From positions 2,976,001 to 3,040,000 of the forward strand of contig NZ_JBEJGX010000003.1 in assembly GCF_040253635.1 (NCBI RefSeq): 64,000 nt of DNA. The letters run 5' to 3'. The DNA comes from Streptomyces sp. Edi2 (GTDB taxonomy: Bacteria; Actinomycetota; Actinomycetes; Streptomycetales; Streptomycetaceae). The notes under the pieces were generated by a model that saw only the letters and a program-made list of their open reading frames with translations, was not told where the DNA came from and searched no databases. The position numbers were made by a program, and so were the translations under genes. Shown in pieces: positions 1 to 64,000 of this stretch (positions are counted from its first letter, which is position 1; each line of letters opens with the position of its first letter).

Positions 1-195
1 CAGGTCTCACCGGACGGCCGCAGCTGGCGCACGGCGGCCACCGTCCGGGACGGCAAGGGCGGCCGCGAGTCCCTCCGGATGGACGCCGCGAACGCCCGGT
101 TCGTCCGCATCCAGGGCGACAAGCGGGCCACCCGCTTCGGCTACTCGCTGTGGTCGGTGGAGGCGTATGCGGTCACGAAGCACGACACTCGGTGA
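1..195 (+). CDS. C-terminal end of a discoidin (F5/8 type C) domain protein, partial
   Basis: The frame is open at the window edge and ends at TGA 193-195, leaving 64 visible residues. They read as the closing strands of an F5/8 type C or CBM32-like beta-sandwich: an RFVRIQG strand, then GYSLWSVEAYA, the usual last strand of this fold. Such domains often close secreted Streptomyces glycosidases and lyases and bind sugars, but the catalytic part lies outside the window, so the enzyme class cannot be told. The following 220 bases to the HNH gene hold short GAACGGGGCCCGG-like repeats and no clear gene. Confidence 0.7.
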   Translation, partial: QVSPDGRSWRTAATVRDGKGGRESLRMDAANARFVRIQGDKRATRFGYSLWSVEAYAVTKHDTR

Positions 196-417
196 ACGGG
201 GCCCGGCGAACGGGGCCCGGTGAACGGTGCGTGGTGACTGCTGAACGGTGAGGGTGCGGTGGGTGCGGCGGGCGGCCGTCGTGGACGCCGCGGGATCCTC
301 GTCGCCGCGGCCGGCGGCCACGGGGCGAGAATCCGGCGGCGTCCGCCCCGGCCGGAAGCGGGCCGCACGACAGGTGCGGGACGTGCGACACCACCGTCGT
401 AACGCAGAAATCCGGAC

Positions 418-954
418 CTACGCCGATACGGCGTCGATCCGGGCCAGGGCGTCATCCGCGCCGTACGGCTGCAAGTACGGCAGCCAGCGCGGGTCGCGAT
501 GGCCCGTGCCGATGATCCGCCACGCCAGCCCTGACGGCGGGGCGGGCTGGTGCCGCAGCCGCCAGCCGATCTCGGCGACATGGCGGTCGGCCTTGACGTG
601 GTTGCAGCGCCGGCACGCGGCGACGACGTTTTCCCAGGTGTGCTGACCTCCGCGGCTGCGCGGGATGACGTGGTCGACGCTGGTTGCGACGCCACCGCAG
701 TACATACAGCGCCCGCCGTCACGCGCGAACAGCGCCCGGCGGGTCAGGGGAACGGGGCCGCGAAAGGGCACCCGCACAAACCGCTTCAAGCGGACCACAC
801 TCGGAGCGGGTATGACATGGGTCGCACTGTGCATCAGGGCGCCGGACTCCTCGAGGCTGACAGCCTTCTCATTGAGGACGAGGATGAGCGCGCGGCGGAG
901 CGGTACGACGCCGAGCGGCTCGTACGACGCATTGAGGACCAGGACATGCGGCAC
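418..954 (-). CDS. HNH endonuclease family protein
   Basis: 178 residues from a GTG start preceded by AAGGAGG at good spacing; a longer in-frame start exists upstream but lacks this ribosome site. The core shows the HNH/zinc arrangement: CMYC (Cys83, Cys86), VDHVIPRSRGG (His95), a WENVVAAC segment with Asn109, and CRRCNH (Cys114, Cys117). The N-terminal VLVLNASYEPLGVV is typical of the small actinobacterial HNH proteins of this length. It probably cuts or nicks DNA in the cytoplasm; the physiological role of this conserved chromosomal family is unclear. It is divergent from the MscS gene, with about 290 bases between. Confidence 0.85.
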   Translation of the reverse strand: MPHVLVLNASYEPLGVVPLRRALILVLNEKAVSLEESGALMHSATHVIPAPSVVRLKRFVRVPFRGPVPLTRRALFARDGGRCMYCGGVATSVDHVIPRSRGGQHTWENVVAACRRCNHVKADRHVAEIGWRLRHQPAPPSGLAWRIIGTGHRDPRWLPYLQPYGADDALARIDAVSA

Positions 955-1244
955 GGGTGCCTCCTTGTACGCCGGCGGCGCGTGGCTCGCGCCGGGACGA
1001 TCTCCCCACAGTGTCCCCCGGTGCCTGGTGGGAGCGCCACCATGACCGAGTAACGGGTCGGAGGTGTTTTCCACCACACACCGGCACGTCCGGCCGGATC
1101 CGGTTCATTCCGGCCCTCCGCACAACTATCCGACTCGAACAAGGGCGCGGACCGTTCCTGTTGCCCCGTTAGTGTGGTTGGTCTGCCCGGTTCACGGTGT
1201 CCCACCGGGGCCCGGGTCTGCTGTCCCACACGGAAGGTTCGACT

Positions 1245-2333
1245 GTGTTCTGGTCCGCTTCGCCGGCCGCTGCCGCGCACCTGAGCGCCGCCACGCCCGG
1301 CCCATCCGGCCCGACGTCGCTCGACGACGCCACGGACAAGGCCACCAATGCCGCCGGCTGGGTGCAGGAGAACTGGGGGACGTGGCTCACGTCCGGCCTG
1401 CAGATCTTGCTGATCATCGTGATCGCGGTGGTGCTGCGGCATGTGATCCGCCGCACGATCACCAAGCTCATCGAGCGGATGAACCGCACCGTGGCCGCCG
1501 CCCAGGGCACCGCGCTGGGCGGTCTGCTCGTCAACGCCGAGAGACGCAGGCAGCGCTCCGAGGCCATCGGCTCGGTGCTGCGCAGTGTCGCCTCCTTCGT
1601 CATCATGGGCACCGCCGCCCTGACCGTGCTCTCCGTCCTGAAGATCAACCTGGCGCCGCTGCTGGCCAGTGCCGGTGTGGCCGGTGTCGCCATCGGTTTC
1701 GGCGCCCGCAACCTCGTCACCGACTTCCTCTCCGGCGTCTTCATGATCCTTGAGGACCAGTACGGCGTCGGCGACGAGATCGACGCGGGGGTGGCCAACG
1801 GTACGGTCATCGAGGTCGGCCTGCGGGTCACCAAGCTGCGCGGCCCCAACGGCGCGATCTGGTACATCCGCAACGGCGAGGTCAAGCGGATCGGCAACCT
1901 CAGCCAGGGCTGGGCCACCGCCGCCGTCGATGTGGTGATCGCCGCCGACCAGGACCTGGAGCGCGCCCGCGAGACCATCACCGGCGCCGGCGAGGAGATG
2001 TCCAAGGCCGAGCCCTGGAACGAGCAGCTGTGGGAGCCGGTGGAGGTCCTGGGCCTGAGCGAGGTCCACCTGGACACGGTCACCATCAGCGTCTCGGCCA
2101 AGACCATGCCCGGCAAGGCCCCCGGCGTGGAGCGCGAACTGCGCTGGCGCATCAAGCGCGCCCTGGACGCCGCCGGCGTCCACCTGGCCCCGCGCCCGGC
2201 CCCCGAGGACGAGGACGAGGAGGCCGCCGACTCCTCGGCCGGCATGGGCGCCCCCTCGGCCCTCAACAACCCGCTCTCCCCGCAGTCCCTGGCGACGAAT
2301 CCGATCGCCTCGCCGTCGAAGATGGGGAAGTGA
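1245..2333 (+). CDS. MscS-family mechanosensitive ion channel
   Basis: 362 residues from GTG 1245, chosen because GGAAGG lies seven bases upstream; an in-frame ATG at 1197 has no such site. Membrane helices lie near residues 51-66, 109-131 and 135-169. The third has the small-residue pattern of the MscS pore helix (ASAGVAGVAIGFGARNLV) followed by DFLSGVFMILEDQYGVGD, the start of the beta domain. The C-terminal tail is acidic and low in complexity (EDEDEEAADSS). The protein should open on membrane tension to release solutes during osmotic downshock. Monocistronic, with a hairpin downstream. Confidence 0.92.
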   Translation: MFWSASPAAAAHLSAATPGPSGPTSLDDATDKATNAAGWVQENWGTWLTSGLQILLIIVIAVVLRHVIRRTITKLIERMNRTVAAAQGTALGGLLVNAERRRQRSEAIGSVLRSVASFVIMGTAALTVLSVLKINLAPLLASAGVAGVAIGFGARNLVTDFLSGVFMILEDQYGVGDEIDAGVANGTVIEVGLRVTKLRGPNGAIWYIRNGEVKRIGNLSQGWATAAVDVVIAADQDLERARETITGAGEEMSKAEPWNEQLWEPVEVLGLSEVHLDTVTISVSAKTMPGKAPGVERELRWRIKRALDAAGVHLAPRPAPEDEDEEAADSSAGMGAPSALNNPLSPQSLATNPIASPSKMGK

Positions 2334-2398
2334 AGGGGAGTAAGAAGTAGGGGGAAGTAAACCGGCCCTCCGGGCCTGACGGCCGGGCTGTCGGGGGA

Positions 2399-2427
2399 GG
2401 GGCGCGCCGCGTGGGTGCGCCCCTTCT
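2399..2427 (+). terminator. Hairpin downstream of the MscS gene
   Basis: GGGGCGC (2399-2405) and GCGCCCC (2417-2423) form a 7-bp stem with an 11-base loop, followed by TTCT. It lies between the convergent MscS gene and the minus-strand SUKH-3 remnant and probably ends the MscS transcript. Confidence 0.55.
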
Positions 2428-2483
2428 GCGTTGCGCCGGCCCTGAGCCCGACCGGAGGCGTGCCCGGTCCGCGGCTGCGCCGC

Positions 2484-2964
2484 TCAGACAGGCCGCAGAT
2501 TCCCGCTGATCCAGTTACTGAAGAACTCACCTTTCGTCAGCGCCGAGGCCATACGCTCCGGTGTGATGGCAGCAATAGAATGCGCCGTCCTCGGCCACGA
2601 GGAAGATCGCACCGTCGGGAAGGTCGTATCCGATCCGGAACAGGCGCTTTTGCAGCTCGCGGGACAGCTCCGCGATCTCGCGGAAATCGCCGTCGCAACC
2701 GCCGGTCGGATTGGTGATCAGCAGGCTCGTGGGGTCACTTGGGTGTACCAGCCTGAGCAGCCCGTAGGAAGCGATGAACCGTTCGGCGACACCGAACGAG
2801 GCCATCGGAAATCCTTCCGCTTCCGACTCCGCCACTGCTTCCGCAAGGAATGCGCGAGCCTTCTCCCCGATATCTCCGTTACCTCTCTTTCCGCTGTTAC
2901 CTCTGTCCGGACTCCAGCCATTTCCGGAGAGCCACTGCTGGATCTCGCCGCGTGACATTTCCAC
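2484..2964 (-). pseudogene. SUKH-3 domain protein, frameshifted near its C-terminus
   Basis: As read, the frame from GTG 2964 (or ATG 2958) gives 145 residues and stops at 2527. The body matches the SUKH-3 branch of SMI1/KNR4 immunity-like proteins: LSGNGWSPDRG at the start, ARAFLAEAV, an SYGLLRLVHP strand, then LSRELQKRLFRIGYDLPDGAIFLVAEDGA is recognisable in shorter pieces. After the CCHHT motif the frame runs into GAYGLGADER and stops. The next frame instead gives ERMASALTKGEFFSNWISGN and ends LRPV at 2484, exactly how this family normally ends. One extra base near 2559 separates the two frames. This is either a real frameshift or a sequencing error. SUKH proteins often act as immunity proteins to polymorphic toxins; no toxin gene adjoins it here. 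Confidence 0.72.
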
Positions 2965-3074
2965 AAGCCCGGGAGCTTACGCCCAGGGCGCGGCGACCGG
3001 GGGGGCGGAGGGGACGACGGGCGGCGGGCGGTAGGCGGCGGGCAGCGGGCGGCGAAGCCGGCCCGCCCGCACCG

Positions 3075-3124
3075 TTGACGCCGCCTCGGCCCGCCGCTTA
3101 GCTTCCTGTGGGAACAATTGGAAG
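3075..3124 (+). promoter_or_regulatory. Candidate promoter and operator of the ROK regulator gene
   Basis: TTGACG (3075-3080) and TAGCTT (3099-3104) are separated by 18 bases, a fair vegetative-type promoter for the gene starting at 3185. An interrupted inverted repeat CTTCC (3102-3106) / GGAAG (3120-3124) overlaps the -10, a position suited to autoregulation. Inferred from sequence only. Confidence 0.4.
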
Positions 3125-3184
3125 GTTTCTTAACAGATGCTCGGCGAGCGTTCCTGCGCCGCCGGAAAACGGGGGACCGCTCTC

Positions 3185-4435
3185 ATGGCCGGTGGGCACA
3201 GCGCGCAACGGGCACAGAGAACGCCCGGAACGCAGAAAACACCCGGGACGCCGCGGGTGTTGCGGGCCATGAACGACCGGGCCGCGCTCGATCTGCTGGT
3301 GTCGCGGGGCCCGTTGACCCGTACGCAGATCGGGGAGCTGACCGGGCTGTCGAAGCCCACCGCCTCGCAGTTGCTGGCACGGCTGGAGGCCGCGGGGCTG
3401 GTGCGGACGACCGGGAATGTGACCGGGCGGCCGGGGCCCGGTGCGCAGCTCTACGCGATCGCCCCGGCGGCGGCCCATGTTGCCGCGCTGGCCGTCGATC
3501 AGCTGGGGATCACCGCCGCGGTCGCCGACATCACCGGGCAGGTGCTCGGGGAGGAACGGGTGGACGCCGGCATCGTCACCAGCACCGATACCGGCACCGC
3601 CGCCGTTGCCGAGGATGCGCCGCACCGGACCGCGCAGCTGGTCGCGCGGGCCGTCGACGGGGCGCTGGCCCGGGCCGGGCTGGAGCGCGGGCAGCTGCAC
3701 GGGGCGGTGATCGGCACACCCGGTGCGCTGGACCCGCGGACCGGGCGGCTGCGCTATGCGCCGCATCTGCCGGGGTGGCACTCGCGGGCGCTGCAGGACG
3801 AACTGGCCGAGGTGCTGGGTACGCCGGTCACCATCGAGAACGATGTGAACCTGGCGGCGGTCGCCGAGCAGTACGACGGGGCCGCACAGGACGTCGACGA
3901 CTTCGTGCTGGTGTGGGCGGACGAGGGGGTGGGCGCCGCCCTCGTGCTGGGCGGCCGGCTGCTGCGCGGGGCCACCGGCGGCGCGGGCGAGATCGGCTAT
4001 CTGCCGCTGCCCGGCGCCCCGTTGTCCCGGGGCGGTGACCGCGGCGCCGGGCAGGCGGAGGCCGGCGGCGGCTTCCAGAGCCTGGTCGGTTCGCCGGGCG
4101 TGCTCCAACTCGCCCGGGAGTACGGGGCGCCGGACGTCCGTACCGTCGAGGCGGCGATGGCGCACGACGGGGTCCGGGCCGAGATCGCGCGGCGGCTGGC
4201 GACCGGGATCGCGGCCGTGGTCGCGGTCGTCGACCCGCGGCTGGTGGTGCTCTCCGGCGAGGTCGCCCGGGCCGGCGGGGAGGCGCTGCGCGCCCTGGTC
4301 GAGGAGGAGTTCACCGGGCTCCCGCTGCCCCGCCCCGCCCTGCGCCTGAGCTGTGTCGACGGCCCCGCGATCCTCACCGGCGCACTGCGGACGGCGCTCG
4401 CGAAGGCACGCGATGCGGTGTTCCACACCGGCTGA
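3185..4435 (+). CDS. ROK-family transcriptional regulator
   Basis: 416 residues from ATG 3185 (GGGGGA eight bases upstream); an earlier ATG at 3137 lacks a ribosome site. A winged HTH occupies about residues 36-73 (LTRTQIGELTGLSKPTASQL). A ROK sugar-kinase fold follows: AVIGTPGALDPRTG, VTIENDVNLAAVAEQ, and a GATGGAGEIGYLPL glycine loop. The zinc-binding CxCGxxGC signature of catalytic ROK kinases is missing, as usual in ROK repressors, so it should sense a sugar or sugar phosphate and not phosphorylate it. It heads a co-directional set with a GH4 glycosidase and a BadF-type sugar kinase, its likely targets. Confidence 0.9.
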   Translation: MAGGHSAQRAQRTPGTQKTPGTPRVLRAMNDRAALDLLVSRGPLTRTQIGELTGLSKPTASQLLARLEAAGLVRTTGNVTGRPGPGAQLYAIAPAAAHVAALAVDQLGITAAVADITGQVLGEERVDAGIVTSTDTGTAAVAEDAPHRTAQLVARAVDGALARAGLERGQLHGAVIGTPGALDPRTGRLRYAPHLPGWHSRALQDELAEVLGTPVTIENDVNLAAVAEQYDGAAQDVDDFVLVWADEGVGAALVLGGRLLRGATGGAGEIGYLPLPGAPLSRGGDRGAGQAEAGGGFQSLVGSPGVLQLAREYGAPDVRTVEAAMAHDGVRAEIARRLATGIAAVVAVVDPRLVVLSGEVARAGGEALRALVEEEFTGLPLPRPALRLSCVDGPAILTGALRTALAKARDAVFHTG

Positions 4436-4487
4436 GTGCCGGGCTCCGGCCCGCGGATCCACGCCGCGCGGAACGTCACCGTCCTCT

Positions 4488-4552
4488 TCTTCGCACAGAT
4501 CCTTCGCACAGATCCTCCGCACGGATTCTCCGCACGGATTCTCCGCACAGAA
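4488..4552. repeat. Five tandem 13-bp direct repeats between the ROK and GH4 genes
   Basis: Units at 4488, 4501, 4514, 4527 and 4540 read TCTTCGCACAGAT, CCTTCGCACAGAT, CCTCCGCACGGAT, TCTCCGCACGGAT and TCTCCGCACAGAA. They are contiguous, with the core Y-C-G-C-A-C-R-G-A kept in all five. They fill much of the 165-base gap upstream of the GH4 start at 4601. Either a short tandem expansion or a regulator-binding array. Confidence 0.85.
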
Positions 4553-4600
4553 GGCCTTCGTCGAAGGCGTCACGCTCACCGGAGTGAAGGGCTGGTCCGT

Positions 4601-5920
4601 ATGCCGTCTCCCCAGGGACGCACCCCGCACGCCCGTATCAAGCTCGCCGTGGTCGGCGGCGGCTCCACCTACACCCCCGAACTCATCGACGGTTTCGCGC
4701 GCCTGCGCGAGGTGCTGCCGCTGGAGGAGCTGGTCCTCGTCGACCCGGCAGCGGACCGGCTGGAGCTGGTGGGCGGCCTGGCCCGGCGGATCTTCGCCAG
4801 GCAGGGCCACCCGGGCCGGATCTCCTGTACCGACGACCTGGACGCCGCTGCCGACGGCGCGGACGCGGTGCTGCTGCAACTGCGGGTCGGCGGCCAGGCC
4901 GCCCGCCACCAGGACGAGACCTGGCCGCTGGAGTGCGGCTGCGTCGGCCAGGAGACCACCGGGGCAGGCGGCCTCGCCAAGGCGCTGCGCACGGTCCCCG
5001 TCATCCTGGACATCGCCGAGCGGGTGCGCCGCCGCAACCCCCGTGCCTGGATCATCGACTTCACCAACCCCGTCGGCATCGTCACCCGGGCGCTGCTCAC
5101 CCACGGCTACAAAGCCGTGGGGCTGTGCAATGTCGCCATCGGTTTCCAGCGCCGGTTCGCCGCGCTGCTGGGCGTCTCCCCCGGCGGGGTCGAGCTGGAG
5201 CACGTCGGCCTCAACCACCTCACCTGGGAGCGGGCGGTACGCGTTGCGGGCGAGGACGTCCTCCCCCGGCTGCTGGCGGACCACGGCGACGCGCTGGCCG
5301 AGCATCTGCGCCTGCCCCGCTCGCTGCTCGACCGCCTCGGCGTCGTCCCCTCCTCCTACCTGCGCTACTACTACCGGCACGACGCGGTGGTACGGGAGTT
5401 GCGCGGCGCTCCGTCCCGCGCGGCGGAGGTCGCCGCCCTGGAGCAAAAGCTCCTCGGCATGTACGGCGACCCGGCACTCGACGAGAAGCCGGAGCTGCTG
5501 GCGCGGCGCGGCGGCGCCTTCTACTCGGAGGCCGCGGTGGCCCTGACCGCCTCCCTCCTGCGGCACACCGGCGACACCCAGGTCGTCAACGCCCTCAACC
5601 ACGGCACCCTGCCGTTCCTGCCCGACGACGCGGTGATCGAGGTGCCCGCGACCGTGGACTCGACCGGCGCCACGCCCCTCCCGGTGCGCCCCCTGGAGCC
5701 GCTGTACGCCGGGCTGGTCGCGCACGTCAGCGCCTACGAACACCTCGCCCTCGAGGCCGCGTTGCGGGGCAGGGGCGGCCGGACATCCGACCGGGCGGGC
5801 GGGCGCAACGCCGTCTTCTCCGCGCTCCTCGCCCACCCCCTCATCGGCCGGGCCGACCACGCGGACCGGCTCACCGACGCGCTGATCGCGCACAACCGGG
5901 AGCATCTCCCGTGGGCCTGA
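4601..5920 (+). CDS. 6-phospho-beta-glucosidase, glycoside hydrolase family 4
   Basis: 439 residues from ATG 4601, the first start that places the NAD-binding fold at the usual distance; longer upstream frames run through the 13-bp repeats and look non-coding. GH4 marks: NAD loop VVGGGSTYTPEL (17-28), GQETTGAGG, DFTNPVGIVTRAL, the metal-binding Cys in LCNVAIGFQRR (about 176) and His in GLNHLTW (about 206). GH4 enzymes use NAD and a divalent metal for a redox-assisted elimination, cleaving phosphorylated disaccharides in the cytoplasm. Its last 10 bases overlap the following kinase gene, so the two are translationally coupled. Substrate (cellobiose phosphate, a chitobiose derivative or other) cannot be fixed from sequence. 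Confidence 0.9.
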   Translation: MPSPQGRTPHARIKLAVVGGGSTYTPELIDGFARLREVLPLEELVLVDPAADRLELVGGLARRIFARQGHPGRISCTDDLDAAADGADAVLLQLRVGGQAARHQDETWPLECGCVGQETTGAGGLAKALRTVPVILDIAERVRRRNPRAWIIDFTNPVGIVTRALLTHGYKAVGLCNVAIGFQRRFAALLGVSPGGVELEHVGLNHLTWERAVRVAGEDVLPRLLADHGDALAEHLRLPRSLLDRLGVVPSSYLRYYYRHDAVVRELRGAPSRAAEVAALEQKLLGMYGDPALDEKPELLARRGGAFYSEAAVALTASLLRHTGDTQVVNALNHGTLPFLPDDAVIEVPATVDSTGATPLPVRPLEPLYAGLVAHVSAYEHLALEAALRGRGGRTSDRAGGRNAVFSALLAHPLIGRADHADRLTDALIAHNREHLPWA

Positions 5921-6963
5921 CCGGTACGGCGCTCGCCATCGACGCGGGCAACAGCAAGACCGACGTGGCGCTGGTGGACACCGACGGCAGGCTGCTCGGC
6001 ACGGCACGCGGCGGTGGCTTCCGGCCGCCGGCGGTGGGGACCGGCCCGGCGGTCGACGTCCTGGCGCCGCTGGTGCGGTCGGTCCTGGCGCAGGCCCGCG
6101 CCGCGGGTCCCGTCGGGCACCTCTCCGCGTTCCTGGCAGGCGCCGACCTCCCCGTCGAGGAGGAGCGCCTGGCCGCCGAGATCGCGGGCCGGGGGTGGGC
6201 ACGCACGGTGAGCGTCCGCAACGACACCTTCGCGCTGCTGCGGGCCGGGCTGCCGGACGACGGGGAGCGGGTGGGCGTCGCCGTGGTGTGCGGGGCGGGC
6301 ATCAACTGCGCGGGGGCCGGCCGGGACGGTGCCACCGCGCGCTTCCCGGCCCTCGGCCGGCTCTCCGGTGACTGGGGCGGCGGGGCGTTCCTCGCCGAAG
6401 AGGCCGTGTGGTGCGCGGCCCGGGCCGAGGACGGCCGCGGCGCCCCGACCCGGCTGGCCGACGCCCTGCCCGCGCACTTCGGCCTGGCCGGCATGCCGGA
6501 ACTGATCGAGGCCTTTCATCTGGGGGCCCTCCCCGGCCACCGCCGCCATGAGCTGGCGCCGCTGCTCTTCTCCGTGGCGGAGGCCGGTGACCCGGTCGCC
6601 CGGGGCCTCGTGGCCCGCCAGGCGGAGGAGATCGCGCTGCTGGCCACCGTCGCCCTGAAGCGCCTCGGCCTCCTCGGGGAAGGGGTCCCCGTGGTGCTGG
6701 GCGGCGGCGTCCTGGCCGCCCGTCACCCGCTCCTGCACGACCGGGTCACCCGGCTCCTCGCGGAACGTGCCCCCGGGGCGGTGCCCCATGTGGTGACCGC
6801 CCCGCCGGTGTTGGGGGCCGCCCTGGACACCTTGGACCGGGCGGGGGCGGGGGCGGACGCGTACGGACGGTTGCGGGCGGCTCGGTGGGCGGAGCGGCAG
6901 CCGCCCGGCCCTCAGCAGCCCGCCCCTCAGTCCCCCGCCGGAAGCGCCAAGTCCCGTACGTGA
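5911..6963 (+). CDS. BadF/BadG/BcrA/BcrD-type ATPase, likely N-acetylglucosamine kinase
   Basis: 350 residues from GTG 5911, overlapping the GH4 stop by 10 bases, with GGGAG upstream. ASKHA-fold marks: phosphate-1 loop DAGNSKTDVALV (from residue 11), NDTFALLRAG, VVCGAGINCAG, and a late PVVLGGGVLAARHPLL loop. This arrangement is that of the eukaryote-type GlcNAc kinase branch of the BadF family, which phosphorylates amino sugars with ATP. With the GH4 enzyme and two sugar-type regulators it forms a plausible route from an imported (amino)disaccharide to a sugar phosphate. Its 3' end overlaps the convergent FadR-type gene by 37 bases. Confidence 0.85.
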   Translation: MGLTGTALAIDAGNSKTDVALVDTDGRLLGTARGGGFRPPAVGTGPAVDVLAPLVRSVLAQARAAGPVGHLSAFLAGADLPVEEERLAAEIAGRGWARTVSVRNDTFALLRAGLPDDGERVGVAVVCGAGINCAGAGRDGATARFPALGRLSGDWGGGAFLAEEAVWCAARAEDGRGAPTRLADALPAHFGLAGMPELIEAFHLGALPGHRRHELAPLLFSVAEAGDPVARGLVARQAEEIALLATVALKRLGLLGEGVPVVLGGGVLAARHPLLHDRVTRLLAERAPGAVPHVVTAPPVLGAALDTLDRAGAGADAYGRLRAARWAERQPPGPQQPAPQSPAGSAKSRT

Positions 6964-7619
6964 CCGGCGAGGAGCAGGACCGCGGCGTCCACGGCGGCCC
7001 GGGGGTCCCGGTCGCGGATGGCGTCGGTGAGGCGGGAGTGCGGGTCGTCGGGAGCCGCGGTGGCGGTGTCCAGGCAGGCGGCGCGGCGCAGTTCCTCGCG
7101 CAGGGCGGCGCTCAGCGAGCGGTAGATGTCGGCGAGGACGGGGTTGTCGCTCGCCTCGGCCACCAGGACGTGGAACTCGGCGTCGGCGGCGGTGAAGGCC
7201 TCGCTGTCCTGGGCGTCGAGAGCGGCCCTGCGGCGGGCCAGCGCGGCTTCGATGCCGGCGAGCTGGCGGTCCGTACGGTGCTTGGCCGCCTGGCGGGCGG
7301 CGACCACGTCGAGGCCCTGGCGGACCTGGGTGACATGGCTGAGCTCGGCGCGTTCGAGGCGGCGGCGGAGGGCGAGGGCGCTGTCGTCGTCGGAGAGCAC
7401 GAAGGTGCCGTCGCCCTGCCGGGGCTCCAGGAGGCCGGCGTGCACCAGGGACCGTACGGCTTCGCGGACCGAGGCGCGGCTGACCCCGAGGGTTTCGGAC
7501 AGGGCGCTCTCGGGCGGGATGCGGCTGCCCACCGGCCAGGTGCCGTTCACGATCTGGGCGCGGATCTCGTCGGTCGCGGTCTCCACCAGCGACACCCTGC
7601 CCTTGCGGACCGACTGCAC
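6927..7619 (-). CDS. GntR-family regulator, FadR/FCD subfamily
   Basis: 230 residues from GTG 7619 with GGGAG upstream. The N-terminal GntR winged helix is clear (residues 15-75: IPPESALSETLGVSRASVREA, then a GLLEPRQGDGTFV wing). An all-helical FCD ligand domain follows with His in EFHVLVAEAS, PHSRLTDAI and AGHVRDLAL, the positions that usually bind a metal and an organic-acid ligand. It converges on the sugar-kinase gene and overlaps its end by 37 bases. Likely a repressor of the adjacent sugar-use genes or of a target elsewhere; the 316-base upstream region is shared with glnX. Confidence 0.88.
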   Translation of the reverse strand: MQSVRKGRVSLVETATDEIRAQIVNGTWPVGSRIPPESALSETLGVSRASVREAVRSLVHAGLLEPRQGDGTFVLSDDDSALALRRRLERAELSHVTQVRQGLDVVAARQAAKHRTDRQLAGIEAALARRRAALDAQDSEAFTAADAEFHVLVAEASDNPVLADIYRSLSAALREELRRAACLDTATAAPDDPHSRLTDAIRDRDPRAAVDAAVLLLAGHVRDLALPAGD

Positions 7620-7935
7620 GGGATCACTCCCCCTTCGGCGCGGTGTCCGGGCCCCGGTGTCACCTGATGTCTGATGATTCTCCGCCCACTGTAGTGCCGG
7701 TCCCGGCGGCACGGCGGGCCCCGCCGGAACGCGGCCCGGACACGGCCCGGACGTGGCCAGGACAAGGCCCGGACGCGGTCCTCGAACAAGATCTCCGAAC
7801 AAGATCGGGGCAATCGCGGTGTGTGTGTCAGTGGCTGCGGACATACTGCTGCCCATGCACCGGTTCTTCTCGTGAGCGCTCCCGGGCGCCGTGCACGGGG
7901 TCCGGTCCCGACGTCAGCGCCCAGGGGGAGGTTCC
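7620..7935. promoter_or_regulatory. 316-bp divergent intergenic region, FadR-type gene / glnX
   Basis: No gene seen. It holds an 11-mer direct repeat CGAACAAGATC at 7783-7793 and 7796-7806, three GGCCCGGAC words between about 7732 and 7773, and TGATGTCTGATGA around 7664-7676 just upstream of the FadR-type start, which could be its operator. The glnX start has its own GGGGGAGG site at 7924-7931. Confidence 0.5.
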
Positions 7936-9324
7936 GTGTCGAGCACCAGCGCGCCGGCCTGCGACGGGTCACCGCCCACCGCGGGGCGCAGAACGGCCTG
8001 GGCCGAGGGGCTGGACGAGCTGCGGGCCGCGGCGACGACGGAGCCGGGCCGGCTGCGGGTGATCGGTGCGGTACTTGCCCTGCTGGTGGTGCTGTTCGGC
8101 GCGGTCACGGCCTGGCAGGCCGCGGACCGGGCGGCGGCCGCCGACGACGTGGTGGAGCGCAGCCAGCCGCTGTCCGCGGACGCCGCGAGCATCTACCGCT
8201 CGCTGGCCGATGCCGATACGACGGCCGCGGCCGGTTTCCTGGCCGGCGCCAAGGAGACCAGGGCGACCCGCGACCGGTATGCCGCCGATATCTCCACGGC
8301 GTCCGCGCTGCTGGTCAAGGCGGCCGCCAACAGCAGCGGTCCGTCCGGCGCCGGCGCGCAGATCGCGAAGCTCAACAGCGGGCTGCCGCGCTATACGGGG
8401 CTGGTGGAGACGGCGCGGGCGAACAACCGGCAGGGGCTGCCGCTGGGCGGCGCCTATCTGCGGTACGCCAATGAGCAGATGCGCACCGAACTCCTCCCTG
8501 CCGCACGGGCGTTGTACGACGCGCAGACGGACCGGCTGACGGCGGACTACGGCGCGGCCGGCGCCCGGCCGTGGTACGCGGTGGCGGCGGGGGTGGTGGC
8601 GCTCGCCGCGCTGGGGTGGGCGCAGCGCCGGCACTACCGGCGCACCAACCGGGTGTTCAACAGGGGCCTGCTGGCAGCGACGGCGGCGTCCGTGGTGGTG
8701 CTGGTGTGGCTGGTGGCGGGGCATAGCGTGGCGCGTACGGGGCTGACCGGTTCGTACGAGCACGGCGCCCGGTCGCTGCGGGTGCTCAACGAGGCGCGGA
8801 TCGATGCGCTGCAGGCGCGCGCGGACGAGAACCTGACGCTGGTGGCGCGCGGCGCGGTACTGACGCACGGCCAGGAAGATTTCTACGAGGCCGGTTTCCG
8901 CTCCCGGATGGCGTACCTGGCGGGCGGGGGCGGCCCGGGGGCCGCGTCGGCGAAGAGCAGACTGGGAGCCGCACTGGCACTGGCCGACGACGAGGCGGGG
9001 CGGCGTCCGGTGCGCGCGGCGCTGACCGGCGTGCGGCAGTGGCAGGCGCGGCACGGCAAGGCGCGGACGGCGGACGAGAAGGGCGATTACCCGCAGGCGC
9101 TGGCCAAGGTGATCGGCCCGGACGGGTCCACCGGGGAGTCCTTCGACCGGGTGGCCGCCGGGCTGCAGCAGGCGCTGGTGCACGAGCAGGCGGAGTTCCG
9201 GTCGGCGGCGGACGCCGGGCGCAGGGCGCTGGACGGGCTTCCGGTGGGGGCCGGGCTGCTGGCGGCGTCGGCGGCGGTGGGCGCGGTGCTGGGAATCGGC
9301 CGCAGACTGGCGGAGTACCGGTGA
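7936..9324 (+). CDS. glnX: GlnX-like membrane sensor of the PknG pathway
   Basis: 462 residues from GTG 7936 (GGAGG five bases upstream). Four membrane helices (about 41-60, 212-229, 243-262, 437-455) frame two Ala-rich helical extracellular domains, the layout of mycobacterial GlnX (Rv0412c-type). In mycobacteria GlnX is an integral membrane protein that passes the amino-acid-bound state of GlnH across the membrane to control PknG. The same gene order follows here: the solute-binding protein starts 20 bases downstream, and PknG is two genes further on. Assignment rests on topology and synteny more than on motifs; no enzymatic motif is visible. Confidence 0.8.
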   Translation: MSSTSAPACDGSPPTAGRRTAWAEGLDELRAAATTEPGRLRVIGAVLALLVVLFGAVTAWQAADRAAAADDVVERSQPLSADAASIYRSLADADTTAAAGFLAGAKETRATRDRYAADISTASALLVKAAANSSGPSGAGAQIAKLNSGLPRYTGLVETARANNRQGLPLGGAYLRYANEQMRTELLPAARALYDAQTDRLTADYGAAGARPWYAVAAGVVALAALGWAQRRHYRRTNRVFNRGLLAATAASVVVLVWLVAGHSVARTGLTGSYEHGARSLRVLNEARIDALQARADENLTLVARGAVLTHGQEDFYEAGFRSRMAYLAGGGGPGAASAKSRLGAALALADDEAGRRPVRAALTGVRQWQARHGKARTADEKGDYPQALAKVIGPDGSTGESFDRVAAGLQQALVHEQAEFRSAADAGRRALDGLPVGAGLLAASAAVGAVLGIGRRLAEYR

Positions 9325-9344
9325 GGAGGCCAGGTGAGAGGGGC

Positions 9345-10370
9345 ATGCGGGTGCACGCGCGAGACCTGGTGAATCTGCGTGCCGTCCTTGCGCCGGTCGC
9401 GTCCGGGATGGGCGTGATGGCTATGGTCGCCGCCGTGCTGGTGCCGGCGCTGGGCGGCGACGCCGGGCATCCCCGGCACGGCCCCGGCCACGTCTCCTCG
9501 TCCGCGGCGGCACACCGGGCGTACGGCCCGGGGGCGGCGCCGGCCACACCTGCCGCCGCGCCGTGCACGGCGCGCAACGCCGCGGAGAGCCTGCGCCCTT
9601 CGCCGGACGACGGTGCGGCGGTGCGGCGGATCAAGGCGCGGGGTCAGCTGGTCGTCGGGGTGGACCAGAACACCTACCGGTGGGGGTACCGCAATCCCTC
9701 CACCGGCACGCTGGAGGGTTTCGACATCGATCTGGCGTGGGCGATCGCCGAGGACATCCTGGGCCCGCATCCCCCTGTGGTCTTCAAGACGGTGCCGACC
9801 AACCAGCGGATCCCGGCGCTGCAGAAGCGTGCGGTGGACATGGTGGTGCGGACGATGACGATCAACTGTGCCCGCAAGCGACAGGTGGCGTTCTCGACCT
9901 CGTACTTCCAGGCGGGGCAGCAGGTGCTGGCCCCGATCGACTCGACGATCAAGGCCTTCGACGATTCGCTGCGGGGCCGGCGGGTGTGCACGGCGGCGGG
10001 TTCGACGGGGGAGACGGCGCTGCGGGCGCGGCCGCACGGCGCGCAGGTGCTGACGGTGCCCAGCCAACTCGACTGTCTGGTGCGGCTGCAGCTGGGCCAG
10101 GCGGATGCGGTGGTCACGGACAGCGCGCTGGCGGCGGCGCAGGCGGCGCAGGACCCGAGGGTGGAGCTGAAGGGCGCGCCGTTCACGGACGAGTCGTACG
10201 GCGTGGCGATGAACAAGGACGACCCGGATCTGGTGCGGCGGGTGAACAAGGTCCTGGACGACTACCGGGGCGGCGGCGAGCACAGCGCCTGGATGCGGGC
10301 GTACCGCAAGTGGCTGAAGGCCGATCTGCCGGGCATATCGGGACCGCCCGCGCCGGAGTACGGCGACTGA
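9345..10370 (+). CDS. glnH: GlnH-like amino-acid-binding protein (SBP family 3)
   Basis: 341 residues from ATG 9345; GTG 9321 (overlapping the glnX stop as GTGA) and GTG 9351 are also possible. A hydrophobic N-terminal signal or anchor (about 14-36) leads into a variable linker, then a family-3 periplasmic-binding fold: IKARGQLVVGVDQNTYRWGY, GFDIDLAWAIAEDI, VDMVVRTMTINCARKRQVAF and STGETALRARP. No lipobox is obvious, unlike mycobacterial GlnH, so it may stay anchored by its N-terminal helix. No ABC permease or ATPase genes flank it, which fits sensing rather than transport. In mycobacteria GlnH binds Asp/Glu-type ligands to regulate PknG and glutamate metabolism. Confidence 0.83.
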   Translation: MRVHARDLVNLRAVLAPVASGMGVMAMVAAVLVPALGGDAGHPRHGPGHVSSSAAAHRAYGPGAAPATPAAAPCTARNAAESLRPSPDDGAAVRRIKARGQLVVGVDQNTYRWGYRNPSTGTLEGFDIDLAWAIAEDILGPHPPVVFKTVPTNQRIPALQKRAVDMVVRTMTINCARKRQVAFSTSYFQAGQQVLAPIDSTIKAFDDSLRGRRVCTAAGSTGETALRARPHGAQVLTVPSQLDCLVRLQLGQADAVVTDSALAAAQAAQDPRVELKGAPFTDESYGVAMNKDDPDLVRRVNKVLDDYRGGGEHSAWMRAYRKWLKADLPGISGPPAPEYGD

Positions 10371-10517
10371 TCGCTCCAAGGAGCGGAGTAGTGCCACTGA
10401 TCGCCCCGGGAGGGCCGGATGCCGTCACTATGGAAGAGGTCGTGGGAGGAGCAGACCGCAGCGGCCGCCCGGCCGCGGCAAACGCCGTGCACCGTACGTG
10501 TATTGGAGAGGTGATCG

Positions 10518-11843
10518 ATGGGGGTCCCCAGGCCCTTCCCCGGTTCGCCGGGGGAGCCCGATGCCCCGGTGCCGGGCCAGGAGGAGGTGGACCGCGCGCT
10601 GGCGCGGCTCGGTGCCGAGTACGAGGCGATCGAGACGTCGCTGCTCGCGTTGCAGGATCACGCGGGCCGCCGGCTGCTGGAGGGCGCCGGTCTGGCCGGC
10701 ACCACCAAGGAGCGCTGGGCCGCGGCGGAGCGGTCCATCACGGTCCTGTGGACGCTGTTCGACGCGTATACGGCGGCGCTGGAGCAGGCGCGTGAGCTGC
10801 GGGCCCGGCGGCGCCGGCCGTCCCCGGAGGACCTGGCGGAGCTGACCGGGCTGCTGTTCGGCGACGGGGTGACGGTGCCGGCTGCGGCCGCGTCCGGCGG
10901 CGGCGGGCCGGACGGCCCGGCCCTCACGGGTGAACGGTTCGGTCTGGAGGAGCTGGTCGAGCGGGTGAACGGGCTGTACGCGCAGTCGCTGGACGTCATC
11001 GTCGCCGCCGATGCGGTCTGGTCGGCGCTGCCGGCCCGGATAGACCTGCTGTCGGCCGAGTTGCAGCGGACGCGTTCGCTGGCGCATTCGGTGGGCGTGC
11101 GCCCCGGTGAGCATCCGGCCGGCGACGACCTGGAGCGGATCACGGACGAGCTGCTGCGGCTGCGGGAGCGGGTGATCGCGGATCCGCTGGCGTTCTGGGT
11201 GTCGTCGTCGACGGGGAGTTCGGCGCCGGGCGGCGGCCGCCCGGACACCACGCGCTACGACCGTGCGGCCCGTGCGCTGGAGGACATCCGGCGTGAGGTG
11301 GCGGCGGTGCTGGATGTGCGGCAGGACGCGGAGCGGCGGCTGATGCAGCTGCGGGACGTGCTGTCGCGGGCGGACCGCACGCTGACCGAGGCGCGGCAGG
11401 CCCGCGGCGAGGTGCTGGCGAAGATCGCCGCGTCGGAGGTGCCGGCGGTCAGCGGCCCGTCGACGGCGCTGCACGAACAGCTGGCCGCGGCCGCCGACTA
11501 CCGAAGACGGTCGCAGTGGCACCGGCTCTCGCCGCTGCTGGACAGTCTGGAGGAGCGGGCGGAGGACGAACTCCTGCGGGCCCGCGAGTCGCTGACGGCG
11601 GTGACCGCGCCGCTGGCGGTACGGGCCGAGCTGCGCGGCCGGCTGGATGCGTACAAGGCGAAGCTGGCACGTCACGGTTTGGCTCAGGATCCGCTGCTGA
11701 CCGAACGCTACGACCTGGCGCGGCGGATGCTGTGGAGTGGGCCGTGTGATCTGCGGGCAGCCGAGCAGGCGGTGTGGCGCTATCAGCAGGCGGCGGCGGA
11801 GGCATTGGCCGTGCAACAGCGGGAGGGCAGGGGGGATTCGTGA
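10518..11843 (+). CDS. Helical coiled-coil protein of the PknG locus, function unknown
   Basis: 441 residues from ATG 10518 with GGAGAGG upstream. No catalytic motif is seen. It is rich in Ala, Arg, Glu and Leu with long amphipathic helices (IDLLSAELQRTRSLAHSV; RREVAAVLDVRQDAERRL; LRARESLTAVTAPLAVRAE), consistent with a cytoplasmic coiled-coil scaffold. Its stop overlaps the PknG start as GTGA, so it is almost certainly co-translated with the kinase and placed between sensor and kinase genes. It may link GlnX to PknG at the membrane; that is inference from position only. Confidence 0.75.
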   Translation: MGVPRPFPGSPGEPDAPVPGQEEVDRALARLGAEYEAIETSLLALQDHAGRRLLEGAGLAGTTKERWAAAERSITVLWTLFDAYTAALEQARELRARRRRPSPEDLAELTGLLFGDGVTVPAAAASGGGGPDGPALTGERFGLEELVERVNGLYAQSLDVIVAADAVWSALPARIDLLSAELQRTRSLAHSVGVRPGEHPAGDDLERITDELLRLRERVIADPLAFWVSSSTGSSAPGGGRPDTTRYDRAARALEDIRREVAAVLDVRQDAERRLMQLRDVLSRADRTLTEARQARGEVLAKIAASEVPAVSGPSTALHEQLAAAADYRRRSQWHRLSPLLDSLEERAEDELLRARESLTAVTAPLAVRAELRGRLDAYKAKLARHGLAQDPLLTERYDLARRMLWSGPCDLRAAEQAVWRYQQAAAEALAVQQREGRGDS

Positions 11844-14497
11844 CGGAGCGGGCCGACGAGCGCTGCCAGCGGCGGGAGTGCGCGGGCAGCTATGAGGATG
11901 TCGGCGGCGGCGAGCTGTACTGCGACCTGTGCGGGCTGGCGCCGGTGGTCTCGCCGGACGGCCTGCTGTCCTCGCCGCCCACGGGCCTGACGAGCCGGGC
12001 GCTCACGGACGGCACGACGGGCCGCGAGGCGGCGGGGGCGCTGCTGACGGTCCCCTCCCCCGGCCCCGGTTCCGGCCCCGATTCCGGCCCAGGTTCCGGT
12101 TCCGGCCCCGGCACCCGCACCGCCCGTTCCTCGCCCTCGCGGCGCTCGGTGCCCGGGCGGCACTCGCGCGCGGTGTCCGGCAGGGGGCCGGAGCGCGGTA
12201 TGGCAGCGGTGTCGGTGCGCGGTGCGGGCAGCGGCTCCTCGTCCGGGGCGGCGCGGGGACGGCTGGGCGCGGGGCTGGTGACGGTGCCGGAGGTGCCGCG
12301 GCCCGATCCGCGTGCGGCGGTGCTGGAGCATCCGGAGGTCCCGGAGCGGAAGCGGTTCTGCAGCCGTACGGACTGCGGTGCGCCGGTGGGCCGGGCGCGC
12401 GGTGAGCAGCCGGGCACCACGGAAGGCTTCTGCATCAAGTGCGGCCACCCGTACAGCTTCGTGCCCAAGCTGCGGCCCGGCGACATGGTGCACGGCCAGT
12501 ACGAGGTCGCGGGCTGTCTGGCGCACGGCGGGCTCGGCTGGATCTATCTGGCGACGGACCATGCGGTCTCCGACCGGTGGGTGGTCCTCAAGGGACTGCT
12601 GGACACCGGCGACGAGGAGGCGCTGGCGGTGGCGGTGTCCGAGCGGCGCTTCCTCGCCGAGATCGAGCACGCCAACATCGTGCGGATCTACAACTTCGTG
12701 GAACACCTCGACCGGGCGACGGGCAGCCTCGACGGCTACATCGTCATGGAGTACGTCGGCGGCAAGTCGCTCAAGGAGCTCGCCAACGACCGGCGCACGC
12801 CCCAGGGCAGGCGCGATCCGCTGCCGGTCGAACAGGCCTGTGCGTACGGCATCGAGGCGCTGGAGGCGCTGGGCCACCTGCACCGCCGCGGCTACCTCTA
12901 CTGCGACTTCAAGGTCGACAACGCCATCCAGCAGCACGACCGGCTCAAGCTGATCGACATGGGCGCGGTGCGCGGGATGGACGACCACCGCAGCCCGGTC
13001 TACGGCACGATCGGCTATCAGGCGCCGGAGATCGCCGCGCTGGGCCCGTCGGTCTCCTCCGACCTCTACACCGTCGCCCGCACCCTCGCGGTCCTCACCT
13101 TCGACTTCCAGGGCTATACGAACGTCTTCGCGGACTCCCTGCCCGATCCGGACCACATCGAGGTGTTCCGCGCCTACGAGTCGTTCTACCGGCTGCTGGT
13201 GCGCGCCACGGACCCGGACCGGGCGCGCAGATTCGCCTCGGCGGAGGAGATGGCCGAGCAGCTGACGGGCGTACTGCGGGAGGTGGTGGCGCTCCAGACG
13301 GGCGAGCCGCGGCCCGCGCTGTCCCCGCTGTTCGGGCCCGAACTCCGGGTGGTCGACACGGAGCTGATGGCGGCGGCGGAGGGCGACAGTTCGCTGCTGG
13401 GCGCTCGGGGGGCGCGGGGTCGGGGGGCGGCGCCGGCACGCCCCGCGGCACCAGCATCCGCAGGCCCCGCGCTGCGCCCCCTGGACGTCGCCGGCGCCGC
13501 CCTGGCCCTGCCGGTGCCGCGGGTGGATCCGGACGACCCCCACGCCGGGCTGCTGGCGGGGTTGCTGGCCGCCGCGCCCGCCGAACTGCTGGACGCGCTG
13601 CGCTCGGCGCCGGCCGACTCCCTGGAGGTCCGGCTGCGTGCGCTGCGCGCCCGTCTGGAGACGGGTGACGGCGCGGCGGCGCAGCGGGCGCTGGAGGAGA
13701 TGGCGGCGGAGCCCGCCGGGGAGTGGGCCGCCGGGGAGTGGGCCGCCGCGGAGTGGGCCGCGGCGGGGCGTGACGGCGGCGGGCCCGGCACCCGGGGCGC
13801 GGACTGGCGGGTGGTGTGGCATCGCGGCCTGGTGTCGCTGACGACCGGTGACCGCGAGGGCGCCGCGCTGGCCTTCGATGCTGTCTACGATGCCTTCCCC
13901 GGTGAGCCGGCGCCGAAGCTGGCGCTGGGGATCTGTGCGGAGCTGCTGGACCAGCTGGACAACGCCGTGGAGTACTACCGCCTGGTGTGGGCGACCGACC
14001 GCAGTTACGTCAGCGCGGCGTTCGGACTGGCACGGGTACGGCTGGCGGCGGGCGACCGCGCGGGCGCGGTCGGGGCGCTGGAGTCCGTCCCCGAGTCGTC
14101 CATCCACTACATCGCGGCACGGATCGCGGCGGTCCGCGCCCGGCTGCGGGGGCGCCCGCCGCGCGATCCGCTGACGGCGGACCTGCGGGCGGCCGCCGAA
14201 CAGGTCGAGGCGCTTGCGGACTTCGGTCTGGACGCCGAACGAAGGGAACAACTCACCACCGAGGTACTGGGCAGCGCCCTGGACTGGGTACTCTCCGGGG
14301 GCCACGGTGCCGGGCCGGACGGTCCGGCGGGCGTGGCCGAGCGGCCGTCGCTGCTCGGCTGCCCGCTGGACGAGCGCGGTCTGCGGTTCGGCCTGGAGCG
14401 GTCGTACCGCTTGCTCGCGCGGCTGGCGCAGCGTGGTGAGAAGAGGATCGAACTGGTGGAACGGGCCAACCGCTTCCGCCCCAGGACGTGGGTGTGA
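11840..14497 (+). CDS. pknG: Serine/threonine protein kinase PknG
   Basis: 885 residues from GTG 11840, overlapping the upstream stop by 4 bases. Order: an extra zinc ribbon (Cys9, 14, 28, 31), a Ser/Pro/Gly-rich linker, the PknG rubredoxin-like metal site (FCSRTDCG, FCIKCGHPY; Cys174, 179, 198, 201), kinase domain (about 220-470) with glycine loop CLAHGGLGWIY, Lys251, catalytic loop YCDFKVDN (Asp356, Asn361) and DMG (Asp373), then a C-terminal TPR region. The non-RD catalytic loop is normal for PknG. In mycobacteria PknG phosphorylates the FHA protein GarA to adjust 2-oxoglutarate and glutamate flux. PP2C starts one base after its stop. Confidence 0.93.
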   Translation: MTERADERCQRRECAGSYEDVGGGELYCDLCGLAPVVSPDGLLSSPPTGLTSRALTDGTTGREAAGALLTVPSPGPGSGPDSGPGSGSGPGTRTARSSPSRRSVPGRHSRAVSGRGPERGMAAVSVRGAGSGSSSGAARGRLGAGLVTVPEVPRPDPRAAVLEHPEVPERKRFCSRTDCGAPVGRARGEQPGTTEGFCIKCGHPYSFVPKLRPGDMVHGQYEVAGCLAHGGLGWIYLATDHAVSDRWVVLKGLLDTGDEEALAVAVSERRFLAEIEHANIVRIYNFVEHLDRATGSLDGYIVMEYVGGKSLKELANDRRTPQGRRDPLPVEQACAYGIEALEALGHLHRRGYLYCDFKVDNAIQQHDRLKLIDMGAVRGMDDHRSPVYGTIGYQAPEIAALGPSVSSDLYTVARTLAVLTFDFQGYTNVFADSLPDPDHIEVFRAYESFYRLLVRATDPDRARRFASAEEMAEQLTGVLREVVALQTGEPRPALSPLFGPELRVVDTELMAAAEGDSSLLGARGARGRGAAPARPAAPASAGPALRPLDVAGAALALPVPRVDPDDPHAGLLAGLLAAAPAELLDALRSAPADSLEVRLRALRARLETGDGAAAQRALEEMAAEPAGEWAAGEWAAAEWAAAGRDGGGPGTRGADWRVVWHRGLVSLTTGDREGAALAFDAVYDAFPGEPAPKLALGICAELLDQLDNAVEYYRLVWATDRSYVSAAFGLARVRLAAGDRAGAVGALESVPESSIHYIAARIAAVRARLRGRPPRDPLTADLRAAAEQVEALADFGLDAERREQLTTEVLGSALDWVLSGGHGAGPDGPAGVAERPSLLGCPLDERGLRFGLERSYRLLARLAQRGEKRIELVERANRFRPRTWV

Positions 14498-14498
14498 C

Positions 14499-15983
14499 AT
14501 GGGTGTGACTGAGCCGTCCCGGTGCCCGGGCTGCGACGAACCGCTGGCTCCGGGAGACAACTTCTGCGGGCGGTGCGGCGCCGCTCTCCCGGCGCCCGCC
14601 GCGACGCCGGCGTACGACGCCCGGCCCGCGCACGGCGTCCCCGCCGCACCTCCCGTGCCGCCCCCGCCACCGGTGCCGCCCGGGGTGCCCGGTCCGGCCG
14701 GGCCGCCGCACGCCAATAGTGCGGGTGCGGCCGGGCCGCCGCCTCCTCCGGACCCGCAGGCCCGCCTCCCGTACGGGGACGCGGGCACGGTGCCGGGGCC
14801 TGGCCCCGTGCCTGCGCCGGTGCCGGGCAACGCCCCGCCGGTGCCCAGCCATGCGCCCTCGGTGCCTGGCCATGCCCCCTCGGTGGCCGGTCCCGCACCG
14901 GTGGCCGGTCCCGCCCCCGTGCCCGGTGCCGCACCGGTGACCGGTGGTCCCGCGTCCGTGGCCGGTGGTCCCGCCCCGGCGGCCGACACGCCGCCGCCCG
15001 TGGACCCGCCGGTGGACCCGCCCGCCGCCGCGCCCGTCGACCCGCGCGTGGCCGGAGCGGCAGGCGGCGCCGCCCGCTGTGCCGCCTGCCGTTCCGGCGC
15101 CGTGGGGCCGGACGGCTACTGCGAGCACTGCGGGCACGCCCAGCCCCGTGAACGCGACCACATGGAGCGCGAGTTGGCGGGCATCGCGGCGGTCAGCGAC
15201 CGGGGCCACCGGCACCACCGCAACGAGGACTTCTTCGCGCTCCGCGCCGCCGCGCTCCCCGACGGCACCCCCGCCGTGGTCGCGGTGGTCTGTGACGGCG
15301 TCTCCTCGGCGACCCGTCCGGACGAGGCGTCCACGGCGGCGTCCGAGGCCGCCGGCGAGGCGCTGCGAACGTCACTGCCGCAAGGCACCCATCCCCAACA
15401 GGCCATGCACGAGGCCATCCTGGCGGCCTCCTCCGCCGTCGACGCGCTGGCCCCCGACCCCGCCTCGGCGCATGACGCACACCGTCAGCAGAACGCCCCG
15501 GCCTGCACCTTCGTCGGTGCGGTGGTGGGCGGCGGACTGCTGACCGTCGGCTGGGTCGGCGACAGCCGCGCCTACTGGATCCCCGATGACCGTACGGCGC
15601 CGCCCGCCCGGCTCACCGAGGACGACTCCTGGGCCGCCCAGATGGTCGCCAACAACCTGATGTCCGAGGCCGAGGCGAACGCCGACGAGCGGGCGCACGC
15701 CATCACCGGCTGGCTCGGGGCGGACGCGTACGAGGTCGAGCCGCACACCGCCACGTTCAAGCCGGACGGGCCCGGTGTCGTCGTGGTGTGCACCGACGGG
15801 CTGTGGAACTACGCGGAGTCCGCGGAGCAGATGGCCGCGGTGCTGCCGTACGACGCGCCCAGCAGGCCGCTGGAGAGCGCCCGCACGCTGGTCACCCACG
15901 CCCTCGACGGCGGCGGCCACGACAATGTAACGGTGGCAGTGGTGCCGTTCCCCGCCCCCGCGGGGCGGGCAGGATCGGCCTGA
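14499..15983 (+). CDS. PP2C-family Ser/Thr phosphatase with two zinc ribbons
   Basis: 494 residues from ATG 14499. A zinc ribbon opens the protein (CPGCDEPLAPGDNFCGRCG), followed by about 130 residues of Pro/Ala/Gly-rich linker with PVPG-type repeats and a second ribbon (CAACRSGAVGPDGYCEHCG). The PP2C domain then shows VVAVVCDGVSSA, GWVGDSRAYWI, VVCTDGLWNYA and GGHDNVTVAVV, the metal-binding Asp motifs. Separated from the PknG stop by one base, it is the obvious antagonist that would reverse PknG phosphorylation. Ribbons shared with the kinase and the FHA protein suggest a common assembly. A strong hairpin follows. Confidence 0.92.
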   Translation: MGVTEPSRCPGCDEPLAPGDNFCGRCGAALPAPAATPAYDARPAHGVPAAPPVPPPPPVPPGVPGPAGPPHANSAGAAGPPPPPDPQARLPYGDAGTVPGPGPVPAPVPGNAPPVPSHAPSVPGHAPSVAGPAPVAGPAPVPGAAPVTGGPASVAGGPAPAADTPPPVDPPVDPPAAAPVDPRVAGAAGGAARCAACRSGAVGPDGYCEHCGHAQPRERDHMERELAGIAAVSDRGHRHHRNEDFFALRAAALPDGTPAVVAVVCDGVSSATRPDEASTAASEAAGEALRTSLPQGTHPQQAMHEAILAASSAVDALAPDPASAHDAHRQQNAPACTFVGAVVGGGLLTVGWVGDSRAYWIPDDRTAPPARLTEDDSWAAQMVANNLMSEAEANADERAHAITGWLGADAYEVEPHTATFKPDGPGVVVVCTDGLWNYAESAEQMAAVLPYDAPSRPLESARTLVTHALDGGGHDNVTVAVVPFPAPAGRAGSA

Positions 15984-15995
15984 CCAACTCACCAC

Positions 15996-16044
15996 CGCCC
16001 CACCGGCCGCCGGTCCGGATGCCGCTCCGGCGGCCGGTGGGGCG
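15996..16044 (+). terminator. 18-bp perfect-stem hairpin after the PP2C gene
   Basis: CGCCCCACCGGCCGCCGG (15996-16013) pairs perfectly with 16027-16044 across a 13-base loop. There is no T tract, as is common for Streptomyces terminators. It splits the locus into a glnX-to-PP2C unit and a VWA/FHA part. Confidence 0.7.
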
Positions 16045-16170
16045 CACCGCACAAGGCGCCCTGTACGAAGCACGGGCGCGCCCTGTGGCAACACGGCGCG
16101 CCCCACACACCGCCGAAAACCGGACACACCAGAGCCGGAACAGGCCACATCACGCGCCCTGGACGACCTG

Positions 16171-16251
16171 CACCACGCGCTCTGCCAGACCGACCCGCAC
16201 CACGTGCTCTGTACGACCGGCCCGCAGCACATGCTCTGCACGGCGCGCCCC
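16171..16251. repeat. Three imperfect 27-bp tandem repeats in a 375-bp gene-free gap
   Basis: Units at 16171, 16198 and 16225 share the pattern CASCACRYGCTCTGYMMG followed by a CCGRCCCG-like end. The gap 15984-16358 otherwise holds the PP2C terminator and several GCGCGCC words but no convincing gene. It precedes the VWA gene, so part of it must be that gene's leader. Confidence 0.65.
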
Positions 16252-16358
16252 CTGCGTCCTGCACAGCGCGCCCCACGCACCCCCGCACCACGCATGAGGC
16301 AGCACGGCCCCGCCTCGGCCCCGATCGACCGGTTACGGCGTCTCAAGGAGCGGAACGG

Positions 16359-17711
16359 ATGGCCAACTTCACCAAGTCCCGCGTGCCGCGCTTCTGTACC
16401 GAGGTGTACCAGAACCCCTGCCTGCCCGAAGGCGGGCGCGAGGTGCACGCCATCGTGACGGTCACCGCTACCGGGGGCGGCACGACCGGGGGCCGGCCGG
16501 TCCGTGCGGTGGGCACCGGCGGGCCGGACGCCGGCGTGGTGATCATGGTGGACTGCTCCGGGTCGATGGACCATCCCCCGGAGAAGATGCGCGGCGCTCG
16601 TGCGGCGACGGCCGCCGCCATCGACACCGTGCGCGACGGCGCCCGCTTCGCGGTGGTGGCCGGAACACACCGGGCCGCCGAGATCTTCCCCGGCGGCGGC
16701 CGGCTGGCCGTAGCCGGTGCGGCAACCCGCGCACGGGCGAAGGAGGCCCTGCGGAAGCTGAGCGCGGGCGGCGGTACGGCCATCGGGACCTGGCTGCGGC
16801 TGACCGGCCGGCTGCTGTCGGACGCCGAGGTGGGTATCCGGCACGCCGTTCTGCTCACCGACGGCCGCAATGAACACGAGTCATCGCAGGAGCTGCGCGC
16901 CGTCCTGGACGCCTGCGCCGGCTCGTTCACCTGCGACGCCCGCGGCGTCGGCACGGACTGGGAGGTCAAGGAGGTCACCGGGATCGCCTCGGCGCTGCTC
17001 GGCACCGCCGATATCGTCGCCGACCCGGCGCACCTCACCACCGACTTCACGCAGCTGATGGAGAAGGCGATGGGCAAGGAGATCGCCGATGTCGCCCTGC
17101 GGCTGTGGACCCCGCTGGGCGCCGAGACCGTCTTCGTCAGGCAGGTGGCGCCCGCCGTGGCGGAGCTGACCGGTCGGCGCCGGGATGCGGGCCCGCGGTC
17201 GGGGGACTATCCGACCGGCTCCTGGGGCGACGAGTCCCGCGACTACCACCTCTGCCTGCGGGTCCCCGCAGCCGCCGTCGGCCAGGAAATGCTCGCCTGC
17301 CGCGTCTCGTTGATCATCTCCGCGCCGGACGGCCCTGCCCCGTCCGCCACCCCGCCGCGCCCCCTGGCGCAGGGGCTCGTACGCGCCGTGTGGACGGACG
17401 ATGTGACCGCTTCCACATCGATCAATCCGCAGGTCGCGCACTACACAGGACAGGCGGAACTGGCATATGTCATCCAGCAGGGCCTGGATGCCCGCAAGTC
17501 GGGTGATACCGACGGCGCCATGGCGAAACTGGGCCGTGCGGTGCAGCTGGCAGGCGTCTCGGGCAACGAGGAGACTGCGAAACTGCTTGCGAAGGTGGTG
17601 GACGTCGTCGATGCGGCGACCGGTACTGTGCGACTGAAGGCGAAGGTCGCCGAAGCGGACGAGATGACTCTCGAGACGCGCTCGACGAAAACCGTTCGCA
17701 TGAAGAATTAG
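16359..17711 (+). CDS. Cytoplasmic von Willebrand factor A (VWA) domain protein
   Basis: 450 residues from ATG 16359 with AAGGAG eight bases upstream. No signal peptide. The VWA fold starts near residue 58 with the metal-ion-dependent adhesion motif VVIMVDCSGSMD (Asp65, Ser67, Ser69) and continues FAVVAGTHRAAEIF, GGGTAIGTWLRLTGRLL and HAVLLTDGRNEHES. The C-terminal part is beta-rich with a helical AELAYVIQQGLDARKSGDTDGAMAKLGRAVQL repeat that looks TPR-like (given here in overlapping short pieces only). It probably forms protein complexes within the phospho-signalling locus; 60 bases separate it from the FHA gene. Confidence 0.88.
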   Translation: MANFTKSRVPRFCTEVYQNPCLPEGGREVHAIVTVTATGGGTTGGRPVRAVGTGGPDAGVVIMVDCSGSMDHPPEKMRGARAATAAAIDTVRDGARFAVVAGTHRAAEIFPGGGRLAVAGAATRARAKEALRKLSAGGGTAIGTWLRLTGRLLSDAEVGIRHAVLLTDGRNEHESSQELRAVLDACAGSFTCDARGVGTDWEVKEVTGIASALLGTADIVADPAHLTTDFTQLMEKAMGKEIADVALRLWTPLGAETVFVRQVAPAVAELTGRRRDAGPRSGDYPTGSWGDESRDYHLCLRVPAAAVGQEMLACRVSLIISAPDGPAPSATPPRPLAQGLVRAVWTDDVTASTSINPQVAHYTGQAELAYVIQQGLDARKSGDTDGAMAKLGRAVQLAGVSGNEETAKLLAKVVDVVDAATGTVRLKAKVAEADEMTLETRSTKTVRMKN

Positions 17712-17771
17712 CCACGATCAGTACCGAGCAGTTCCACCGCAGCACATCGGTACGGAGGGGGAAGAACCGAC

Positions 17772-19475
17772 ATGCCGACCTGCCCGAGCGGCCACCAGTC
17801 GGTGGCCGAAGACTGGTGCGAGGTGTGCGGCCAGCGGATGGCGGGCGCTGTGCCCCCGTCGCCCTCCTTGCCTGCAGGATTCCTGAACACGCCGCCCGGC
17901 CCGCCGCCCGGACAGCCCGGCCCGCCCCCTGGACAGCCCGGCCCGCCCCCCGGCCAGCCCGGCCCGCCGCCCGGCGGCCCCGGCCCCGGCTTCGGCGGCC
18001 CCGGCGCACCGGACGGCCAGGGCGGCCAGGACAGCCAGGGCGGCTACGGCTTCCCGCCCCCGGCACCCGGCCCCCAGGGCGGCCAGGACGGCTACGGTTT
18101 CCCGCCCCCCGCTCCCGGCCCCGGCGGCCCCGGCCCCCAGGGCGGCCAGGACGGCTACGGTTTCCCGCCGCCCGCCCCCGGCCCCGCGGCTCCCGGCCCC
18201 GGCACCCAGGGTGGTCAGGGCGGCCAGGGCGGCTACGGCTTCCCGCCCCCCGCGCCGGGCCCCCAGGGCGGCCCCGGGCAGCCCGGTCCGTCCGGGCAGC
18301 CCGGCCAGTCCGAGACCTGCCCTCAGTGCGGTACCCCGCGTGAGGCGATGGCGCCGTTCTGTGAGGGCTGCCGCTACAACTTCCTCACCAACTCCCCCAC
18401 GTCCTACGCGCCGCCGCAGCCGGGCCCGCAGGGCGGCCAGGGCGGCTATGGCTTCCCCCCGCCCGCACCCGGGCCGCAGGGTGGCCAGGACGGCTACGGC
18501 TTCCCGCCCCCGCAGCAGCCCCAGCCCCAGCCCCCGCAGCAGCACGGCATGCCCCCCGGCGGCCCCGGCGGCTTCCCGGGTCAGCCGGGCCCCGGCGGCC
18601 CCGGTCAGCCCGGCCCCGGCAATTTTCCCGACCAGCCCGGCCCGGGCGGTTTCCCTGACCAGCCCGGCCCCGGTGGCTACCCCGGCATGCCCGGCCCCGG
18701 CCCGGCCGGCCAGCCCGGCCCGCCGCAGCAGCAGCAGGGCGGCGACGACTGGACGCTGAATCCGCCGAGCGCCCAGCCCGGGCCCCCGCCGATGGCACCC
18801 GCCCCGCCCGGACCGGGCCCGCAGGCCCCGTTCGAACAGCAGCCGCCGTCGCCGTTCCCGCCCCAGCCGCAGGCCCCGTACGAACAGCAGCAGCCGCAGG
18901 CTCCGTTCGAGCAGCAGCAGCCCGGCCCGTACGAGCAGCAGCAGCAGCCCGCGCCGTTCGAGCAGCAGCAGATGCCGCCGCAGCAGCAGCCCGGGCCCGA
19001 CCAGCAGTGGAACGGCGGCCCCGGCCAGGGGCCCGCGGCACCGCCGCAGGGTCCGCAGCCGGTCGTCGGCAACGGCTGGGTGGTGGCGATCGCGCCGGAC
19101 CGCGAGTACTTCATGGCGATGATGGGCCGCAGCGGCCCGGAGGCGGCGGGGCTCAATCTGCCCTCGTACTCCCCCGAGCAGGTGCTCCCGCTCGCCAACG
19201 GACAGATCGCGGTCGGCCGCCGCCGGAACAGCACCGGTGAGGCCCCGGACATCGATCTGGGCAGCACGCCGGAGGACCCGGGCGTCTCGCACCAGCACGC
19301 GCTGCTGGTGCAGCAGCAGGACGGCAGCTGGGCGGTGGTGGACCAGAACTCCACCAACGGCACGACGGTCAACCTCGCCGAGGACCCCATCCAGCCCTAT
19401 GTGCCGGTACCGCTCCATGAGGGCGACCGGGTGCATGTCGGTGCCTGGACGACGCTGACCGTCCGCCGCGGCTGA
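17772..19475 (+). CDS. FHA-domain protein with zinc ribbons and a Gly/Pro/Gln-rich region
   Basis: 567 residues from ATG 17772. An N-terminal zinc knuckle (CPSGH, CEVCG) is followed by a low-complexity stretch with six GYGFPPPAPGP-type copies, a second ribbon (CPQCGTPREAMAPFCEGC), more Pro/Gln-rich sequence (FEQQQP, PYEQQQ) and a C-terminal FHA domain: GQIAVGRRRNST, DPGVSHQHALLVQ, and DQNSTNGTTVN. FHA domains bind phosphothreonine. Located downstream of PknG and PP2C, it is a reasonable counterpart of the mycobacterial PknG substrate GarA, though GarA is far shorter and has an N-terminal phospho-site motif that I do not see here. Confidence 0.9.
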   Translation: MPTCPSGHQSVAEDWCEVCGQRMAGAVPPSPSLPAGFLNTPPGPPPGQPGPPPGQPGPPPGQPGPPPGGPGPGFGGPGAPDGQGGQDSQGGYGFPPPAPGPQGGQDGYGFPPPAPGPGGPGPQGGQDGYGFPPPAPGPAAPGPGTQGGQGGQGGYGFPPPAPGPQGGPGQPGPSGQPGQSETCPQCGTPREAMAPFCEGCRYNFLTNSPTSYAPPQPGPQGGQGGYGFPPPAPGPQGGQDGYGFPPPQQPQPQPPQQHGMPPGGPGGFPGQPGPGGPGQPGPGNFPDQPGPGGFPDQPGPGGYPGMPGPGPAGQPGPPQQQQGGDDWTLNPPSAQPGPPPMAPAPPGPGPQAPFEQQPPSPFPPQPQAPYEQQQPQAPFEQQQPGPYEQQQQPAPFEQQQMPPQQQPGPDQQWNGGPGQGPAAPPQGPQPVVGNGWVVAIAPDREYFMAMMGRSGPEAAGLNLPSYSPEQVLPLANGQIAVGRRRNSTGEAPDIDLGSTPEDPGVSHQHALLVQQQDGSWAVVDQNSTNGTTVNLAEDPIQPYVPVPLHEGDRVHVGAWTTLTVRRG

Positions 19476-19500
19476 CCCGCCGCAGGCCACCGGGCGCCCC

Positions 19501-19528
19501 CGGGGCGTGATCAACCGGTCACGCCCCG
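19501..19528 (+). terminator. Hairpin after the FHA gene
   Basis: CGGGGCGTGA (19501-19510) pairs perfectly with TCACGCCCCG (19519-19528) around an 8-base loop, 26 bases after the FHA stop. It likely ends the signalling transcript before the globin gene. Confidence 0.65.
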
Positions 19529-19627
19529 GCCGCATTTCCGGCCGCACTGCGGTCGCGGTCCGGCCGTGACCGGTCTCTCCGTCCTACGACCGAAGTCCTC
19601 GGCCGGGGCGTCTGCCACCATGGACGG

Positions 19628-20032
19628 GTGAACAAGATTCCACGCGGCACGCTCGAGGAGCAGACCTTCTACGAACAGGTCGGTGGCGAGGAGACCTTCC
19701 GGCGCCTGGTGCACCGCTTCTACCAGGGAGTCGCCGAGGACCCGCTGCTGCGGCCGATGTACCCGGAGGAGGACCTGGGCCCGGCCGAGGAGCGGCTTGC
19801 GCTCTTCCTCATGCAGTACTGGGGCGGCCCCCGTACGTACAGCGACGGGCGCGGACACCCGCGGCTGCGGATGCGGCACGCCCCCTTCACCGTCGACCGG
19901 GCCGCCCACGACGCCTGGCTGCGCCACATGCGGGACGCGGTGGACTCCCTCGACCTGTCCGAGGCCCACGCCACGCAGCTGTGGAACTACCTGACGTACG
20001 CGGCCGCCTCGATGATCAACGCCGCGGACTGA
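19628..20032 (+). CDS. glbO: Group II truncated hemoglobin (GlbO type)
   Basis: 134 residues from GTG 19628; the ribosome site is weak. The sequence has the group II pattern: FYEQVGGEETFRRLVHRFY, LRPMYPEEDLGPAEERL, FLMQYWGGPRTYSDGRGHP with the conserved Trp of helix G, and RMRHAPFTV with the proximal-histidine region. These small haem proteins bind oxygen and detoxify or sense reactive nitrogen and oxygen species. It follows the FHA gene but sits behind a hairpin, so it may have its own promoter. It converges on the minus-strand gene at 20183; the 150 bases between show nothing notable. Confidence 0.92.
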   Translation: MNKIPRGTLEEQTFYEQVGGEETFRRLVHRFYQGVAEDPLLRPMYPEEDLGPAEERLALFLMQYWGGPRTYSDGRGHPRLRMRHAPFTVDRAAHDAWLRHMRDAVDSLDLSEAHATQLWNYLTYAAASMINAAD

Positions 20033-20182
20033 CACGGCCGTACGCGTGCCGGCGCGGACCCACACGGCCTGACGCACGCCGCCCGGCTGTGTGAGTCCGG
20101 GTGTGATGCGTTCCACGGTCCGCTCGCGCCGGCACGCGTCGGTGGTCCGCTCCGGCGCGCGCCGGTCCGCCTCACCGCCTGG

Positions 20183-20983
20183 TCAGGCAGGCGTGACGGT
20201 GAGCCCCGAGAGTCCGGTCAGCCCTTCCGGGCCCCCGGTCCGTACGGCGATCGACCCGTACGGGGTGCTCAGCCGCAGCCAGCCGCCCGAGGACAGCAGG
20301 CTCAGCGGCTGGGGCTGCGGTACGGGGCCGGGGGCAGCGGCGCCGGAAGACGTACCGCTCCCCACGAGCGCACCCGCCCGCGCCGGCCGGAGAAAGCCCA
20401 GCGACTGCGCGGCATGGGCGGCACGCAGCGGAAGATGGGTGTCGCCGAGGGTCCGCGACCAGATCTCCCGGCCGATACGGTCCCGTTCGCTGCGGGTGCG
20501 GTGCTGCGGCGGCAACGCCTCGTCACGGGCCCGGAATTCGGCGACCGCACCGGCCACCGCACGCAGCAGTGCCTCGGGCGCGGGCAGTCCCGGCACCCGC
20601 TGCCAGCCGCCGCGCGGCGGCAGCAGCCCCGTCCACGGCGGACCGGTCACCGCGGCGGGCACGGTCACCACGCCCGCCGGCTCCTCGATGCCGTCGAGGA
20701 GTTCACCGGCCGAGACGGTGGCGTCCACAGCGGTGTGCGCGGCGTGCGCAGCGCTGTCCCCGGCGTCCGGAGTGCCGTTTCCGGCGTCCGCGGTGCCGTT
20801 CCCGGCGAGCCGGGCGGTGCGGATCGCCAGCACCTCGAAGGACGGCGGGCGGCCGAAGACGGCAAGCACCCCGCCGCCGGCCTGGAGGCGTACCGCGGCG
20901 GCCTTGTCGTAGTGGATCAGCCGGGCAAGGAAGGCGGCGAGATCCGCCGCCTCCCCCGCGTCGGCCAGGTGAAGCGCCGTCAT
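20183..20983 (-). CDS. Conserved hypothetical protein coupled to a thioesterase
   Basis: 266 residues from ATG 20983, which overlaps the thioesterase stop as ATGA. No recognised enzyme motif. The N-terminal part (DLAAFLARLIHYDKAAAVRLQ) is helical, followed by a VLAVFGRPPSFEVLAIRTARL strand-helix unit, an Ala/Gly/Asp-rich insert with GNGT/D-A-G-N repeats, a helical centre (RDEALPPQHRTRSERDRIGR) and a beta-rich end. Likely cytoplasmic. Translational coupling to the thioesterase and position behind EttA suggest a core chromosomal operon rather than accessory DNA. Confidence 0.75.
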   Translation of the reverse strand: MTALHLADAGEAADLAAFLARLIHYDKAAAVRLQAGGGVLAVFGRPPSFEVLAIRTARLAGNGTADAGNGTPDAGDSAAHAAHTAVDATVSAGELLDGIEEPAGVVTVPAAVTGPPWTGLLPPRGGWQRVPGLPAPEALLRAVAGAVAEFRARDEALPPQHRTRSERDRIGREIWSRTLGDTHLPLRAAHAAQSLGFLRPARAGALVGSGTSSGAAAPGPVPQPQPLSLLSSGGWLRLSTPYGSIAVRTGGPEGLTGLSGLTVTPA

Positions 20984-21438
20984 ACCGCGGCGGTCCCCTT
21001 CGGGTGCGACGTCTGGTGTGACGTCTGGTGTGACGCGTCGTCCAGATACTCCTTGAGGATCGCCTTCTCCTCCGCGGTGAGGCGGCGCGGGCGCTCCTCG
21101 GTGAAGTTGTACGGGACGACGACGGTCGAGGCGCGCAGGTAGAGCGCGTCCTCGTCCTTGACCTCGTAGCCGACCGTCATCGACGCGGCGCTGATCTTCG
21201 TCACCCACAGTTCGACGGTCACCGGGGCGGGCCGGTGCACCAGCGGCCGCACATAGTCGATCTCGTGCCGGGCGACGACCGAGCCGCCCGTGAACGACGG
21301 ACTGCCGCCCTCCGGCGCCAGCCGGCGCATGAAGTCGATCCGCGCCTCTTCGAGGTAGCGGACGAACACCGCGTTGTTGACATGGCCGAACGCGTCCATG
21401 TCCGACCAGCGCAGGGGGCAGGAGTAGAGGTAACGCAC
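20980..21438 (-). CDS. Acyl-CoA thioesterase, 4HBT hotdog fold
   Basis: 152 residues from GTG 21438, five bases after the EttA stop. The hotdog signature is clear: LRWSDMDAFGHVNNAVFVRYLEE is represented by the catalytic Asp13/Asp15 region, His19 and Asn21, followed by an ARIDFMRRL helix and paired strands (HEIDYVRPLVHR, ELWVTKISAASMTVGYEV). The family hydrolyses acyl-CoA thioesters such as 4-hydroxybenzoyl-CoA or medium acyl-CoAs; substrate is not predictable. It sits in a minus-strand operon EttA-thioesterase-hypothetical with an ATGA overlap downstream. Confidence 0.87.
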   Translation of the reverse strand: MRYLYSCPLRWSDMDAFGHVNNAVFVRYLEEARIDFMRRLAPEGGSPSFTGGSVVARHEIDYVRPLVHRPAPVTVELWVTKISAASMTVGYEVKDEDALYLRASTVVVPYNFTEERPRRLTAEEKAILKEYLDDASHQTSHQTSHPKGTAAV

Positions 21439-21443
21439 GGCGG

Positions 21444-23108
21444 TCAGCCCCGGGTCAGCTTCTTGTACGTGGCGCGGTGCGGGCGGGCCGCGTCCGCACC
21501 GAGGCGCTCGATCTTGTTCTTCTCGTACGACTCGAAGTTGCCCTCGAACCAGAACCACCGGGATTCGCCCTCGTACGCCAGGATGTGCGTGGCGACGCGG
21601 TCCAGGAACCAGCGGTCGTGGGAGACGACCACGGCGCAGCCCGGGAACTCCAGGAGCGCGTTCTCCAGCGAGGACAGGGTCTCGACGTCGAGGTCGTTGG
21701 TCGGCTCGTCGAGGAGCAGCAGGTTGCCGCCCTGCTTGAGGGTGAGCGCCAGGTTGAGGCGGTTGCGCTCACCACCGGAGAGCACCCCGGCCGGCTTCTG
21801 CTGGTCCGGGCCCTTGAAGCCGAACGCGGACACATAGGCGCGCGAGGGCATCTCGACCTGGCCGACGTTGATGTAGTCGAGCTCGTCGGAGACCACGGCC
21901 CACAGGGTCTTCTTGGGGTCGATGTTCTCGCGGCTCTGGTCGACGTAGGAGATCTTGACGGTCTCGCCGACCTTGATGTCGCCGGAGTCCGGGGTCTCCA
22001 GACCCTGGAGCATCTTGAACAGCGTGGTCTTGCCGGCGCCGTTCGGGCCGATGACGCCGACGATGCCGTTGCGCGGCAGCGTGAAGCTCAGGTTCTCGAT
22101 CAGGACCTTCTCGCCGAAGGCCTTGTTGAGCTTGTCGACCTCGACGACGACATTGCCCAGACGCGGGCCCGGCGGGATCTGGATCTCCTCGAAGTCCAGC
22201 TTCCGCATCTTGTCGGCCTCGGCGGCCATTTCCTCGTAACGGGCCAGTCGCGACTTGGACTTGGCCTGCCGCCCCTTGGCGTTGGAGCGGACCCACTCCA
22301 GCTCTTCCTTCAGACGCTTGGCACGCTTGGCGTCCTTCTGGCCCTCGACCTTGAGACGGGTCTCCTTGGTCTCCAGGTACTTGGAGTAGTTGCCCTCGTA
22401 GCCGTGCAGGCGGCCGCGGTCGACCTCACAGATCCACTGGGCGACGTGGTCGAGGAAGTACCGGTCGTGGGTGACGGCGACGACGGTGCCGGGGTACTTC
22501 GCGAGGTGCTGCTCCAGCCACTGCACGGACTCGGCGTCCAGGTGGTTGGTGGGCTCGTCGAGGAGCAGCAGGTCGGGGGCTTCCAGCAGCAGCTTGCACA
22601 GCGCGACGCGGCGGCGCTCACCACCGGAGAGGTTGGTGACCGGCCAGTCGCCGGGCGGGCAGCCCAGCGCGTCCATGGCCTGCTCCAGCTGGGTGTCCAG
22701 GTCCCACGCGTTGGCGTGGTCAAGGTCCTCCTGGAGCTTGCCCATCTCCTCCATCAGCGCGTCGGAGTAGTCGGTCGCCATGAGCTCGGCGACCTCGTTG
22801 AAGCGGTGGAGCTTGCCCATGGTCTCGGCGGCGCCGTCCTGCACGTTCTGCAGCACCGTCTTGGACTCGTCCAGCGGCGGCTCCTGCAGGAGCATGCCGA
22901 CGGTGTAGCCCGGGGAGAGGAACGCGTCACCGTTCGACGGCTGCTCAAGACCGGCCATGATCTTCAGCACCGTGGACTTACCGGCGCCGTTGGGACCCAC
23001 GACACCGATCTTTGCGCCCGGCAGGAAGCTCAGCGAGACGTCATCGAGGATGACCTTGTCGCCGTGCGCCTTGCGCGCCTTGCGCATCGTGTAGATGTAC
23101 TCAGCCAA
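21444..23108 (-). CDS. ettA: Energy-dependent translational throttle protein EttA (ABC-F ATPase)
   Basis: 554 residues from TTG 23108, chosen because AEYIYTMRKARKAHG is the normal N-terminus and the length equals that of E. coli EttA. Two ABC domains: Walker A GPNGAGKST (38-46) and GPNGAGKTT, signatures LSGGERRRVALC and LSGGERNRLNLA, Walker B LLLLDEPTNHLD and LLLLDEPTNDLD. An arm insertion and a charged linker (EWVRSNAKGRQAKSKSRL, the PtIM region) are present and there is no membrane domain. EttA gates the ribosome into elongation according to the ATP/ADP ratio. No strong ribosome site is visible before the TTG. Confidence 0.95.
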   Translation of the reverse strand: MAEYIYTMRKARKAHGDKVILDDVSLSFLPGAKIGVVGPNGAGKSTVLKIMAGLEQPSNGDAFLSPGYTVGMLLQEPPLDESKTVLQNVQDGAAETMGKLHRFNEVAELMATDYSDALMEEMGKLQEDLDHANAWDLDTQLEQAMDALGCPPGDWPVTNLSGGERRRVALCKLLLEAPDLLLLDEPTNHLDAESVQWLEQHLAKYPGTVVAVTHDRYFLDHVAQWICEVDRGRLHGYEGNYSKYLETKETRLKVEGQKDAKRAKRLKEELEWVRSNAKGRQAKSKSRLARYEEMAAEADKMRKLDFEEIQIPPGPRLGNVVVEVDKLNKAFGEKVLIENLSFTLPRNGIVGVIGPNGAGKTTLFKMLQGLETPDSGDIKVGETVKISYVDQSRENIDPKKTLWAVVSDELDYINVGQVEMPSRAYVSAFGFKGPDQQKPAGVLSGGERNRLNLALTLKQGGNLLLLDEPTNDLDVETLSSLENALLEFPGCAVVVSHDRWFLDRVATHILAYEGESRWFWFEGNFESYEKNKIERLGADAARPHRATYKKLTRG

Positions 23109-23361
23109 GAGAAACCGTCCGGCAGATTTGGATGGATCAGGGTCTGTGCGCCACCGCCCCAGGGCCGTCATACGCCGTGACCATGGGAAGGGCAGATACA
23201 CCCATCTTGCCGTACGCCCGTGCTCTGGCGGAAACGAGTAGGTCAGAGCGCCCCTGCTCAGCGCCCGACCCGCTACGACGCGGTGTCCGCCCGGTTGCCG
23301 TCTGTCAGCATTGACCGCTTTTGATCGCCGTGCGGCGGGCCTTCTTCCGCGGCCGGCGTTC

Positions 23362-23425
23362 GGGGCCGGGGCCGGGCGGGGCCAGGGCCAGGCGGGGCCA
23401 GGGCCGGGCGGGGCCAGGGCCGGGC
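23362..23425. repeat. Four 16-bp tandem GC repeats
   Basis: Units at 23362, 23378, 23394 and 23410 read GGGGCCRGGGCCRGGC, followed by a fifth broken copy. They lie in the 586-bp gap (23109-23694) between ettA and the thioester protein, which also holds a terminator and a 15-bp repeat but no gene I can support. Confidence 0.8.
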
Positions 23426-23502
23426 GGGGCAGGGGCCAGGGCCGGGGCGGGGACGAGGCCGGGGCTTCCCTGCGGGAGGGAGTTGCCCGGGGCCCGGACG
23501 CA

Positions 23503-23540
23503 GCAAGGCCCCGGAGCGCCGTTGCGCTCCGGGGCCTTGT
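23503..23540 (-). terminator. Strong hairpin terminator downstream of the thioester protein gene
   Basis: CAAGGCCCCGGAGCG (23504-23518) pairs perfectly with 23525-23539; one further C-G pair closes the loop to four bases. It lies about 155 bases beyond the minus-strand stop at 23695 and is symmetric, so it may end transcription in both directions. Confidence 0.8.
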
Positions 23541-23650
23541 TGCCGGCCGACCGGCGGCCGCTCGCTCACCTGAGGTGCCCGAGCGGCGCCGATGGCCACT
23601 GCTCGCCGGCTCTCACCGGTTCCGGCCAGGTATCACCGGACGCCGGGGGT

Positions 23651-23710
23651 CACCGAGCCGGGTGTCACTGAGCCGGGTGTCACTGAGCCGGGTGTCACTG
23701 AGCCGGGGTG
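23651..23710. repeat. Four 15-bp tandem repeats spanning a stop codon
   Basis: Units start at 23651, 23666, 23681 and 23696 with consensus CACTGAGCCGGGTGT. The stop codon (23695-23697) and last codons of the thioester surface protein lie inside the array, so copy-number change here would leave the protein end nearly intact. Confidence 0.85.
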
Positions 23711-25092
23711 CCGGTCTTCTTCTTGCGGAGGAAGAACACCGCGGCGCCGCCGACCACGACGAGGACGACCGCGACGCCCGCGATCATCGGGGTGGCGTTG
23801 CTGGAACCGGTCTCGGCGAGGTCGCCGCCCTTGTCGCCGCCCGTGCTGCCGCCGACCGAGGCCGGGCTGGGCTTGCTGGAGGGCTTGCCGCCGCCGCTGC
23901 CGGCGGTCTTGCAGTCCAGGACGCCGGAGAAGGACTTCTTGAAGCCGCCCTCACCCTTGATGGTGATGTTGTACGGCTGGTCCTCGGACACCGGGACGGT
24001 CACGGTCTGCGACTTGCCCGGGGCGATCTCGTAGTTCTTGCCGGAGAGCTGGAAGCGGAAGGCCTCATCGCCCTTGTTGGCCGCCGTGACGTCCACGCCG
24101 CCCTTGGCGCAGTTCTTCTCGGCGGTGATCGCCGGGATGGCGCCCTGCTTCTTCCAGGAGACCGTGGCGGCCGCGGAGACCGTGGACTCGCTGGAACCGG
24201 CCAGGATCTGGGTCTGGCTCTTGGCGTGCTCACCGATGCCGGTGAAGGCACGGCCGACCGGGACCTTGGTGGCGGCCTGCGCGGTCAGCGAGGTGCTGCC
24301 GTCGGCGGCGCCCTTGGGCACGTCGAAGAACAGCTGGGTGCCGTCGGCGGCGCTGGTGACCGGCTTGCCGTCCTTGCCGACGACCTTCACACCGGCCGGC
24401 ACACCGGCGGCGGGGGAGATCGTGACGCTGTCGGCGTTGGTGTGCACGGTGACCGGGCCGAGCTTGCTGCCGGACTTGCCGGACACCGCCGGCGGGTCCA
24501 GGGTCAGCGACGCCTTGGGCTCACCGACGTTCTGTGCGTTCTTCTCGAGGTAGTCGGCAAGCTTCTCGGCCGCCGGGTCGACCGCGTCCACCTTGACGTG
24601 GTCGGAGAAGCGCCAGATCGCGACCTGGGTGCCGGCCGCGGCGGTCTTCTCGGTGAGGTTCCCGGCGCCGGCCTTGGAGGCGAGCGTGGCCAGGTCGTTC
24701 ACCTGCGGGTACGAGTTCTGCAGAATCCAGCGGATCTTGCCCGCGTCCCCGTTGTTGTGCAGCGACGAGGCGCTCCAGGGCACTTCCTGGTACTTCGCCT
24801 GCTGCTGCGTCGGGTTGTGGATGTCGATGCAGTACGTCTGGAGCGTGCCGCCGTTGTCGACCGCCATCTCGAAGAGGCCCGCGCCTACGCGCTGGTCCCC
24901 TCCGTCGTTGTGCACGACCGCCTGGTCGAAGGTCTTCAGACCGCCGAGCGTGGCGGTGGCACCCCCGTGCGTGGGGGTCGTGTCATCCGCCGCGGCAGTG
25001 CCCGCGGTGGCTATCGCACCCGCCGCGACCAGGCCCGAGGCCACGACCGCGGCGGCAAGGCGAGCTGCGCCCCGCCTCTTCATCGAAAGCAT
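23695..25092 (-). CDS. Cys-Gln thioester-forming surface protein with LAETG sortase signal
   Basis: 465 residues from ATG 25092 (AGAGGGG upstream). Signal peptide (about 1-35, cut near AAADDT), then a thioester domain: Cys88 in LQTYCIDIHNPT and Gln156 in AAGTQVAIWRF, the pair that forms the internal bond, followed by beta-sandwich repeats, a Gly/Ser/Lys-rich wall-spanning stretch, the sorting motif LAETG (425-429), a hydrophobic helix and an RKKK tail. Class E sortases use LAxTG-type motifs in Streptomyces. Thioester domains can bind covalently to surfaces or host proteins; their role in Streptomyces is open. Monocistronic, with a terminator downstream. Confidence 0.93.
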   Translation of the reverse strand: MLSMKRRGAARLAAAVVASGLVAAGAIATAGTAAADDTTPTHGGATATLGGLKTFDQAVVHNDGGDQRVGAGLFEMAVDNGGTLQTYCIDIHNPTQQQAKYQEVPWSASSLHNNGDAGKIRWILQNSYPQVNDLATLASKAGAGNLTEKTAAAGTQVAIWRFSDHVKVDAVDPAAEKLADYLEKNAQNVGEPKASLTLDPPAVSGKSGSKLGPVTVHTNADSVTISPAAGVPAGVKVVGKDGKPVTSAADGTQLFFDVPKGAADGSTSLTAQAATKVPVGRAFTGIGEHAKSQTQILAGSSESTVSAAATVSWKKQGAIPAITAEKNCAKGGVDVTAANKGDEAFRFQLSGKNYEIAPGKSQTVTVPVSEDQPYNITIKGEGGFKKSFSGVLDCKTAGSGGGKPSSKPSPASVGGSTGGDKGGDLAETGSSNATPMIAGVAVVLVVVGGAAVFFLRKKKTGTPAQ

Positions 25093-25318
25093 GAATTTCC
25101 CCTCTGGGCGAGGCGGTCGAGTGGGAGAGGATGCCTCGCCGGAAAGATCCCAAAGAACTCAACAGCCGAACACGTCAGCCCCCGTGAGTACTTGTCGGAT
25201 CTTATGGAGCAGGCGCATCAGGGTCCCCAGTAATGGCATCCCATAAGCGATCCGAATCGCAATCGTTACCGACAACGGGCACCCTGACCCACCATTATCG
25301 ACAAATCCCCGGAACTTT

Positions 25319-26371
25319 TCAGGACACAGCGACCTTCTCGGGCGAACAGGCTGCAGCCGAGGCTGACGGAACGGACGCTTCCGGGAGCTCGGGCGGTGGC
25401 GAAATCACGTCGGTCGGCGGCCTCTTGGCGGGTGGCCGTGACTTGGTAGGCGGCTGTGGCTTGGCGGGTGACTGTGGCTTGGCGGGCGCCGGTCTCGTGG
25501 CGAGCGCAGGTCTCCTGGCGGACACCGGTCTCTTGGCGGGTCCCTCTGCGGGTGCAGGTCTCTTGGCAGGTCCCCTTGCGGGTGCAGGCCTCTTGGCGAG
25601 TGCCGGTTTCTCGGCGGGTTCCGTCGCCGGTGCCGGTTTCCTGGCGAGCGTCCGTGCGTCGGCCTGGGCCTGGACAGCCGCCGGTGTCGCCGCTGGTGTC
25701 GATGTGTCTCCGTCCGCCGCTGTCAGCGCCTCTCCAGCCGCCGGTGCGTCCCTGGCCGCCGGCACCTCTACGGCCACCGGCCCTTCCCCGGCCGCCGGCA
25801 GTTCCCCCTCTGTCGGTTCTGTTGCCTCTGTTGATTCTGTTGGTTCTGCCGGTGACCCGGCGGCGCTCGGCGGTGTCCGGCCGGCCGGCAACATCTCTTC
25901 CCCGGGCTCTTGTTGTCCGGGAGCGCCTTGCCGCGACGAGGGCGAGGAGTGCGGCGCCGATGACGGGGGCGGCCCGTGGTCGGCGTCCGTACGCGGCGGC
26001 CGGACGACTCTCCGGAAGGCGGCGGTGCCGCGCGCGAGATCGTGGCCGATCGCCACGGCGTCGACCTCCGCCGAGAACCAGCGCTGCCCGCCCCGCTCAG
26101 GCGGCTGCTCCCCTTCCCGCAGCCGCAAGCGCCCCTGGACGACGAGTGGTTCCCCCACCGCCACCGACGCCGCGACATTGTCGGCGAGCGCGCGCCACGA
26201 CCGGACCGTGTAGAAGCTCGTCCCCCCGTCGGTCCAGCGCTCCTGCGCCCTGTCCCACCGGCGGGATGTCGCCGCCAGCCGGAACCTGGCCACCGTCACA
26301 CCCGCCGTCGTCTGCCGGTGCTCCACCGCCGTTGCGGCATTCCCCACCAGCGTCACCATCGTCTCGTTCAC
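25319..26371 (-). CDS. ssbB: SsbB-type single-stranded DNA-binding protein with long A/P/K tail
   Basis: 350 residues from GTG 26371 (GGGGGAGG eight bases upstream). The OB fold fills about residues 1-125: NETMVTLVGNAATAV, ARFRLAATSRRW, TSFYTVRSWRALADNVA, GEPLVVQGRLRLRE, SAEVDAVAIGHDL. The rest is a disordered Ala/Pro/Lys/Arg tail with KRPAPA and AKPQ repeats. The usual acidic DDDIPF-like tip is missing. Streptomyces SsbB paralogues lack that tip and act in chromosome segregation during sporulation, but are about half this length. Location next to the two dynamin-like genes supports ssbB. Two DnaA-box-like 9-mers lie 100-126 bases upstream. Confidence 0.82.
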   Translation of the reverse strand: MNETMVTLVGNAATAVEHRQTTAGVTVARFRLAATSRRWDRAQERWTDGGTSFYTVRSWRALADNVAASVAVGEPLVVQGRLRLREGEQPPERGGQRWFSAEVDAVAIGHDLARGTAAFRRVVRPPRTDADHGPPPSSAPHSSPSSRQGAPGQQEPGEEMLPAGRTPPSAAGSPAEPTESTEATEPTEGELPAAGEGPVAVEVPAARDAPAAGEALTAADGDTSTPAATPAAVQAQADARTLARKPAPATEPAEKPALAKRPAPARGPAKRPAPAEGPAKRPVSARRPALATRPAPAKPQSPAKPQPPTKSRPPAKRPPTDVISPPPELPEASVPSASAAACSPEKVAVS

Positions 26372-26815
26372 GGAACACGCCTCCCCCGCGTCATGCGCTC
26401 GCTTCCGTCATGTGCCGCTCGCGCTGCGTTGACCTCATGCTGCACGGATTCGGCGGGCGCCGCGGCGGCCTGTGGACGGTCAACCGACTGTGGACAACTC
26501 GGCCACCCGGGAGAGGGAATCCGCCGTCCCTGCCCACAGTCCCGCGCCCACCGTCACGTGCCAACCGCCCCGCAACAGCCACCAAGCACCGCCGCCAGGC
26601 CAAAGCCGTCAGGCACCCCCGCCAGGCCGGAGCCGCCACCCACCCCCGCCAGGCAATAGCCATCAGGCACAGCCGCCGGACTCAGTCGCCACCGAGCCCG
26701 AGGCAACGCAACACCCTTCACGCGCCCGGCATCAGGCGCCGCCACCATGCAGCACCACTCAGACACCCGCCCGTCCCGCGCCACCATCCCGACCCCACCC
26801 GCCACGCCCCCGCCC
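26372..26815. promoter_or_regulatory. 444-bp region upstream of ssbB with two DnaA-box-like sites and a decayed repeat
   Basis: No gene seen. TGTGGACAA at 26489-26497 is the complement of TTGTCCACA, the preferred Streptomyces DnaA box; TGTGGACGG at 26471-26479 is a weaker copy in the same orientation, 18 bp away. Between about 26585 and 26672 there are three loose copies of a CACCCCCGCCAGGC-containing unit of about 27 bp. The region separates the dynB stop from the ssbB start on the same strand. Confidence 0.6.
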
Positions 26816-29443
26816 TCAGGCGCCCGACGCCACCGCGTACTGCTCCCGTACCTCGCGATAGCGCAACAGTTCGGCCGCGACCGGTTCCAGGACCCGCGCC
26901 CGTCCGCACCCGGCCGCCGCACTCCGCAGCCGACGCTCGGCGTCCTGCCCGTAGCGCCTGGCCGGGCCGCGTGCCACCACCCGGCACAGCCACGCCAGCG
27001 CCGGTCCGCCCACCGAGCCGACAAGCGCGGGCAGCAGCCCGGATACCCATGCCGTCGCCCCACCCGCCCCCGTGACCGCGCCCAGCAACCACAGCACACC
27101 GACGACTTGGAGTACGGACAGCAGTCCCTGCAGCGAGGCGGCAACCTTCCACCATCGCGGCTTCACCCCCGGCCCACCCCGCAGCGACTCCTCGGCATCC
27201 GCCGCCACCTTGTCCAACGCCTCCGGCAGCCCGTACGCCCCCCGGTCCGCTGCCTCCCGCACCGCCTGGGCCCAGGGCGCCGGCAATCCCTGCGCCGCCT
27301 CAGCAGCCACCGTGCGGACGGCCTGCTCCACCACGGGCCGCGCCGCCGCCCGGCCGTCGACCGCCGACTCCCCTCCCCCACCGGCCGCACCGCCCGCCGC
27401 ACCACCGGCCATCGGCAGCTCACCTGACGCCCCCTGCCGCCCCGCCAGACCCCACCGCACGCCGTGACGCCACGGAGCGGCCCGACGAGCGGCCGAACGA
27501 GCTGCCGGACGAGCACCCGCCCGACCGACACCGGCCCGCCCTGCATCCGTGCGCCCCGCCTCCGCCCGCCCGGCGCCCATCGCCACCGCGCCCGTCGGCC
27601 CCGCCCCCGTCGGCCCTCCCCCGAAAGCCCCTGCGCCCGTTGTCCCCACCCCGGAGCCCCGGATCCCCCACCGGCTCCCCCGCCACCCCCGCACCCGCGC
27701 CCACGGCGACCCGCACGCGCGCTCCGCGTACCGCAGCCAGTCCCGTTCCGCCGCGCGGCCCGTGGCCACCGCCCCGACCGCCTCCGCCAGCCGGTCGTCG
27801 AACTCCGCCCTGGCCTGCTCGGTCAGCCCGACCCGGCTCTGTGCCGCATATACGGACCGCAACCGCTCGGCGGCCGCATCCACGTCCGCCGCCAGCCGCC
27901 GGTCCGCCGCTCCCCGCTCGGCAACGAACTGGCCCAGCGCCTCCCGCAGTTCCCCCACGCCCCTGCCGGTCGCGGCGGACAGCGCGAGTACCGCCGCCCC
28001 GGGCTCCCCGTGTTCGCCGAGGGCCAGCCCGTCCTCGTCCAGCAGCCTGCGCAGATCGTCGACCACCTGGTCGGCGGCGTCCCCGGGCAGCCGGTCCACC
28101 TGGTTGAGGACGACGAACATGACCTCGGCGTAGCCCGCCAACGGGCGCAGATAGCGCTCGTGCAGCACCGCATCCGCGTACTTCTCCGGGTCCACCACCC
28201 AGATCACCGCGTCCACCAGCTCCAGCATCCGGTCCACCTGAGCGCGGTGCTCGGTGGCCGAGGAGTCGTGGTCGGGCAGGTCGACCAGGATGAGTCCGTG
28301 CAGCTCTGAGCTACCGTCCGCCGGGGCGTGCCGCCGGTGCGCGGGCACGCCCAGCCGGTGCAGCAGCCCCTCCGCGCCCGACCGGCTGCCCGGCCAGACA
28401 CAGGCCACCGGCTCCGCGGTCGTCGGCCGCCGCGGCCCGACCTGGGAACGGTTCGCCCCGGCCAGCGCATTGAACAGCGACGACTTACCGCTGCCGGTCG
28501 CCCCCGCGATGGCGACGACGGTGTGCTCACCGGACAGCCGGTAGCGCTCGTCCGCCGTCTCCAGCACCCGCCCCGCACCCTCCAGCGCCCGCCCGTCCAG
28601 CCGGGACCGGGACAGCGCGATCAACTCCCGCAAGGCATCCAGCCGCCCGCGCAGCCCACCCCCGAGGGCGCGCCGCCCGCCGCCCGCCACCCACCGGTAC
28701 GCGCCCCCGTCCCCGCTCTCCACACCCGCCGGCGAACGCGGCTGCACCATCGCCTCACCACGGGCGTCACCACAGATGTCACCACGGCGGTCACCACGGG
28801 CCCCGGCACAGGCGTCGGCGCGGGCCCCGGCACGATATGCGGTCCATGCCCCAGCATGTGACGCGCCATACGCCCGCACGTCGGACGGCACATGGCTCCG
28901 ACCCGACGCACCCGACGACGCCACACCTGCCGCCACAGGCATCTCCACCCGCTCCTCATTCCCCACCTGCCGCACCAGTGGCCTGGGCACCCCCACATCC
29001 CGCGCCCGCCGCGCAATCAACCCGTCATCCCACGCCCCACCCACCACAGCCGCCCTCACCACCAGCTCGTCCCCCACGCAGGTCTCCCGCTCCCGCTCCC
29101 GCTCCCGCTCCCGCTCCCGCACAGCCTCCACCGGCCCCACAGCATTAGCGGACTCCACCCCCACCTCGCACGCCTCTGACGCCTCTGACGCCTCTGACGC
29201 CTCTGACGCCTCTGACGCCTCCGACACCACCGACCGCGCCTGCTGCCCCGAAACCTCTGAAGCCCCCGAGACCCCCGGGGCCCCCAGATCCATCGACGTC
29301 ACCCACTCCCCCGAAGCCACACCCTCCCCCTGCCTCTCCTGCATCTCCTGGGCCTCCTTGTTCCCCCGGATCTCCCCCTCCCCCGCCTCCCGCCTCTTCC
29401 CCGAGCTCTCCCCGGAACCGACCGCCGCCTCGGAATCACTCAC
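26816..29443 (-). CDS. dynB: Dynamin-like GTPase with C-terminal membrane helices, likely DynB
   Basis: 875 residues from ATG 29443, overlapping the dynA stop by 4 bases. The first 300 residues are low-complexity and poorly conserved, including a Ser-Glu-Ala run and an Arg-Glu run coded by microsatellites. The GTPase core starts near residue 308 with [17 protein letters not shown] (P-loop 314-321), [19 protein letters not shown] (G3) and NQVDRL (G4). Two hydrophobic segments near the C-terminus ([40 protein letters not shown]) anchor it. In Streptomyces the paired dynamins DynA and DynB stabilise FtsZ rings in sporulation septa. Orthology is inferred from the overlapping pair and the neighbouring ssbB. 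Confidence 0.8.
29085..29120. repeat. Six exact TCCCGC hexamers inside dynB
   Basis: A perfect hexanucleotide array encoding an alternating Arg-Glu run at about residues 109-120 of the GTPase. Changes in copy number stay in frame because the unit is six bases. Confidence 0.9.
29172..29225. repeat. Six GCCTCTGAC nonamers inside dynB
   Basis: Five exact copies and one with a single mismatch encode the Ser-Glu-Ala triplet run at about residues 73-91. In-frame microsatellite in the disordered N-terminal arm. Confidence 0.9.
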
Positions 29444-31509
29444 CCCGACACCTCCTCCTTCTCCATCTCCATCGCCCGCTCCATCTCCCTCGCGTCCTCG
29501 TCCCGCGCCCGCGGCCGCTTCCGCCTCTCCGACTCCTCCTCCCGTTCCCTCTGCACCACGGACAGCGCGGCGATCAGCTCCGCCTGCTGGTCCAGCGGCA
29601 CGGTCAGCTGGTCCAGCGGTGCCAGCCGCCGCTCGCGCTCACCGTCCAGGGCGCGCTCCACGTACGTGGACAGGAGCCGGGCACCGCGGTCGCAGAGCCG
29701 CAGCGCGGTCTGGGCCCCCAAGAGGTCGGCAAGGTTCTCGCCCGCCGTACGGGCCCGTCGGCCCCCGAGCAAGGCGGTGGCCAACAGCGCCGCCGATTCC
29801 TCCGGCTCCACCGACCCCGCCCGTTCACCGGCCTGCCCGGCACGCGCCTCACGGGTCTCCTCCTCGGCCAGCTCCTCCAGACAGCGCCGCCAGCGCCGGA
29901 CGATCACGCCGAGCCGTCCGCCCGCGCCGGTCGCGTCCGCGGCGGCCGACATCGGGACCTCGGTGGCCGCGGGATCCTGCCGCCAGGCACGCGCGGCCCG
30001 CTCATCGGCCTCCTCCACGGCACAGGTCAGCAGCGAGGTCAGCCCGTCGGTCAACGCGTCGAGCAGTTCGTCCGACCGGCCGTCGAGCCCATGGTCACGC
30101 CAGTGGGCCCGGGCGTCCCCGGACAGCACCTCACCAACCGCGACCTCCTGCCGTACCCGCTCCGCGGCCCGCTCGTACGCCTCCTCGACCCGGCCGGCCA
30201 GCCGCAGCGCCGCGGCGTGCTGAGCGGCGGCGGCCCCGGCCAGCGCGGGCAGCCGGCTGCGCAGCGACGCGATCACCCCGGCGGCCGTACGGTCCGCTGC
30301 GGCGGTGCGGGCCACGGGGTCCTGGGCATGCCGCTCCAGCCAGCCCCGCAGCGCCGCCACGGCCGTGGCGGGCAGCAGCCCGCTCCCGCCGCCGGCCGAC
30401 TCGGGCAGCTCGGGAATGGTGAACCGCGGGACATGGCCGAGACCGGCGCGCTGGAGAAGTTCCGCGTACCGGCCGGAAATGTCCGTGGCGATCTGATGCG
30501 GCACCCGGTCGAGCACCGTCACCAACGTGACGTCGTACTCCTTGGCCGTACGCAGCAGATGCCAGGGCACCGCATCCGCGTACCGGGCGGCCGTGGTGAC
30601 CAGCACCCACACATCCGCCGCGCAGATCAGCTCCGCGGCCAGCTCCCGGTTGCGGGCGACCAGCGAATCGATGTCCGGGGCGTCCAGCAACGCCAGCCCG
30701 CTGGGCAGCGCCCGATCCGTCTCGATCCGCACCGTGAACAGCCCCGCCTCACCCCCACCCCCCGCCGCACCCGCACCCGGTGCCCCACCAAGCCCCACGC
30801 CCGGACCGGCGCCCCTGCCACTCCCCACACCTTCAAACGCCCCGCCGCCGTATCCCCCGCCCCCGTACGCCCCGTCGCCTCCGCCCCCATAGCCGCCCCC
30901 GGCGGCACCCTCACCGGCGGCACCCCCGACCGCGCCACCGCCGGCCCCCCGCCCCTCGCCCGCGTAGCCATAGCCCCCGGCCAATCCGGCCCCTCCGACG
31001 ACTCCGCCCCCACCGTGTACCCCGTAGCCACCCCGGCCCAGAGCGTCTCCACCCCGGCCCAGGACGTCTCCACCCCGGCCCAGGCCGTCACCACCCGCCG
31101 CGTACTCGTCCTCACCACCGTCGTCCTGCTCAGGAACCCACACCCGGGCGAGCTGCGGCAGCACACGCGGCCCTGCAAACCAATGGAGATCATCGGGATG
31201 ACAGACCAACACCGGCGTACGCGTCGTCGGCCGCAGCACCCCCGCCTCCGAGACCCGCCGCCCCACCAGCGAATTCACCAGCGTGGACTTGCCCGCCCCG
31301 GTCGATCCGCCGATCACCGCGAGCAGCGGTGCCTGAGGAGAACGCAGGCGGGGAATCACATAGTCATCGAGCTGGGCCAGCAGCTCGGCCCGGTTGCGCC
31401 GGGCCCGGGCCGCACCCCGAAGTGGCAGGGGAAAGCGTGCGGCGTCGACGCGATTGCGCAGAACGGACAGTGCGTCGATCAGCCGGGGTCGTACGTCCAA
31501 GGTCGCCAC
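29440..31509 (-). CDS. dynA: Dynamin-like GTPase, likely DynA
   Basis: 689 residues from GTG 31509, whose [14 protein letters not shown] opening matches this family; further upstream frames look unrelated and no strong ribosome site is seen. GTPase marks: [19 protein letters not shown] (P-loop 67-75), [28 protein letters not shown] (G3) and TVLDRVPH (G4). An unusual Gly-rich insert of about 135 residues with GRGGD/GGGG repeats interrupts the G domain between about 130 and 265. The C-terminal half is helical. It would act with the downstream GTPase at sporulation septa; the insert is probably a disordered loop specific to this lineage. Confidence 0.8.
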
Positions 31510-31811
31510 ATGTGCAGAATGCCCAATTTCGTTGGGTTTTTGAAGCGTATAACCCCTTGTGCGCGCCGCAAGAACCCACACAGAACGGGATGAGTGACCC
31601 ATGGGACGCTCGCGACAAGCGAGACGCAGGCATAACGAGTGCACAACACCCGCCGCACGGGACGCCAAAAGCGATGCAGGATTCGTACCTGCCTGCGATT
31701 ATCGGGACCGCTTCACCGAACCTCCACAACGTGCCACGCAGGTGAAGCAACCGGGACGAGGCACCCGGACCTCTATCCTTGTCCGCGGTCCGTGATCCAC
31801 GCCCACACCCG
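31510..31811. promoter_or_regulatory. 302-bp region between dynA and tRNA-Arg
   Basis: No gene seen. CCCAA/TTGGG (31522-31536) followed by five T on the plus strand makes a small hairpin just upstream of dynA. TTATAC on the minus strand near 31548 is a possible dynA -10. The rest includes the unseen tRNA promoter. Confidence 0.4.
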
Positions 31812-31887
31812 GCCCCCGTAGCTCAGTGGATAGAGCAGGTGCCTTCTAAGCACTTGGCCGCAGGTTCGAGTCCTGCCGGGGGCGCCA
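31812..31887 (+). tRNA. tRNA-Arg (anticodon UCU), CCA encoded
   Basis: A full cloverleaf: acceptor GCCCCCG pairs with CGGGGGC, D arm GCTCAGTGGATAGAGC, anticodon loop CTTCTAA with anticodon TCT, T arm GCAGGTTCGAGTCCTGC, discriminator G and encoded CCA (31885-31887). It reads AGA codons, rare in this genome. An integrase gene points at its 3' end 60 bases away, so the 3' half is the probable attachment site and would be restored by the element after insertion. Confidence 0.96.
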
Positions 31888-31904
31888 TCGCCCGTACTGC
31901 ACCC

Positions 31905-31930
31905 AGCCCTCCCTCGTGGAGGGCTTTTTT
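31905..31930 (+). terminator. Rho-independent terminator after tRNA-Arg
   Basis: AGCCCTCC (31905-31912) and GGAGGGCT (31918-31925) form an 8-bp stem with a 5-base loop, ending in six T. It ends the tRNA transcript and also faces the 3' end of the integrase gene. It lies on the element side of the presumed att site. Confidence 0.88.
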
Positions 31931-31946
31931 GCAGCTCAGAGGCGGT

Positions 31947-33470
31947 TTAACGGACGCGGCGTGGCAGCTTCGGCAGGGCCGGAACGACACCCGGCGACGA
32001 GGCTGCCAGTCCGGCTGACGCCGGTTTTGAACGGCTCTCGGCGGCTGGTTTTCCCGAAAACTTCCCGAAGTTTTCCGACGGACCCTTCACGGCCACGGGC
32101 ACGGCAGGCAGCCGCTGGGGCTCTTCGATCCGCCCCTGGAGTTCGGTCAGCTGTCCGGTGATGCAGCGTGTGTAGGTGGCCAGGAGGACGGGGACGCTGT
32201 TGCCCGCCCAGGCGGCGACCTGGGCCGGCGGGATGCCGTTGTTGAGCCACGTCGTCAGGCAGGTGTGGCGCAGGTCGTACACGCGCTTGCCGACGGGCGA
32301 GCTGTACTCGTGCTCGTCGAGGACGGCCTTTCGGGCCTTGCGCCAGACCCGGCGGAAGACCGATCCGGCGAGCAGCCCTCCCTTCTCCCCGGGGAAGAGC
32401 AGATCGCCGGGCTTGAGGCCGTCCTCCTCGGTCAGATCGCGCAGGATCGCGACGAGGGCGGGATGTACGGGCACAGGCCGGGTGTCACCCACGGCTCGCC
32501 CTTTGAGGTCACGGGTCTCATGGACTTCTCGGTCGTCGGTCCAGTTACGGCCGGCCTCGGGTTCAGCGGTGTGGACCAGGAACTCTCCCCACCCGGAAGC
32601 CGGCAGCGTGGCGGCATCGACCCGCAGGGCGACGGCTTCCTCCGGACGCAGGCCTGCGTAATAGAGGGTGGCGAAGAACGCGCGGAGGCGGTAGCCGGTG
32701 TGGGGACGGTCACCGATCCAGGCCAGGAGACTGGCGACTTGGCCGGGATGGAGCAGAGACCGCTTGTCCACGGCCCCGGCTGCCTTGGGCGCGGCGTTCT
32801 CGTCTTTTCCCTTGGGTAGCGGGTTGGTCCTGAGGATCTTCTGCCGGATGGCGTGCTTCAGGACCACGTTCGTGATGCGCCGGTCGCGGTTTACGGAGCT
32901 GGCCGCAGTCCGCGACCCCTCCAACCGGGTGCCGATCGCCAGCAACACGTTGTCGACGTGCCTGGTGTCCTCCCAAGCGCGCATGGGCAGGGAGTTGCCC
33001 CGGATCCAGGACAGGATCGTGCGTGTCTCGGGAGGGGCCTCGTCGCGTCGGTTCTTGTTGAACGCGTACTCGCGCAGGGCCCTGCGGACCTCGACGGGGT
33101 CGAAGTGCGTCGGTTGGGCGTGCAGCAGGGCGAGGGTGATCTTCGTCAGGGCCTTGGCTGTGCTCTTGCGGTTATTCGCCGAGATGCGGGGCCACTTCAT
33201 GTCGACGTACTGGAGGGCGAATTCGTACCAGGTGACCTCGGCTGCGGGCGAGGCGTGGGAGACCGGGCGTCCGGTCTCCAGGTCGAAGGGTTCGCCGTTG
33301 TTCGCCGCAACGAGCAGCGTCGCGCGAAAGGACTCCGCAAGGGCGCTGGTCTTGAAAGTCTCGCCGCGGCGCTTGCCGTTCACGGACCAGCGGACGGTGT
33401 GGGTGGTGCCGCGCTTTCCCTTGTAGACCTCCGTGTCGTAGAAGCGGACCTTGAAGGACCGGTCCGTCAC
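31947..33470 (-). CDS. Tyrosine site-specific integrase of an actinomycete integrative element
   Basis: 507 residues. An N-terminal arm-binding part (KVRFYDTEVYKGKRGTTHTV) and helical core-binding domain lead to the catalytic domain: Arg275 in YYAGLRPEEAVAL, VYDLRHTCLTTWL (Arg401, with Tyr in the usual first His place of the HxxR box), Trp421 in AAWAGNSVPVLL and nucleophile Tyr433 in ATYTRC. This is the pattern of integrases that insert into actinomycete tRNA genes. Its stop lies 60 bases from the 3' end of tRNA-Arg, the standard arrangement, and its start overlaps the excisionase gene by 4 bases. Confidence 0.95.
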   Translation of the reverse strand: MTDRSFKVRFYDTEVYKGKRGTTHTVRWSVNGKRRGETFKTSALAESFRATLLVAANNGEPFDLETGRPVSHASPAAEVTWYEFALQYVDMKWPRISANNRKSTAKALTKITLALLHAQPTHFDPVEVRRALREYAFNKNRRDEAPPETRTILSWIRGNSLPMRAWEDTRHVDNVLLAIGTRLEGSRTAASSVNRDRRITNVVLKHAIRQKILRTNPLPKGKDENAAPKAAGAVDKRSLLHPGQVASLLAWIGDRPHTGYRLRAFFATLYYAGLRPEEAVALRVDAATLPASGWGEFLVHTAEPEAGRNWTDDREVHETRDLKGRAVGDTRPVPVHPALVAILRDLTEEDGLKPGDLLFPGEKGGLLAGSVFRRVWRKARKAVLDEHEYSSPVGKRVYDLRHTCLTTWLNNGIPPAQVAAWAGNSVPVLLATYTRCITGQLTELQGRIEEPQRLPAVPVAVKGPSENFGKFSGKPAAESRSKPASAGLAASSPGVVPALPKLPRRVR

Positions 33471-33667
33471 GCGCGACCCTCACAGTCCGTCAGCCAGTTC
33501 TCGATGTCGCTGCGCCGGATACGCAGGGCACCGTTCGGGATCCGTATGCAGTGCGGAGCCCGGCCTTTCTGCCGCCACTCGTAGAAGGTCGAGCGCGAGA
33601 TGCGCAGTTCGCTGCAGAACTCGTCGACGGTCAGCTTGTCGCTCGGCCGGCGGGGGGCGTGGGTCAA
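33467..33667 (-). CDS. Excisionase-like helix-turn-helix protein
   Basis: 66 residues from TTG 33667 with GGAGG about eight bases upstream. The HTH_17/MerR-like fold reads LTVDEFCSELRISRSTFYEW, RIPNGALRIRRSDIENWL. Proteins of this size directly upstream of an AICE integrase act as Xis, bending att DNA for excision and often limiting int expression. The stop overlaps the integrase start by 4 bases (shared 33467-33470). Confidence 0.9.
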   Translation of the reverse strand: MTHAPRRPSDKLTVDEFCSELRISRSTFYEWRQKGRAPHCIRIPNGALRIRRSDIENWLTDCEGRA

Positions 33668-33753
33668 GCCGATGCCTCCATCGCGACGCGGCCGGCGGAG
33701 AGGCCGGGGCCGACGGGCATGACGAGGGCAGGGGGTATCGCGGATCGGTGCAT
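33664..33753 (-). CDS. Possible 29-residue peptide upstream of xis
   Basis: ATG at 33753 with GAGGAA upstream; the frame reads MHRSAIPPALVMPVG and ends at TGA 33664-33666, overlapping the TTG of xis as TTGA. The overlap suggests a coupled leader, but the peptide has no recognisable domain and could be chance. Confidence 0.35.
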   Translation of the reverse strand: MHRSAIPPALVMPVGPGLSAGRVAMEASA

Positions 33754-34070
33754 GGGTTCCTCACTCGGCGTCTGGCGCAGGGAATGCGACACGGCACGCC
33801 GTTGCAGGGGGAGACGATTCGCCCGGGTGACTGCTTCACCTGGTCGTAGGGGGACCCAGCACGCGCGCTCGTCCGAACTCCTTTCCGCTTGAGCACACGG
33901 GACCGGTCCTCCACGTCCGCACCAGCTGCGCCACCACGTGCAGCGGGGTGCGGACCTGTTTAATCGTCAGGAGAAACCCGGATTTCGGAATTCCGGGATC
34001 CACTGCTACAGGCGACTCCTGGCACCGACCGTCGACGTTGATGCCGTGCAGTCGGCGAAGACTCGCTGAA

Positions 34071-34302
34071 GGCTCGTCGAGCCCTCGCGAGTATTCGACG
34101 AGGGCTCGACGAGCCCTCGCGCAATCCGCTTTGCGGCAGTTCGACGGTTTGGAGGGGTGGCGTGCCAGCAACACGCCCTTGGGCTCGTCGCTCTCCGCCG
34201 AGGTTTGTGGCCCTCATCACCCCTCAACGGAAAGATGCAGGTCAGACGCCATTCGACGAGCCCTCGTGAATTTTTGACGAGGGCTCGTCGAGGGCTCGTC
34301 GT
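34071..34302. repeat. Six copies of a GACGAGCCCTCG-type motif in both orientations
   Basis: Copies lie near 34076, 34096, 34107, 34253, 34276 and 34287; the last two read GACGAGGGCTCGTCGAGGGC back to back. The clusters at 34071-34116 and 34252-34302 flank an ordinary stretch, like paired operators or origin iterons. Confidence 0.7.
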
Positions 34303-34304
34303 CC

Positions 34305-34332
34305 GGATCTAGGATCTTGGATCCTGGATCTT
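34305..34332. repeat. Four heptamers GGATCTA, GGATCTT, GGATCCT, GGATCTT
   Basis: A tidy 7-bp array directly after the GACGAG cluster, and one of the few AT-richer spots in the element. Could be part of an origin. Confidence 0.75.
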
Positions 34333-34764
34333 TCCTTTCGGGGCGCGGTGCGCCCGCGCCTCCACCCCCCGACTGGAGGCCGATCGAGGTCACGCGCCGG
34401 GGGTAGTCGCTTCACCGACGAACTCGCCCCTACCGGTCTCCGATCGATCGCTCTGGCCGTGGCCAATCCGGAATCTTGGGTTACGGTGTTGGCCGCGAGC
34501 CCCGCCGACCGGCCACCACACCCTCGCCGCTACGCCGCCCTGCCTCCTGGGATACCGATTCCCCGTCCACGACTCGAACACCCCGCCTGCCGCCCCGTGT
34601 CGGCTCGTCAGCGCATTTCCGTGCACGGTTGGCGCCGAGCCCCAGCAGGGCCATCAACGGCCCCCAGATCGCCGCTGAGCACCTCTGGCCTCGCTGGTCA
34701 CCACCTGAGCACGCACCCGGCGGTCTGCCCCAGGCCGCAAGGAGCTGGGTGTAGCGCTCCGCGG

Positions 34765-35282
34765 CGGACCAGAGCAGCGAGCGTTTAGCGGACCGTCCGC
34801 TGCCGCTGCGGACCATCACCCTCCAGCCGTCTGGTCCGGACCGCGGACCAGACGACACACCCGGAGACCCCGGACTGCGGACTGCGGACTGCGGACTGCG
34901 GACTGCGGACTGCGGACTGCGGACCAGCGTCGCGGACCGAATCGGACCGAGGCATCTGCGGACGGACCGGTCCCCCGGACTGCCCGTCGCCGGTCCGCGG
35001 ACCGGCGGACCAACTCCGCGGACCACCACGCAGCCCAGCCCGGTCCACAAGCCAGCCCGGTCCGCAGACCATTCCGGTCTGCGGACCGACAAAGAAACAG
35101 GTCAGCCCACTGGTCCGCCGACAGCGGACCGGTTCCTCTCCCGACCTCTGCGGACGGCGGTCCGGACCGAAGGCTCGGTCCGCTCCGGTGATCGGCGGAC
35201 CGTCCGCGATGCGCCGACATTCCTGCCGCGGACCACGGACGACGGACCACGCAGTCGATCTGCCGGACCGCGGACCGGACAG
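34765..35282. repeat. Dense, strand-biased CGGAC repeat block, candidate origin of transfer
   Basis: By hand count the plus strand has about 32 CGGAC words in about 520 bases and only about 8 of the complement GTCCG; roughly one of each would be expected. Eight are in a perfect 7-bp array (CGGACTG every 7 bases from 34871), the rest are scattered, mostly as GCGGACC. The block ends 120 bases before mobC and the relaxase genes. Polar short words resemble recognition sequences of FtsK-like TraB translocases or an oriT region. Confidence 0.7.
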
Positions 35283-35403
35283 CCGAGGCCGGGCTTGCGG
35301 GCCTCGGGCTATCGCAGCGTCATCCAGCTACTGGCGTCAGTAGCCCACACCACCCCCAGCACACCGAGTCCTGTCACACCCACACACCACGGAAAGAACG
35401 CTC

Positions 35404-36027
35404 ATGCATGACCACTTCCACGCGGCCATCCCCCACCACGAGGCAGACGGGGCCACTTCAGCCGCAGGCGGAGCAAGGTATGGCGTTGGACCGTCCAAGG
35501 GCCGGACCAACGCAGAAGCCTCCGCCCCAGGGGTGGCGGAGGCAGAGCCCCGGAGCGAGGGCGCACCGACGACAGGGGTTGTGCGTGCCGCCGACGAGGC
35601 CGCGCTGCACCGTGTCGCTCGCCGCCGCGTCCGCCAGGGCGTACAGCGCAAAGAGCGCGTCGACGTCCGCTACAGCGTCGCCGAGAAGCAGGAGATCCTG
35701 ACCGAGGCCCGTGGGCTCGGTCTGGCCGGCGCTCACTTCGTCGGCGCAATCGTCATGGCCCACCTGGACGGCGCCCTCGCCCTGCCCGAGCAGCGCACGG
35801 CGACGGACGACCTGATCGACGAGCTCGCCGCCCTGCGCGAGCAGGTCGCCAGGATCGGCAGGAACGCCAATCAGATCGCCCACCGCCTCAACGCCGGCGG
35901 CGAGGCACACCCCGTGGACGCCGCCGTACTCGCCGAGGCCCGACGGCTAGTGGCCCTCGTGAAGGAGGCGCTCTCGGCTGTGGACACAGCAGCCGATGTG
36001 GCCGCCACACAGCGCTGGGCGGCCTGA
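35404..36027 (+). CDS. mobC: MobC-like relaxosome accessory protein
   Basis: 207 residues from ATG 35404 with GGAAAG upstream. The first 70 residues are variable and Ala-rich. A ribbon-helix-helix-like part (RKERVDVRYSVAEKQEIL, EARGLGLAGAHFVGAIV) is followed by the MobC signature LIDELAALREQVARIGRNAN, then QIAHRLNAGGE. MobC proteins help melt oriT and load the relaxase. The relaxase TTG start follows directly after its TGA, so the pair is one unit. The CGGAC block lies immediately upstream. Confidence 0.87.
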   Translation: MHDHFHAAIPHHEADGATSAAGGARYGVGPSKGRTNAEASAPGVAEAEPRSEGAPTTGVVRAADEAALHRVARRRVRQGVQRKERVDVRYSVAEKQEILTEARGLGLAGAHFVGAIVMAHLDGALALPEQRTATDDLIDELAALREQVARIGRNANQIAHRLNAGGEAHPVDAAVLAEARRLVALVKEALSAVDTAADVAATQRWAA

Positions 36028-37692
36028 TTGATCGCGAACATCGTCAAGCCCGGCAACAAGACTCGCGGCGTCCTGAACTACCTCTACGGGCCCGGCCGCG
36101 CCAACGAGCACACCGACCCCCACCTCGTCGCGTCCTTCGACGGCTTCGCGCCCGACCCTGGCCGCGACCCCGACGCCACCCTCGCCCAGCTCGCCACTGT
36201 CCTCGACTTGCGCGTCAAGCAGGCCGACGACAAGGCACCGAAGAACCACGTCTGGCACTGCTCGATCCGCGCCGCACCCGAGGATCGCACCTTGACCGAC
36301 GACGAGTGGGCCACCATCGCCCGTCGCGTGCTGAATGCCACCGGCATCGCCCCCGCTGGCGACCCGGACGCCTGCCGCTGGATCGCCGTCCGCCACGCCG
36401 ACGACCACATCCACATCGTCGCCACCAAAGTCCGAGGCGACCTCCGCCCACCCCGAAACTGGAACGACTACCTGCACGCCGACAAGGAACTCGCCGCCAT
36501 CGAGAAGGCATACGGCCTGCGCCAGCTCCCGCGCGGCGACCGCACCGCCGCCAAGCGGCCCACCCGGGCCGAACAGGAGAAGGCGCGCCGCACGGGAAAC
36601 GCCCGGACCGCCCGCGAGCGCCTCCGAACCATCGTCCGCACCGCCCTCTCGGCTGCCACCAGCACCGAGGAGTTCTTCAACATCGTCGAAGGCTCTGGGG
36701 CTCTCGTGGACATCCAGTACTTCCCCTCCGGCGACATCCGCGGATACAAGGTCGCCCTCGCCGGCGACACCAACAAGGACGGCCGGCCCGTCTGGTTCTC
36801 CGGCTCCACCCTCGCGCCCGACCTCTCCTATCCCAAGATCATCGAACGCCTGGTGTCCACGGAGGCAACGGTGGCGGGCCAGCCCCATGTCCCCGCATGG
36901 CGACGGCTGGCTCTCGCCGTCGACCAGACACCTAGCTTCCTCGCCCACAGCGAGGACGATGCCGGGCAGGCCCACATCGCGGTTCTCGCCGAAGCCCTCG
37001 ACGCATTGCCCCTGATCGCTCCCGGCGGCCTTCGGCCCCAATTGGTCCAGGCAGCAGCCGCCTTCGAGCGCGCCGGCCGGTCCCGCATCCGCGCCCGCCA
37101 CCAGCAGACCCAGGCCACGCGGCGGGCTGTGAAGGCAATACTTCGTATGCCTCCGCCCGAAGACGGGGCTCTTCTCGCGATCGTCCTCGACGCCCTCCTG
37201 TTGGCGGTCGTCGCCGCACAGCACTGGCACCGCACCCGCGACCACAGCCAGCAGGCCGAAGCCGCCCGGCAAACGGCCGAGCACCTCCGCGCGGCCTACC
37301 AGGCCGCAGCCGCCGAGCCACTGGCTGTGATCCACCATCGGGGCCAGCGCCTCGCCCAGCCACTTCTGGAGCAGCAGGCCGCCTTCGTACGCCGGGCACT
37401 CCCTGACCTGGCCGAGCAGATCCTCGCCGAACCCGGCTGGCTCGCTCTCGCCACCACCCTCAATGACACATCGGTTGAAGGCCACGATCCCACCGCGCTC
37501 CTCGCCGAGGCTGCCCGTCGTCGGGAACTGGACACCGCCACCAGCGTCAGCGAAGTCCTCACCTGGCGGCTGGCCCGCCTCCACGATCCAGCAGTTGAGG
37601 TCCCCGTCAACACCAACTCGACACGCAGTGCTCCGCCTGGCTCCGCTACAACCGTACAAAGGGGCTCAGGGGCCCGGAGTAGGAGCCGATGA
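36028..37692 (+). CDS. Relaxase (MobA/VirD2-type HUH mobilization nuclease)
   Basis: 554 residues from TTG 36028, adjacent to the mobC stop. The catalytic Tyr is likely in GVLNYLYGPGRANEH near the N-terminus; the metal-binding HUH-like motif is HADDHIHIVATKVR at about residues 122-135, and NHVWHCSIRAAPEDR precedes it. The C-terminal half is a long helical Ala/Arg-rich region without a recognised helicase or primase. It should nick one strand at oriT and stay bound at the 5' end during transfer. No coupling protein or TraB translocase is visible in the window, so mobilization may depend on another element. Confidence 0.9.
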   Translation: MIANIVKPGNKTRGVLNYLYGPGRANEHTDPHLVASFDGFAPDPGRDPDATLAQLATVLDLRVKQADDKAPKNHVWHCSIRAAPEDRTLTDDEWATIARRVLNATGIAPAGDPDACRWIAVRHADDHIHIVATKVRGDLRPPRNWNDYLHADKELAAIEKAYGLRQLPRGDRTAAKRPTRAEQEKARRTGNARTARERLRTIVRTALSAATSTEEFFNIVEGSGALVDIQYFPSGDIRGYKVALAGDTNKDGRPVWFSGSTLAPDLSYPKIIERLVSTEATVAGQPHVPAWRRLALAVDQTPSFLAHSEDDAGQAHIAVLAEALDALPLIAPGGLRPQLVQAAAAFERAGRSRIRARHQQTQATRRAVKAILRMPPPEDGALLAIVLDALLLAVVAAQHWHRTRDHSQQAEAARQTAEHLRAAYQAAAAEPLAVIHHRGQRLAQPLLEQQAAFVRRALPDLAEQILAEPGWLALATTLNDTSVEGHDPTALLAEAARRRELDTATSVSEVLTWRLARLHDPAVEVPVNTNSTRSAPPGSATTVQRGSGARSRSR

Positions 37693-37808
37693 AGCGGACA
37701 CTGACCCGAGCGGCGCCGTCCGGACGTTCGCTGAGTGAACCGGGCGATCGGTGCTCCGGGCTCGGACTATCCAATCGGGGAGTCCGACCAGGGGCTTCGC
37801 CATCTGGC

Positions 37809-37875
37809 CTGTTCCCCGAGGGAACAGCGTGTCTGTTCCCTCGGGGAACAGGCACGCCGCTCCGTCAGGGAACAG
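37809..37875. repeat. CTGTTCCC-N3-GGGAACAG palindromes at 24-bp spacing
   Basis: Perfect 19-bp palindromes at 37809-37827 (spacer CGA) and 37833-37851 (spacer TCG), then a third right half GGGAACAG at 37868-37875. Right arms begin at 37820, 37844 and 37868, exactly 24 bp apart, so proteins would bind nearly every two helical turns and a little more. Confidence 0.9.
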
Positions 37876-37884
37876 GCCGGATCG

Positions 37885-37948
37885 CGTTCAGTTTCTGAAC
37901 GGCGGGCGTGTTCAGTCTCTGAACGGCCACTCCGTTCAGTGACTGAAC
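37885..37948. repeat. Three GTTCAG-N3-CTGAAC palindromes at 24-bp spacing
   Basis: Sites at 37886-37900 (spacer TTT), 37910-37924 (TCT) and 37934-37948 (TGA). The phase is again exactly 24 bp. A diverged relative, GTTCGCTGAGTGAAC, lies at 37726-37740. The whole 37693-38043 gap between relaxase and Nudix genes has no gene of its own. Confidence 0.9.
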
Positions 37949-37995
37949 AGGTCGCCGCGATCGGCCTACCCCCTTGAGACCCTGTGTTGCCACCA

Positions 37996-38021
37996 GGGCC
38001 AACATGTTGAAGCGTTGGCCC
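37996..38021. terminator. Hairpin between the convergent relaxase and Nudix genes
   Basis: GGGCCAAC (37996-38003) pairs perfectly with GTTGGCCC (38014-38021) over a 10-base loop. It lies between two convergent transcripts and could stop both. No T tract. Confidence 0.55.
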
Positions 38022-38043
38022 CGAGGGCATGCGTACTCGCAGG

Positions 38044-38484
38044 TCAAGCCGTAGTCTCGTCGAGGGTGAGGGTCCCGTCAGCGATGGCCCCCCGCAGAAC
38101 GTGGGCGATCTCCTCGGGCTTGAGGTCGATGCCGTCGATTCCTTCGACGGTCAGCGGGACCTCCTCCAGGGCGTACTCGCCCCGGCCCTCGGCGCTGAAC
38201 TCGGGGCCGGTGCGGTCTTCGAAGGACCACGTCGCGATGCGGGCGAGATAGAAGAGCTGGCGCTCGTCCGCGGCCTCCAGGGTGTGCAGGAGGCGGACGA
38301 TGTCGGCCTTGCCCGCGATCTCCTCGTGGATCTCCCGGTGGAGGGCGGCCTCCCGGGACTCATCATGGGCTTCGACGCCGCCGCCGGGCAGCACCCAGTA
38401 CACGGGGACGCCGGGCTTGGAGCGGCGGATGACCAGCATGGTCTCGTCCGCGGTGACGAGGACGGCTCGGACTCGTTCGTTCAT
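38044..38484 (-). CDS. Nudix hydrolase
   Basis: 146 residues from ATG 38484 with AAGGAG upstream. The Nudix box is complete at about residues 34-56: GGGVEAHDESREAALHREI then HEEI, preceded by WVLPG. It hydrolyses nucleoside diphosphates linked to another moiety; the substrate cannot be read off. It is the last gene of a minus-strand operon that includes an SDR, a phosphotransferase and a kinase/nucleotidyltransferase fusion. Nudix genes are also a recurring cargo of actinomycete integrative elements. Confidence 0.93.
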   Translation of the reverse strand: MNERVRAVLVTADETMLVIRRSKPGVPVYWVLPGGGVEAHDESREAALHREIHEEIAGKADIVRLLHTLEAADERQLFYLARIATWSFEDRTGPEFSAEGRGEYALEEVPLTVEGIDGIDLKPEEIAHVLRGAIADGTLTLDETTA

Positions 38485-38514
38485 TGGGCTTTGTCTCCTT
38501 GCTTGTTGACGGTC

Positions 38515-39306
38515 TCAGTGCAGCAGCCAGCCGCCGTCGACGTGGACGGATTGTCCCGTGATGAACGACGCGGTGGGTCCCACGAGGAACGCCACCAGGG
38601 CCGCCACGTCTTCGGGCCGTCCACGGCGGGGAACACACTGGCGGTTGATCTGGTCCTTCGGGTCGGCCCGGTGGCGGGCGGGGATGACGGTCTCGGCCTC
38701 GACTTGGATGGCGCCGGGCAGGACGGTGTTGACGCAGACGCCGTACGGGCCCATTTCGCGGGCGAGGGAACGGGTGAGGCCCAGGAGGCCGGCCTTTGCA
38801 GTGCTGTAGGCGACGAGGTTGGTCCGTCCCGCCCGGGCGTTGACGCTGCCGATGTTCACGATGCGGCCCCAGCGGCGTTCGACCATGCCGGGGGTCACCG
38901 CGTGGCAGGCGCGGTAGTGGGCGGTGAGGTTCACATCGAGGGAGTAGTTCCACGCGTCCTCGTCGGTGTCCCGCCACGGGACTCGGGGGTAGGCCCCGGC
39001 GTTGTTCACGAGGATGTCGATCGGCCCCGCCTCCGCACGGACCCGGTCGGTCATCGCATGGACGGCGTCGGGGTCGGTCAGGTCGGCGTTGATCGCGACC
39101 CCAAGGCTTCCGCCGCGGTCGAAGGCGGCGAGGAGGGCTTGCGCTTCCCGCTCCTGGCCGAGGTGGTTGATGGCCACCACGGCTCCGGCAGCGGCGAGTG
39201 CGCGGCCGATCTCGGCGCCGATTCCGGTCGCTCCGCCCGTGACGAGAGCGATCCGGCCTTGCAGCGGCCGGGCCTGGAGCGGTACTTCAAGCAGGGACAG
39301 GGGCAT
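38515..39306 (-). CDS. Short-chain dehydrogenase/reductase (SDR)
   Basis: 263 residues from ATG 39306, with GGAG six bases upstream; the upstream extension is out of character. Classical SDR marks: [18 protein letters not shown] cofactor loop (21-38), [26 protein letters not shown] with the catalytic Ser, and [18 protein letters not shown] with Tyr and Lys. Ends [13 protein letters not shown] as usual. Oxidises or reduces a small alcohol or ketone with NAD(P). Its start overlaps the end of the phosphotransferase gene by 20 bases. Confidence 0.92.
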
Positions 39307-40405
39307 TGCGGCTCCGTTCGCTGGGGTCGGAAGGAGGGACCGGTGCAGTGGTGAAGAAGGCGTCGAGGCTGGTTGCGGCATCCTGGCTCTCGGCGAGCTT
39401 GATCAGGACGAGCAGCAGGTCGTGTCCGGTCAGCCGACCGGCCGGGATGACTCCGAGGATGCGAAGGGCGAGGAAGGCACGGAGTTCATCCATGCCGATG
39501 CCGCCTTGGACGCAGAGCCCGTGCAGCGCTCTCTTGATGGCGGCGTGGCGGCCGGGGCCGGTGTTCCAGGAGTACTGGATGTCGATATGCCGGGCGGCGG
39601 CGTGCAGTTCCAGACGGTCGATGCGAGGGCTGGTCCGGGCCGGCAGCGCCAGGCGCAGGGTGCGGGCGTAGACGTCGGGCTGGTAGCGGGGGACGAGCCA
39701 GCCGCCCATGGCCATGAGGTACCAGAGGAGGTTGGCGGCCTCTCCCACGGCGGTATTGCGGCCGGCGCATTCGAAGTCGAGCCAGCACAGCGGATCGGCG
39801 ATGTTGGGCTCGGTGGGGTCGCCCTGCGTCAACCCGGCCAACCAGCGCCGATCGGGGACGAGGGCGTGGCGGGCGCTGTCGACGACGGCGGCGACGTTCA
39901 GCGTGAGCGGTCGGCCGTTGGCGGTGACGGTGTAGTCGGCCAACTCCTGGACTGTGAGGGTCACATCGGTGTGGGGCAGGGTGAAAGGCACGTCTCGCAG
40001 CAGGTACCAGCGGTCGAGTCGTCCGCCGGGGCGGATTCGGTCGAGGTAGAGGGCGGGCACGCACTCGGCGAGTGGGACCACCTTCCCGGTTTCGGCGGCC
40101 GCGGACCGCAGGTCGTGGCATACGCCGTCAACGAGGCGGGCCAGGCGCGGCAGCAAGGCCGGATCGCGGTCGGCCAGGGCGATCACGTCGCCGAGCAGCA
40201 GGTCGCATCGCCCGCTGGCGAAGACGTCCTCGTACGCCAGCAGGTGCCGGTCCGGCAGCGGCAGACGCCCCCGCAGGGCCGGGACCTGGAGACGCGAGAC
40301 GAGCTTCGTCCAGCCCTTGGCTTCGGCTTCGGCCGCCTCACGGGTGGTGGCCTCCTTGTAGAAGGTGGCCGTGCTCGACACCCTTGGCCGGTCGCTCATG
40401 CTCAC
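39287..40405 (-). CDS. Aminoglycoside/choline-kinase-like phosphotransferase
   Basis: 372 residues from GTG 40405, which overlaps the upstream gene stop as GTGA. The catalytic loop is [15 protein letters not shown] (Asp196, Asn201; Gln replaces the usual His of HGD) and the metal site is WLDFE (Asp210, Glu212). The N-lobe ([18 protein letters not shown]) carries a probable ATP-binding Lys. Fold-level match only: the family includes aminoglycoside, homoserine and sugar kinases. In this operon it probably phosphorylates the same small molecule that the other enzymes modify. Confidence 0.85.
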
Positions 40406-42309
40406 GTCATGTCCCCGGGAAGAGTGGCCAGCCAGCTCCGCAGGACGACCATGGCCAACTCGTCGGCGGCAGCCCGTTCGGTGCGGGCCGCTGCGACCAT
40501 GCCCGTGTCCTGGTGCCCGGCTTCGACGAGTACCCGCAGGGCGTCGTTGTCAGAGGGGCACTCGATCCCGCGGAAACGCAGTTGGATCTTCGCCAGGAGC
40601 GCGGTGACCTTGTACAGGTCGCGGAGGTCGGGCGAACCCTTCAGGAGCTGACGACGGATCTCTATGGCGGCCTGGATTCCGTCGCGCAGGCTCACGTCGA
40701 TGTCGGTATCCGTGTCCGGAGCAGGCAGGGCAAGTCCGGCAGCGCACCACAGGGGGGCGAGGCCACCGCTCCCGATGAGCGCCAGGACGTGCACGAGCCT
40801 GGAGGTGACGGCTCCTGCCCGGCACTCCGCGCGGGTGAGCACGGTCAGCCCGAGCTTGACGCCTCCGAGTTCGGCTTCCAGGTCGGCCAGCACACGCCGC
40901 ATCCCTTCCAGGGAGTCGACGCCGGCGACAACGAACACGTCGAGGTCGCTCCAGTCGTGCTGGTACTTGCCACGGGCGCCGCTGCCGGTGACGGCCAGCA
41001 GGTCGATCAACGGGCTCGGCCCAGTCAGGCGGTCGAGAAGTTCGGAAAGATAGGACTCCAGGTGTACCGGCAGACCCAGCGCGTTGACCGGCATGGTGCT
41101 CGGCCGATGCTCGGGCCACTTGTGGGCCAGCGCCATGCGGTCCAGCCTTCGCTCCAGCTCCAGGCGCGGTCCGTCGTTGCCGATGACCTCCTGGGCGATG
41201 GAGGCGATCTTGTCTGCGCCCCGAGCGCTCTTGACCACGTCACGGTCGGCAACGTCCCGTGCGCCTGCGGTGCCACGCTGTGCGCGGACGGCTGCGGAGA
41301 CGTCCAGGTAGGCAATGGTGAGCTGGGATCCGAGCATCCTGGCGAGCTCAGCCGTCGAGTCGAAGTCGTGCAGGGACTCGACGCTGACGGAGTCTAGGAA
41401 GTGGTGTGCCTCGCAGTATCGGTCCAGGGCATCCACGATTAGCTCGGCCTGCACGACCGGGTCCAGCCGGTACGGGTCAGCGATGCCCGCCCGGGTGGCC
41501 GCGTCCTGGATCAGGTAGCCAATCTTGAGACGGGCGTACCCGTGGTGCGTGCGTAAGTACTCGCCGGCCGTGCTCTTGCCGCTCTCCGACATGCCACCGA
41601 GCGCGGTGACGTGCACGCCTGCCATCGCCCGGCCGGGGATGGCAGGGTGCAGAGGTGCCAGGAGCCGACGGACCTCGTCCTGGACAGTGACGGTCGGCCG
41701 GTCGCCGATGCGCATCGTCATGGCGAACCGGCCCTCCGCAGTGAGCCGGTTGATCTGCTCCTGGAGGACACGCTGATAGGCCGCGTAGATGTCGGTGACG
41801 CTGGCCTCGTGGGACAGGCTCCGGCGGGTGCCTTCGTCGGCGTCCTCGCAGTGCAGGAGCAGGAGGGCGCATTCGCCGGCTTCCGCGGTCCGGAGACCGG
41901 CCTCGTATGGGGCCAGTAGGCAGCGGGCACGATCAGCGGCCTGCGAAGCGGCCAGGTTCTCCCGGACGGCGACAGTGGCCGCGACGGATGCCTCCAGCAT
42001 CGGGATGCCCCGGTCGAGGAGCCGCACCGGCGCCGAGAACGGACGGCGGGAGCGCTCCAGGTAGGAGGTGGCGAGGACGTCGCAGACCTCCTGTACCGGT
42101 CCGGTCTCGAACCACCAGCGGCTCATGCCGTCGGCCTTGATGGCGGCCCAGCGCCGGTCGTAGTGGTCGAGGGGCCCCGCCGAGGTGGCGCTGGCGCTCA
42201 TGCGGCGGGCGAGGATTCCGATCTGCTTGGTCTTCCCAGTGTTGTCGGGACCGCTGAACGCGACCGACACGGGGAGGCGCTGCGTATCGCTGGTGAGCTG
42301 GCTGATCAT
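40402..42309 (-). CDS. Kinase-kinase-nucleotidyltransferase fusion protein
   Basis: 635 residues from ATG 42309 with AAGGGAAG upstream. Three parts: a thymidylate-kinase-like P-loop domain (VAFSGPDNTGKTKQIGIL, 18-27; LLDRGIPMLEASV as the DRY/H-like loop); a second P-loop domain with HVTALGGMSESGKSTAGEYL (238-247) and a QDAATRAGIADPYRL lid region; and a C-terminal minimal nucleotidyltransferase, LLAVTGSGARGKYQHDWSDL then DVFVV (442-461), with a helical tail of HEPN/substrate-binding type. The stop overlaps the phosphotransferase start by 4 bases and its start overlaps the small membrane gene by 4. I know no named protein with this order; the joint product is unknown. Confidence 0.83.
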   Translation of the reverse strand: MISQLTSDTQRLPVSVAFSGPDNTGKTKQIGILARRMSASATSAGPLDHYDRRWAAIKADGMSRWWFETGPVQEVCDVLATSYLERSRRPFSAPVRLLDRGIPMLEASVAATVAVRENLAASQAADRARCLLAPYEAGLRTAEAGECALLLLHCEDADEGTRRSLSHEASVTDIYAAYQRVLQEQINRLTAEGRFAMTMRIGDRPTVTVQDEVRRLLAPLHPAIPGRAMAGVHVTALGGMSESGKSTAGEYLRTHHGYARLKIGYLIQDAATRAGIADPYRLDPVVQAELIVDALDRYCEAHHFLDSVSVESLHDFDSTAELARMLGSQLTIAYLDVSAAVRAQRGTAGARDVADRDVVKSARGADKIASIAQEVIGNDGPRLELERRLDRMALAHKWPEHRPSTMPVNALGLPVHLESYLSELLDRLTGPSPLIDLLAVTGSGARGKYQHDWSDLDVFVVAGVDSLEGMRRVLADLEAELGGVKLGLTVLTRAECRAGAVTSRLVHVLALIGSGGLAPLWCAAGLALPAPDTDTDIDVSLRDGIQAAIEIRRQLLKGSPDLRDLYKVTALLAKIQLRFRGIECPSDNDALRVLVEAGHQDTGMVAAARTERAAADELAMVVLRSWLATLPGDMT

Positions 42310-42602
42310 TGGCTTCCCTTCACAGGTTGTGCAGAGCACGCGTGCCGGCGAGGTGCTGTCGTATCTGAACTCGGGGAACGGGCGGCCCCGTCGGAGGAAG
42401 TCAGAGCCAGAATGGTCTGTCCAGCGGCGTCGTCCGGACCGGTGTCATCGACGCGGAGCGAAGGGTGCGCCAGGGAGCCCTGCACAGCCGGGGACTCGCC
42501 CTGGGCGAGCACGCCGACCATGGCGAGCCCGGCTGCCGTACCGAGCGCCCACACCCAGGTCAGGGCAGTTCCGAGCGGGTCGGACGACACGGTCCGACTC
42601 AC
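42306..42602 (-). CDS. Small single-pass membrane protein
   Basis: 98 residues from GTG 42602, overlapping both neighbours by 4 bases, which is the main evidence that it is real. One hydrophobic segment near the start (ALTWVWALGTAAGLAMVGVL) is followed by a Ser/Ala/Thr-rich tail with one Cys. No family recognised. It may place the operon enzymes at the membrane or be a short anchor. Confidence 0.65.
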   Translation of the reverse strand: MSRTVSSDPLGTALTWVWALGTAAGLAMVGVLAQGESPAVQGSLAHPSLRVDDTGPDDAAGQTILALTSSDGAARSPSSDTTAPRRHACSAQPVKGSQ

Positions 42603-42928
42603 TCGGACTCCTCCTTGCGTGCCGCCTCGCGCAGAGCGATGGACCGCTCCAGTTGGATGTTCAGCAACTGGACTCGTCCCGGGTCCAGTTCGAGCTTCGT
42701 GGTTGTCTTCGTTCCATCGAGGAAGCAGACGTCTACCAAGAGGGCCGCGTGCCCGGTCCGCCGGTCGTAGCGGGGGTCCTTGTCTAGGAGAGCCAGACCC
42801 TGGACGATCGGGGTCGTCGGCCGGGAGGGGCGCTCGGACACCTCGGGGGCCGTGGCGCTCTGCGCCGAATCATCCACCGTCGAGGGTGTGGTCCTGCGGG
42901 TGCGGGAGTCCTGATCGGTCGTCGTCAC
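42599..42928 (-). CDS. Hypothetical protein, first gene of the accessory operon
   Basis: 109 residues from GTG 42928 with AAAGGA upstream. The N-terminal 40 residues are polar and disordered (TTTDQDSRTRRTTPSTVDD). The rest has a compact strand-helix pattern (GHAALLVDVCFLDGTKTTTK, LELDPGRVQLLNIQLERSI). No family recognised. Its stop overlaps the next gene as GTGA, and it opens the operon divergent to the XRE-TPR regulator. Confidence 0.7.
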   Translation of the reverse strand: MTTTDQDSRTRRTTPSTVDDSAQSATAPEVSERPSRPTTPIVQGLALLDKDPRYDRRTGHAALLVDVCFLDGTKTTTKLELDPGRVQLLNIQLERSIALREAARKEESE

Positions 42929-43035
42929 CAGTGGTTCCTTTCACTCGTCCGGGCAGGCGCCAACAGGCCCTGCGCAGGGGCTGTTCGAGCCATTCGGAGA
43001 TCCAAGGGGTGATGTTCAGTGAACGGCGATCCGCG

Positions 43036-43085
43036 GTCCCGGGACAGGGCCCAGGATGTAGTCCTGCGTAATCCCGCGTAATCCA
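43036..43085. promoter_or_regulatory. Operator-like elements in the divergent regulator/operon region
   Basis: GTCCCGGGAC (43036-43045) is a perfect palindrome, and GCGTAATCCC/GCGTAATCCA (43066-43085) is a 10-bp direct repeat, one helical turn, just upstream of the XRE-TPR start. Both are in the 175-base region shared with the minus-strand operon and are candidate sites for that regulator. Confidence 0.5.
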
Positions 43086-43103
43086 GGTGGGGAGGGTGAC
43101 GGG

Positions 43104-44423
43104 GTGCCGAAGAACCCGGCCGTCGCGGATCTGATCAAGCAGGCGTGCCAGGAACGCGGCTGGGGGCCCTCAGAGTTGGCACGCGCTCTGGGGCTGGCTG
43201 AGAGCGGCGATCCGCGTCGTCTGCAGCGGCAGCACGCCCGGCGCTGGATCGAGGGCGAACGCACCCCGGACCACTGGTGGCCCTACATCGCCCAAGTGCT
43301 GGAACTGGATCCGGAGGCGATCAACCTTCCGGAGGCCATGCCGGTGGCACTCCGCACCGATACCGTGGCCTCAGTCCTACACCTGGGAAGGAGCGACGTG
43401 GACCGCCGGAACTTCATCGTCGCATCCAGCGGATACGCCCTGTCCGCCCTCGACCTGCCCGACATGGACAGCATCACCCGCAGGACCAAAAGCGCCTCTC
43501 CCGGGAGCCTGCGCGTCGGCCGGGGCGAAGTGGCAGCGGTGCGCCACATGGTGAAGACGCTCGGCGACTCGGCCTCCGAACTCGGCGGCGGCCACGCCCG
43601 CCACCTCGCCGTCCGCTACCTCACCCAGGACGTCGCTCCCTGGCTGGAGGGCCGATTCACCGAGACCACCGGCCGCGAGCTATTCGCCGCCACCTCCCAG
43701 CTGGTGCACCTCGCGGGCTGGATGGCCCAGGACGAAGGCGACACCCCCGAACTGCGCGGGCTCGCCCAGAGCTACTACGCACACTCCTTCCGCCTGGCCG
43801 CAGAGGCCGGCGATCCGGAGCTGTCCGCCACCGCCCTGCGGGGGCTCGCCGTGCAGTGCGTCGACCTGGGCTACCGAGCCGAGGCCGTCCAGCTCGGCGA
43901 AGCCTGCGTGGACTATGGCCGCCACCTCGACAACTCGCGCGCCGTCGCCTACTACGAGGCCACCCTCGCAAACGCCGCAGCCCAGGACGACGACCGCCGC
44001 ACGGCCACCAGGCACCTCGCCATGGCCGAGACCGCTATCGGGAAGCCGGTTACCGCGAGCGGCGACTCCTGGGCAGCCCACTACTCCCCCGGCCGATGGG
44101 CCCACGAATCCGGCATGATCCTCTCCCGCCTCGGCGACCTCGACGCCGCCGAGGAGCACCTCCACCTCGCCCTCGACATCCACGGCCTCGACCGCCGCCG
44201 CACCCGCGCCATCGTCCTGGCCGACCTGGGCGGCGTACGGCTCCGCCAGGGCGATGCCGACGGCGCCCTGGTGACCTGGCGGGACTTCCTCGACTGCGCG
44301 GACGGCATCCGCTCCGTGAAGGTCCAAGCCGCCCTCCAGGACATGCGCGTCCGCCTGCGCCGGTACAGGGGAGTCCCGGAGGCCCAGGAGCTGCGCGAGC
44401 GGGCGGCCCGGTTCGCTGTTTGA
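43104..44423 (+). CDS. XRE-family regulator with tetratricopeptide-like C-terminus
   Basis: 439 residues from GTG 43104 (GGAGGG upstream). The N-terminal helix-turn-helix spans about 5-60 (ADLIKQACQERGWGPSELAR, ALGLAESGDPRRLQRQHARR, WIEGERTPDHWWP). From about 140 on it is a helical repeat domain with TPR character (AQSYYAHSFRLAAEAGDPEL, EATLANAAAQDDDRRTATRH, LADLGGVRLRQGDADGAL). Proteins of this build are common next to accessory operons in Streptomyces and may bind a peptide or small ligand. Divergence from the six-gene operon suggests it controls that operon. Confidence 0.85.
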   Translation: MPKNPAVADLIKQACQERGWGPSELARALGLAESGDPRRLQRQHARRWIEGERTPDHWWPYIAQVLELDPEAINLPEAMPVALRTDTVASVLHLGRSDVDRRNFIVASSGYALSALDLPDMDSITRRTKSASPGSLRVGRGEVAAVRHMVKTLGDSASELGGGHARHLAVRYLTQDVAPWLEGRFTETTGRELFAATSQLVHLAGWMAQDEGDTPELRGLAQSYYAHSFRLAAEAGDPELSATALRGLAVQCVDLGYRAEAVQLGEACVDYGRHLDNSRAVAYYEATLANAAAQDDDRRTATRHLAMAETAIGKPVTASGDSWAAHYSPGRWAHESGMILSRLGDLDAAEEHLHLALDIHGLDRRRTRAIVLADLGGVRLRQGDADGALVTWRDFLDCADGIRSVKVQAALQDMRVRLRRYRGVPEAQELRERAARFAV

Positions 44424-44564
44424 GTCTCATCCGGTGCTCGTGCCACGGCATCGCGCCAGACCCCGTCCGGCTCCATGCCTGGGTGCAGACTGACAACGGA
44501 GCCCCGGCCGCCGAGCCATCGTCAATGCTCGCCTACACCGCCGCCCTCACCATTGGAGCCCGCC

Positions 44565-45146
44565 ATCAGCACCAACTCTGACCCGATCCTGTGGATCGGC
44601 ACCGACACCTGCGCACTCGGCCCCTACCGCGCCGACCTCGTCGAGACGTACTGGCGCTGGGAACAGGACCCCACCCTCCTCGTCGGCTACGGCCGCCAGG
44701 CACCCGAGTCCCTCGAAGCACGCACCGAAGGCATGGCCCACCAACTCCGCGGCGAGAACATCCGATTCTCTATCTACGACCGCACCTCCGGCGAGCCCGT
44801 ACCCGGCGGAGTCGCCACCCTCCTGCCCGACCACGCCGTCCGCACCGCCGAATACATCATCATGCTCGCCCCCGAAGCCCGCGGACGAGGACTCGGCACA
44901 CAGGCCACCCGCCTGACCCTCGACTGCGCCTTCCACATCACCAACCTGCGCATGGTCTGGCTCAAGGTCCTCGCCCCGAACACAGCCGGCATCCGGGCTT
45001 AGGAGAAGGCAGGCTTCCGCACTGCCGGCAACCTCCGGGAAGCCGGGCACTGGCTCGGGCAGACATGCGACGAAGTCATCATGGATGCCGTTGCGGGAGA
45101 GTTCCAAGGCCCTTCAGTTGTTAAATCCCTACTGAGCGGCGAGTAA
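44565..45146 (+). pseudogene. GNAT-family N-acetyltransferase with amber codon and lost start
   Basis: A GNAT domain is clear: YWRWEQDPTLLVGYGRQ, AEYIIMLAPEARGRGLGTQA (acetyl-CoA loop), LRMVWLKVLAPNTAGIRA. The frame then meets TAG at 45000-45002 exactly where GNAT proteins have a conserved Tyr, and continues in the same frame with EKAGFRTAGNLREAGHW and DEVIMDAVAGEF to TAA at 45144. At the 5' end, GGAG plus six bases is followed by ATC, not ATG, before AGC ACC AAC, suggesting the start codon was also lost; otherwise a start at ATG 44475 adds 30 odd residues. Probably inactive unless the amber codon is suppressed. Confidence 0.75.
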
Positions 45147-45513
45147 GGCGTTGGTTGCGCTGTCACCGACCAGCTGTCGCTCGGCGCCGACGACCAGGCA
45201 GCGTGCTCAGGTCTGCCCTGCATGGCCGGTCTCGTCAATCGGTCCGTGAATGCAATTCCACCGCCTCTCACGTCCTGCCCGTCGTCATGACGAGGTCGGA
45301 CGGCCCTGCGGCGGTGGCGCCGGTAAGGAAGCAGGGAAGGGCAACCGGAAGCGGCATCTTAAGCCACGCCAGCTGTGCGCTGTGCGCAATTGAGCACCTT
45401 CGCCGAATCGATTCGCTTGCTCAGTGCAAAGGTTAGCGTGGCGCGTGCCCCGGCGCTGCCAGGGGCAACAGCGTCCGCCCGATGAACGATCGCGCACCCC
45501 CTCCGGAGGCATG
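45147..45513. other. 367-bp gap between two broken genes
   Basis: No gene seen. TCGTCATGACGA at 45282-45293 is a perfect 12-bp palindrome. A 10-residue frame (ATG 45482, ending as ATGA on the next start region) may be chance. The stretch is less GC-rich near 45380-45440 and may carry the promoter of the DUF4142 gene. Confidence 0.45.
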
Positions 45514-46185
45514 ATGCAATCCCATGCGCGAAATCCGAGGCCCTCATCCCGTCGTGGCCGCCTGATAGCCATTGCCGTCGCTCTCGTGGCAGTCATCGCC
45601 ACCGTGTCTGTATGACTCTCGCAGAGAAGCAGTTCCGCCGACGAGTCGGTCTCCGCGAATCTCCCGGTGTCGGGGGCCGGCCAAACCGTTCCTCGGGTGG
45701 GAAACGCAGGCGCCGTTACCGAGTTGGACAAGACGTTCCTCACCAAGGTCCCACAAGCCGGCCTATGGGAGATGCCGGCGGGCCGGCTCGCCCAGACGCA
45801 TGCGTCGAGCGAAGCCGTCAAGCGCGCGGGCATGCACGTGCTCGACGGGCACAGCAAGCTCGATCAGCTGGTCCGCGAGGACTCCGAAGCGTTGAACGTG
45901 TCGATTCCCGACCAGGCCACCGCAGAACAGCAAGGCTGGGTAGGCCAGTTGAAGAAGGCCCATGGCCGCGCCTTCGACCAGCTCTTCGTGGAACTCCTCC
46001 GGGCGTCCCACGGGAAGGTGTTCATCACCATCGGCGAAGTCCGCGCAACCACCAAGAACACCTTGGTGCGGCGACTGGCGACGCAGGCCAACAACACCGT
46101 CCAGGACCACATGGATGTCCTGGAGGACACCGGTCTCGTCACGGACGCCACCCTCGACGACGTCGCGTCGACCATTCCCAAGTGA
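45514..46185 (+). pseudogene. DUF4142 secreted protein with an in-frame TGA after the signal peptide
   Basis: ATG 45514 has GGAGG five bases upstream and encodes a typical Streptomyces signal sequence (RRGRLIAIAVALVAVIATV). TGA at 45613-45615 then interrupts the frame; the same frame continues LSQRSSSADESVSANLP into a full DUF4142 domain: VTELDKTFLTKVPQAGLWEM, RAGMHVLDGHSKLDQL, AHGRAFDQLFVELLRASHGK and VRATTKNTLVRRLATQANN, ending near 46185. DUF4142 proteins are small exported four-helix proteins with metal- or ferritin-like His residues, function unclear. Downstream starts (GTG 45667) could make the domain without export. A nonsense mutation is the simplest reading. Confidence 0.8.
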
Positions 46186-46258
46186 CCCCGGGGCCTGCTA
46201 CGGCAGATCGGAGGCCACCGCCGCAACGGCAGGTGCCGCCCTTGGCAGACCGCCCTGC

Positions 46259-47557
46259 TCAGACGAAGGCGAAGTAGCGCAGCCACACGTACAGGAGCGA
46301 CAGTGCCACCGTCGCCGCCGTGACGATCAGGCCGTACTTGGTGAACTGCCAGAAGGAGATGGGCTGGCGGTTGCGTTCGGCGATGCCGAGGACGACCACG
46401 TTGGCGGAGGCTCCGATGGCGGTGGCGTTGCCGCCGAGGTCGGCGCCGAGGGCGAGGGCCCACCACATGACGTGGTCGCTTCCGCCGCCCATGTTGTGAA
46501 CCAGGTCGCTGGTGATGGGGGCCATGGTCGCGACGTACGGGATGTTGTCGACGACGCCGGAGAGGACGGCGGAGGCGCTCAGCAACGTCATGGAGCCGGC
46601 GAGTTCGTTGGATCCGATGAGGTGGGCCAGGCCCTTGGAGATCTCGTTGATGACGCCGGTGTCGATCAGGCCACCGATCATGACGAAGAGCCCGGCGAAG
46701 AAGGCCAGGGTGGGCCACTCCACCTCGGCAAGTACGTCGCCGGTCTCGGCGGAGGAGATGGCGACGAGCAGGCCGGCGCCGAGCAGGGCGACGATGCTGG
46801 GCGCGTAGTGCAGGACCGGGTGCAGGACGAAGCCGGCCACCACCAGGGCGAGCACGATCAGGCCCTGGATCAGCAAGCGTGAGTCCTTGATGGCCTCGCG
46901 CTCCTCCAGCGCCATGATCTCAGCTGCCCGGTCCTCGTTGTAGACGAAGGTCTTGCGGAACATGACCCGGCACAGGGCAACGAGGACGGCGATCAGTACC
47001 GCCGAGAGGGGGGCGAGATGGACGAGGAAGTCGTTGAAGGTGAGGCCGGCCCGGCTGGCGATGATGATGTTGGGCGGGTCGCCGACCAGGGTCGCTATGC
47101 CGCCGATGTTGGAGGCCAGGACTTCGGCGATGAGGAACGGCGCGGCGGGCAGGGCGAGGCGTTCGCAGACGAGCAGGGTGACGGGCGCGATCAGCAGGAC
47201 CGTCGTGACGTTGTCGAGGAGCGCCGAAGCCATGGCGGTGATGACGACGAGCATGGCCATGACCCGGAACGGTTTGGCGCGGGCCCGTTTGACCGACCAG
47301 ATCGCCAGGTACTCGAACAGGCCGGTCTTCTTCAGCACACCGACGATCATCATCATGCCCATGAGCAGGAAGATGACGTTCCAGTCGATGCCGGACTCCG
47401 CGGAGTAGAACGCCGACGCATCGTCGGTCGCCCCGATCACCAGCATCAGCCCTGCGCCGCCGAGGGCCACGGCGACGCGGTGGATCTTCTCGCTGATGAT
47501 CAGGGCGTAGGCGCCGACGAACACGACGATAGCCGCCCAGCTGTGCCAGTTGTTCAC
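46259..47557 (-). CDS. NhaD/ArsB-type (SLC13-like) ion transporter
   Basis: 432 residues from GTG 47557 with GGAGG just upstream. About 11-12 membrane helices. Conserved IT-superfamily sections: LLDNVTTVLLIAPVTLL, LIAEVLASNIGGIATLVGDP then PNIII, and the repeat-related GVVDNIPYVATMAPI and LGADLGGNATAIGASANVVV. The DNVTT and GDPPN motifs are those of NhaD Na+/H+ antiporters and ArsB/P-protein relatives. Likely a sodium or organic-anion extruder. It follows a CPA antiporter gene on the same strand by 55 bases, so they may form one transcript. Confidence 0.9.
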   Translation of the reverse strand: MNNWHSWAAIVVFVGAYALIISEKIHRVAVALGGAGLMLVIGATDDASAFYSAESGIDWNVIFLLMGMMMIVGVLKKTGLFEYLAIWSVKRARAKPFRVMAMLVVITAMASALLDNVTTVLLIAPVTLLVCERLALPAAPFLIAEVLASNIGGIATLVGDPPNIIIASRAGLTFNDFLVHLAPLSAVLIAVLVALCRVMFRKTFVYNEDRAAEIMALEEREAIKDSRLLIQGLIVLALVVAGFVLHPVLHYAPSIVALLGAGLLVAISSAETGDVLAEVEWPTLAFFAGLFVMIGGLIDTGVINEISKGLAHLIGSNELAGSMTLLSASAVLSGVVDNIPYVATMAPITSDLVHNMGGGSDHVMWWALALGADLGGNATAIGASANVVVLGIAERNRQPISFWQFTKYGLIVTAATVALSLLYVWLRYFAFV

Positions 47558-47612
47558 GATCCTCCGATGAAAGGTTTCGGCCCCGGGCCCTCACGGCCCG
47601 GGCGGGGTGTCG

Positions 47613-48860
47613 TCAGCTGGGCGCACCGGCGCGAGTCTCCTTGGTGAGCGCGTGCGGGGCCGCGCCCTCGTGAGCGGCGGGGATCGCGGCCAGGTCGTCG
47701 ACGTGGAAGGCGCGGGCGATCGGTACGTCCGTGGAGCTGTGGGCGGTGATCGAGAAGGCGATGCACACGGCGATGAGCGTGAATGCCTTCTCGGCCTGGG
47801 GGATGCCGGACTGGAGCACCAGCAGGCCGTAGACCACCGACGCGAAGCCCTTCGGGCCGAACCAGGCGGCCACCAGCTTCTCCCGGCGGGGGAAGCGTGC
47901 GCCGAGCAGTGAGATCAGCAGCGAGGCCGGGCGGATGAGGACGATCGCCAGTACCACGGCCGCGTAGCCGCCCCAGGACAAGGCGCTGAAGAGCTGCGGC
48001 GTCAGCAGCGCGCCGAAGACCAGCAGCGCCGCGAACTTCGCCAGCTCCGCCAGTGCCTCGCCGAGCGGTTCGAAGGACCGCCTGGCCTCGGGCGAGACGT
48101 GGGCCAGGACCGCGCCGGCCGAGAATGCGGCCAGGTAGGGGTTGGCGTGGGTCAGGTGGCAGGTCGCGTAGAGGATGATGCTGGCGGCCAGCGGCAGCAA
48201 CGGCTGGAGTTTCGGCTCGGCGCCCAGCAGCCGGAAGCGTACGAGGCCGCCCACGACCAGGGGCAGTGTGATCCCGATGGCCAGGCCGAGCGCCAGCTCC
48301 AGCGTGATGGTGGCGAGCGATGCCTCCGCGCTGCCGGCCGTCGGGCCCGCAGCGGCGATGAGGACGAGGACGACGGGGAGGGCGAGGCCGTCGTTGATGC
48401 CGCTCTCCACGTTCAGCAGTTGCCGGAGTTTGGCGGGGACTTCGCTCCGCCCGACGATCGCCGAGGCGAATACTGGGTCGGTGGGTGCGAGGACCGCGCC
48501 CACCAGGAAGGACGTCGTCCAGTCCAGACCCGCAAGGTAGTGGGTGATCAGTGCCATGAAGACGAACGCGAGCGGCATGCCCAGGCCCAGTGCGCGAGCG
48601 GGGCTCTTCCAGTTGGCCCGCGGCTTGGGCAGCGAGACGTGCATGCCGTCGGTGAAGAGCACCGCGAAGAGCGCCAGGTCGGCCGTGACGGACACGATCT
48701 CGCTGTCGGGGGTTATGTGGATCAGCCCCAGGAAGCCGTCGCTGACGAGGGCACCGCCGAGGAGGAAGAGCAAGGACGTGGAGAGCACCGTGCGTGCCGC
48801 CAATCCCGACAGCAACACCGCCACCAGCAGTGCGGCGCCGAACACCACTACGAGCACCAT
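47613..48860 (-). CDS. CPA1-type cation/proton antiporter
   Basis: 415 residues from ATG 48860. About 12 helices with CPA motifs: ALFAVLFTDGMHVSLP, LVGAVLAPTDPVFASAIVG (the conserved T-D-P segment), LLNVESGINDGLALPVVLVL (the N-D or D-D ion site) and AWFGPKGFASVVYGLLVL. It should exchange Na+ or K+ for protons across the cell membrane. The C-terminal 35 residues are a short cytoplasmic tail with no TrkA domain. First of two tandem antiporter-type genes on this strand. Confidence 0.92.
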   Translation of the reverse strand: MVLVVVFGAALLVAVLLSGLAARTVLSTSLLFLLGGALVSDGFLGLIHITPDSEIVSVTADLALFAVLFTDGMHVSLPKPRANWKSPARALGLGMPLAFVFMALITHYLAGLDWTTSFLVGAVLAPTDPVFASAIVGRSEVPAKLRQLLNVESGINDGLALPVVLVLIAAAGPTAGSAEASLATITLELALGLAIGITLPLVVGGLVRFRLLGAEPKLQPLLPLAASIILYATCHLTHANPYLAAFSAGAVLAHVSPEARRSFEPLGEALAELAKFAALLVFGALLTPQLFSALSWGGYAAVVLAIVLIRPASLLISLLGARFPRREKLVAAWFGPKGFASVVYGLLVLQSGIPQAEKAFTLIAVCIAFSITAHSSTDVPIARAFHVDDLAAIPAAHEGAAPHALTKETRAGAPS

Positions 48861-49165
48861 GACGAAAGCCCCCGATCGGAAGAGAGAGTGATCCCCTGCT
48901 CGCCGACCAGACTTCCCGGCACACCGTGCGGAAGCTTACCGATTCTTGATGAGTCTTTGACAGATTACTAACGGGCACCCTGGGGGACGGGAATGTTGCC
49001 GGGCTCCGGCAGTGGCGAGACATCGCCGGCCCAGCCGTTGCAGGCCCCGAACGGCCCATTCCCCACCCGCTCCGGCGGCGGTCGGCAAGAGCTGGGCCTA
49101 GGCTCACGATCAGGTGCGCCGGGAAGTCTGGTCGGCAATGAGCCCGCCCCTGCCCTGGAGCCCGG
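48861..49165. promoter_or_regulatory. 305-bp divergent region, antiporter / STAS genes
   Basis: No gene seen. An unusually AT-rich patch (about 48938-48970, TTGATGAGTCTTTGACAGAT then TACTAACG) is the likely promoter area for one or both sides. A GGAG site at about 49156 serves the STAS start. Confidence 0.45.
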
Positions 49166-49609
49166 ATGCCGGACGACTTCCCCGCTCACGAGCACCACGA
49201 GCATCGCGGACTGCCGTGGTCGGACAGCCGTCTGCTGCATCCGTTCCGTCACCGCGGCGGCGGGGCCACCTCCAGCCCGGACCACGTCATCGTGCGGCTG
49301 CCCAGGGAGGTCACGGTCGAGAACGCCGAGCGCATCCGGAAGAACCTCCAGAAGGTCCTCAGCTCCGGTCCCGCTGTCCTGGAAGTCGACCTCAGCCGGG
49401 TCACGCACCTCGACAGCGTTGGCGGGGCGGTGTTCATCACGGCGTCCAGATTGGCGTGGCAGCACGGTACGCGGGTGATTGCCACCCACGCCGGGTCTCA
49501 GGTGCGCCGCGCCCTTGGCCAGCTGGGGCTGAGGCGTGTCATCGACGTGTATGAAGGCAGCGACCCCGGCAGGGCTCCCGGTCGCCGGTCAGGAGGCGGC
49601 GAGCAGTAG
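49166..49609 (+). CDS. STAS-domain protein (anti-anti-sigma type)
   Basis: 147 residues from ATG 49166. After a His-rich N-terminus (PAHEHHEHRG) the STAS fold reads DHVIVRLPREVTVENAERIR, VLEVDLSRVTHLDSVGGAVF, ITASRLAW, VIATHAGSQVRRALGQLGL. The D-S-V-G segment is where SpoIIAA-like antagonists carry the phosphorylated Ser; here the Ser precedes V-G-G. It may bind an anti-sigma kinase encoded elsewhere. The 3' end overlaps the convergent CBS gene by 21 bases. Confidence 0.86.
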   Translation: MPDDFPAHEHHEHRGLPWSDSRLLHPFRHRGGGATSSPDHVIVRLPREVTVENAERIRKNLQKVLSSGPAVLEVDLSRVTHLDSVGGAVFITASRLAWQHGTRVIATHAGSQVRRALGQLGLRRVIDVYEGSDPGRAPGRRSGGGEQ

Positions 49610-50050
49610 CCGCTCCAGCAGATGGGAGGCGGTGATCACACCGAGCAGCCGCACGCCGCTCTCGTCCTTGTCCACGACCGCCACGAGCGGACTGCGGACC
49701 TGCGCCATCAACGCCGCGACCTCCAGAGCCGTGTCGTCAGGCGACGCAACCGGCGGCGTGGGCGCCGACCTCGACAGGCATTCCCGTACGGTACGGCCTG
49801 CCAAAGCCTGGCACAGCCGGTCCGCGTGGCGTTCGTCCACCACCGCGGCGAGCGTCGGGTCCTCCACCACATAACCGGGCACCAGGACCTTGACCATCTG
49901 GGAGGCCGGCAGGATCGCCGCCGGGGCACCCTTCTCGTCCACCACCAGCAGGCCGGGCAGCCGGTGTTCGGCCATCAGCCGGGCCGCGTCCAGGGCCTCG
50001 CTGTCGAGGCTGACCGTCTCGTATTCCACCGCCAGGTCACGTGCGCGCAC
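49589..50050 (-). CDS. Tandem CBS-domain protein
   Basis: 153 residues from GTG 50050 with AGGAG six bases upstream. Two CBS repeats: LAVEYETVSLDSEALDAARL, MAEHRLPGLLVVDEKGAPAA, and ASPDDTALEVAALMAQVRSP then LVAVVDKDESGVRLLGVITA. A Bateman pair that probably binds an adenine nucleotide and works as a soluble regulatory subunit. It converges on and overlaps the STAS gene. The AAA ATPase gene upstream on the same strand ends at 50200. Confidence 0.88.
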   Translation of the reverse strand: MRARDLAVEYETVSLDSEALDAARLMAEHRLPGLLVVDEKGAPAAILPASQMVKVLVPGYVVEDPTLAAVVDERHADRLCQALAGRTVRECLSRSAPTPPVASPDDTALEVAALMAQVRSPLVAVVDKDESGVRLLGVITASHLLERLLLAAS

Positions 50051-50199
50051 GATCGGCTCCTGTCTCGCCCTGAGGTGCCGGCCTTCGGCGTCACGGGAGT
50101 GGCGCCCGGACGGCACTGGGCACGATACAACCGGCTGGACCGGACGGGACCACGAGGCGGAGCGCTCGCAGGCCGTGCCACACCCCGAAGGCAATGCAC

Positions 50200-53100
50200 T
50201 CATTCGGCGTGCGGCTTGGACGCGTGCCGGGCCGTGGGGTTGGCCACCAGGTGGCGGGGGTCGGCGGCACGGGTGATGGCGGATTCGACGGCGGCGATCC
50301 GGTCGGCGAGGAGCCCGAGGGCGGCGACGGCGCGGACGACCGGGTCGTCCTCCGTGCCGCCGAGCTTCTGGGCGCGGACGTAGGCGGACTTCAGCTCCGC
50401 CCAGCGGACCGACTGTCCGGGGGTGAGGGTGTCACGCAGTTCGGCCAGTTTCAGCAGGTTGGCCTCGGCTCCGGTGGTGAGGGTCTGGGCCTCGGCCGTG
50501 TAGTGGTCACCGATGACGGCGGCGAGTTCGTCCTCGTTCATGACCGGCTGGATGCGTTGGGCGATCTTGGTCATATTGCGGTAGGAGCCCTGGAGCTGGA
50601 AGGGCGGTTCGGTCCGGGTGGCGTCAGTCTGCGCCGCGGAGGTGATGGATGCGTTGTTGACCGCCAGGACGGTGGCGCGGGCGGTGAGCAGGTGCCGTAG
50701 TGCGGCGGTGATGCGGTCCAGTTCGGCGGGGGCGTAGGGGTGTGTGAGCTGGTCGGCGCGGGCGGTGGGGTCGTCGGCGGCGAGTCGGATGAGGATGTCG
50801 AGGTCGTCGCGGTTGCGGCCGGCGAGTGGAGCCAGCACGGGGTTCGCGGTGAGGGTGTTCTCGATGAAGCTGAGGGCAAAGACCTCCTCTTTGCCGGTCA
50901 GGACGTCGCCCAGGTTCCAGACGTCGGCTCGGTTGGCGAGCATGTCGGGGACCTGGAAGCGACCGCCGGACTCGGTGTAGGGGTTGCCTGCCATGCAGAC
51001 CGCGAAGCGCTTGCCGCGCAGGTCGTAGGTGCGGGGCTCGCCGTCCCAGACCCCGTCAATGCGGCGGGTGGCGTCGCACAGCGGGATGAACTTCTGGAGC
51101 AGCTCGGGTGCGGTGTGCTGGATGTCGTCCAGGTAGAGGAGCGTGTTGTTGCCCGCCGCGAGGGCGAAGTTGATCTTTTCGATCTCCTGACGGGCAGTGG
51201 CGTTCGGAGTCTCGGCCGGGTCCAGGGAGGTGACGGTGTGGCCGAGTGCCGGGCCGTTGGCCTTGACAAGGACGAGGCCGAGGCGGTCGGCGACGTACTC
51301 CATGAGCGTCGTCTTGCCGTATCCGGGCGGGGAAATGAGCAGGAGCAGGCCGCCGGTGTCGGTGAGCTTGGCCTCGCCCGTGGTGCCGAGTTGCTTGGCA
51401 AGGTTGTCGCCGATGAGGGGGAGGTACACCTCGTCGATGAGCCGGTTGCGGACGAAGGACGACATCACCCGAGGCCGGTAGGAGTCCAGGTGGAGCCGTG
51501 AGCGCTCGGCCGCCACCAGGGCGGTGCGCCGGCGCTGGTAGGCGCGGTGGCCGGGGATGTCGTGGGTACGGAAGTCGATGGTGCGGGCGAGGAATTCGTC
51601 GATACGGATCGTGATCGCGCGGCGGGTGATCCGTGGATGGGTGCCGAGCAGTCCCTCGACGGTCTCGGTCAGCGGTGTTTCGGACTCGTAGCGCGTCAGG
51701 TCCGGGCAGAGCTCCGCGGCCACGGCCTCGGCCAGGTCACCGGCGGTGATGTCGGTGCCGGTGGCGGCGGTGTACGAGGAGAGCCACGCCTTGACCAGCT
51801 GGCGTCGTGCGGCGAGGTCGTCGAGGATGGCCAGGTCCTCGTCGTAGGCCGAAGTGCCCACCGTGCGGCGGAATTTGTCGAGCAGTGTGCGGGCGCCTGC
51901 GCTGAGGACGAACCCGTCGGGACCGGAGGTCAGCTCGTCGAAGAGGTACGCGGCGGCGGACGCTGCCTCGTCCCCGCCGATCGCGGTGGCGAGTTCCGCC
52001 TGGAATTCGGCGATCGCCGGGGCCAGGCCGAACGTCTCACGGGCGCGGGCGAGCGAGACCGCGCGACGGGCCCAGACTTCGCGGGCCTCGGCGGCCGTCC
52101 CGTGCGCCCAGAAGAGCTGAGCGGCGGCACGGGCCGCGGGCTGGTGGCGCAACAGGCCCGCGCCGTTGTGCAGTCGGAGCAGCACGGCCAGGATCGCGGT
52201 GGCATCGTGGTCGTGGATGCCGCGTTCGTAGCCCTCGTCGTACGCCTCCTCCGCGGCCTGTCGTACGAGGGCGGGCAGGTCGGCCGCCGCGAGGGCCGCC
52301 GGGCCGTGCTCGTCCAGGAGCCGGGCGGCGAGGTGTTCGGCGCGGTAGACCTCGGGCGACTCCGAGGGCAGGAGCCGGCCCCAGTACGGGCGGGTGGCGG
52401 CGAAATCCGGGTCGGTGACCGGGGAGCGGTAGTCGGTGCCGGCCAGGGCGAAGGCGAGGCCGTCGCCCTGAGGGACCAGGGTCAGGTCGAGGGGCTGGGT
52501 GTTGACGGCGAAGCGGTGGTGGCCCAGGCGGATGGTCCGGCCGTCGTCGGCGTAGAGGTCGGTGCGGTCCCGCAGGGCGCGGGATGCCTCCTGGCGGGCG
52601 GCCTTCAGGCGGCCCTCCAACTCCTCCGCCCGTACCTGGTCGCCGAGTTCACGCAGTTCCTTGGCTATGCCGCGGGCCTTGGCCACCATCGGGTCGGAGG
52701 CGAAGTAGGTGGCGACCGCGTCGGCGTCGGCGAGCGTGGCGGCCCGGCGGGCCACGGTCTCCAGGACCCGGGCCGCCGAGGCCGCGAGCTGTTCGGCGCG
52801 CCGGGAGCGTGCATCGGCGAGCGTCTGCTTGCGGGCGGAGAACGCCTCGTAGACCTCGGTGCGCTTGTCCGTCAGCTCGCCGAGGAAGTCGTCGAACTCG
52901 GCGAAGCGGGACTCCAGGTCCTCCAGTCGTACGAGCATGCGGGCCAGCTGCTCGTCGCACGCCTCCGGGGTGTCCGCGACGGCGAGCGCGCCGGTGACGG
53001 CCTGGCCCAGCAGGGCGAACTCGGCGGCGAACTCGGCGCGGCCCTCGTGGTCGAGGAGTTCGCGGCGGTGGGCATCGAGCGTGGCGCGGGCGCGGTTGGC

Positions 53101-55083
53101 CCCTCCCAGTACCTCCGCGATGCGGCCGAGGACGGACGTACGGACGGTGGCGTCGCCGATGTCGAGGCCCGCGACGACCTCGGTGACGGTCTGGAGTCCG
53201 TCGGCCAGCTCGTCGAGCCGGGCGCTGACGGGTGCGGCTTCGGCGACCGTGGTGATCGACTCCGCGTCGGCGACGAGTTGTTCGATGTCCTGGTGGTGGC
53301 CGGTGAAGGCGTCCTCGCGGGCCAGGAAGGCGATGGCGCGCTGGCCGAACGAGGCGAGGTCGGCCCCGACGTCGGCGGCGAGGTCGTCGATGCGGGTGGT
53401 GTCCGCGTACCGCAGGTCCTTGAGGGTGAGCAGATGGCCCTGGGCCTGCCGCAGTTCGGTCAGGCCCGCCACCCACGCGCTCGCGCTGCGCGGGGCCTCG
53501 CCGCGCAGGCGGCGGACCACCGACGCGATACGGTCCGCCGCCTCGCTCAGTGCATCGGCGGCCTTCCGGGTCAGTTCCTGGACGGTCTCGAACTCGCTCA
53601 GCACCTGCTCGGCGGTGGCCCGCATCGCGTCCAGCGGGGTGCGCAGATCACCCAGCTCGGCGTCAGCGAGCCAGTGATGGGTGTCCGAAGCACGGGCGCA
53701 ACCGGCCACCAGCGCCTCGTACACCTCAGTCGTCGGCTTGGTCTCGGCAACGGCGCGAGTAAGAGAGAGACAGTCGGAGAGACCGCGGACGAGGTCGGCG
53801 TTGCCCACGCGAGCCAGGGGCCCGGTGCCGACGGGCTGCGCGGCGGCGTGAGTGTCGGAGACATAGGGAGAGCGCCACAGCTGGAGCGGGTGGACGCGGG
53901 CCGGTTCGCCACCAATGCCGTGTTGCAGCACCATCAGCGTGCCATCGTCAAAGAGCGCCCAGCCGTGACAGAACAGCGGGGTGGCGACCTCCTTGCGGAT
54001 CAGGTTGTAGGGCAGCAGCAGGCTGCGGCCCTCGGCGCGCGTGTGGAAGGCGAAGAGCATGTCCTCGCCGTTGGGCGAGCGGACCACGCGCTCGAACTCC
54101 AGGCCGGTGGTGTCCGTGTCGAAGACCTTGTACGCACCCGAGGCCAGGCAGTAGCCACCCGGGAAGACGATCCCCTGGTCCTCGGGCAGGCGGCGGCACG
54201 CCTGGCCGATGCCGTCGAGGCGCACCACGGCTTTGGTGAGAGCGTTGAAGACCAGGTGGCGGTGGGCGGACTCCTTGTAGGGGCGGATCCTCAGCAGGAG
54301 GAGGTCTCCCACGCGTGCATGGGCTATCTCCGCGTCGGCGAGGGACTGGAGCGGCTCGTCCACCGGTTCGGTGTAGATCCCCTCGCCAGTCTCGGTGTCG
54401 TTCGCCACCTTGATGGTGAGGGTGCCGTTCGCCGTACCGACGAATACCTCGCCCGCGATGGAGACGTGCGGGTGGCGGCCGAGGACATGGTCCTCTCGAG
54501 TTGCCTCGGTCCACTGGAAGTCGTGCGAGGCCGGAAGGACGTGATCGCGCTCCCCGCGCGAGTCGAGGAAGGGGACCCGGCTTCCGTCGTCGGCGGCAGA
54601 CCAACGCAGCACCCGGATGTCGTCGGTCTTCTCACCGGTCTGGAAGACGGCGAGAAGCTTGCCCTCGACCCGGCGCAGCTGGAGGAGCCGGACCTCACGG
54701 TAATAGCGGTGCAGGGCGGCGAATTCCCTGACGAAAGCGGGGTCGTCGAGAAGGCCGGGAACAGCGTCCTCGTCCAGCCGGTTCAGGTCGCGGTCGTACA
54801 GCGCGAAGACCTCGCCCGGGGCGGTCTCGGACGTGGCTCCGGGCGGGGCGCCGTATCCGAACAGCAGGGCATCGCCGATGGCGACGATGTCGCGGGGCAG
54901 GCAGGTGTGCTCGGTGCGCAGCCGCTCGGTGCCGGTGAGTACGAGCCGCGTCGCCCCGAACTCCGCGGTGCGGCGGATGTTGAGTTCCTCGGCCCGGCGG
55001 GCGAGTTCGGCGGCCTGCGCGGCGAGCCGGTCGCGCAGTACCTCGTACGTACCGGTGTCCAGGCCGGTTGCCCCGGTTGACAT
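50200..55083 (-). CDS. Giant AAA ATPase of the flotillin locus (often annotated DNA repair ATPase)
   Basis: 1627 residues from ATG 55083. Residues 1-430 look beta-rich and propeller-like (VRLLQLRRVEGKLLAVFQTG, HPHVSIAGEVFVGTANGTLT). A long helical and coiled-coil middle follows (430-850; LAVADTPEACDEQLARMLVR), then a mixed region, and the AAA module: Walker A in LLISPPGYGKTTLMEYVADR (about 1251-1258), Walker B NNTLLYLDDIQHTAPE (about 1318), and CMAGNPYTESGGRFQVPDML. No nuclease or helicase motif is seen, so the DNA-repair name found in databases is not supported by the sequence. It is 76 bases downstream of an SPFH gene with a strong hairpin in between. Likely an ATP-driven remodelling machine at the membrane. 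Confidence 0.82.
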   Translation of the reverse strand: MSTGATGLDTGTYEVLRDRLAAQAAELARRAEELNIRRTAEFGATRLVLTGTERLRTEHTCLPRDIVAIGDALLFGYGAPPGATSETAPGEVFALYDRDLNRLDEDAVPGLLDDPAFVREFAALHRYYREVRLLQLRRVEGKLLAVFQTGEKTDDIRVLRWSAADDGSRVPFLDSRGERDHVLPASHDFQWTEATREDHVLGRHPHVSIAGEVFVGTANGTLTIKVANDTETGEGIYTEPVDEPLQSLADAEIAHARVGDLLLLRIRPYKESAHRHLVFNALTKAVVRLDGIGQACRRLPEDQGIVFPGGYCLASGAYKVFDTDTTGLEFERVVRSPNGEDMLFAFHTRAEGRSLLLPYNLIRKEVATPLFCHGWALFDDGTLMVLQHGIGGEPARVHPLQLWRSPYVSDTHAAAQPVGTGPLARVGNADLVRGLSDCLSLTRAVAETKPTTEVYEALVAGCARASDTHHWLADAELGDLRTPLDAMRATAEQVLSEFETVQELTRKAADALSEAADRIASVVRRLRGEAPRSASAWVAGLTELRQAQGHLLTLKDLRYADTTRIDDLAADVGADLASFGQRAIAFLAREDAFTGHHQDIEQLVADAESITTVAEAAPVSARLDELADGLQTVTEVVAGLDIGDATVRTSVLGRIAEVLGGANRARATLDAHRRELLDHEGRAEFAAEFALLGQAVTGALAVADTPEACDEQLARMLVRLEDLESRFAEFDDFLGELTDKRTEVYEAFSARKQTLADARSRRAEQLAASAARVLETVARRAATLADADAVATYFASDPMVAKARGIAKELRELGDQVRAEELEGRLKAARQEASRALRDRTDLYADDGRTIRLGHHRFAVNTQPLDLTLVPQGDGLAFALAGTDYRSPVTDPDFAATRPYWGRLLPSESPEVYRAEHLAARLLDEHGPAALAAADLPALVRQAAEEAYDEGYERGIHDHDATAILAVLLRLHNGAGLLRHQPAARAAAQLFWAHGTAAEAREVWARRAVSLARARETFGLAPAIAEFQAELATAIGGDEAASAAAYLFDELTSGPDGFVLSAGARTLLDKFRRTVGTSAYDEDLAILDDLAARRQLVKAWLSSYTAATGTDITAGDLAEAVAAELCPDLTRYESETPLTETVEGLLGTHPRITRRAITIRIDEFLARTIDFRTHDIPGHRAYQRRRTALVAAERSRLHLDSYRPRVMSSFVRNRLIDEVYLPLIGDNLAKQLGTTGEAKLTDTGGLLLLISPPGYGKTTLMEYVADRLGLVLVKANGPALGHTVTSLDPAETPNATARQEIEKINFALAAGNNTLLYLDDIQHTAPELLQKFIPLCDATRRIDGVWDGEPRTYDLRGKRFAVCMAGNPYTESGGRFQVPDMLANRADVWNLGDVLTGKEEVFALSFIENTLTANPVLAPLAGRNRDDLDILIRLAADDPTARADQLTHPYAPAELDRITAALRHLLTARATVLAVNNASITSAAQTDATRTEPPFQLQGSYRNMTKIAQRIQPVMNEDELAAVIGDHYTAEAQTLTTGAEANLLKLAELRDTLTPGQSVRWAELKSAYVRAQKLGGTEDDPVVRAVAALGLLADRIAAVESAITRAADPRHLVANPTARHASKPHAE

Positions 55084-55112
55084 GGGGTGCGGTTCCCTTC
55101 GCAAAGGTGCGG

Positions 55113-55147
55113 ACCGGAGCTGCCGTCCCCTGTGCGGCAGCTCCGGT
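55113..55147 (-). terminator. 13-bp perfect hairpin between the SPFH and AAA genes
   Basis: ACCGGAGCTGCCG (55113-55125) and CGGCAGCTCCGGT (55135-55147) with a 9-base loop. Placed 12 bases after the SPFH stop and about 30 before the ATPase start, it could lower the level of the large ATPase relative to the flotillin or stabilise the upstream mRNA. Confidence 0.75.
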
Positions 55148-55159
55148 CGACGCGGGTGA

Positions 55160-57235
55160 TCAAGCCTTGACGGTGCCGTTGGCTTCGTGGGTGCTGTTGC
55201 CGCCGTTGAGGGCGGTCAGAGGTAGGTCGGCCAGGCCCAGTTCGCCGGCCTTGTCCATCAGTTGCCGCAGCTGACCGGCGTTGGCTCCGTCTCCGGTCTT
55301 CATCAGCTTCATCAGCAGCGCGGAGACGGTCAGGTTCTGTACGTCCGCCGTCGACACCGAGCCGAGGATCCGGGCGATGTCGTCGGTGAAGCTCGCCGAG
55401 CCGTCCAGCCAGGGCTTCGCCAGGGCCTGCGCGGTCTCGGAGTGCTGGACGAAGCCGTCGACGCCCTTGCCGAGCGCGATCGAGGACACCAGCCGGTCGA
55501 AGAAGACCGACTCCCCGCCGACGATGTTGATGTCGGCGTTCTCCAGACCGGTCGCGATGACCGTGGCCTGGGCCTCGGCGACCTGGCGCTGGACGTCGAG
55601 TCCGGCCAGGCGGATCTCCTTCTCGGCCTGGATGCGCAGCCGGTACTCCTCGTGACCGCGGGACGCCTCGTCCAGCGCGGCCATCGCGGCGGCCTTCTCC
55701 GTGAGGCCCGCCGCCTCCGCCTTGAGCTTCTCGCCGATCGCCGTGGCCTCGGCCAGGGCCTTCGCCCGCACGCCCTCGGCCTCGGCGCGCAGCCGTGCCT
55801 CGGCGGCCTCCGCCTCGGCGCGGCCCGCCTTCTCGACGACCTCGGCCTCCTTGTCGCGGACCTGTACGGCCGCGAGCCCTTCCGCCGCCGACTCGGCCTG
55901 GATGCCCTCGGCGAGCCGTACCTTGGCGCGCGCGTCGAGATCGGCGGACTTCAACCGGGCCTCGGCCAGCGTCAGTTCCTCTGCGGCCCGGTGGGTGGCG
56001 GCCTGCTCGGCGGCCTCCGCGGCCTTGATGTCCTTGACCAGCTTCTCCTGCGCCTCCGCCTCGGCGGCGATGATCACTGCCTGCCGACCGCGCTCAGCCT
56101 CCTCCACAGCCCGCAGCTTCTTGATGGACTCCTCCTGCTCGGCGACCGTACGGTCCACCGCCACCCGCTCCCGGATGACCTCGGCGATCTCCCGCTTCTC
56201 CGCCTCGACCTCCTTCTCGGCGGAAATCCGGGTCAGTTGCGTCTCCCGCTCCCGGGCGATGACCTCCAGCAGGCGGTCCTTCTCGATGCGCTCGTTCTCG
56301 ACGGCGATGACCCGCTCGCGGTTCTTCGCGGCGACCGCGACCTCCCGCTCCTGGTTCTCGCGCTGCACCCCCAGCTGCTCCTCGGTGCGCAGGAACGCGC
56401 CCTGCGCCCGCAGCCGCTCCTCCTCCACCACCCGTGCCGTCTCGGCCTCCTCGCGGGCCCGTGAGGTGTCGATCTCGCGCTTCTGCTTGATCTCGGCGTC
56501 CGCCTGCCGGCGCTGCAGTTCGAGGATGGCCTCGCGGGCGTCGACGTTCTGCCGGGTGATCTCCTTCTCCTCGGTGCGCTGGAACTCGTTGGTGCGTACG
56601 TGCTCCACCGTGGTCAGCTCGGTGATCTTCCGGATGCCCTGGGCGTCGAGGACGTTGTGAGGGTCGAGCTGGCTGAGCGGCGTCTGCTCCAGGTAGTCGA
56701 TCGCCGCGTCCTCCAGGTGGTAACCGTTCAGGTCGACACCGATGAGCTCGATGATCTTGTACCGCAGCTCCTCGCGCTTGGTGTACAGGTCGGTGAAGTC
56801 CAGCTGCTTGCCAACCGTCTTGAGCGCCTCGGAGAACTTCGCGTGGAACAGCTCCTGCAACGTGCGCTGGTCGCTGGCCCGCTGCGTACCGACGGCCTGG
56901 GCGACCTTGATGACGTCCTCGACGGTCTTGTTGACCTTCACGAAGAACGAAATGCGGATGTCCGCACGGATGTTGTCCCGGCAGATCAGCCCGTCCTTGC
57001 CGGCCCGCGTGATCTCGATGGCCTTCACCGAGATGTCCATCACCTCGGCCTTGTGCAGCACCGGCAGTACGACCTGCCCGGTGAAGGTCACATCGACCTT
57101 CCGCATCTTCGAGACGATCAGTGCCTTGCCCTGCTCCACCTTGCGGAACAGGCGGGAGAAGACCAGCAGCATGCCGACGGCGGCGAGCAGGACAACGGCT
57201 ATGAGCGCACCGATGCCCACGGTGAGGGGATCCAT
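55160..57235 (-). CDS. Flotillin-like SPFH/band 7 protein (YqiK type)
   Basis: 691 residues from ATG 57235 (AAGGA upstream). One N-terminal membrane helix (about 3-26, VGIGALIAVVLLAAVGMLLV), a band 7 domain (ALIVSKMRKVDVTFTGQVVL, VNKTVEDVIKVAQAVGTQRA, FHAKFSEALKTVGKQ), then about 300 residues of Glu/Ala/Arg-rich coiled coil (RLAEGIQAESAAEGL and similar) typical of flotillins, and a compact C-terminus (SSIALGKGVDGFVQHSETA). Flotillins form large membrane scaffolds in ordered microdomains. Flanked by a YqiJ/NfeD-like gene and the giant ATPase, it is the core of this unit. Confidence 0.93.
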   Translation of the reverse strand: MDPLTVGIGALIAVVLLAAVGMLLVFSRLFRKVEQGKALIVSKMRKVDVTFTGQVVLPVLHKAEVMDISVKAIEITRAGKDGLICRDNIRADIRISFFVKVNKTVEDVIKVAQAVGTQRASDQRTLQELFHAKFSEALKTVGKQLDFTDLYTKREELRYKIIELIGVDLNGYHLEDAAIDYLEQTPLSQLDPHNVLDAQGIRKITELTTVEHVRTNEFQRTEEKEITRQNVDAREAILELQRRQADAEIKQKREIDTSRAREEAETARVVEEERLRAQGAFLRTEEQLGVQRENQEREVAVAAKNRERVIAVENERIEKDRLLEVIARERETQLTRISAEKEVEAEKREIAEVIRERVAVDRTVAEQEESIKKLRAVEEAERGRQAVIIAAEAEAQEKLVKDIKAAEAAEQAATHRAAEELTLAEARLKSADLDARAKVRLAEGIQAESAAEGLAAVQVRDKEAEVVEKAGRAEAEAAEARLRAEAEGVRAKALAEATAIGEKLKAEAAGLTEKAAAMAALDEASRGHEEYRLRIQAEKEIRLAGLDVQRQVAEAQATVIATGLENADINIVGGESVFFDRLVSSIALGKGVDGFVQHSETAQALAKPWLDGSASFTDDIARILGSVSTADVQNLTVSALLMKLMKTGDGANAGQLRQLMDKAGELGLADLPLTALNGGNSTHEANGTVKA

Positions 57236-57294
57236 GAGAGACGTCCTTGAAGCGTGAGGAAGCGGAAGTGTGAAGGGGCGCGCCGGTCCTGGAG

Positions 57295-57903
57295 TCAGGC
57301 GGCGTGGCCGCGCGGGGCTAGCGCCGCGACGTAGGGCGCGGCCCGGAAGTGCTCGCCGGTGTCGTCGTAGGCGTACAACAGCCCGGGGACGCCGTACGTC
57401 AGGGGTTCGGCGCCCGCCTGGCGCACCCGGATCGCGGATCCGTCCTGGTCGGCGACCTCGGCCCGGCGGAGGCCCGCGTCCACCTGTCCGGTGCGAAGGG
57501 TGCGGGTCAACCCGGTGAAGTTGGCTCGGGGCGGCCCGGGTTCGTCAGGGAAGAGGCGGCGCAGTGGTCCTACCAGAACCCCTGTCACACGCCACGCGCC
57601 CAGCAGCGCTGCCGCCAGAACAGCAACGCGGACCAGCGCCCGGCCCATGCCCGGCGCAACGACCGGATCCAGCAGCAAGGTCCCGGCCAGACTCACCAAC
57701 CAGGCCACCGCCGTCAGAAGGGAGAACGCGACCACGACCGGCACCCCGCCCATCCCCCAGGCATCGAGGTCCGCGTCCGAGTCAAAAGCGTCGGGCGTGG
57801 TCACGCCAACGGCGACCAGCAGCCAGAAGGCCACAACCACGCCCAGAGCGGCCGTGAACACGAGGGTGGGAAAGCCGGCGGCAGCCATAAGAAACGTCCC
57901 CAT
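57295..57903 (-). CDS. YqiJ/NfeD-like membrane protein with C-terminal OB-type domain
   Basis: 202 residues from ATG 57903 with GGGAGG upstream. Three membrane segments (PTLVFTAALGVVVAFWLLVA, VPVVVAFSLLTAVAWLVSLA, ALVRVAVLAAALLGAWRVTG) and a beta-rich soluble end (RTLRTGQVDAGLRRAEVADQ, AIRVRQAGAEPLTYGVPGLL, YAYDDTGEHFRAAP) that fits the OB fold of YqiJ/NfeD proteins. Such proteins are routinely encoded beside flotillins and interact with them at the membrane. First gene of the minus-strand unit; 59 bases before the SPFH start. Confidence 0.78.
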   Translation of the reverse strand: MGTFLMAAAGFPTLVFTAALGVVVAFWLLVAVGVTTPDAFDSDADLDAWGMGGVPVVVAFSLLTAVAWLVSLAGTLLLDPVVAPGMGRALVRVAVLAAALLGAWRVTGVLVGPLRRLFPDEPGPPRANFTGLTRTLRTGQVDAGLRRAEVADQDGSAIRVRQAGAEPLTYGVPGLLYAYDDTGEHFRAAPYVAALAPRGHAA

Positions 57904-57998
57904 GCCCGCCCTCCCCGATCGTCCTGTTCCGGTCCGTGCCCGCGCTGTGCCCCGCCCCGTGCGGCAGCCAGGGGAGACGGCCCGCGACACCCCCTACC

Positions 57999-58089
57999 TG
58001 CCGGTATCCGGCATCGGGACCGTCCCCTGTGCTCCCCCACGACCATCCTGCCCCCACCCGCACCCCACCCGCATTGCCGGTTTCCGGCA
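57999..58089. promoter_or_regulatory. Two TGCCGG-N3-CCGGCA palindromes upstream of the PucR gene
   Basis: TGCCGGTATCCGGCA at 57999-58013 and TGCCGGTTTCCGGCA at 58075-58089 have identical 6-bp arms and lie 76 bp apart in the 259-base region shared by the flotillin unit and the PucR gene. They are the best operator candidates for the adjacent PucR regulator. Confidence 0.65.
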
Positions 58090-58162
58090 GTCTTCATTAG
58101 GGTCTTCATGCCAGGTTGCCGCTAAGAAGGCGTCACCGGCGCGTCAAGAAACCGGGGGAACT

Positions 58163-59221
58163 GTGGCGGAGTGCGAGATACCTGAGGACTATCTGGCGGG
58201 CTACGCGCAGATCCTGGCCGACGTCTCATCCACCGGCCGCCGACTGAGCCGCGACGAGATCACCTCCCGCCGCGCTCTCGGAGAACAGGCCGCCGAAGCC
58301 GGACTCGGTCTCCGCTCCCTGGTCAACGGGCACCTCACCGCCACCCGCACCGCCTGGCCCGCCTACCCCACCTCGACGGACAGCGTGCTCGCCGCCGTGC
58401 AGCAGGCCATCGACGCCTTCGCCGAGGGCTACGAGCGCGCCCAGCACCTGGCCGTACGCCAGGAGGAAGCCGCCCGCCGCGAGTTCATCGACGACCTCCT
58501 CTACGGCCGAAGCGACCTCGGCCGCCTCGCCGAGCGCGCCGAACGCTTCGGCTTGCGCCTCTCCCACGCCCACGCGGTCGCCGTGGCCCAGGGACCGGCC
58601 GCGTACGACGAGGGTGACGCGGTGCTGCGCCGGGTCGAGCGGTCCCTCATCGCCCGGTTCGGCGACCGCAGCATTCTGCTGACCACCAAGGGCGGGCGCA
58701 TGCTGTGCATCGCGCCCGGCGACCAGGACGAGATCCTCCTCCACTTCGCCAAACAGGCGTACGCGGCCACGGACGGCGGCCGGGTCGCCATCGGCCGCCC
58801 CCAGCCGGGCCCCGGCGGCGTCGTCCAGTCGTACGAGGAGGCCCTCAACACCCTGGACCTCGCCGACCGCATGGAGCTCGACGACCCGGTGCTGCGCGCC
58901 GCCGACCTGCTCGTCTATCCCGTCCTCACCCGCGACCGGCAGGCCATGGCCGACCTGGTCCACAGCGCACTCGGCCCACTCACCGCCGCCCGCGGCGGAC
59001 CCCAGCCCCTGCTGGACACCCTCACCGCCTACTTCAACTCCGGCTGCATCGCCGCCGAAGCCGCCCGCCGTCTCTCCCTCAGCGTGCGCGCCCTGACCTA
59101 CCGCCTGGAACGCATCCACACCCTGACCGGCGCCAACCCCGCCGACCCCGACCACCGCTACATGCTCCAGACCGCGGTGATCGGTGCCCGGCTGCTCGAC
59201 TGGCCGGCCAAGGCGCCGTGA
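58163..59221 (+). CDS. PucR/CdaR-family transcriptional regulator
   Basis: 352 residues from GTG 58163 with GGGGGAA just upstream. The N-terminal part resembles RsbRD/PucR input domains (PEDYLAGYAQILADVSSTGR, FAEGYERAQHLAVRQEEAAR), the centre is a GGDEF-like PucR fold (GRMLCIAPGDQDEILL, VVQSYEEALNTLDLADRM) and the C-terminal HTH is canonical (LLDTLTAYFNSGCIAAEAAR, RLSLSVRALTYRLERIHTLT). Divergent from the YqiJ-flotillin-ATPase unit, with paired palindromes between, so it probably controls that unit. Confidence 0.9.
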   Translation: MAECEIPEDYLAGYAQILADVSSTGRRLSRDEITSRRALGEQAAEAGLGLRSLVNGHLTATRTAWPAYPTSTDSVLAAVQQAIDAFAEGYERAQHLAVRQEEAARREFIDDLLYGRSDLGRLAERAERFGLRLSHAHAVAVAQGPAAYDEGDAVLRRVERSLIARFGDRSILLTTKGGRMLCIAPGDQDEILLHFAKQAYAATDGGRVAIGRPQPGPGGVVQSYEEALNTLDLADRMELDDPVLRAADLLVYPVLTRDRQAMADLVHSALGPLTAARGGPQPLLDTLTAYFNSGCIAAEAARRLSLSVRALTYRLERIHTLTGANPADPDHRYMLQTAVIGARLLDWPAKAP

Positions 59222-59277
59222 ATGCCATGGCGCCGCCCCCGAAGCGCCGCCGGGAGTAGCCGAAAGGCGGCACACAC

Positions 59278-60558
59278 TTATTCACCAGCCGGTTCGGGAG
59301 AGCTGCCGGACGGACACGGGTCAGCTGTGCGAGGGGCGAGGGCGACGTGGCCGGCCGACTGGGCATGCGGCAGTCGGCGCACGGCTTTGAAAGCCAGCGG
59401 AATCACGGCCGCGACGGCGGAGACGATTCCCGCGGTCAGGGTGACCCGGGAGGGGCCGAACACCCGGGCCAGGGGGCCGACACACAGTTGGCCGACAGGG
59501 ACGGTGAGGTAGGACAGCAGGTCGTTGTAGGACGAGACGCGGGACAGCACACGCGCGGGAACGTGTTCCTGGAGTGAGGTGTCCCAGCCGATGCCTGATG
59601 CGGCGAAGCCCAGTCCGGCGACGAAGGCACCGGTGAGCAGCCAGGGGGTGTTCAGGTGTGTGCCGAGTACGAGCAGGGGCAGCGCGCCGAGCGCGCTCAT
59701 CAGCTGTCCCAGCCGGAGCAGATGTCTGACCACCAGTCGGTACATCAGCGCACTCATGACCAGCAGGCCGATGCCGCGGACGCTGAGCACGAATCCCCAT
59801 GTCGCCTCTCCGTCGATCTGCCGGGTGAGTGCCGGCCCGAGGATTTGCCAGGTGCCGGTCTGTACCAGGTTGATGGCGCAGAAGGACAGGGTTCCCAGCC
59901 ACACCCAGCGGATGCGGCGGAACTCGGTCCAGCCCTCGCGGATGCTGGTCAGCAGGGGTGTTGGCCGGGTCGTGGCCGCTCCGGTGGTGAGGGGCAGGCG
60001 GGCGAGGCAGCCCGCCGCGAGGAGGTAGGTGAACGCGTCAAAGGCGATGGCCGGCCCGCTTCCGGTCACCACGACGAGTACGCCGGACAGGCTGGGCCCC
60101 AGGATCTTCGTGGCGTTGCGCACCACTCCCAGCAGCGCGTTCGCCTGGCGGAGCCGGGCCTTGTCGACGAGCTGGGGTACGACACCGCGCAGCGCCGGAG
60201 TGGTGAACGCGGCGAGGGTGCCGTTGAGGAATTCCAGTACGGCTACGGGAAGCAGCGCGTAGTGGCCGGTCAGCAGCAGCCCGGCGACGCAGCCTTGGGT
60301 GAGTGCCGAGCCCAGGTTCGTCGCCGCCAGTACCGTCCGGCGGGGCAAGCGGTCGGCGGTGGCTCCGCCGACGAGGAGAAAGGCGAGCAGCGGCAGCATG
60401 CGGGCGGCGAGGACGATACCGAGATCGCTGGTGCTGCCCGAGGCGTCCAGGACCGCAAAGGTCAGCGCCACGGGTGCCATCGAGCTGCCGAGGAGGGTCA
60501 CCAGTTGCCCGGTGAAGAGTCGGCGGAAGTCTGCCTGTGTCAGGAGGTGTGAGCGCAC
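59278..60558 (-). CDS. Major facilitator superfamily exporter (EntS-like)
   Basis: 426 residues from GTG 60558; no clear ribosome site. Twelve hydrophobic segments; motif A variants in VGGATADRLPRRTVLAATNL and the opening FRRLFTGQLVTLLGSSMAPV put it in the MFS_3 group of drug and siderophore exporters. It is divergent from a winged-helix regulator 58 bases away, a usual arrangement for a regulated efflux pump. Substrate unknown. Confidence 0.92.
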   Translation of the reverse strand: MRSHLLTQADFRRLFTGQLVTLLGSSMAPVALTFAVLDASGSTSDLGIVLAARMLPLLAFLLVGGATADRLPRRTVLAATNLGSALTQGCVAGLLLTGHYALLPVAVLEFLNGTLAAFTTPALRGVVPQLVDKARLRQANALLGVVRNATKILGPSLSGVLVVVTGSGPAIAFDAFTYLLAAGCLARLPLTTGAATTRPTPLLTSIREGWTEFRRIRWVWLGTLSFCAINLVQTGTWQILGPALTRQIDGEATWGFVLSVRGIGLLVMSALMYRLVVRHLLRLGQLMSALGALPLLVLGTHLNTPWLLTGAFVAGLGFAASGIGWDTSLQEHVPARVLSRVSSYNDLLSYLTVPVGQLCVGPLARVFGPSRVTLTAGIVSAVAAVIPLAFKAVRRLPHAQSAGHVALAPRTADPCPSGSSPEPAGE

Positions 60559-60562
60559 CGGC

Positions 60563-60573
60563 CGAAGTCTTCG
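60563..60573. promoter_or_regulatory. CGAAGTCTTCG palindrome in the MFS/ArsR divergent region
   Basis: Five-base arms around one base, in the 58-bp gap between the two divergent starts. A candidate operator for the ArsR-like protein, but short. Confidence 0.35.
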
Positions 60574-60616
60574 TGAGTGTCCGGGCGATCAGTACTGTTT
60601 CGGTGGGAGGCGAAAG

Positions 60617-61597
60617 ATGGTGCTGCTGCGGTTGAGTCCGATGGCCTTGTCGCGGTCGCGGTTCGCGCTGTCACCGCTCGCGGAGACGCTGGGTTCGATG
60701 ATCGTGCTCGGCAAGCCGTGCTCCGACCCGTGGCTGGCTCGCTGGCACGGTCGCCACCATCCCGCCTTCGCCGCCACTCTCGACACGGACCCCTTCGCCA
60801 AGGGCCTGGTCACGCTGTTCGGATCGACCAAATGGCTGCCCGAGTTCGTGGCGATGCCGCCCAGCGGCGGCATGCGCACCACCCTCACCAGCGAGCTGGA
60901 GAAGGTCGCTCGCGTGCCCGACGAGGAGGTGCGTGCCGGCCTGGCGAAGTCCGTCTCCCACAGCTGGAAGCGACATGATCTGAGCTGGCTGGACGGACAC
61001 GAGTGGGGAGCCAGAACGGCCGACCTGCTCCGGCGCGTATGGGACACCCATATCTCTCCTGACTGGCCGCGCCGCCGGGCCCTGCTCGAACGCGATGTCA
61101 CCTACCGGGCCGGACTGCTGGCCGCCTACGGCTGGCCCCGCGCCCTTGCGCACATGAGCCGCCGCAGCGCCTGGGTCGGCACCGACGCCATCCGCTTCGG
61201 CAACCGACCCGGTCCCGACCGCGTCGTCGGCGACGAGGGAATGCTGTTCGTACCGGTGAGCGTCGCCAGCGGCACCTGGCTGTGCGCCGCCCCGCCGGAC
61301 AAGTACGCACAGGTCTACCCGGCCCGCGGATACGCCGCGACGACCGACCGCTCTCGGCCACACCACGCCCTGGAACAACTCATCGGCACCGGCCGGGCCG
61401 CCATTCTCCGCGCCCTCGAACACCCCGCGACCAGCAGCGAACTGGCCGCACACCTCAACCGGTCACTCGGCACCATCGGCGGCCATCTGGGAGTACTGCG
61501 CGACGCCGACCTCATCGCCGGGACCAGAGTCGGCCGACGGGTGGTCTACCGGCGCACCGAGTCCGGTGATCTGCTCGCCGGACAGCGTGAATCTTGA
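60617..61597 (+). CDS. ArsR-like winged-helix regulator (DUF5937 type)
   Basis: 326 residues from ATG 60617 with GGGAGG seven bases upstream. A long N-terminal ligand-type domain (RFALSPLAETLGSMIVLGKP, DPWLARWHGRHHPAF, FGSTKWLPEFVAMPP) precedes a C-terminal winged helix: AILRALEHPATSSELAAHLN, RSLGTIGGHLGVLRDADLIA, GTRVGRRVVYRRTESGD. This N-terminal arrangement is that of the actinobacterial DUF5937 regulators. Divergent from the MFS exporter, its likely target. No metal-binding Cys pair is seen, so it probably senses an organic compound. Confidence 0.88.
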   Translation: MVLLRLSPMALSRSRFALSPLAETLGSMIVLGKPCSDPWLARWHGRHHPAFAATLDTDPFAKGLVTLFGSTKWLPEFVAMPPSGGMRTTLTSELEKVARVPDEEVRAGLAKSVSHSWKRHDLSWLDGHEWGARTADLLRRVWDTHISPDWPRRRALLERDVTYRAGLLAAYGWPRALAHMSRRSAWVGTDAIRFGNRPGPDRVVGDEGMLFVPVSVASGTWLCAAPPDKYAQVYPARGYAATTDRSRPHHALEQLIGTGRAAILRALEHPATSSELAAHLNRSLGTIGGHLGVLRDADLIAGTRVGRRVVYRRTESGDLLAGQRES

Positions 61598-61664
61598 GCG
61601 CGGAGGCGGGACGCCAGGCCACCGGGCCGGGTGTCCAGGGGACTCCCCCGGTCTTCTGCGCGAC

Positions 61665-62876
61665 TCACGGCAGGCGGTTGGTGCTGCCGGGCTGCGGTTC
61701 GGCGGCGTTGAGTTCGGTGACAACGGCGGTGGGCTTCCCGGCGAGGGCCACCCCGATGTAGCGGTTGATGCCGGGCAGGCCCGCGGCCTTCAAGATGCCG
61801 CGTCGGAGGTGCAGTTGCCAGGCGGCGTCCGGGACGAACCACCGGGCGGCCTTGCGTGCAGTGCGCTGTTTGTCGGCGACCACCGGCCGCCAGATGCGTT
61901 CGTAGTGGTCCAGTGCGGCTTCGACCGAGTCGCTGCGGTGGAGTTGTTCGGCCAGGACGTAGGCGCCGGCGATGCCCAGGGACGCGCCTTGTCCGGCGAG
62001 GAGGGAAACGGCCTGGCAGGCGTCGCCCACGAGCGTGACCCGGCTACGGCTCCAGTGCGGCAGGTCGATCTGGGCGACCTGGTCGTAGTAGACGCAGTCA
62101 GCGGGTGGGCACTGCTCCAGTGCCCGAGGCACGACCCAGCCGAGCCCGGCGTACTCCCGTAGGAGCGCGGAGCGGACATCGGTGGGCAGGGTTGGGTCGG
62201 GGGTGCGGTGTACGGCGAAGGCGGCCACCCTGCCGTCGCGCAGGCCGTAGAAGCCCATCTGCCGGCCGAGCGTGTCGGTGAGGCAGAACCGGTCCCGCAC
62301 CTGGGCGTGAACGTCCGGAGCATCGAAGACGAACGCGGCAGTGTGAAAGCCGAGATAGCGCAGGCAGCGTGCCTCATCACCGTGGACCATGGAGCGCACG
62401 GTGGAGTGGATGCCATCGGCTCCGACGAGCAGATCGGCGGTGAGGGTGCTGCCGTCCGTGAGGGTCAGGCATACGCCGGTGGCGTGGTTGTCGATGTGCC
62501 GGATGCTGGTGGCGAAGCGCAGGTCGACCCGCTCGGAGAGGCTCTCGCGAAGGGCCTGTTCGAGGTCGGGCCGCATGAGGCTCAGCAATCGGCCCCGTAC
62601 CGCCCGGCCGAACTGCGCATACGTCAGCCGGGCGCGGGTGTGCCCGTTGTCGTCGACGGAGGCGGCTTCCTCGACCGGGTAGGCGAGCTGTTGCAGCCGG
62701 GGCAGGACACCCATGGCATCGACGGCGTCATAGCCGGGTCCGAAAAAGTCGATCATGTATCCCTGAGTGCGGGGGCCGGACGCCTTCTCCAGCACCACGA
62801 CCTCCCAGCCGAGGGTGTCCAGGCGCTGAGCGAGGGCGAGGCCGGCGATCCCGGCACCGCAGATGACTGCCTTCAT
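61665..62876 (-). CDS. FAD-dependent monooxygenase (PHBH/TetX fold)
   Basis: 403 residues from ATG 62876 with AAAGG upstream. FAD-binding GAGIAGLALAQRLDTLGWEV then VVLEK (7-30), the LTADLLVGADGIHSTVRSMV segment (DG motif), and VTLVGDACQAVSLLAGQGAS (GD motif). Class A flavin monooxygenases hydroxylate aromatic or polyketide substrates, and some inactivate drugs. Convergent with the ArsR gene and next to an MFS exporter, so it may be part of a resistance or detoxification set. Substrate not predictable. Confidence 0.92.
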   Translation of the reverse strand: MKAVICGAGIAGLALAQRLDTLGWEVVVLEKASGPRTQGYMIDFFGPGYDAVDAMGVLPRLQQLAYPVEEAASVDDNGHTRARLTYAQFGRAVRGRLLSLMRPDLEQALRESLSERVDLRFATSIRHIDNHATGVCLTLTDGSTLTADLLVGADGIHSTVRSMVHGDEARCLRYLGFHTAAFVFDAPDVHAQVRDRFCLTDTLGRQMGFYGLRDGRVAAFAVHRTPDPTLPTDVRSALLREYAGLGWVVPRALEQCPPADCVYYDQVAQIDLPHWSRSRVTLVGDACQAVSLLAGQGASLGIAGAYVLAEQLHRSDSVEAALDHYERIWRPVVADKQRTARKAARWFVPDAAWQLHLRRGILKAAGLPGINRYIGVALAGKPTAVVTELNAAEPQPGSTNRLP

Positions 62877-62984
62877 GCGGAACGACCTTTGCTTTCATCG
62901 GGCACCGGCGAAAAGTGCCGGTGTCTTGCGAGAGAGCTGGTGCGGTCTCCACCGTGCGTGCTGCAGGTGCTGCGTCGGCTCAGG

Positions 62985-64000
62985 TCAGGTGGTGGCGGGT
63001 GTGTGGAGCACGCGCAGGGCGCTTTGGTGGGTGAGCCAGCCCAGGAGGTGGTCCTTGTCCGGGTCGAGGACGGGCAGTCCGGTACCGGGTGCGGCGACCA
63101 GGACGTGCAGGGCGGTGGACAGCGGCATGTCGGCGGTGACGGGTGGAGTCGTTTCGGCGAGGTCCCCAGCGACGGCCGGCGGTGTGGTGTCGACGTCGGG
63201 GCGTTCGGCGAGCGCCTCGGCCACGGCGCGGGCCGTGAGTGTGCCCAGATAGCGACCTTCGGCGTCGACGACGGGTAGCGCACCGTGATCGGACAGGCGC
63301 ACGAGGTCTCCCGCTTCCGAGAGCTCGGTGGCAGCCGGCAGCGGTGCGGGAGCCCCCTCCATGACCGATCCCACGATCTGCGTGCCGAGTTTGGCTCCGG
63401 GGGCCGGTGCGTTCAGGTCGATGCCCCGGCGGCGGAGCTTGAGGGTGTAGATGGTGTCGTGGGAGAGAAGTCGGCTGGTGAGGGTGGCCAGGACGATGGC
63501 GAGCATCAGCGGCAGGATGATCGAGTACTGGCCGGTGAGTTCGAAGAGGATGACGACGGCCGTGATGGGGGCCCGTGAGGCCCCGGCGAAGACGGCACCC
63601 ATACCGACCAGCGCGTAGGCACCGACGGCACCTGCGGTACCGGGCATCAGGTGGTGGGTGGTGGCACCGTACGCGGCGCCGAGCATGGCGCCGATGAAGA
63701 GGCTGGGGGCGAAGACGCCGCCGGAGCCGCCGATGCCGATGGTCAGGCTGGTGGCAAGGATCTTGCCGACGAGCAGGAGCAGCAGGAATCCGGCGACGTA
63801 CCCGCCGTGGGCGGCCTCCTCCAGTACGGGGTAGCCGACCCCGTACATCTCGGGCAGCACCAGCAGGACGAGGCCGAGGAGCAGGCCACCGGCAGCCGGG
63901 CGCAGCCATTCGGGGCCGCGCCAGGCCCAGTCGCAGGCGTCCTCGATCCAGTACAGGATCCGGGTGAAGCCGACGCCGACGGCTCCCGCAAGCACCCCGA
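62985..64000 (-). CDS. ClC-type chloride channel or antiporter with CBS pair, partial
   Basis: The gene runs off the window; about 337 C-terminal residues are seen. ClC marks: GIGGSGGVFAPSLFIGAMLG (second selectivity segment) and ALVGMGAVFAGASRAPITAV then VILFELTG. After the last helix come two CBS repeats (LVRLSDHGALPVVDAEGRYL, and PLSTALHVLVAAPGTGLPVL). The outward helices with the first Ser-Pro filter are missing because of the edge. Exchanges chloride for protons or conducts chloride, possibly under nucleotide control through the CBS pair. Confidence 0.92.
   Translation of the reverse strand, partial: GVLAGAVGVGFTRILYWIEDACDWAWRGPEWLRPAAGGLLLGLVLLVLPEMYGVGYPVLEEAAHGGYVAGFLLLLLVGKILATSLTIGIGGSGGVFAPSLFIGAMLGAAYGATTHHLMPGTAGAVGAYALVGMGAVFAGASRAPITAVVILFELTGQYSIILPLMLAIVLATLTSRLLSHDTIYTLKLRRRGIDLNAPAPGAKLGTQIVGSVMEGAPAPLPAATELSEAGDLVRLSDHGALPVVDAEGRYLGTLTARAVAEALAERPDVDTTPPAVAGDLAETTPPVTADMPLSTALHVLVAAPGTGLPVLDPDKDHLLGWLTHQSALRVLHTPATT

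Follow-up and report, generated by a model that had tools for sequence, protein, structure and literature searches.

Several described systems resemble the locus analysed here. A neighbourhood with the same three proteins (band-7 protein, YqiJ and AAA+ ATPase) is already in print, and a role in membrane dynamics was proposed for it (Ravi et al., 2024; PMC11237479). In the accessible text of that paper, the unit is described both in operons with CesT/Tir-PspA and in 'abbreviated operons' without PspA. In HflK/C-FtsH, an SPFH cage is paired with an AAA+ protease partner (accessible part of PMC11260169). In S. aureus, flotillin and NfeD form an operon pair (FloA-NfeD) that, according to the available text, stabilises unfolded proteins and is reported to be ATP-independent (PMC11222466). 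In E. coli yqiJ-yqiK, a YqiJ-like gene is followed by a flotillin gene. The function of bacterial flotillins is still open, partly since deletions can show little, as reported for P. aeruginosa in the accessible part of PMC13086221. A literature search, in which most subscription journals and preprints were not covered, returned no paper on the function of the three-protein unit or on experiments with it, and nothing on DUF3686 or on a DNA repair ATPase together with a flotillin.

The window is the whole stretch of DNA that was analysed (64,000 nucleotides; NZ_JBEJGX010000003.1, positions 2,976,001 to 3,040,000) and belongs to the 9.8-Mb genome of Streptomyces sp. Edi2. Its minus strand carries a YqiJ/NfeD-like membrane protein of 202 aa (57295..57903), a flotillin-like (SPFH) protein of 691 aa recognised by sequence (55160..57235), and a giant AAA+ ATPase of 1627 aa (50200..55083; DUF3686, DUF7902 and AAA by Pfam) with an ATG start codon. 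The genes are separated by 59 bases (YqiJ-like/flotillin) and 76 bases (flotillin/ATPase), a single minus-strand run that agrees with the one unit proposed in an earlier sequence-only reading. The window holds the flotillin-type band-7 protein, the AAA+ ATPase with propeller and coiled coil (by predicted structures, the coiled coil as long helices) and the YqiJ/YuaF-like protein of Ravi et al. (2024) and is an instance of their abbreviated operons; since the three proteins are the same, the idea of the unit as first put is not new. The window's unit differs from their account in having a linked PucR-type gene and no linked PspA. New here are the co-occurrence counts, the MoxR-like fold of the AAA+ module and the C-terminal mark of the flotillin: the word MoxR is absent from the main text of Ravi et al. 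(2024), and the accessible text gives no co-occurrence counts or flotillin C-terminus.

The unit was seen again in records of Actinomycetota, Pseudomonadota, Deinococcota and Bacteroidota, and the YqiJ-like/flotillin/ATPase order is therefore not due to chance; a chance neighbourhood was rejected on the co-occurrence of ATPase and flotillin. A first linkage set consisted of the window and 85 fetched loci (86 in all). In 84 of these, the flotillin gene lay directly upstream of the ATPase gene on the same strand; the other two (L014 and L062) end too soon, L014 still showing a flotillin C-terminus. The second set comprised 32 loci (6 shared with the first; 20 from one phylum of large genomes, the rest from named records), and in 30 of them the flotillin adjoined the ATPase. 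In the other two genomes, YqiJ-like and flotillin genes lay 12.4 kb upstream of the ATPase (L147) or the flotillin lay about 91 kb from it (L150).

Co-occurrence was counted in 199 Streptomyces genomes by a DUF3686 match (107 genomes) and a close flotillin with E no higher than 1e-25 (106 genomes): 106 had both, 1 had the ATPase match only, 0 had the flotillin only and 92 had neither. The single ATPase-only genome holds a 30-position DUF3686 match, below the cut-off. Among 372 genomes of a second phylum, scored with a flotillin threshold of at least 240 bits (a line set by the analyst; 120 genomes reach E up to 1e-25), the corresponding numbers were 94, 1, 2 and 275. The ATPase-only case has a contig that starts just upstream of the ATPase, and the flotillin-only cases are one fragment and one gene on a 3.3-kb contig. 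A further 24 of these genomes have distant flotillins only (93–115 bits), all without an ATPase match, which brings the genomes with a flotillin and no ATPase to 26/372 when distant flotillins are counted. Fisher p values were 4e-57 and 4e-85 and are overstated, related genomes not being independent. The distance correlation over 75 actinobacterial loci was 0.76 (best of 500 permutations, 0.19); both this correlation and the co-occurrence also follow from joint inheritance. The ATPase had been tied to an SPFH partner in the sequence-only reading, and the linkage and co-occurrence counts are the opposite of an ATPase found mostly without one. Two Streptomyces genomes (G123 and G172) each carry two separate ATPase copies with a flotillin match beside every copy; one ATPase frame in G123 is short (622 aa open), the flotillin matches in G172 are short, and some copies may be broken.

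The YqiJ-like protein of the window gave no Pfam match over cut-off. A profile of 30 YqiJ-like relatives matched E. coli YqiJ (E 3.5e-5, probability 72%), Pfam NfeD was matched by 1/30 relatives (E 0.0078), and DUF1449 is the annotation of both E. coli YqiJ and the Hymenobacter counterpart. This assignment is the weakest among the three gene identities. The YqiJ-like gene was present in 90/110 loci; a check of 13 of the 20 lacking it showed 12 with no upstream ORF that has at least two TM segments. Because the gene is missing from some loci, ATPase and flotillin are the core of the unit and YqiJ is optional.

The flotillin has an N-terminal hydrophobic segment and a long charged region, as read from its sequence. 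The whole 691-aa protein gave no match in a Pfam scan, and its first 240 residues alone gave Band_7 at 41.7 bits, a family also matched in the genome-wide search. The SPFH domain (residues 32–175; 56711..57142, minus strand) is thus present by Pfam Band_7 and by comparison with E. coli YqiK. Annotation pipelines may miss such flotillins, as the Band_7 match comes with the first 240 residues and not with the whole protein. A C-terminal profile (residues 560–691 in the window's flotillin; 55163..55558, minus strand) was built from actinobacterial loci. It matched 33/34 held-out linked flotillins (four of the 34 also actinobacterial; L008 missed) and 1/11 flotillins from genomes in which no ATPase was detected. 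These 11 were E. coli YqiK, 8 complete distant flotillins, one fragment and L180, a gene on a 3.3-kb contig that gave the sole match. The ATPase-free flotillins are mostly of a more distant subfamily (28–33% identity), and the C-terminal difference may therefore be subfamily drift. Since the C-terminus of human flotillin stabilises its cage (accessible part of PMC11260169), the C-terminal region of the linked flotillins is, by analogy, a candidate cap or docking site.

In the ATPase, Pfam placed DUF3686 (PF12458) at residues 26–470 (644 bits), DUF7902 at residues 591–675, and weak AAA matches at residues 1247–1370. The predicted structures contain an N-terminal beta-propeller (residues 44–406; 53866..54954, minus strand), a middle of long helices (residues about 420–835, including DUF7902; 52579..53826, minus strand; structure predicted to residue 700 and from residue 820) and an AAA+ module at the C-terminal side (residues 1196–1552; 50428..51498, minus strand). 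The propeller-like front and C-terminal AAA module of the sequence-only reading are thus upheld at the level of prediction. Among 111 ATPases, PPGYGKT is kept in 111 (residues 1252–1258; 51310..51330, minus strand), DDIQH in 106, GNPYTE in 103, ANRA in 103 and QGSYRN in 89. From the alignment, we take the first four to include Walker A (PPGYGKT), Walker B, sensor 1 and the arginine finger, and QGSYRN to be sensor 2; as so assigned, Walker A, Walker B, sensor 1 and the arginine finger are intact. Walker B reads DDI (residues 1319–1321; window 51121–51129), and a DE pair is usual at this position. The helical part outside the AAA module contains a further strongly conserved motif, EGY..GIHDHDA (residues 950–961; window 52201–52236), of which HD.DA is kept in 103/111 ATPases.

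In a structure comparison with 50 matches listed, the folds closest to the predicted AAA+ module were solved MoxR-type ATPases (CbbQ and NorQ). RuvB is absent among these 50, which excludes nothing, and Foldseek with the same module does list it, with an MCM chain and RuvB chains ranking over NorQ/CbbQ. Sequence searches place the AAA module by its P-loop region only, nearest to Rix7, RuvB and p97-type proteins. A RuvB-like motor acting in DNA repair would accord with the database names (the Pfam text for DUF3686 reads 'ATPase involved in DNA repair', and the nearest named relatives are Streptomyces proteins that, among the matches listed, mostly bear the NCBI name DNA repair ATPase) and with a weak resemblance to RuvB in the P-loop (Pfam E 0.001, NCBIfam E 5e-4, Foldseek E 2.7e-5). 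The Pfam and NCBIfam similarity, however, spans about 36 residues at 18–19 bits, below cut-offs of 27 and 282–299. No nuclease, helicase, DNA-binding or other DNA-processing family matched the ATPase over cut-off in Pfam or NCBIfam, in line with the lack of visible nuclease or helicase motifs remarked on before. Given this result and the tight flotillin partnership, the name is without support here and probably misleads, and a DNA repair function is considered extremely improbable.

Patchy presence (106/199 Streptomyces genomes; DUF3686 in 9/296 Actinomycetota genomes and in none of 14 control genomes) and the occurrence of the unit on plasmids (12 records, some chromosome-sized) would suit an anti-phage defence system, a role that the sequence-only reading had allowed. 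The PADLOC matches of the ATPase were weak, however (best E 0.006): four fell in the P-loop, and the remaining one (E 0.85) lay in the helical part. A PADLOC scan of 101 neighbour ORFs from eight non-Streptomyces loci (of 204 ORFs in 12 loci; run without a control set) gave scattered generic families only, the commonest in 4/101, and a defence island was rejected on this result. Over 84 loci, every neighbour cluster other than YqiJ and PucR was present in at most 10. A phage or virus origin was likewise rejected: 50,697 phage records gave no match, and of 68 stretches of viral contigs that matched a pattern, none was confirmed. A search for E. coli islands with a 3,900-base stretch of the Proteus gene gave no match in 20,395 E. 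coli records. A defence role is accordingly held to be very unlikely, and a membrane scaffold that has an AAA+ remodeller of its own fits the data better than either DNA repair or defence.

The direction taken by Ravi et al. (2024) leads to a different reading, of PspA/ESCRT-III type: the flotillin would recruit the ATPase, and the ATPase would work PspA filaments as Vps4 does ESCRT-III. It draws on the CesT/Tir-PspA operons of that paper, on a Tir-PspA pair directly upstream of the unit in Hymenobacter and on YjfI-PspA upstream of it in plasmid pQBR103. The window locus is without the CesT/Tir-PspA dyad, and its genome has one PspA, about 0.66 Mb from the unit, which counts in favour of this reading. 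PspA was linked to the unit in only 2/111 loci, counted with a narrow profile that initially missed the window genome's own PspA and may miss distant ones; as a general partner, PspA was rejected on this count. The AAA module was closest to MoxR types in the structure comparison, and the D. actinosclerus plasmid record (this record only) gave no PspA match. On these grounds PspA remodelling is thought unlikely. pQBR103 (locus L008) is a megaplasmid in which the unit ends a same-strand run of YjfI, PspA, rhomboid, DUF2491, DUF350, DUF1190 and glutathionylspermidine-synthase-type genes.

Divergent from the unit, on the plus strand, lies a gene for a PucR-type regulator of 352 aa (58163..59221; GGDEF_2 and HTH_30 by Pfam). 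The intergenic region between it and the YqiJ-like gene (57904..58162) presumably holds promoters; a consensus scan of it for sigma-70-type promoters found none. A PucR-type gene was present within 10 kb in 29/38 full-flank Streptomyces loci, 0/22 other actinobacterial loci and 0/40 control stretches, placed where the analyst chose. The PucR regulator of the sequence-only reading is thus in place beside the unit, and its control over the unit is probable in Streptomyces, judging from this arrangement.

The unit is flanked in the window by genes for a Na+/H+ exchanger, an ArsB/NhaD-type transporter and a CLC channel (46259–48860 and 62985–63995). With a CBS protein also present, these could mean that, in Streptomyces at least, flotillin platforms are where Na+/H+ and K+ transporters are matured or protected. 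Relatives of the transporters (antiporter, NhaD/ArsB, Trk and NhaA queries) lay within 10 kb of 12/38 Streptomyces loci as against 1/40 controls (Fisher p 6e-4, with related genomes not independent), but near 0/22 other actinobacterial loci; their positions and strands vary, and the query set was picked after the window and two plasmid loci had been seen. Neither osmotic nor alkaline shock, moreover, induced E. coli YqiK, according to unpublished data mentioned in the available text of Hinderhofer et al. (2009; PMC2636767). Such maturation or protection of ion transporters appears quite improbable. The small CBS-domain gene (49589–50050) follows the ATPase on the same strand, and a longer ORF there extends over the ATPase stop at 50203. 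Relatives were found within 10 kb of 5/38 Streptomyces loci and 0/40 controls. A STAS-domain gene on the plus strand (49166–49609) converges on it.

On balance we lean towards an SPFH scaffold served by a MoxR-type motor of its own for remodelling membrane proteins or complexes, perhaps used under envelope or ion stress. The N-terminus would anchor the flotillin in the membrane. As other SPFH proteins do, the flotillin would build a large ring or cage, in which help from the YqiJ-like protein would be optional. The ATPase, a putative hexamer-forming MoxR-type AAA+ protein, would be recruited to the flotillin, most likely by contact of its propeller or long helical part with the flotillin C-terminal region, and, at the membrane, would use the energy of ATP on client proteins or complexes, to unfold them, rebuild them or take them apart. 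In Streptomyces, the divergent PucR-type regulator would probably switch the unit. MoxR ATPases usually have a VWA-domain partner, and no VWA family was noticed among the 25 listed of 149 families in the 101 neighbours of eight loci. This, together with the placement by P-loop only, the Foldseek ranks of MCM and RuvB and the DD of Walker B, counts against the scaffold-and-motor reading, as do the flotillins without an ATPase in 26/372 second-phylum genomes and in E. coli. A more specific version, put forward tentatively and with some doubt, is a motor-driven flotillin cage, in which a dedicated subfamily of flotillins has a special cap at the C-terminus; the MoxR-type ATPase would dock there and would rebuild or free membrane proteins without degrading them. 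With a flotillin subfamily that rarely occurs without one large ATPase, there is a definite partner to work with, an activity that can be measured and a region where the two may touch. Direct tests of the mechanism come within reach through the tight pairing, the MoxR-like fold and the flotillin C-terminus.

Compared with known systems, the locus shares the YqiJ-like-then-flotillin order with E. coli yqiJ-yqiK, and the SPFH parts of the two flotillins are 30% identical over 200 residues. Unlike the window, E. coli has no ATPase gene adjoining, its flotillin C-terminus is different, and the E. coli control genome gave no DUF3686 match. For S. aureus FloA-NfeD, no dedicated ATPase is mentioned in the accessible text (PMC11222466), whereas the window's flotillin gene has an ATPase gene beside it. 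CbbQ and NorQ chains are about 230–270 residues long, whereas the window's AAA+ module is fused to a propeller and a long helical part; NorQ is complexed with the VWA domain of NorD, and no VWA partner was noticed for the window's ATPase. FtsH is a membrane protease, whereas the window's ATPase is large, is without a recognised protease domain and has a MoxR-like module; the proposed unit would resemble the AAA+/SPFH pairing of FtsH and HflK/C, minus the protease. If true, a motor-driven flotillin cage would be a second SPFH/AAA+ machine beside FtsH-HflK/C.
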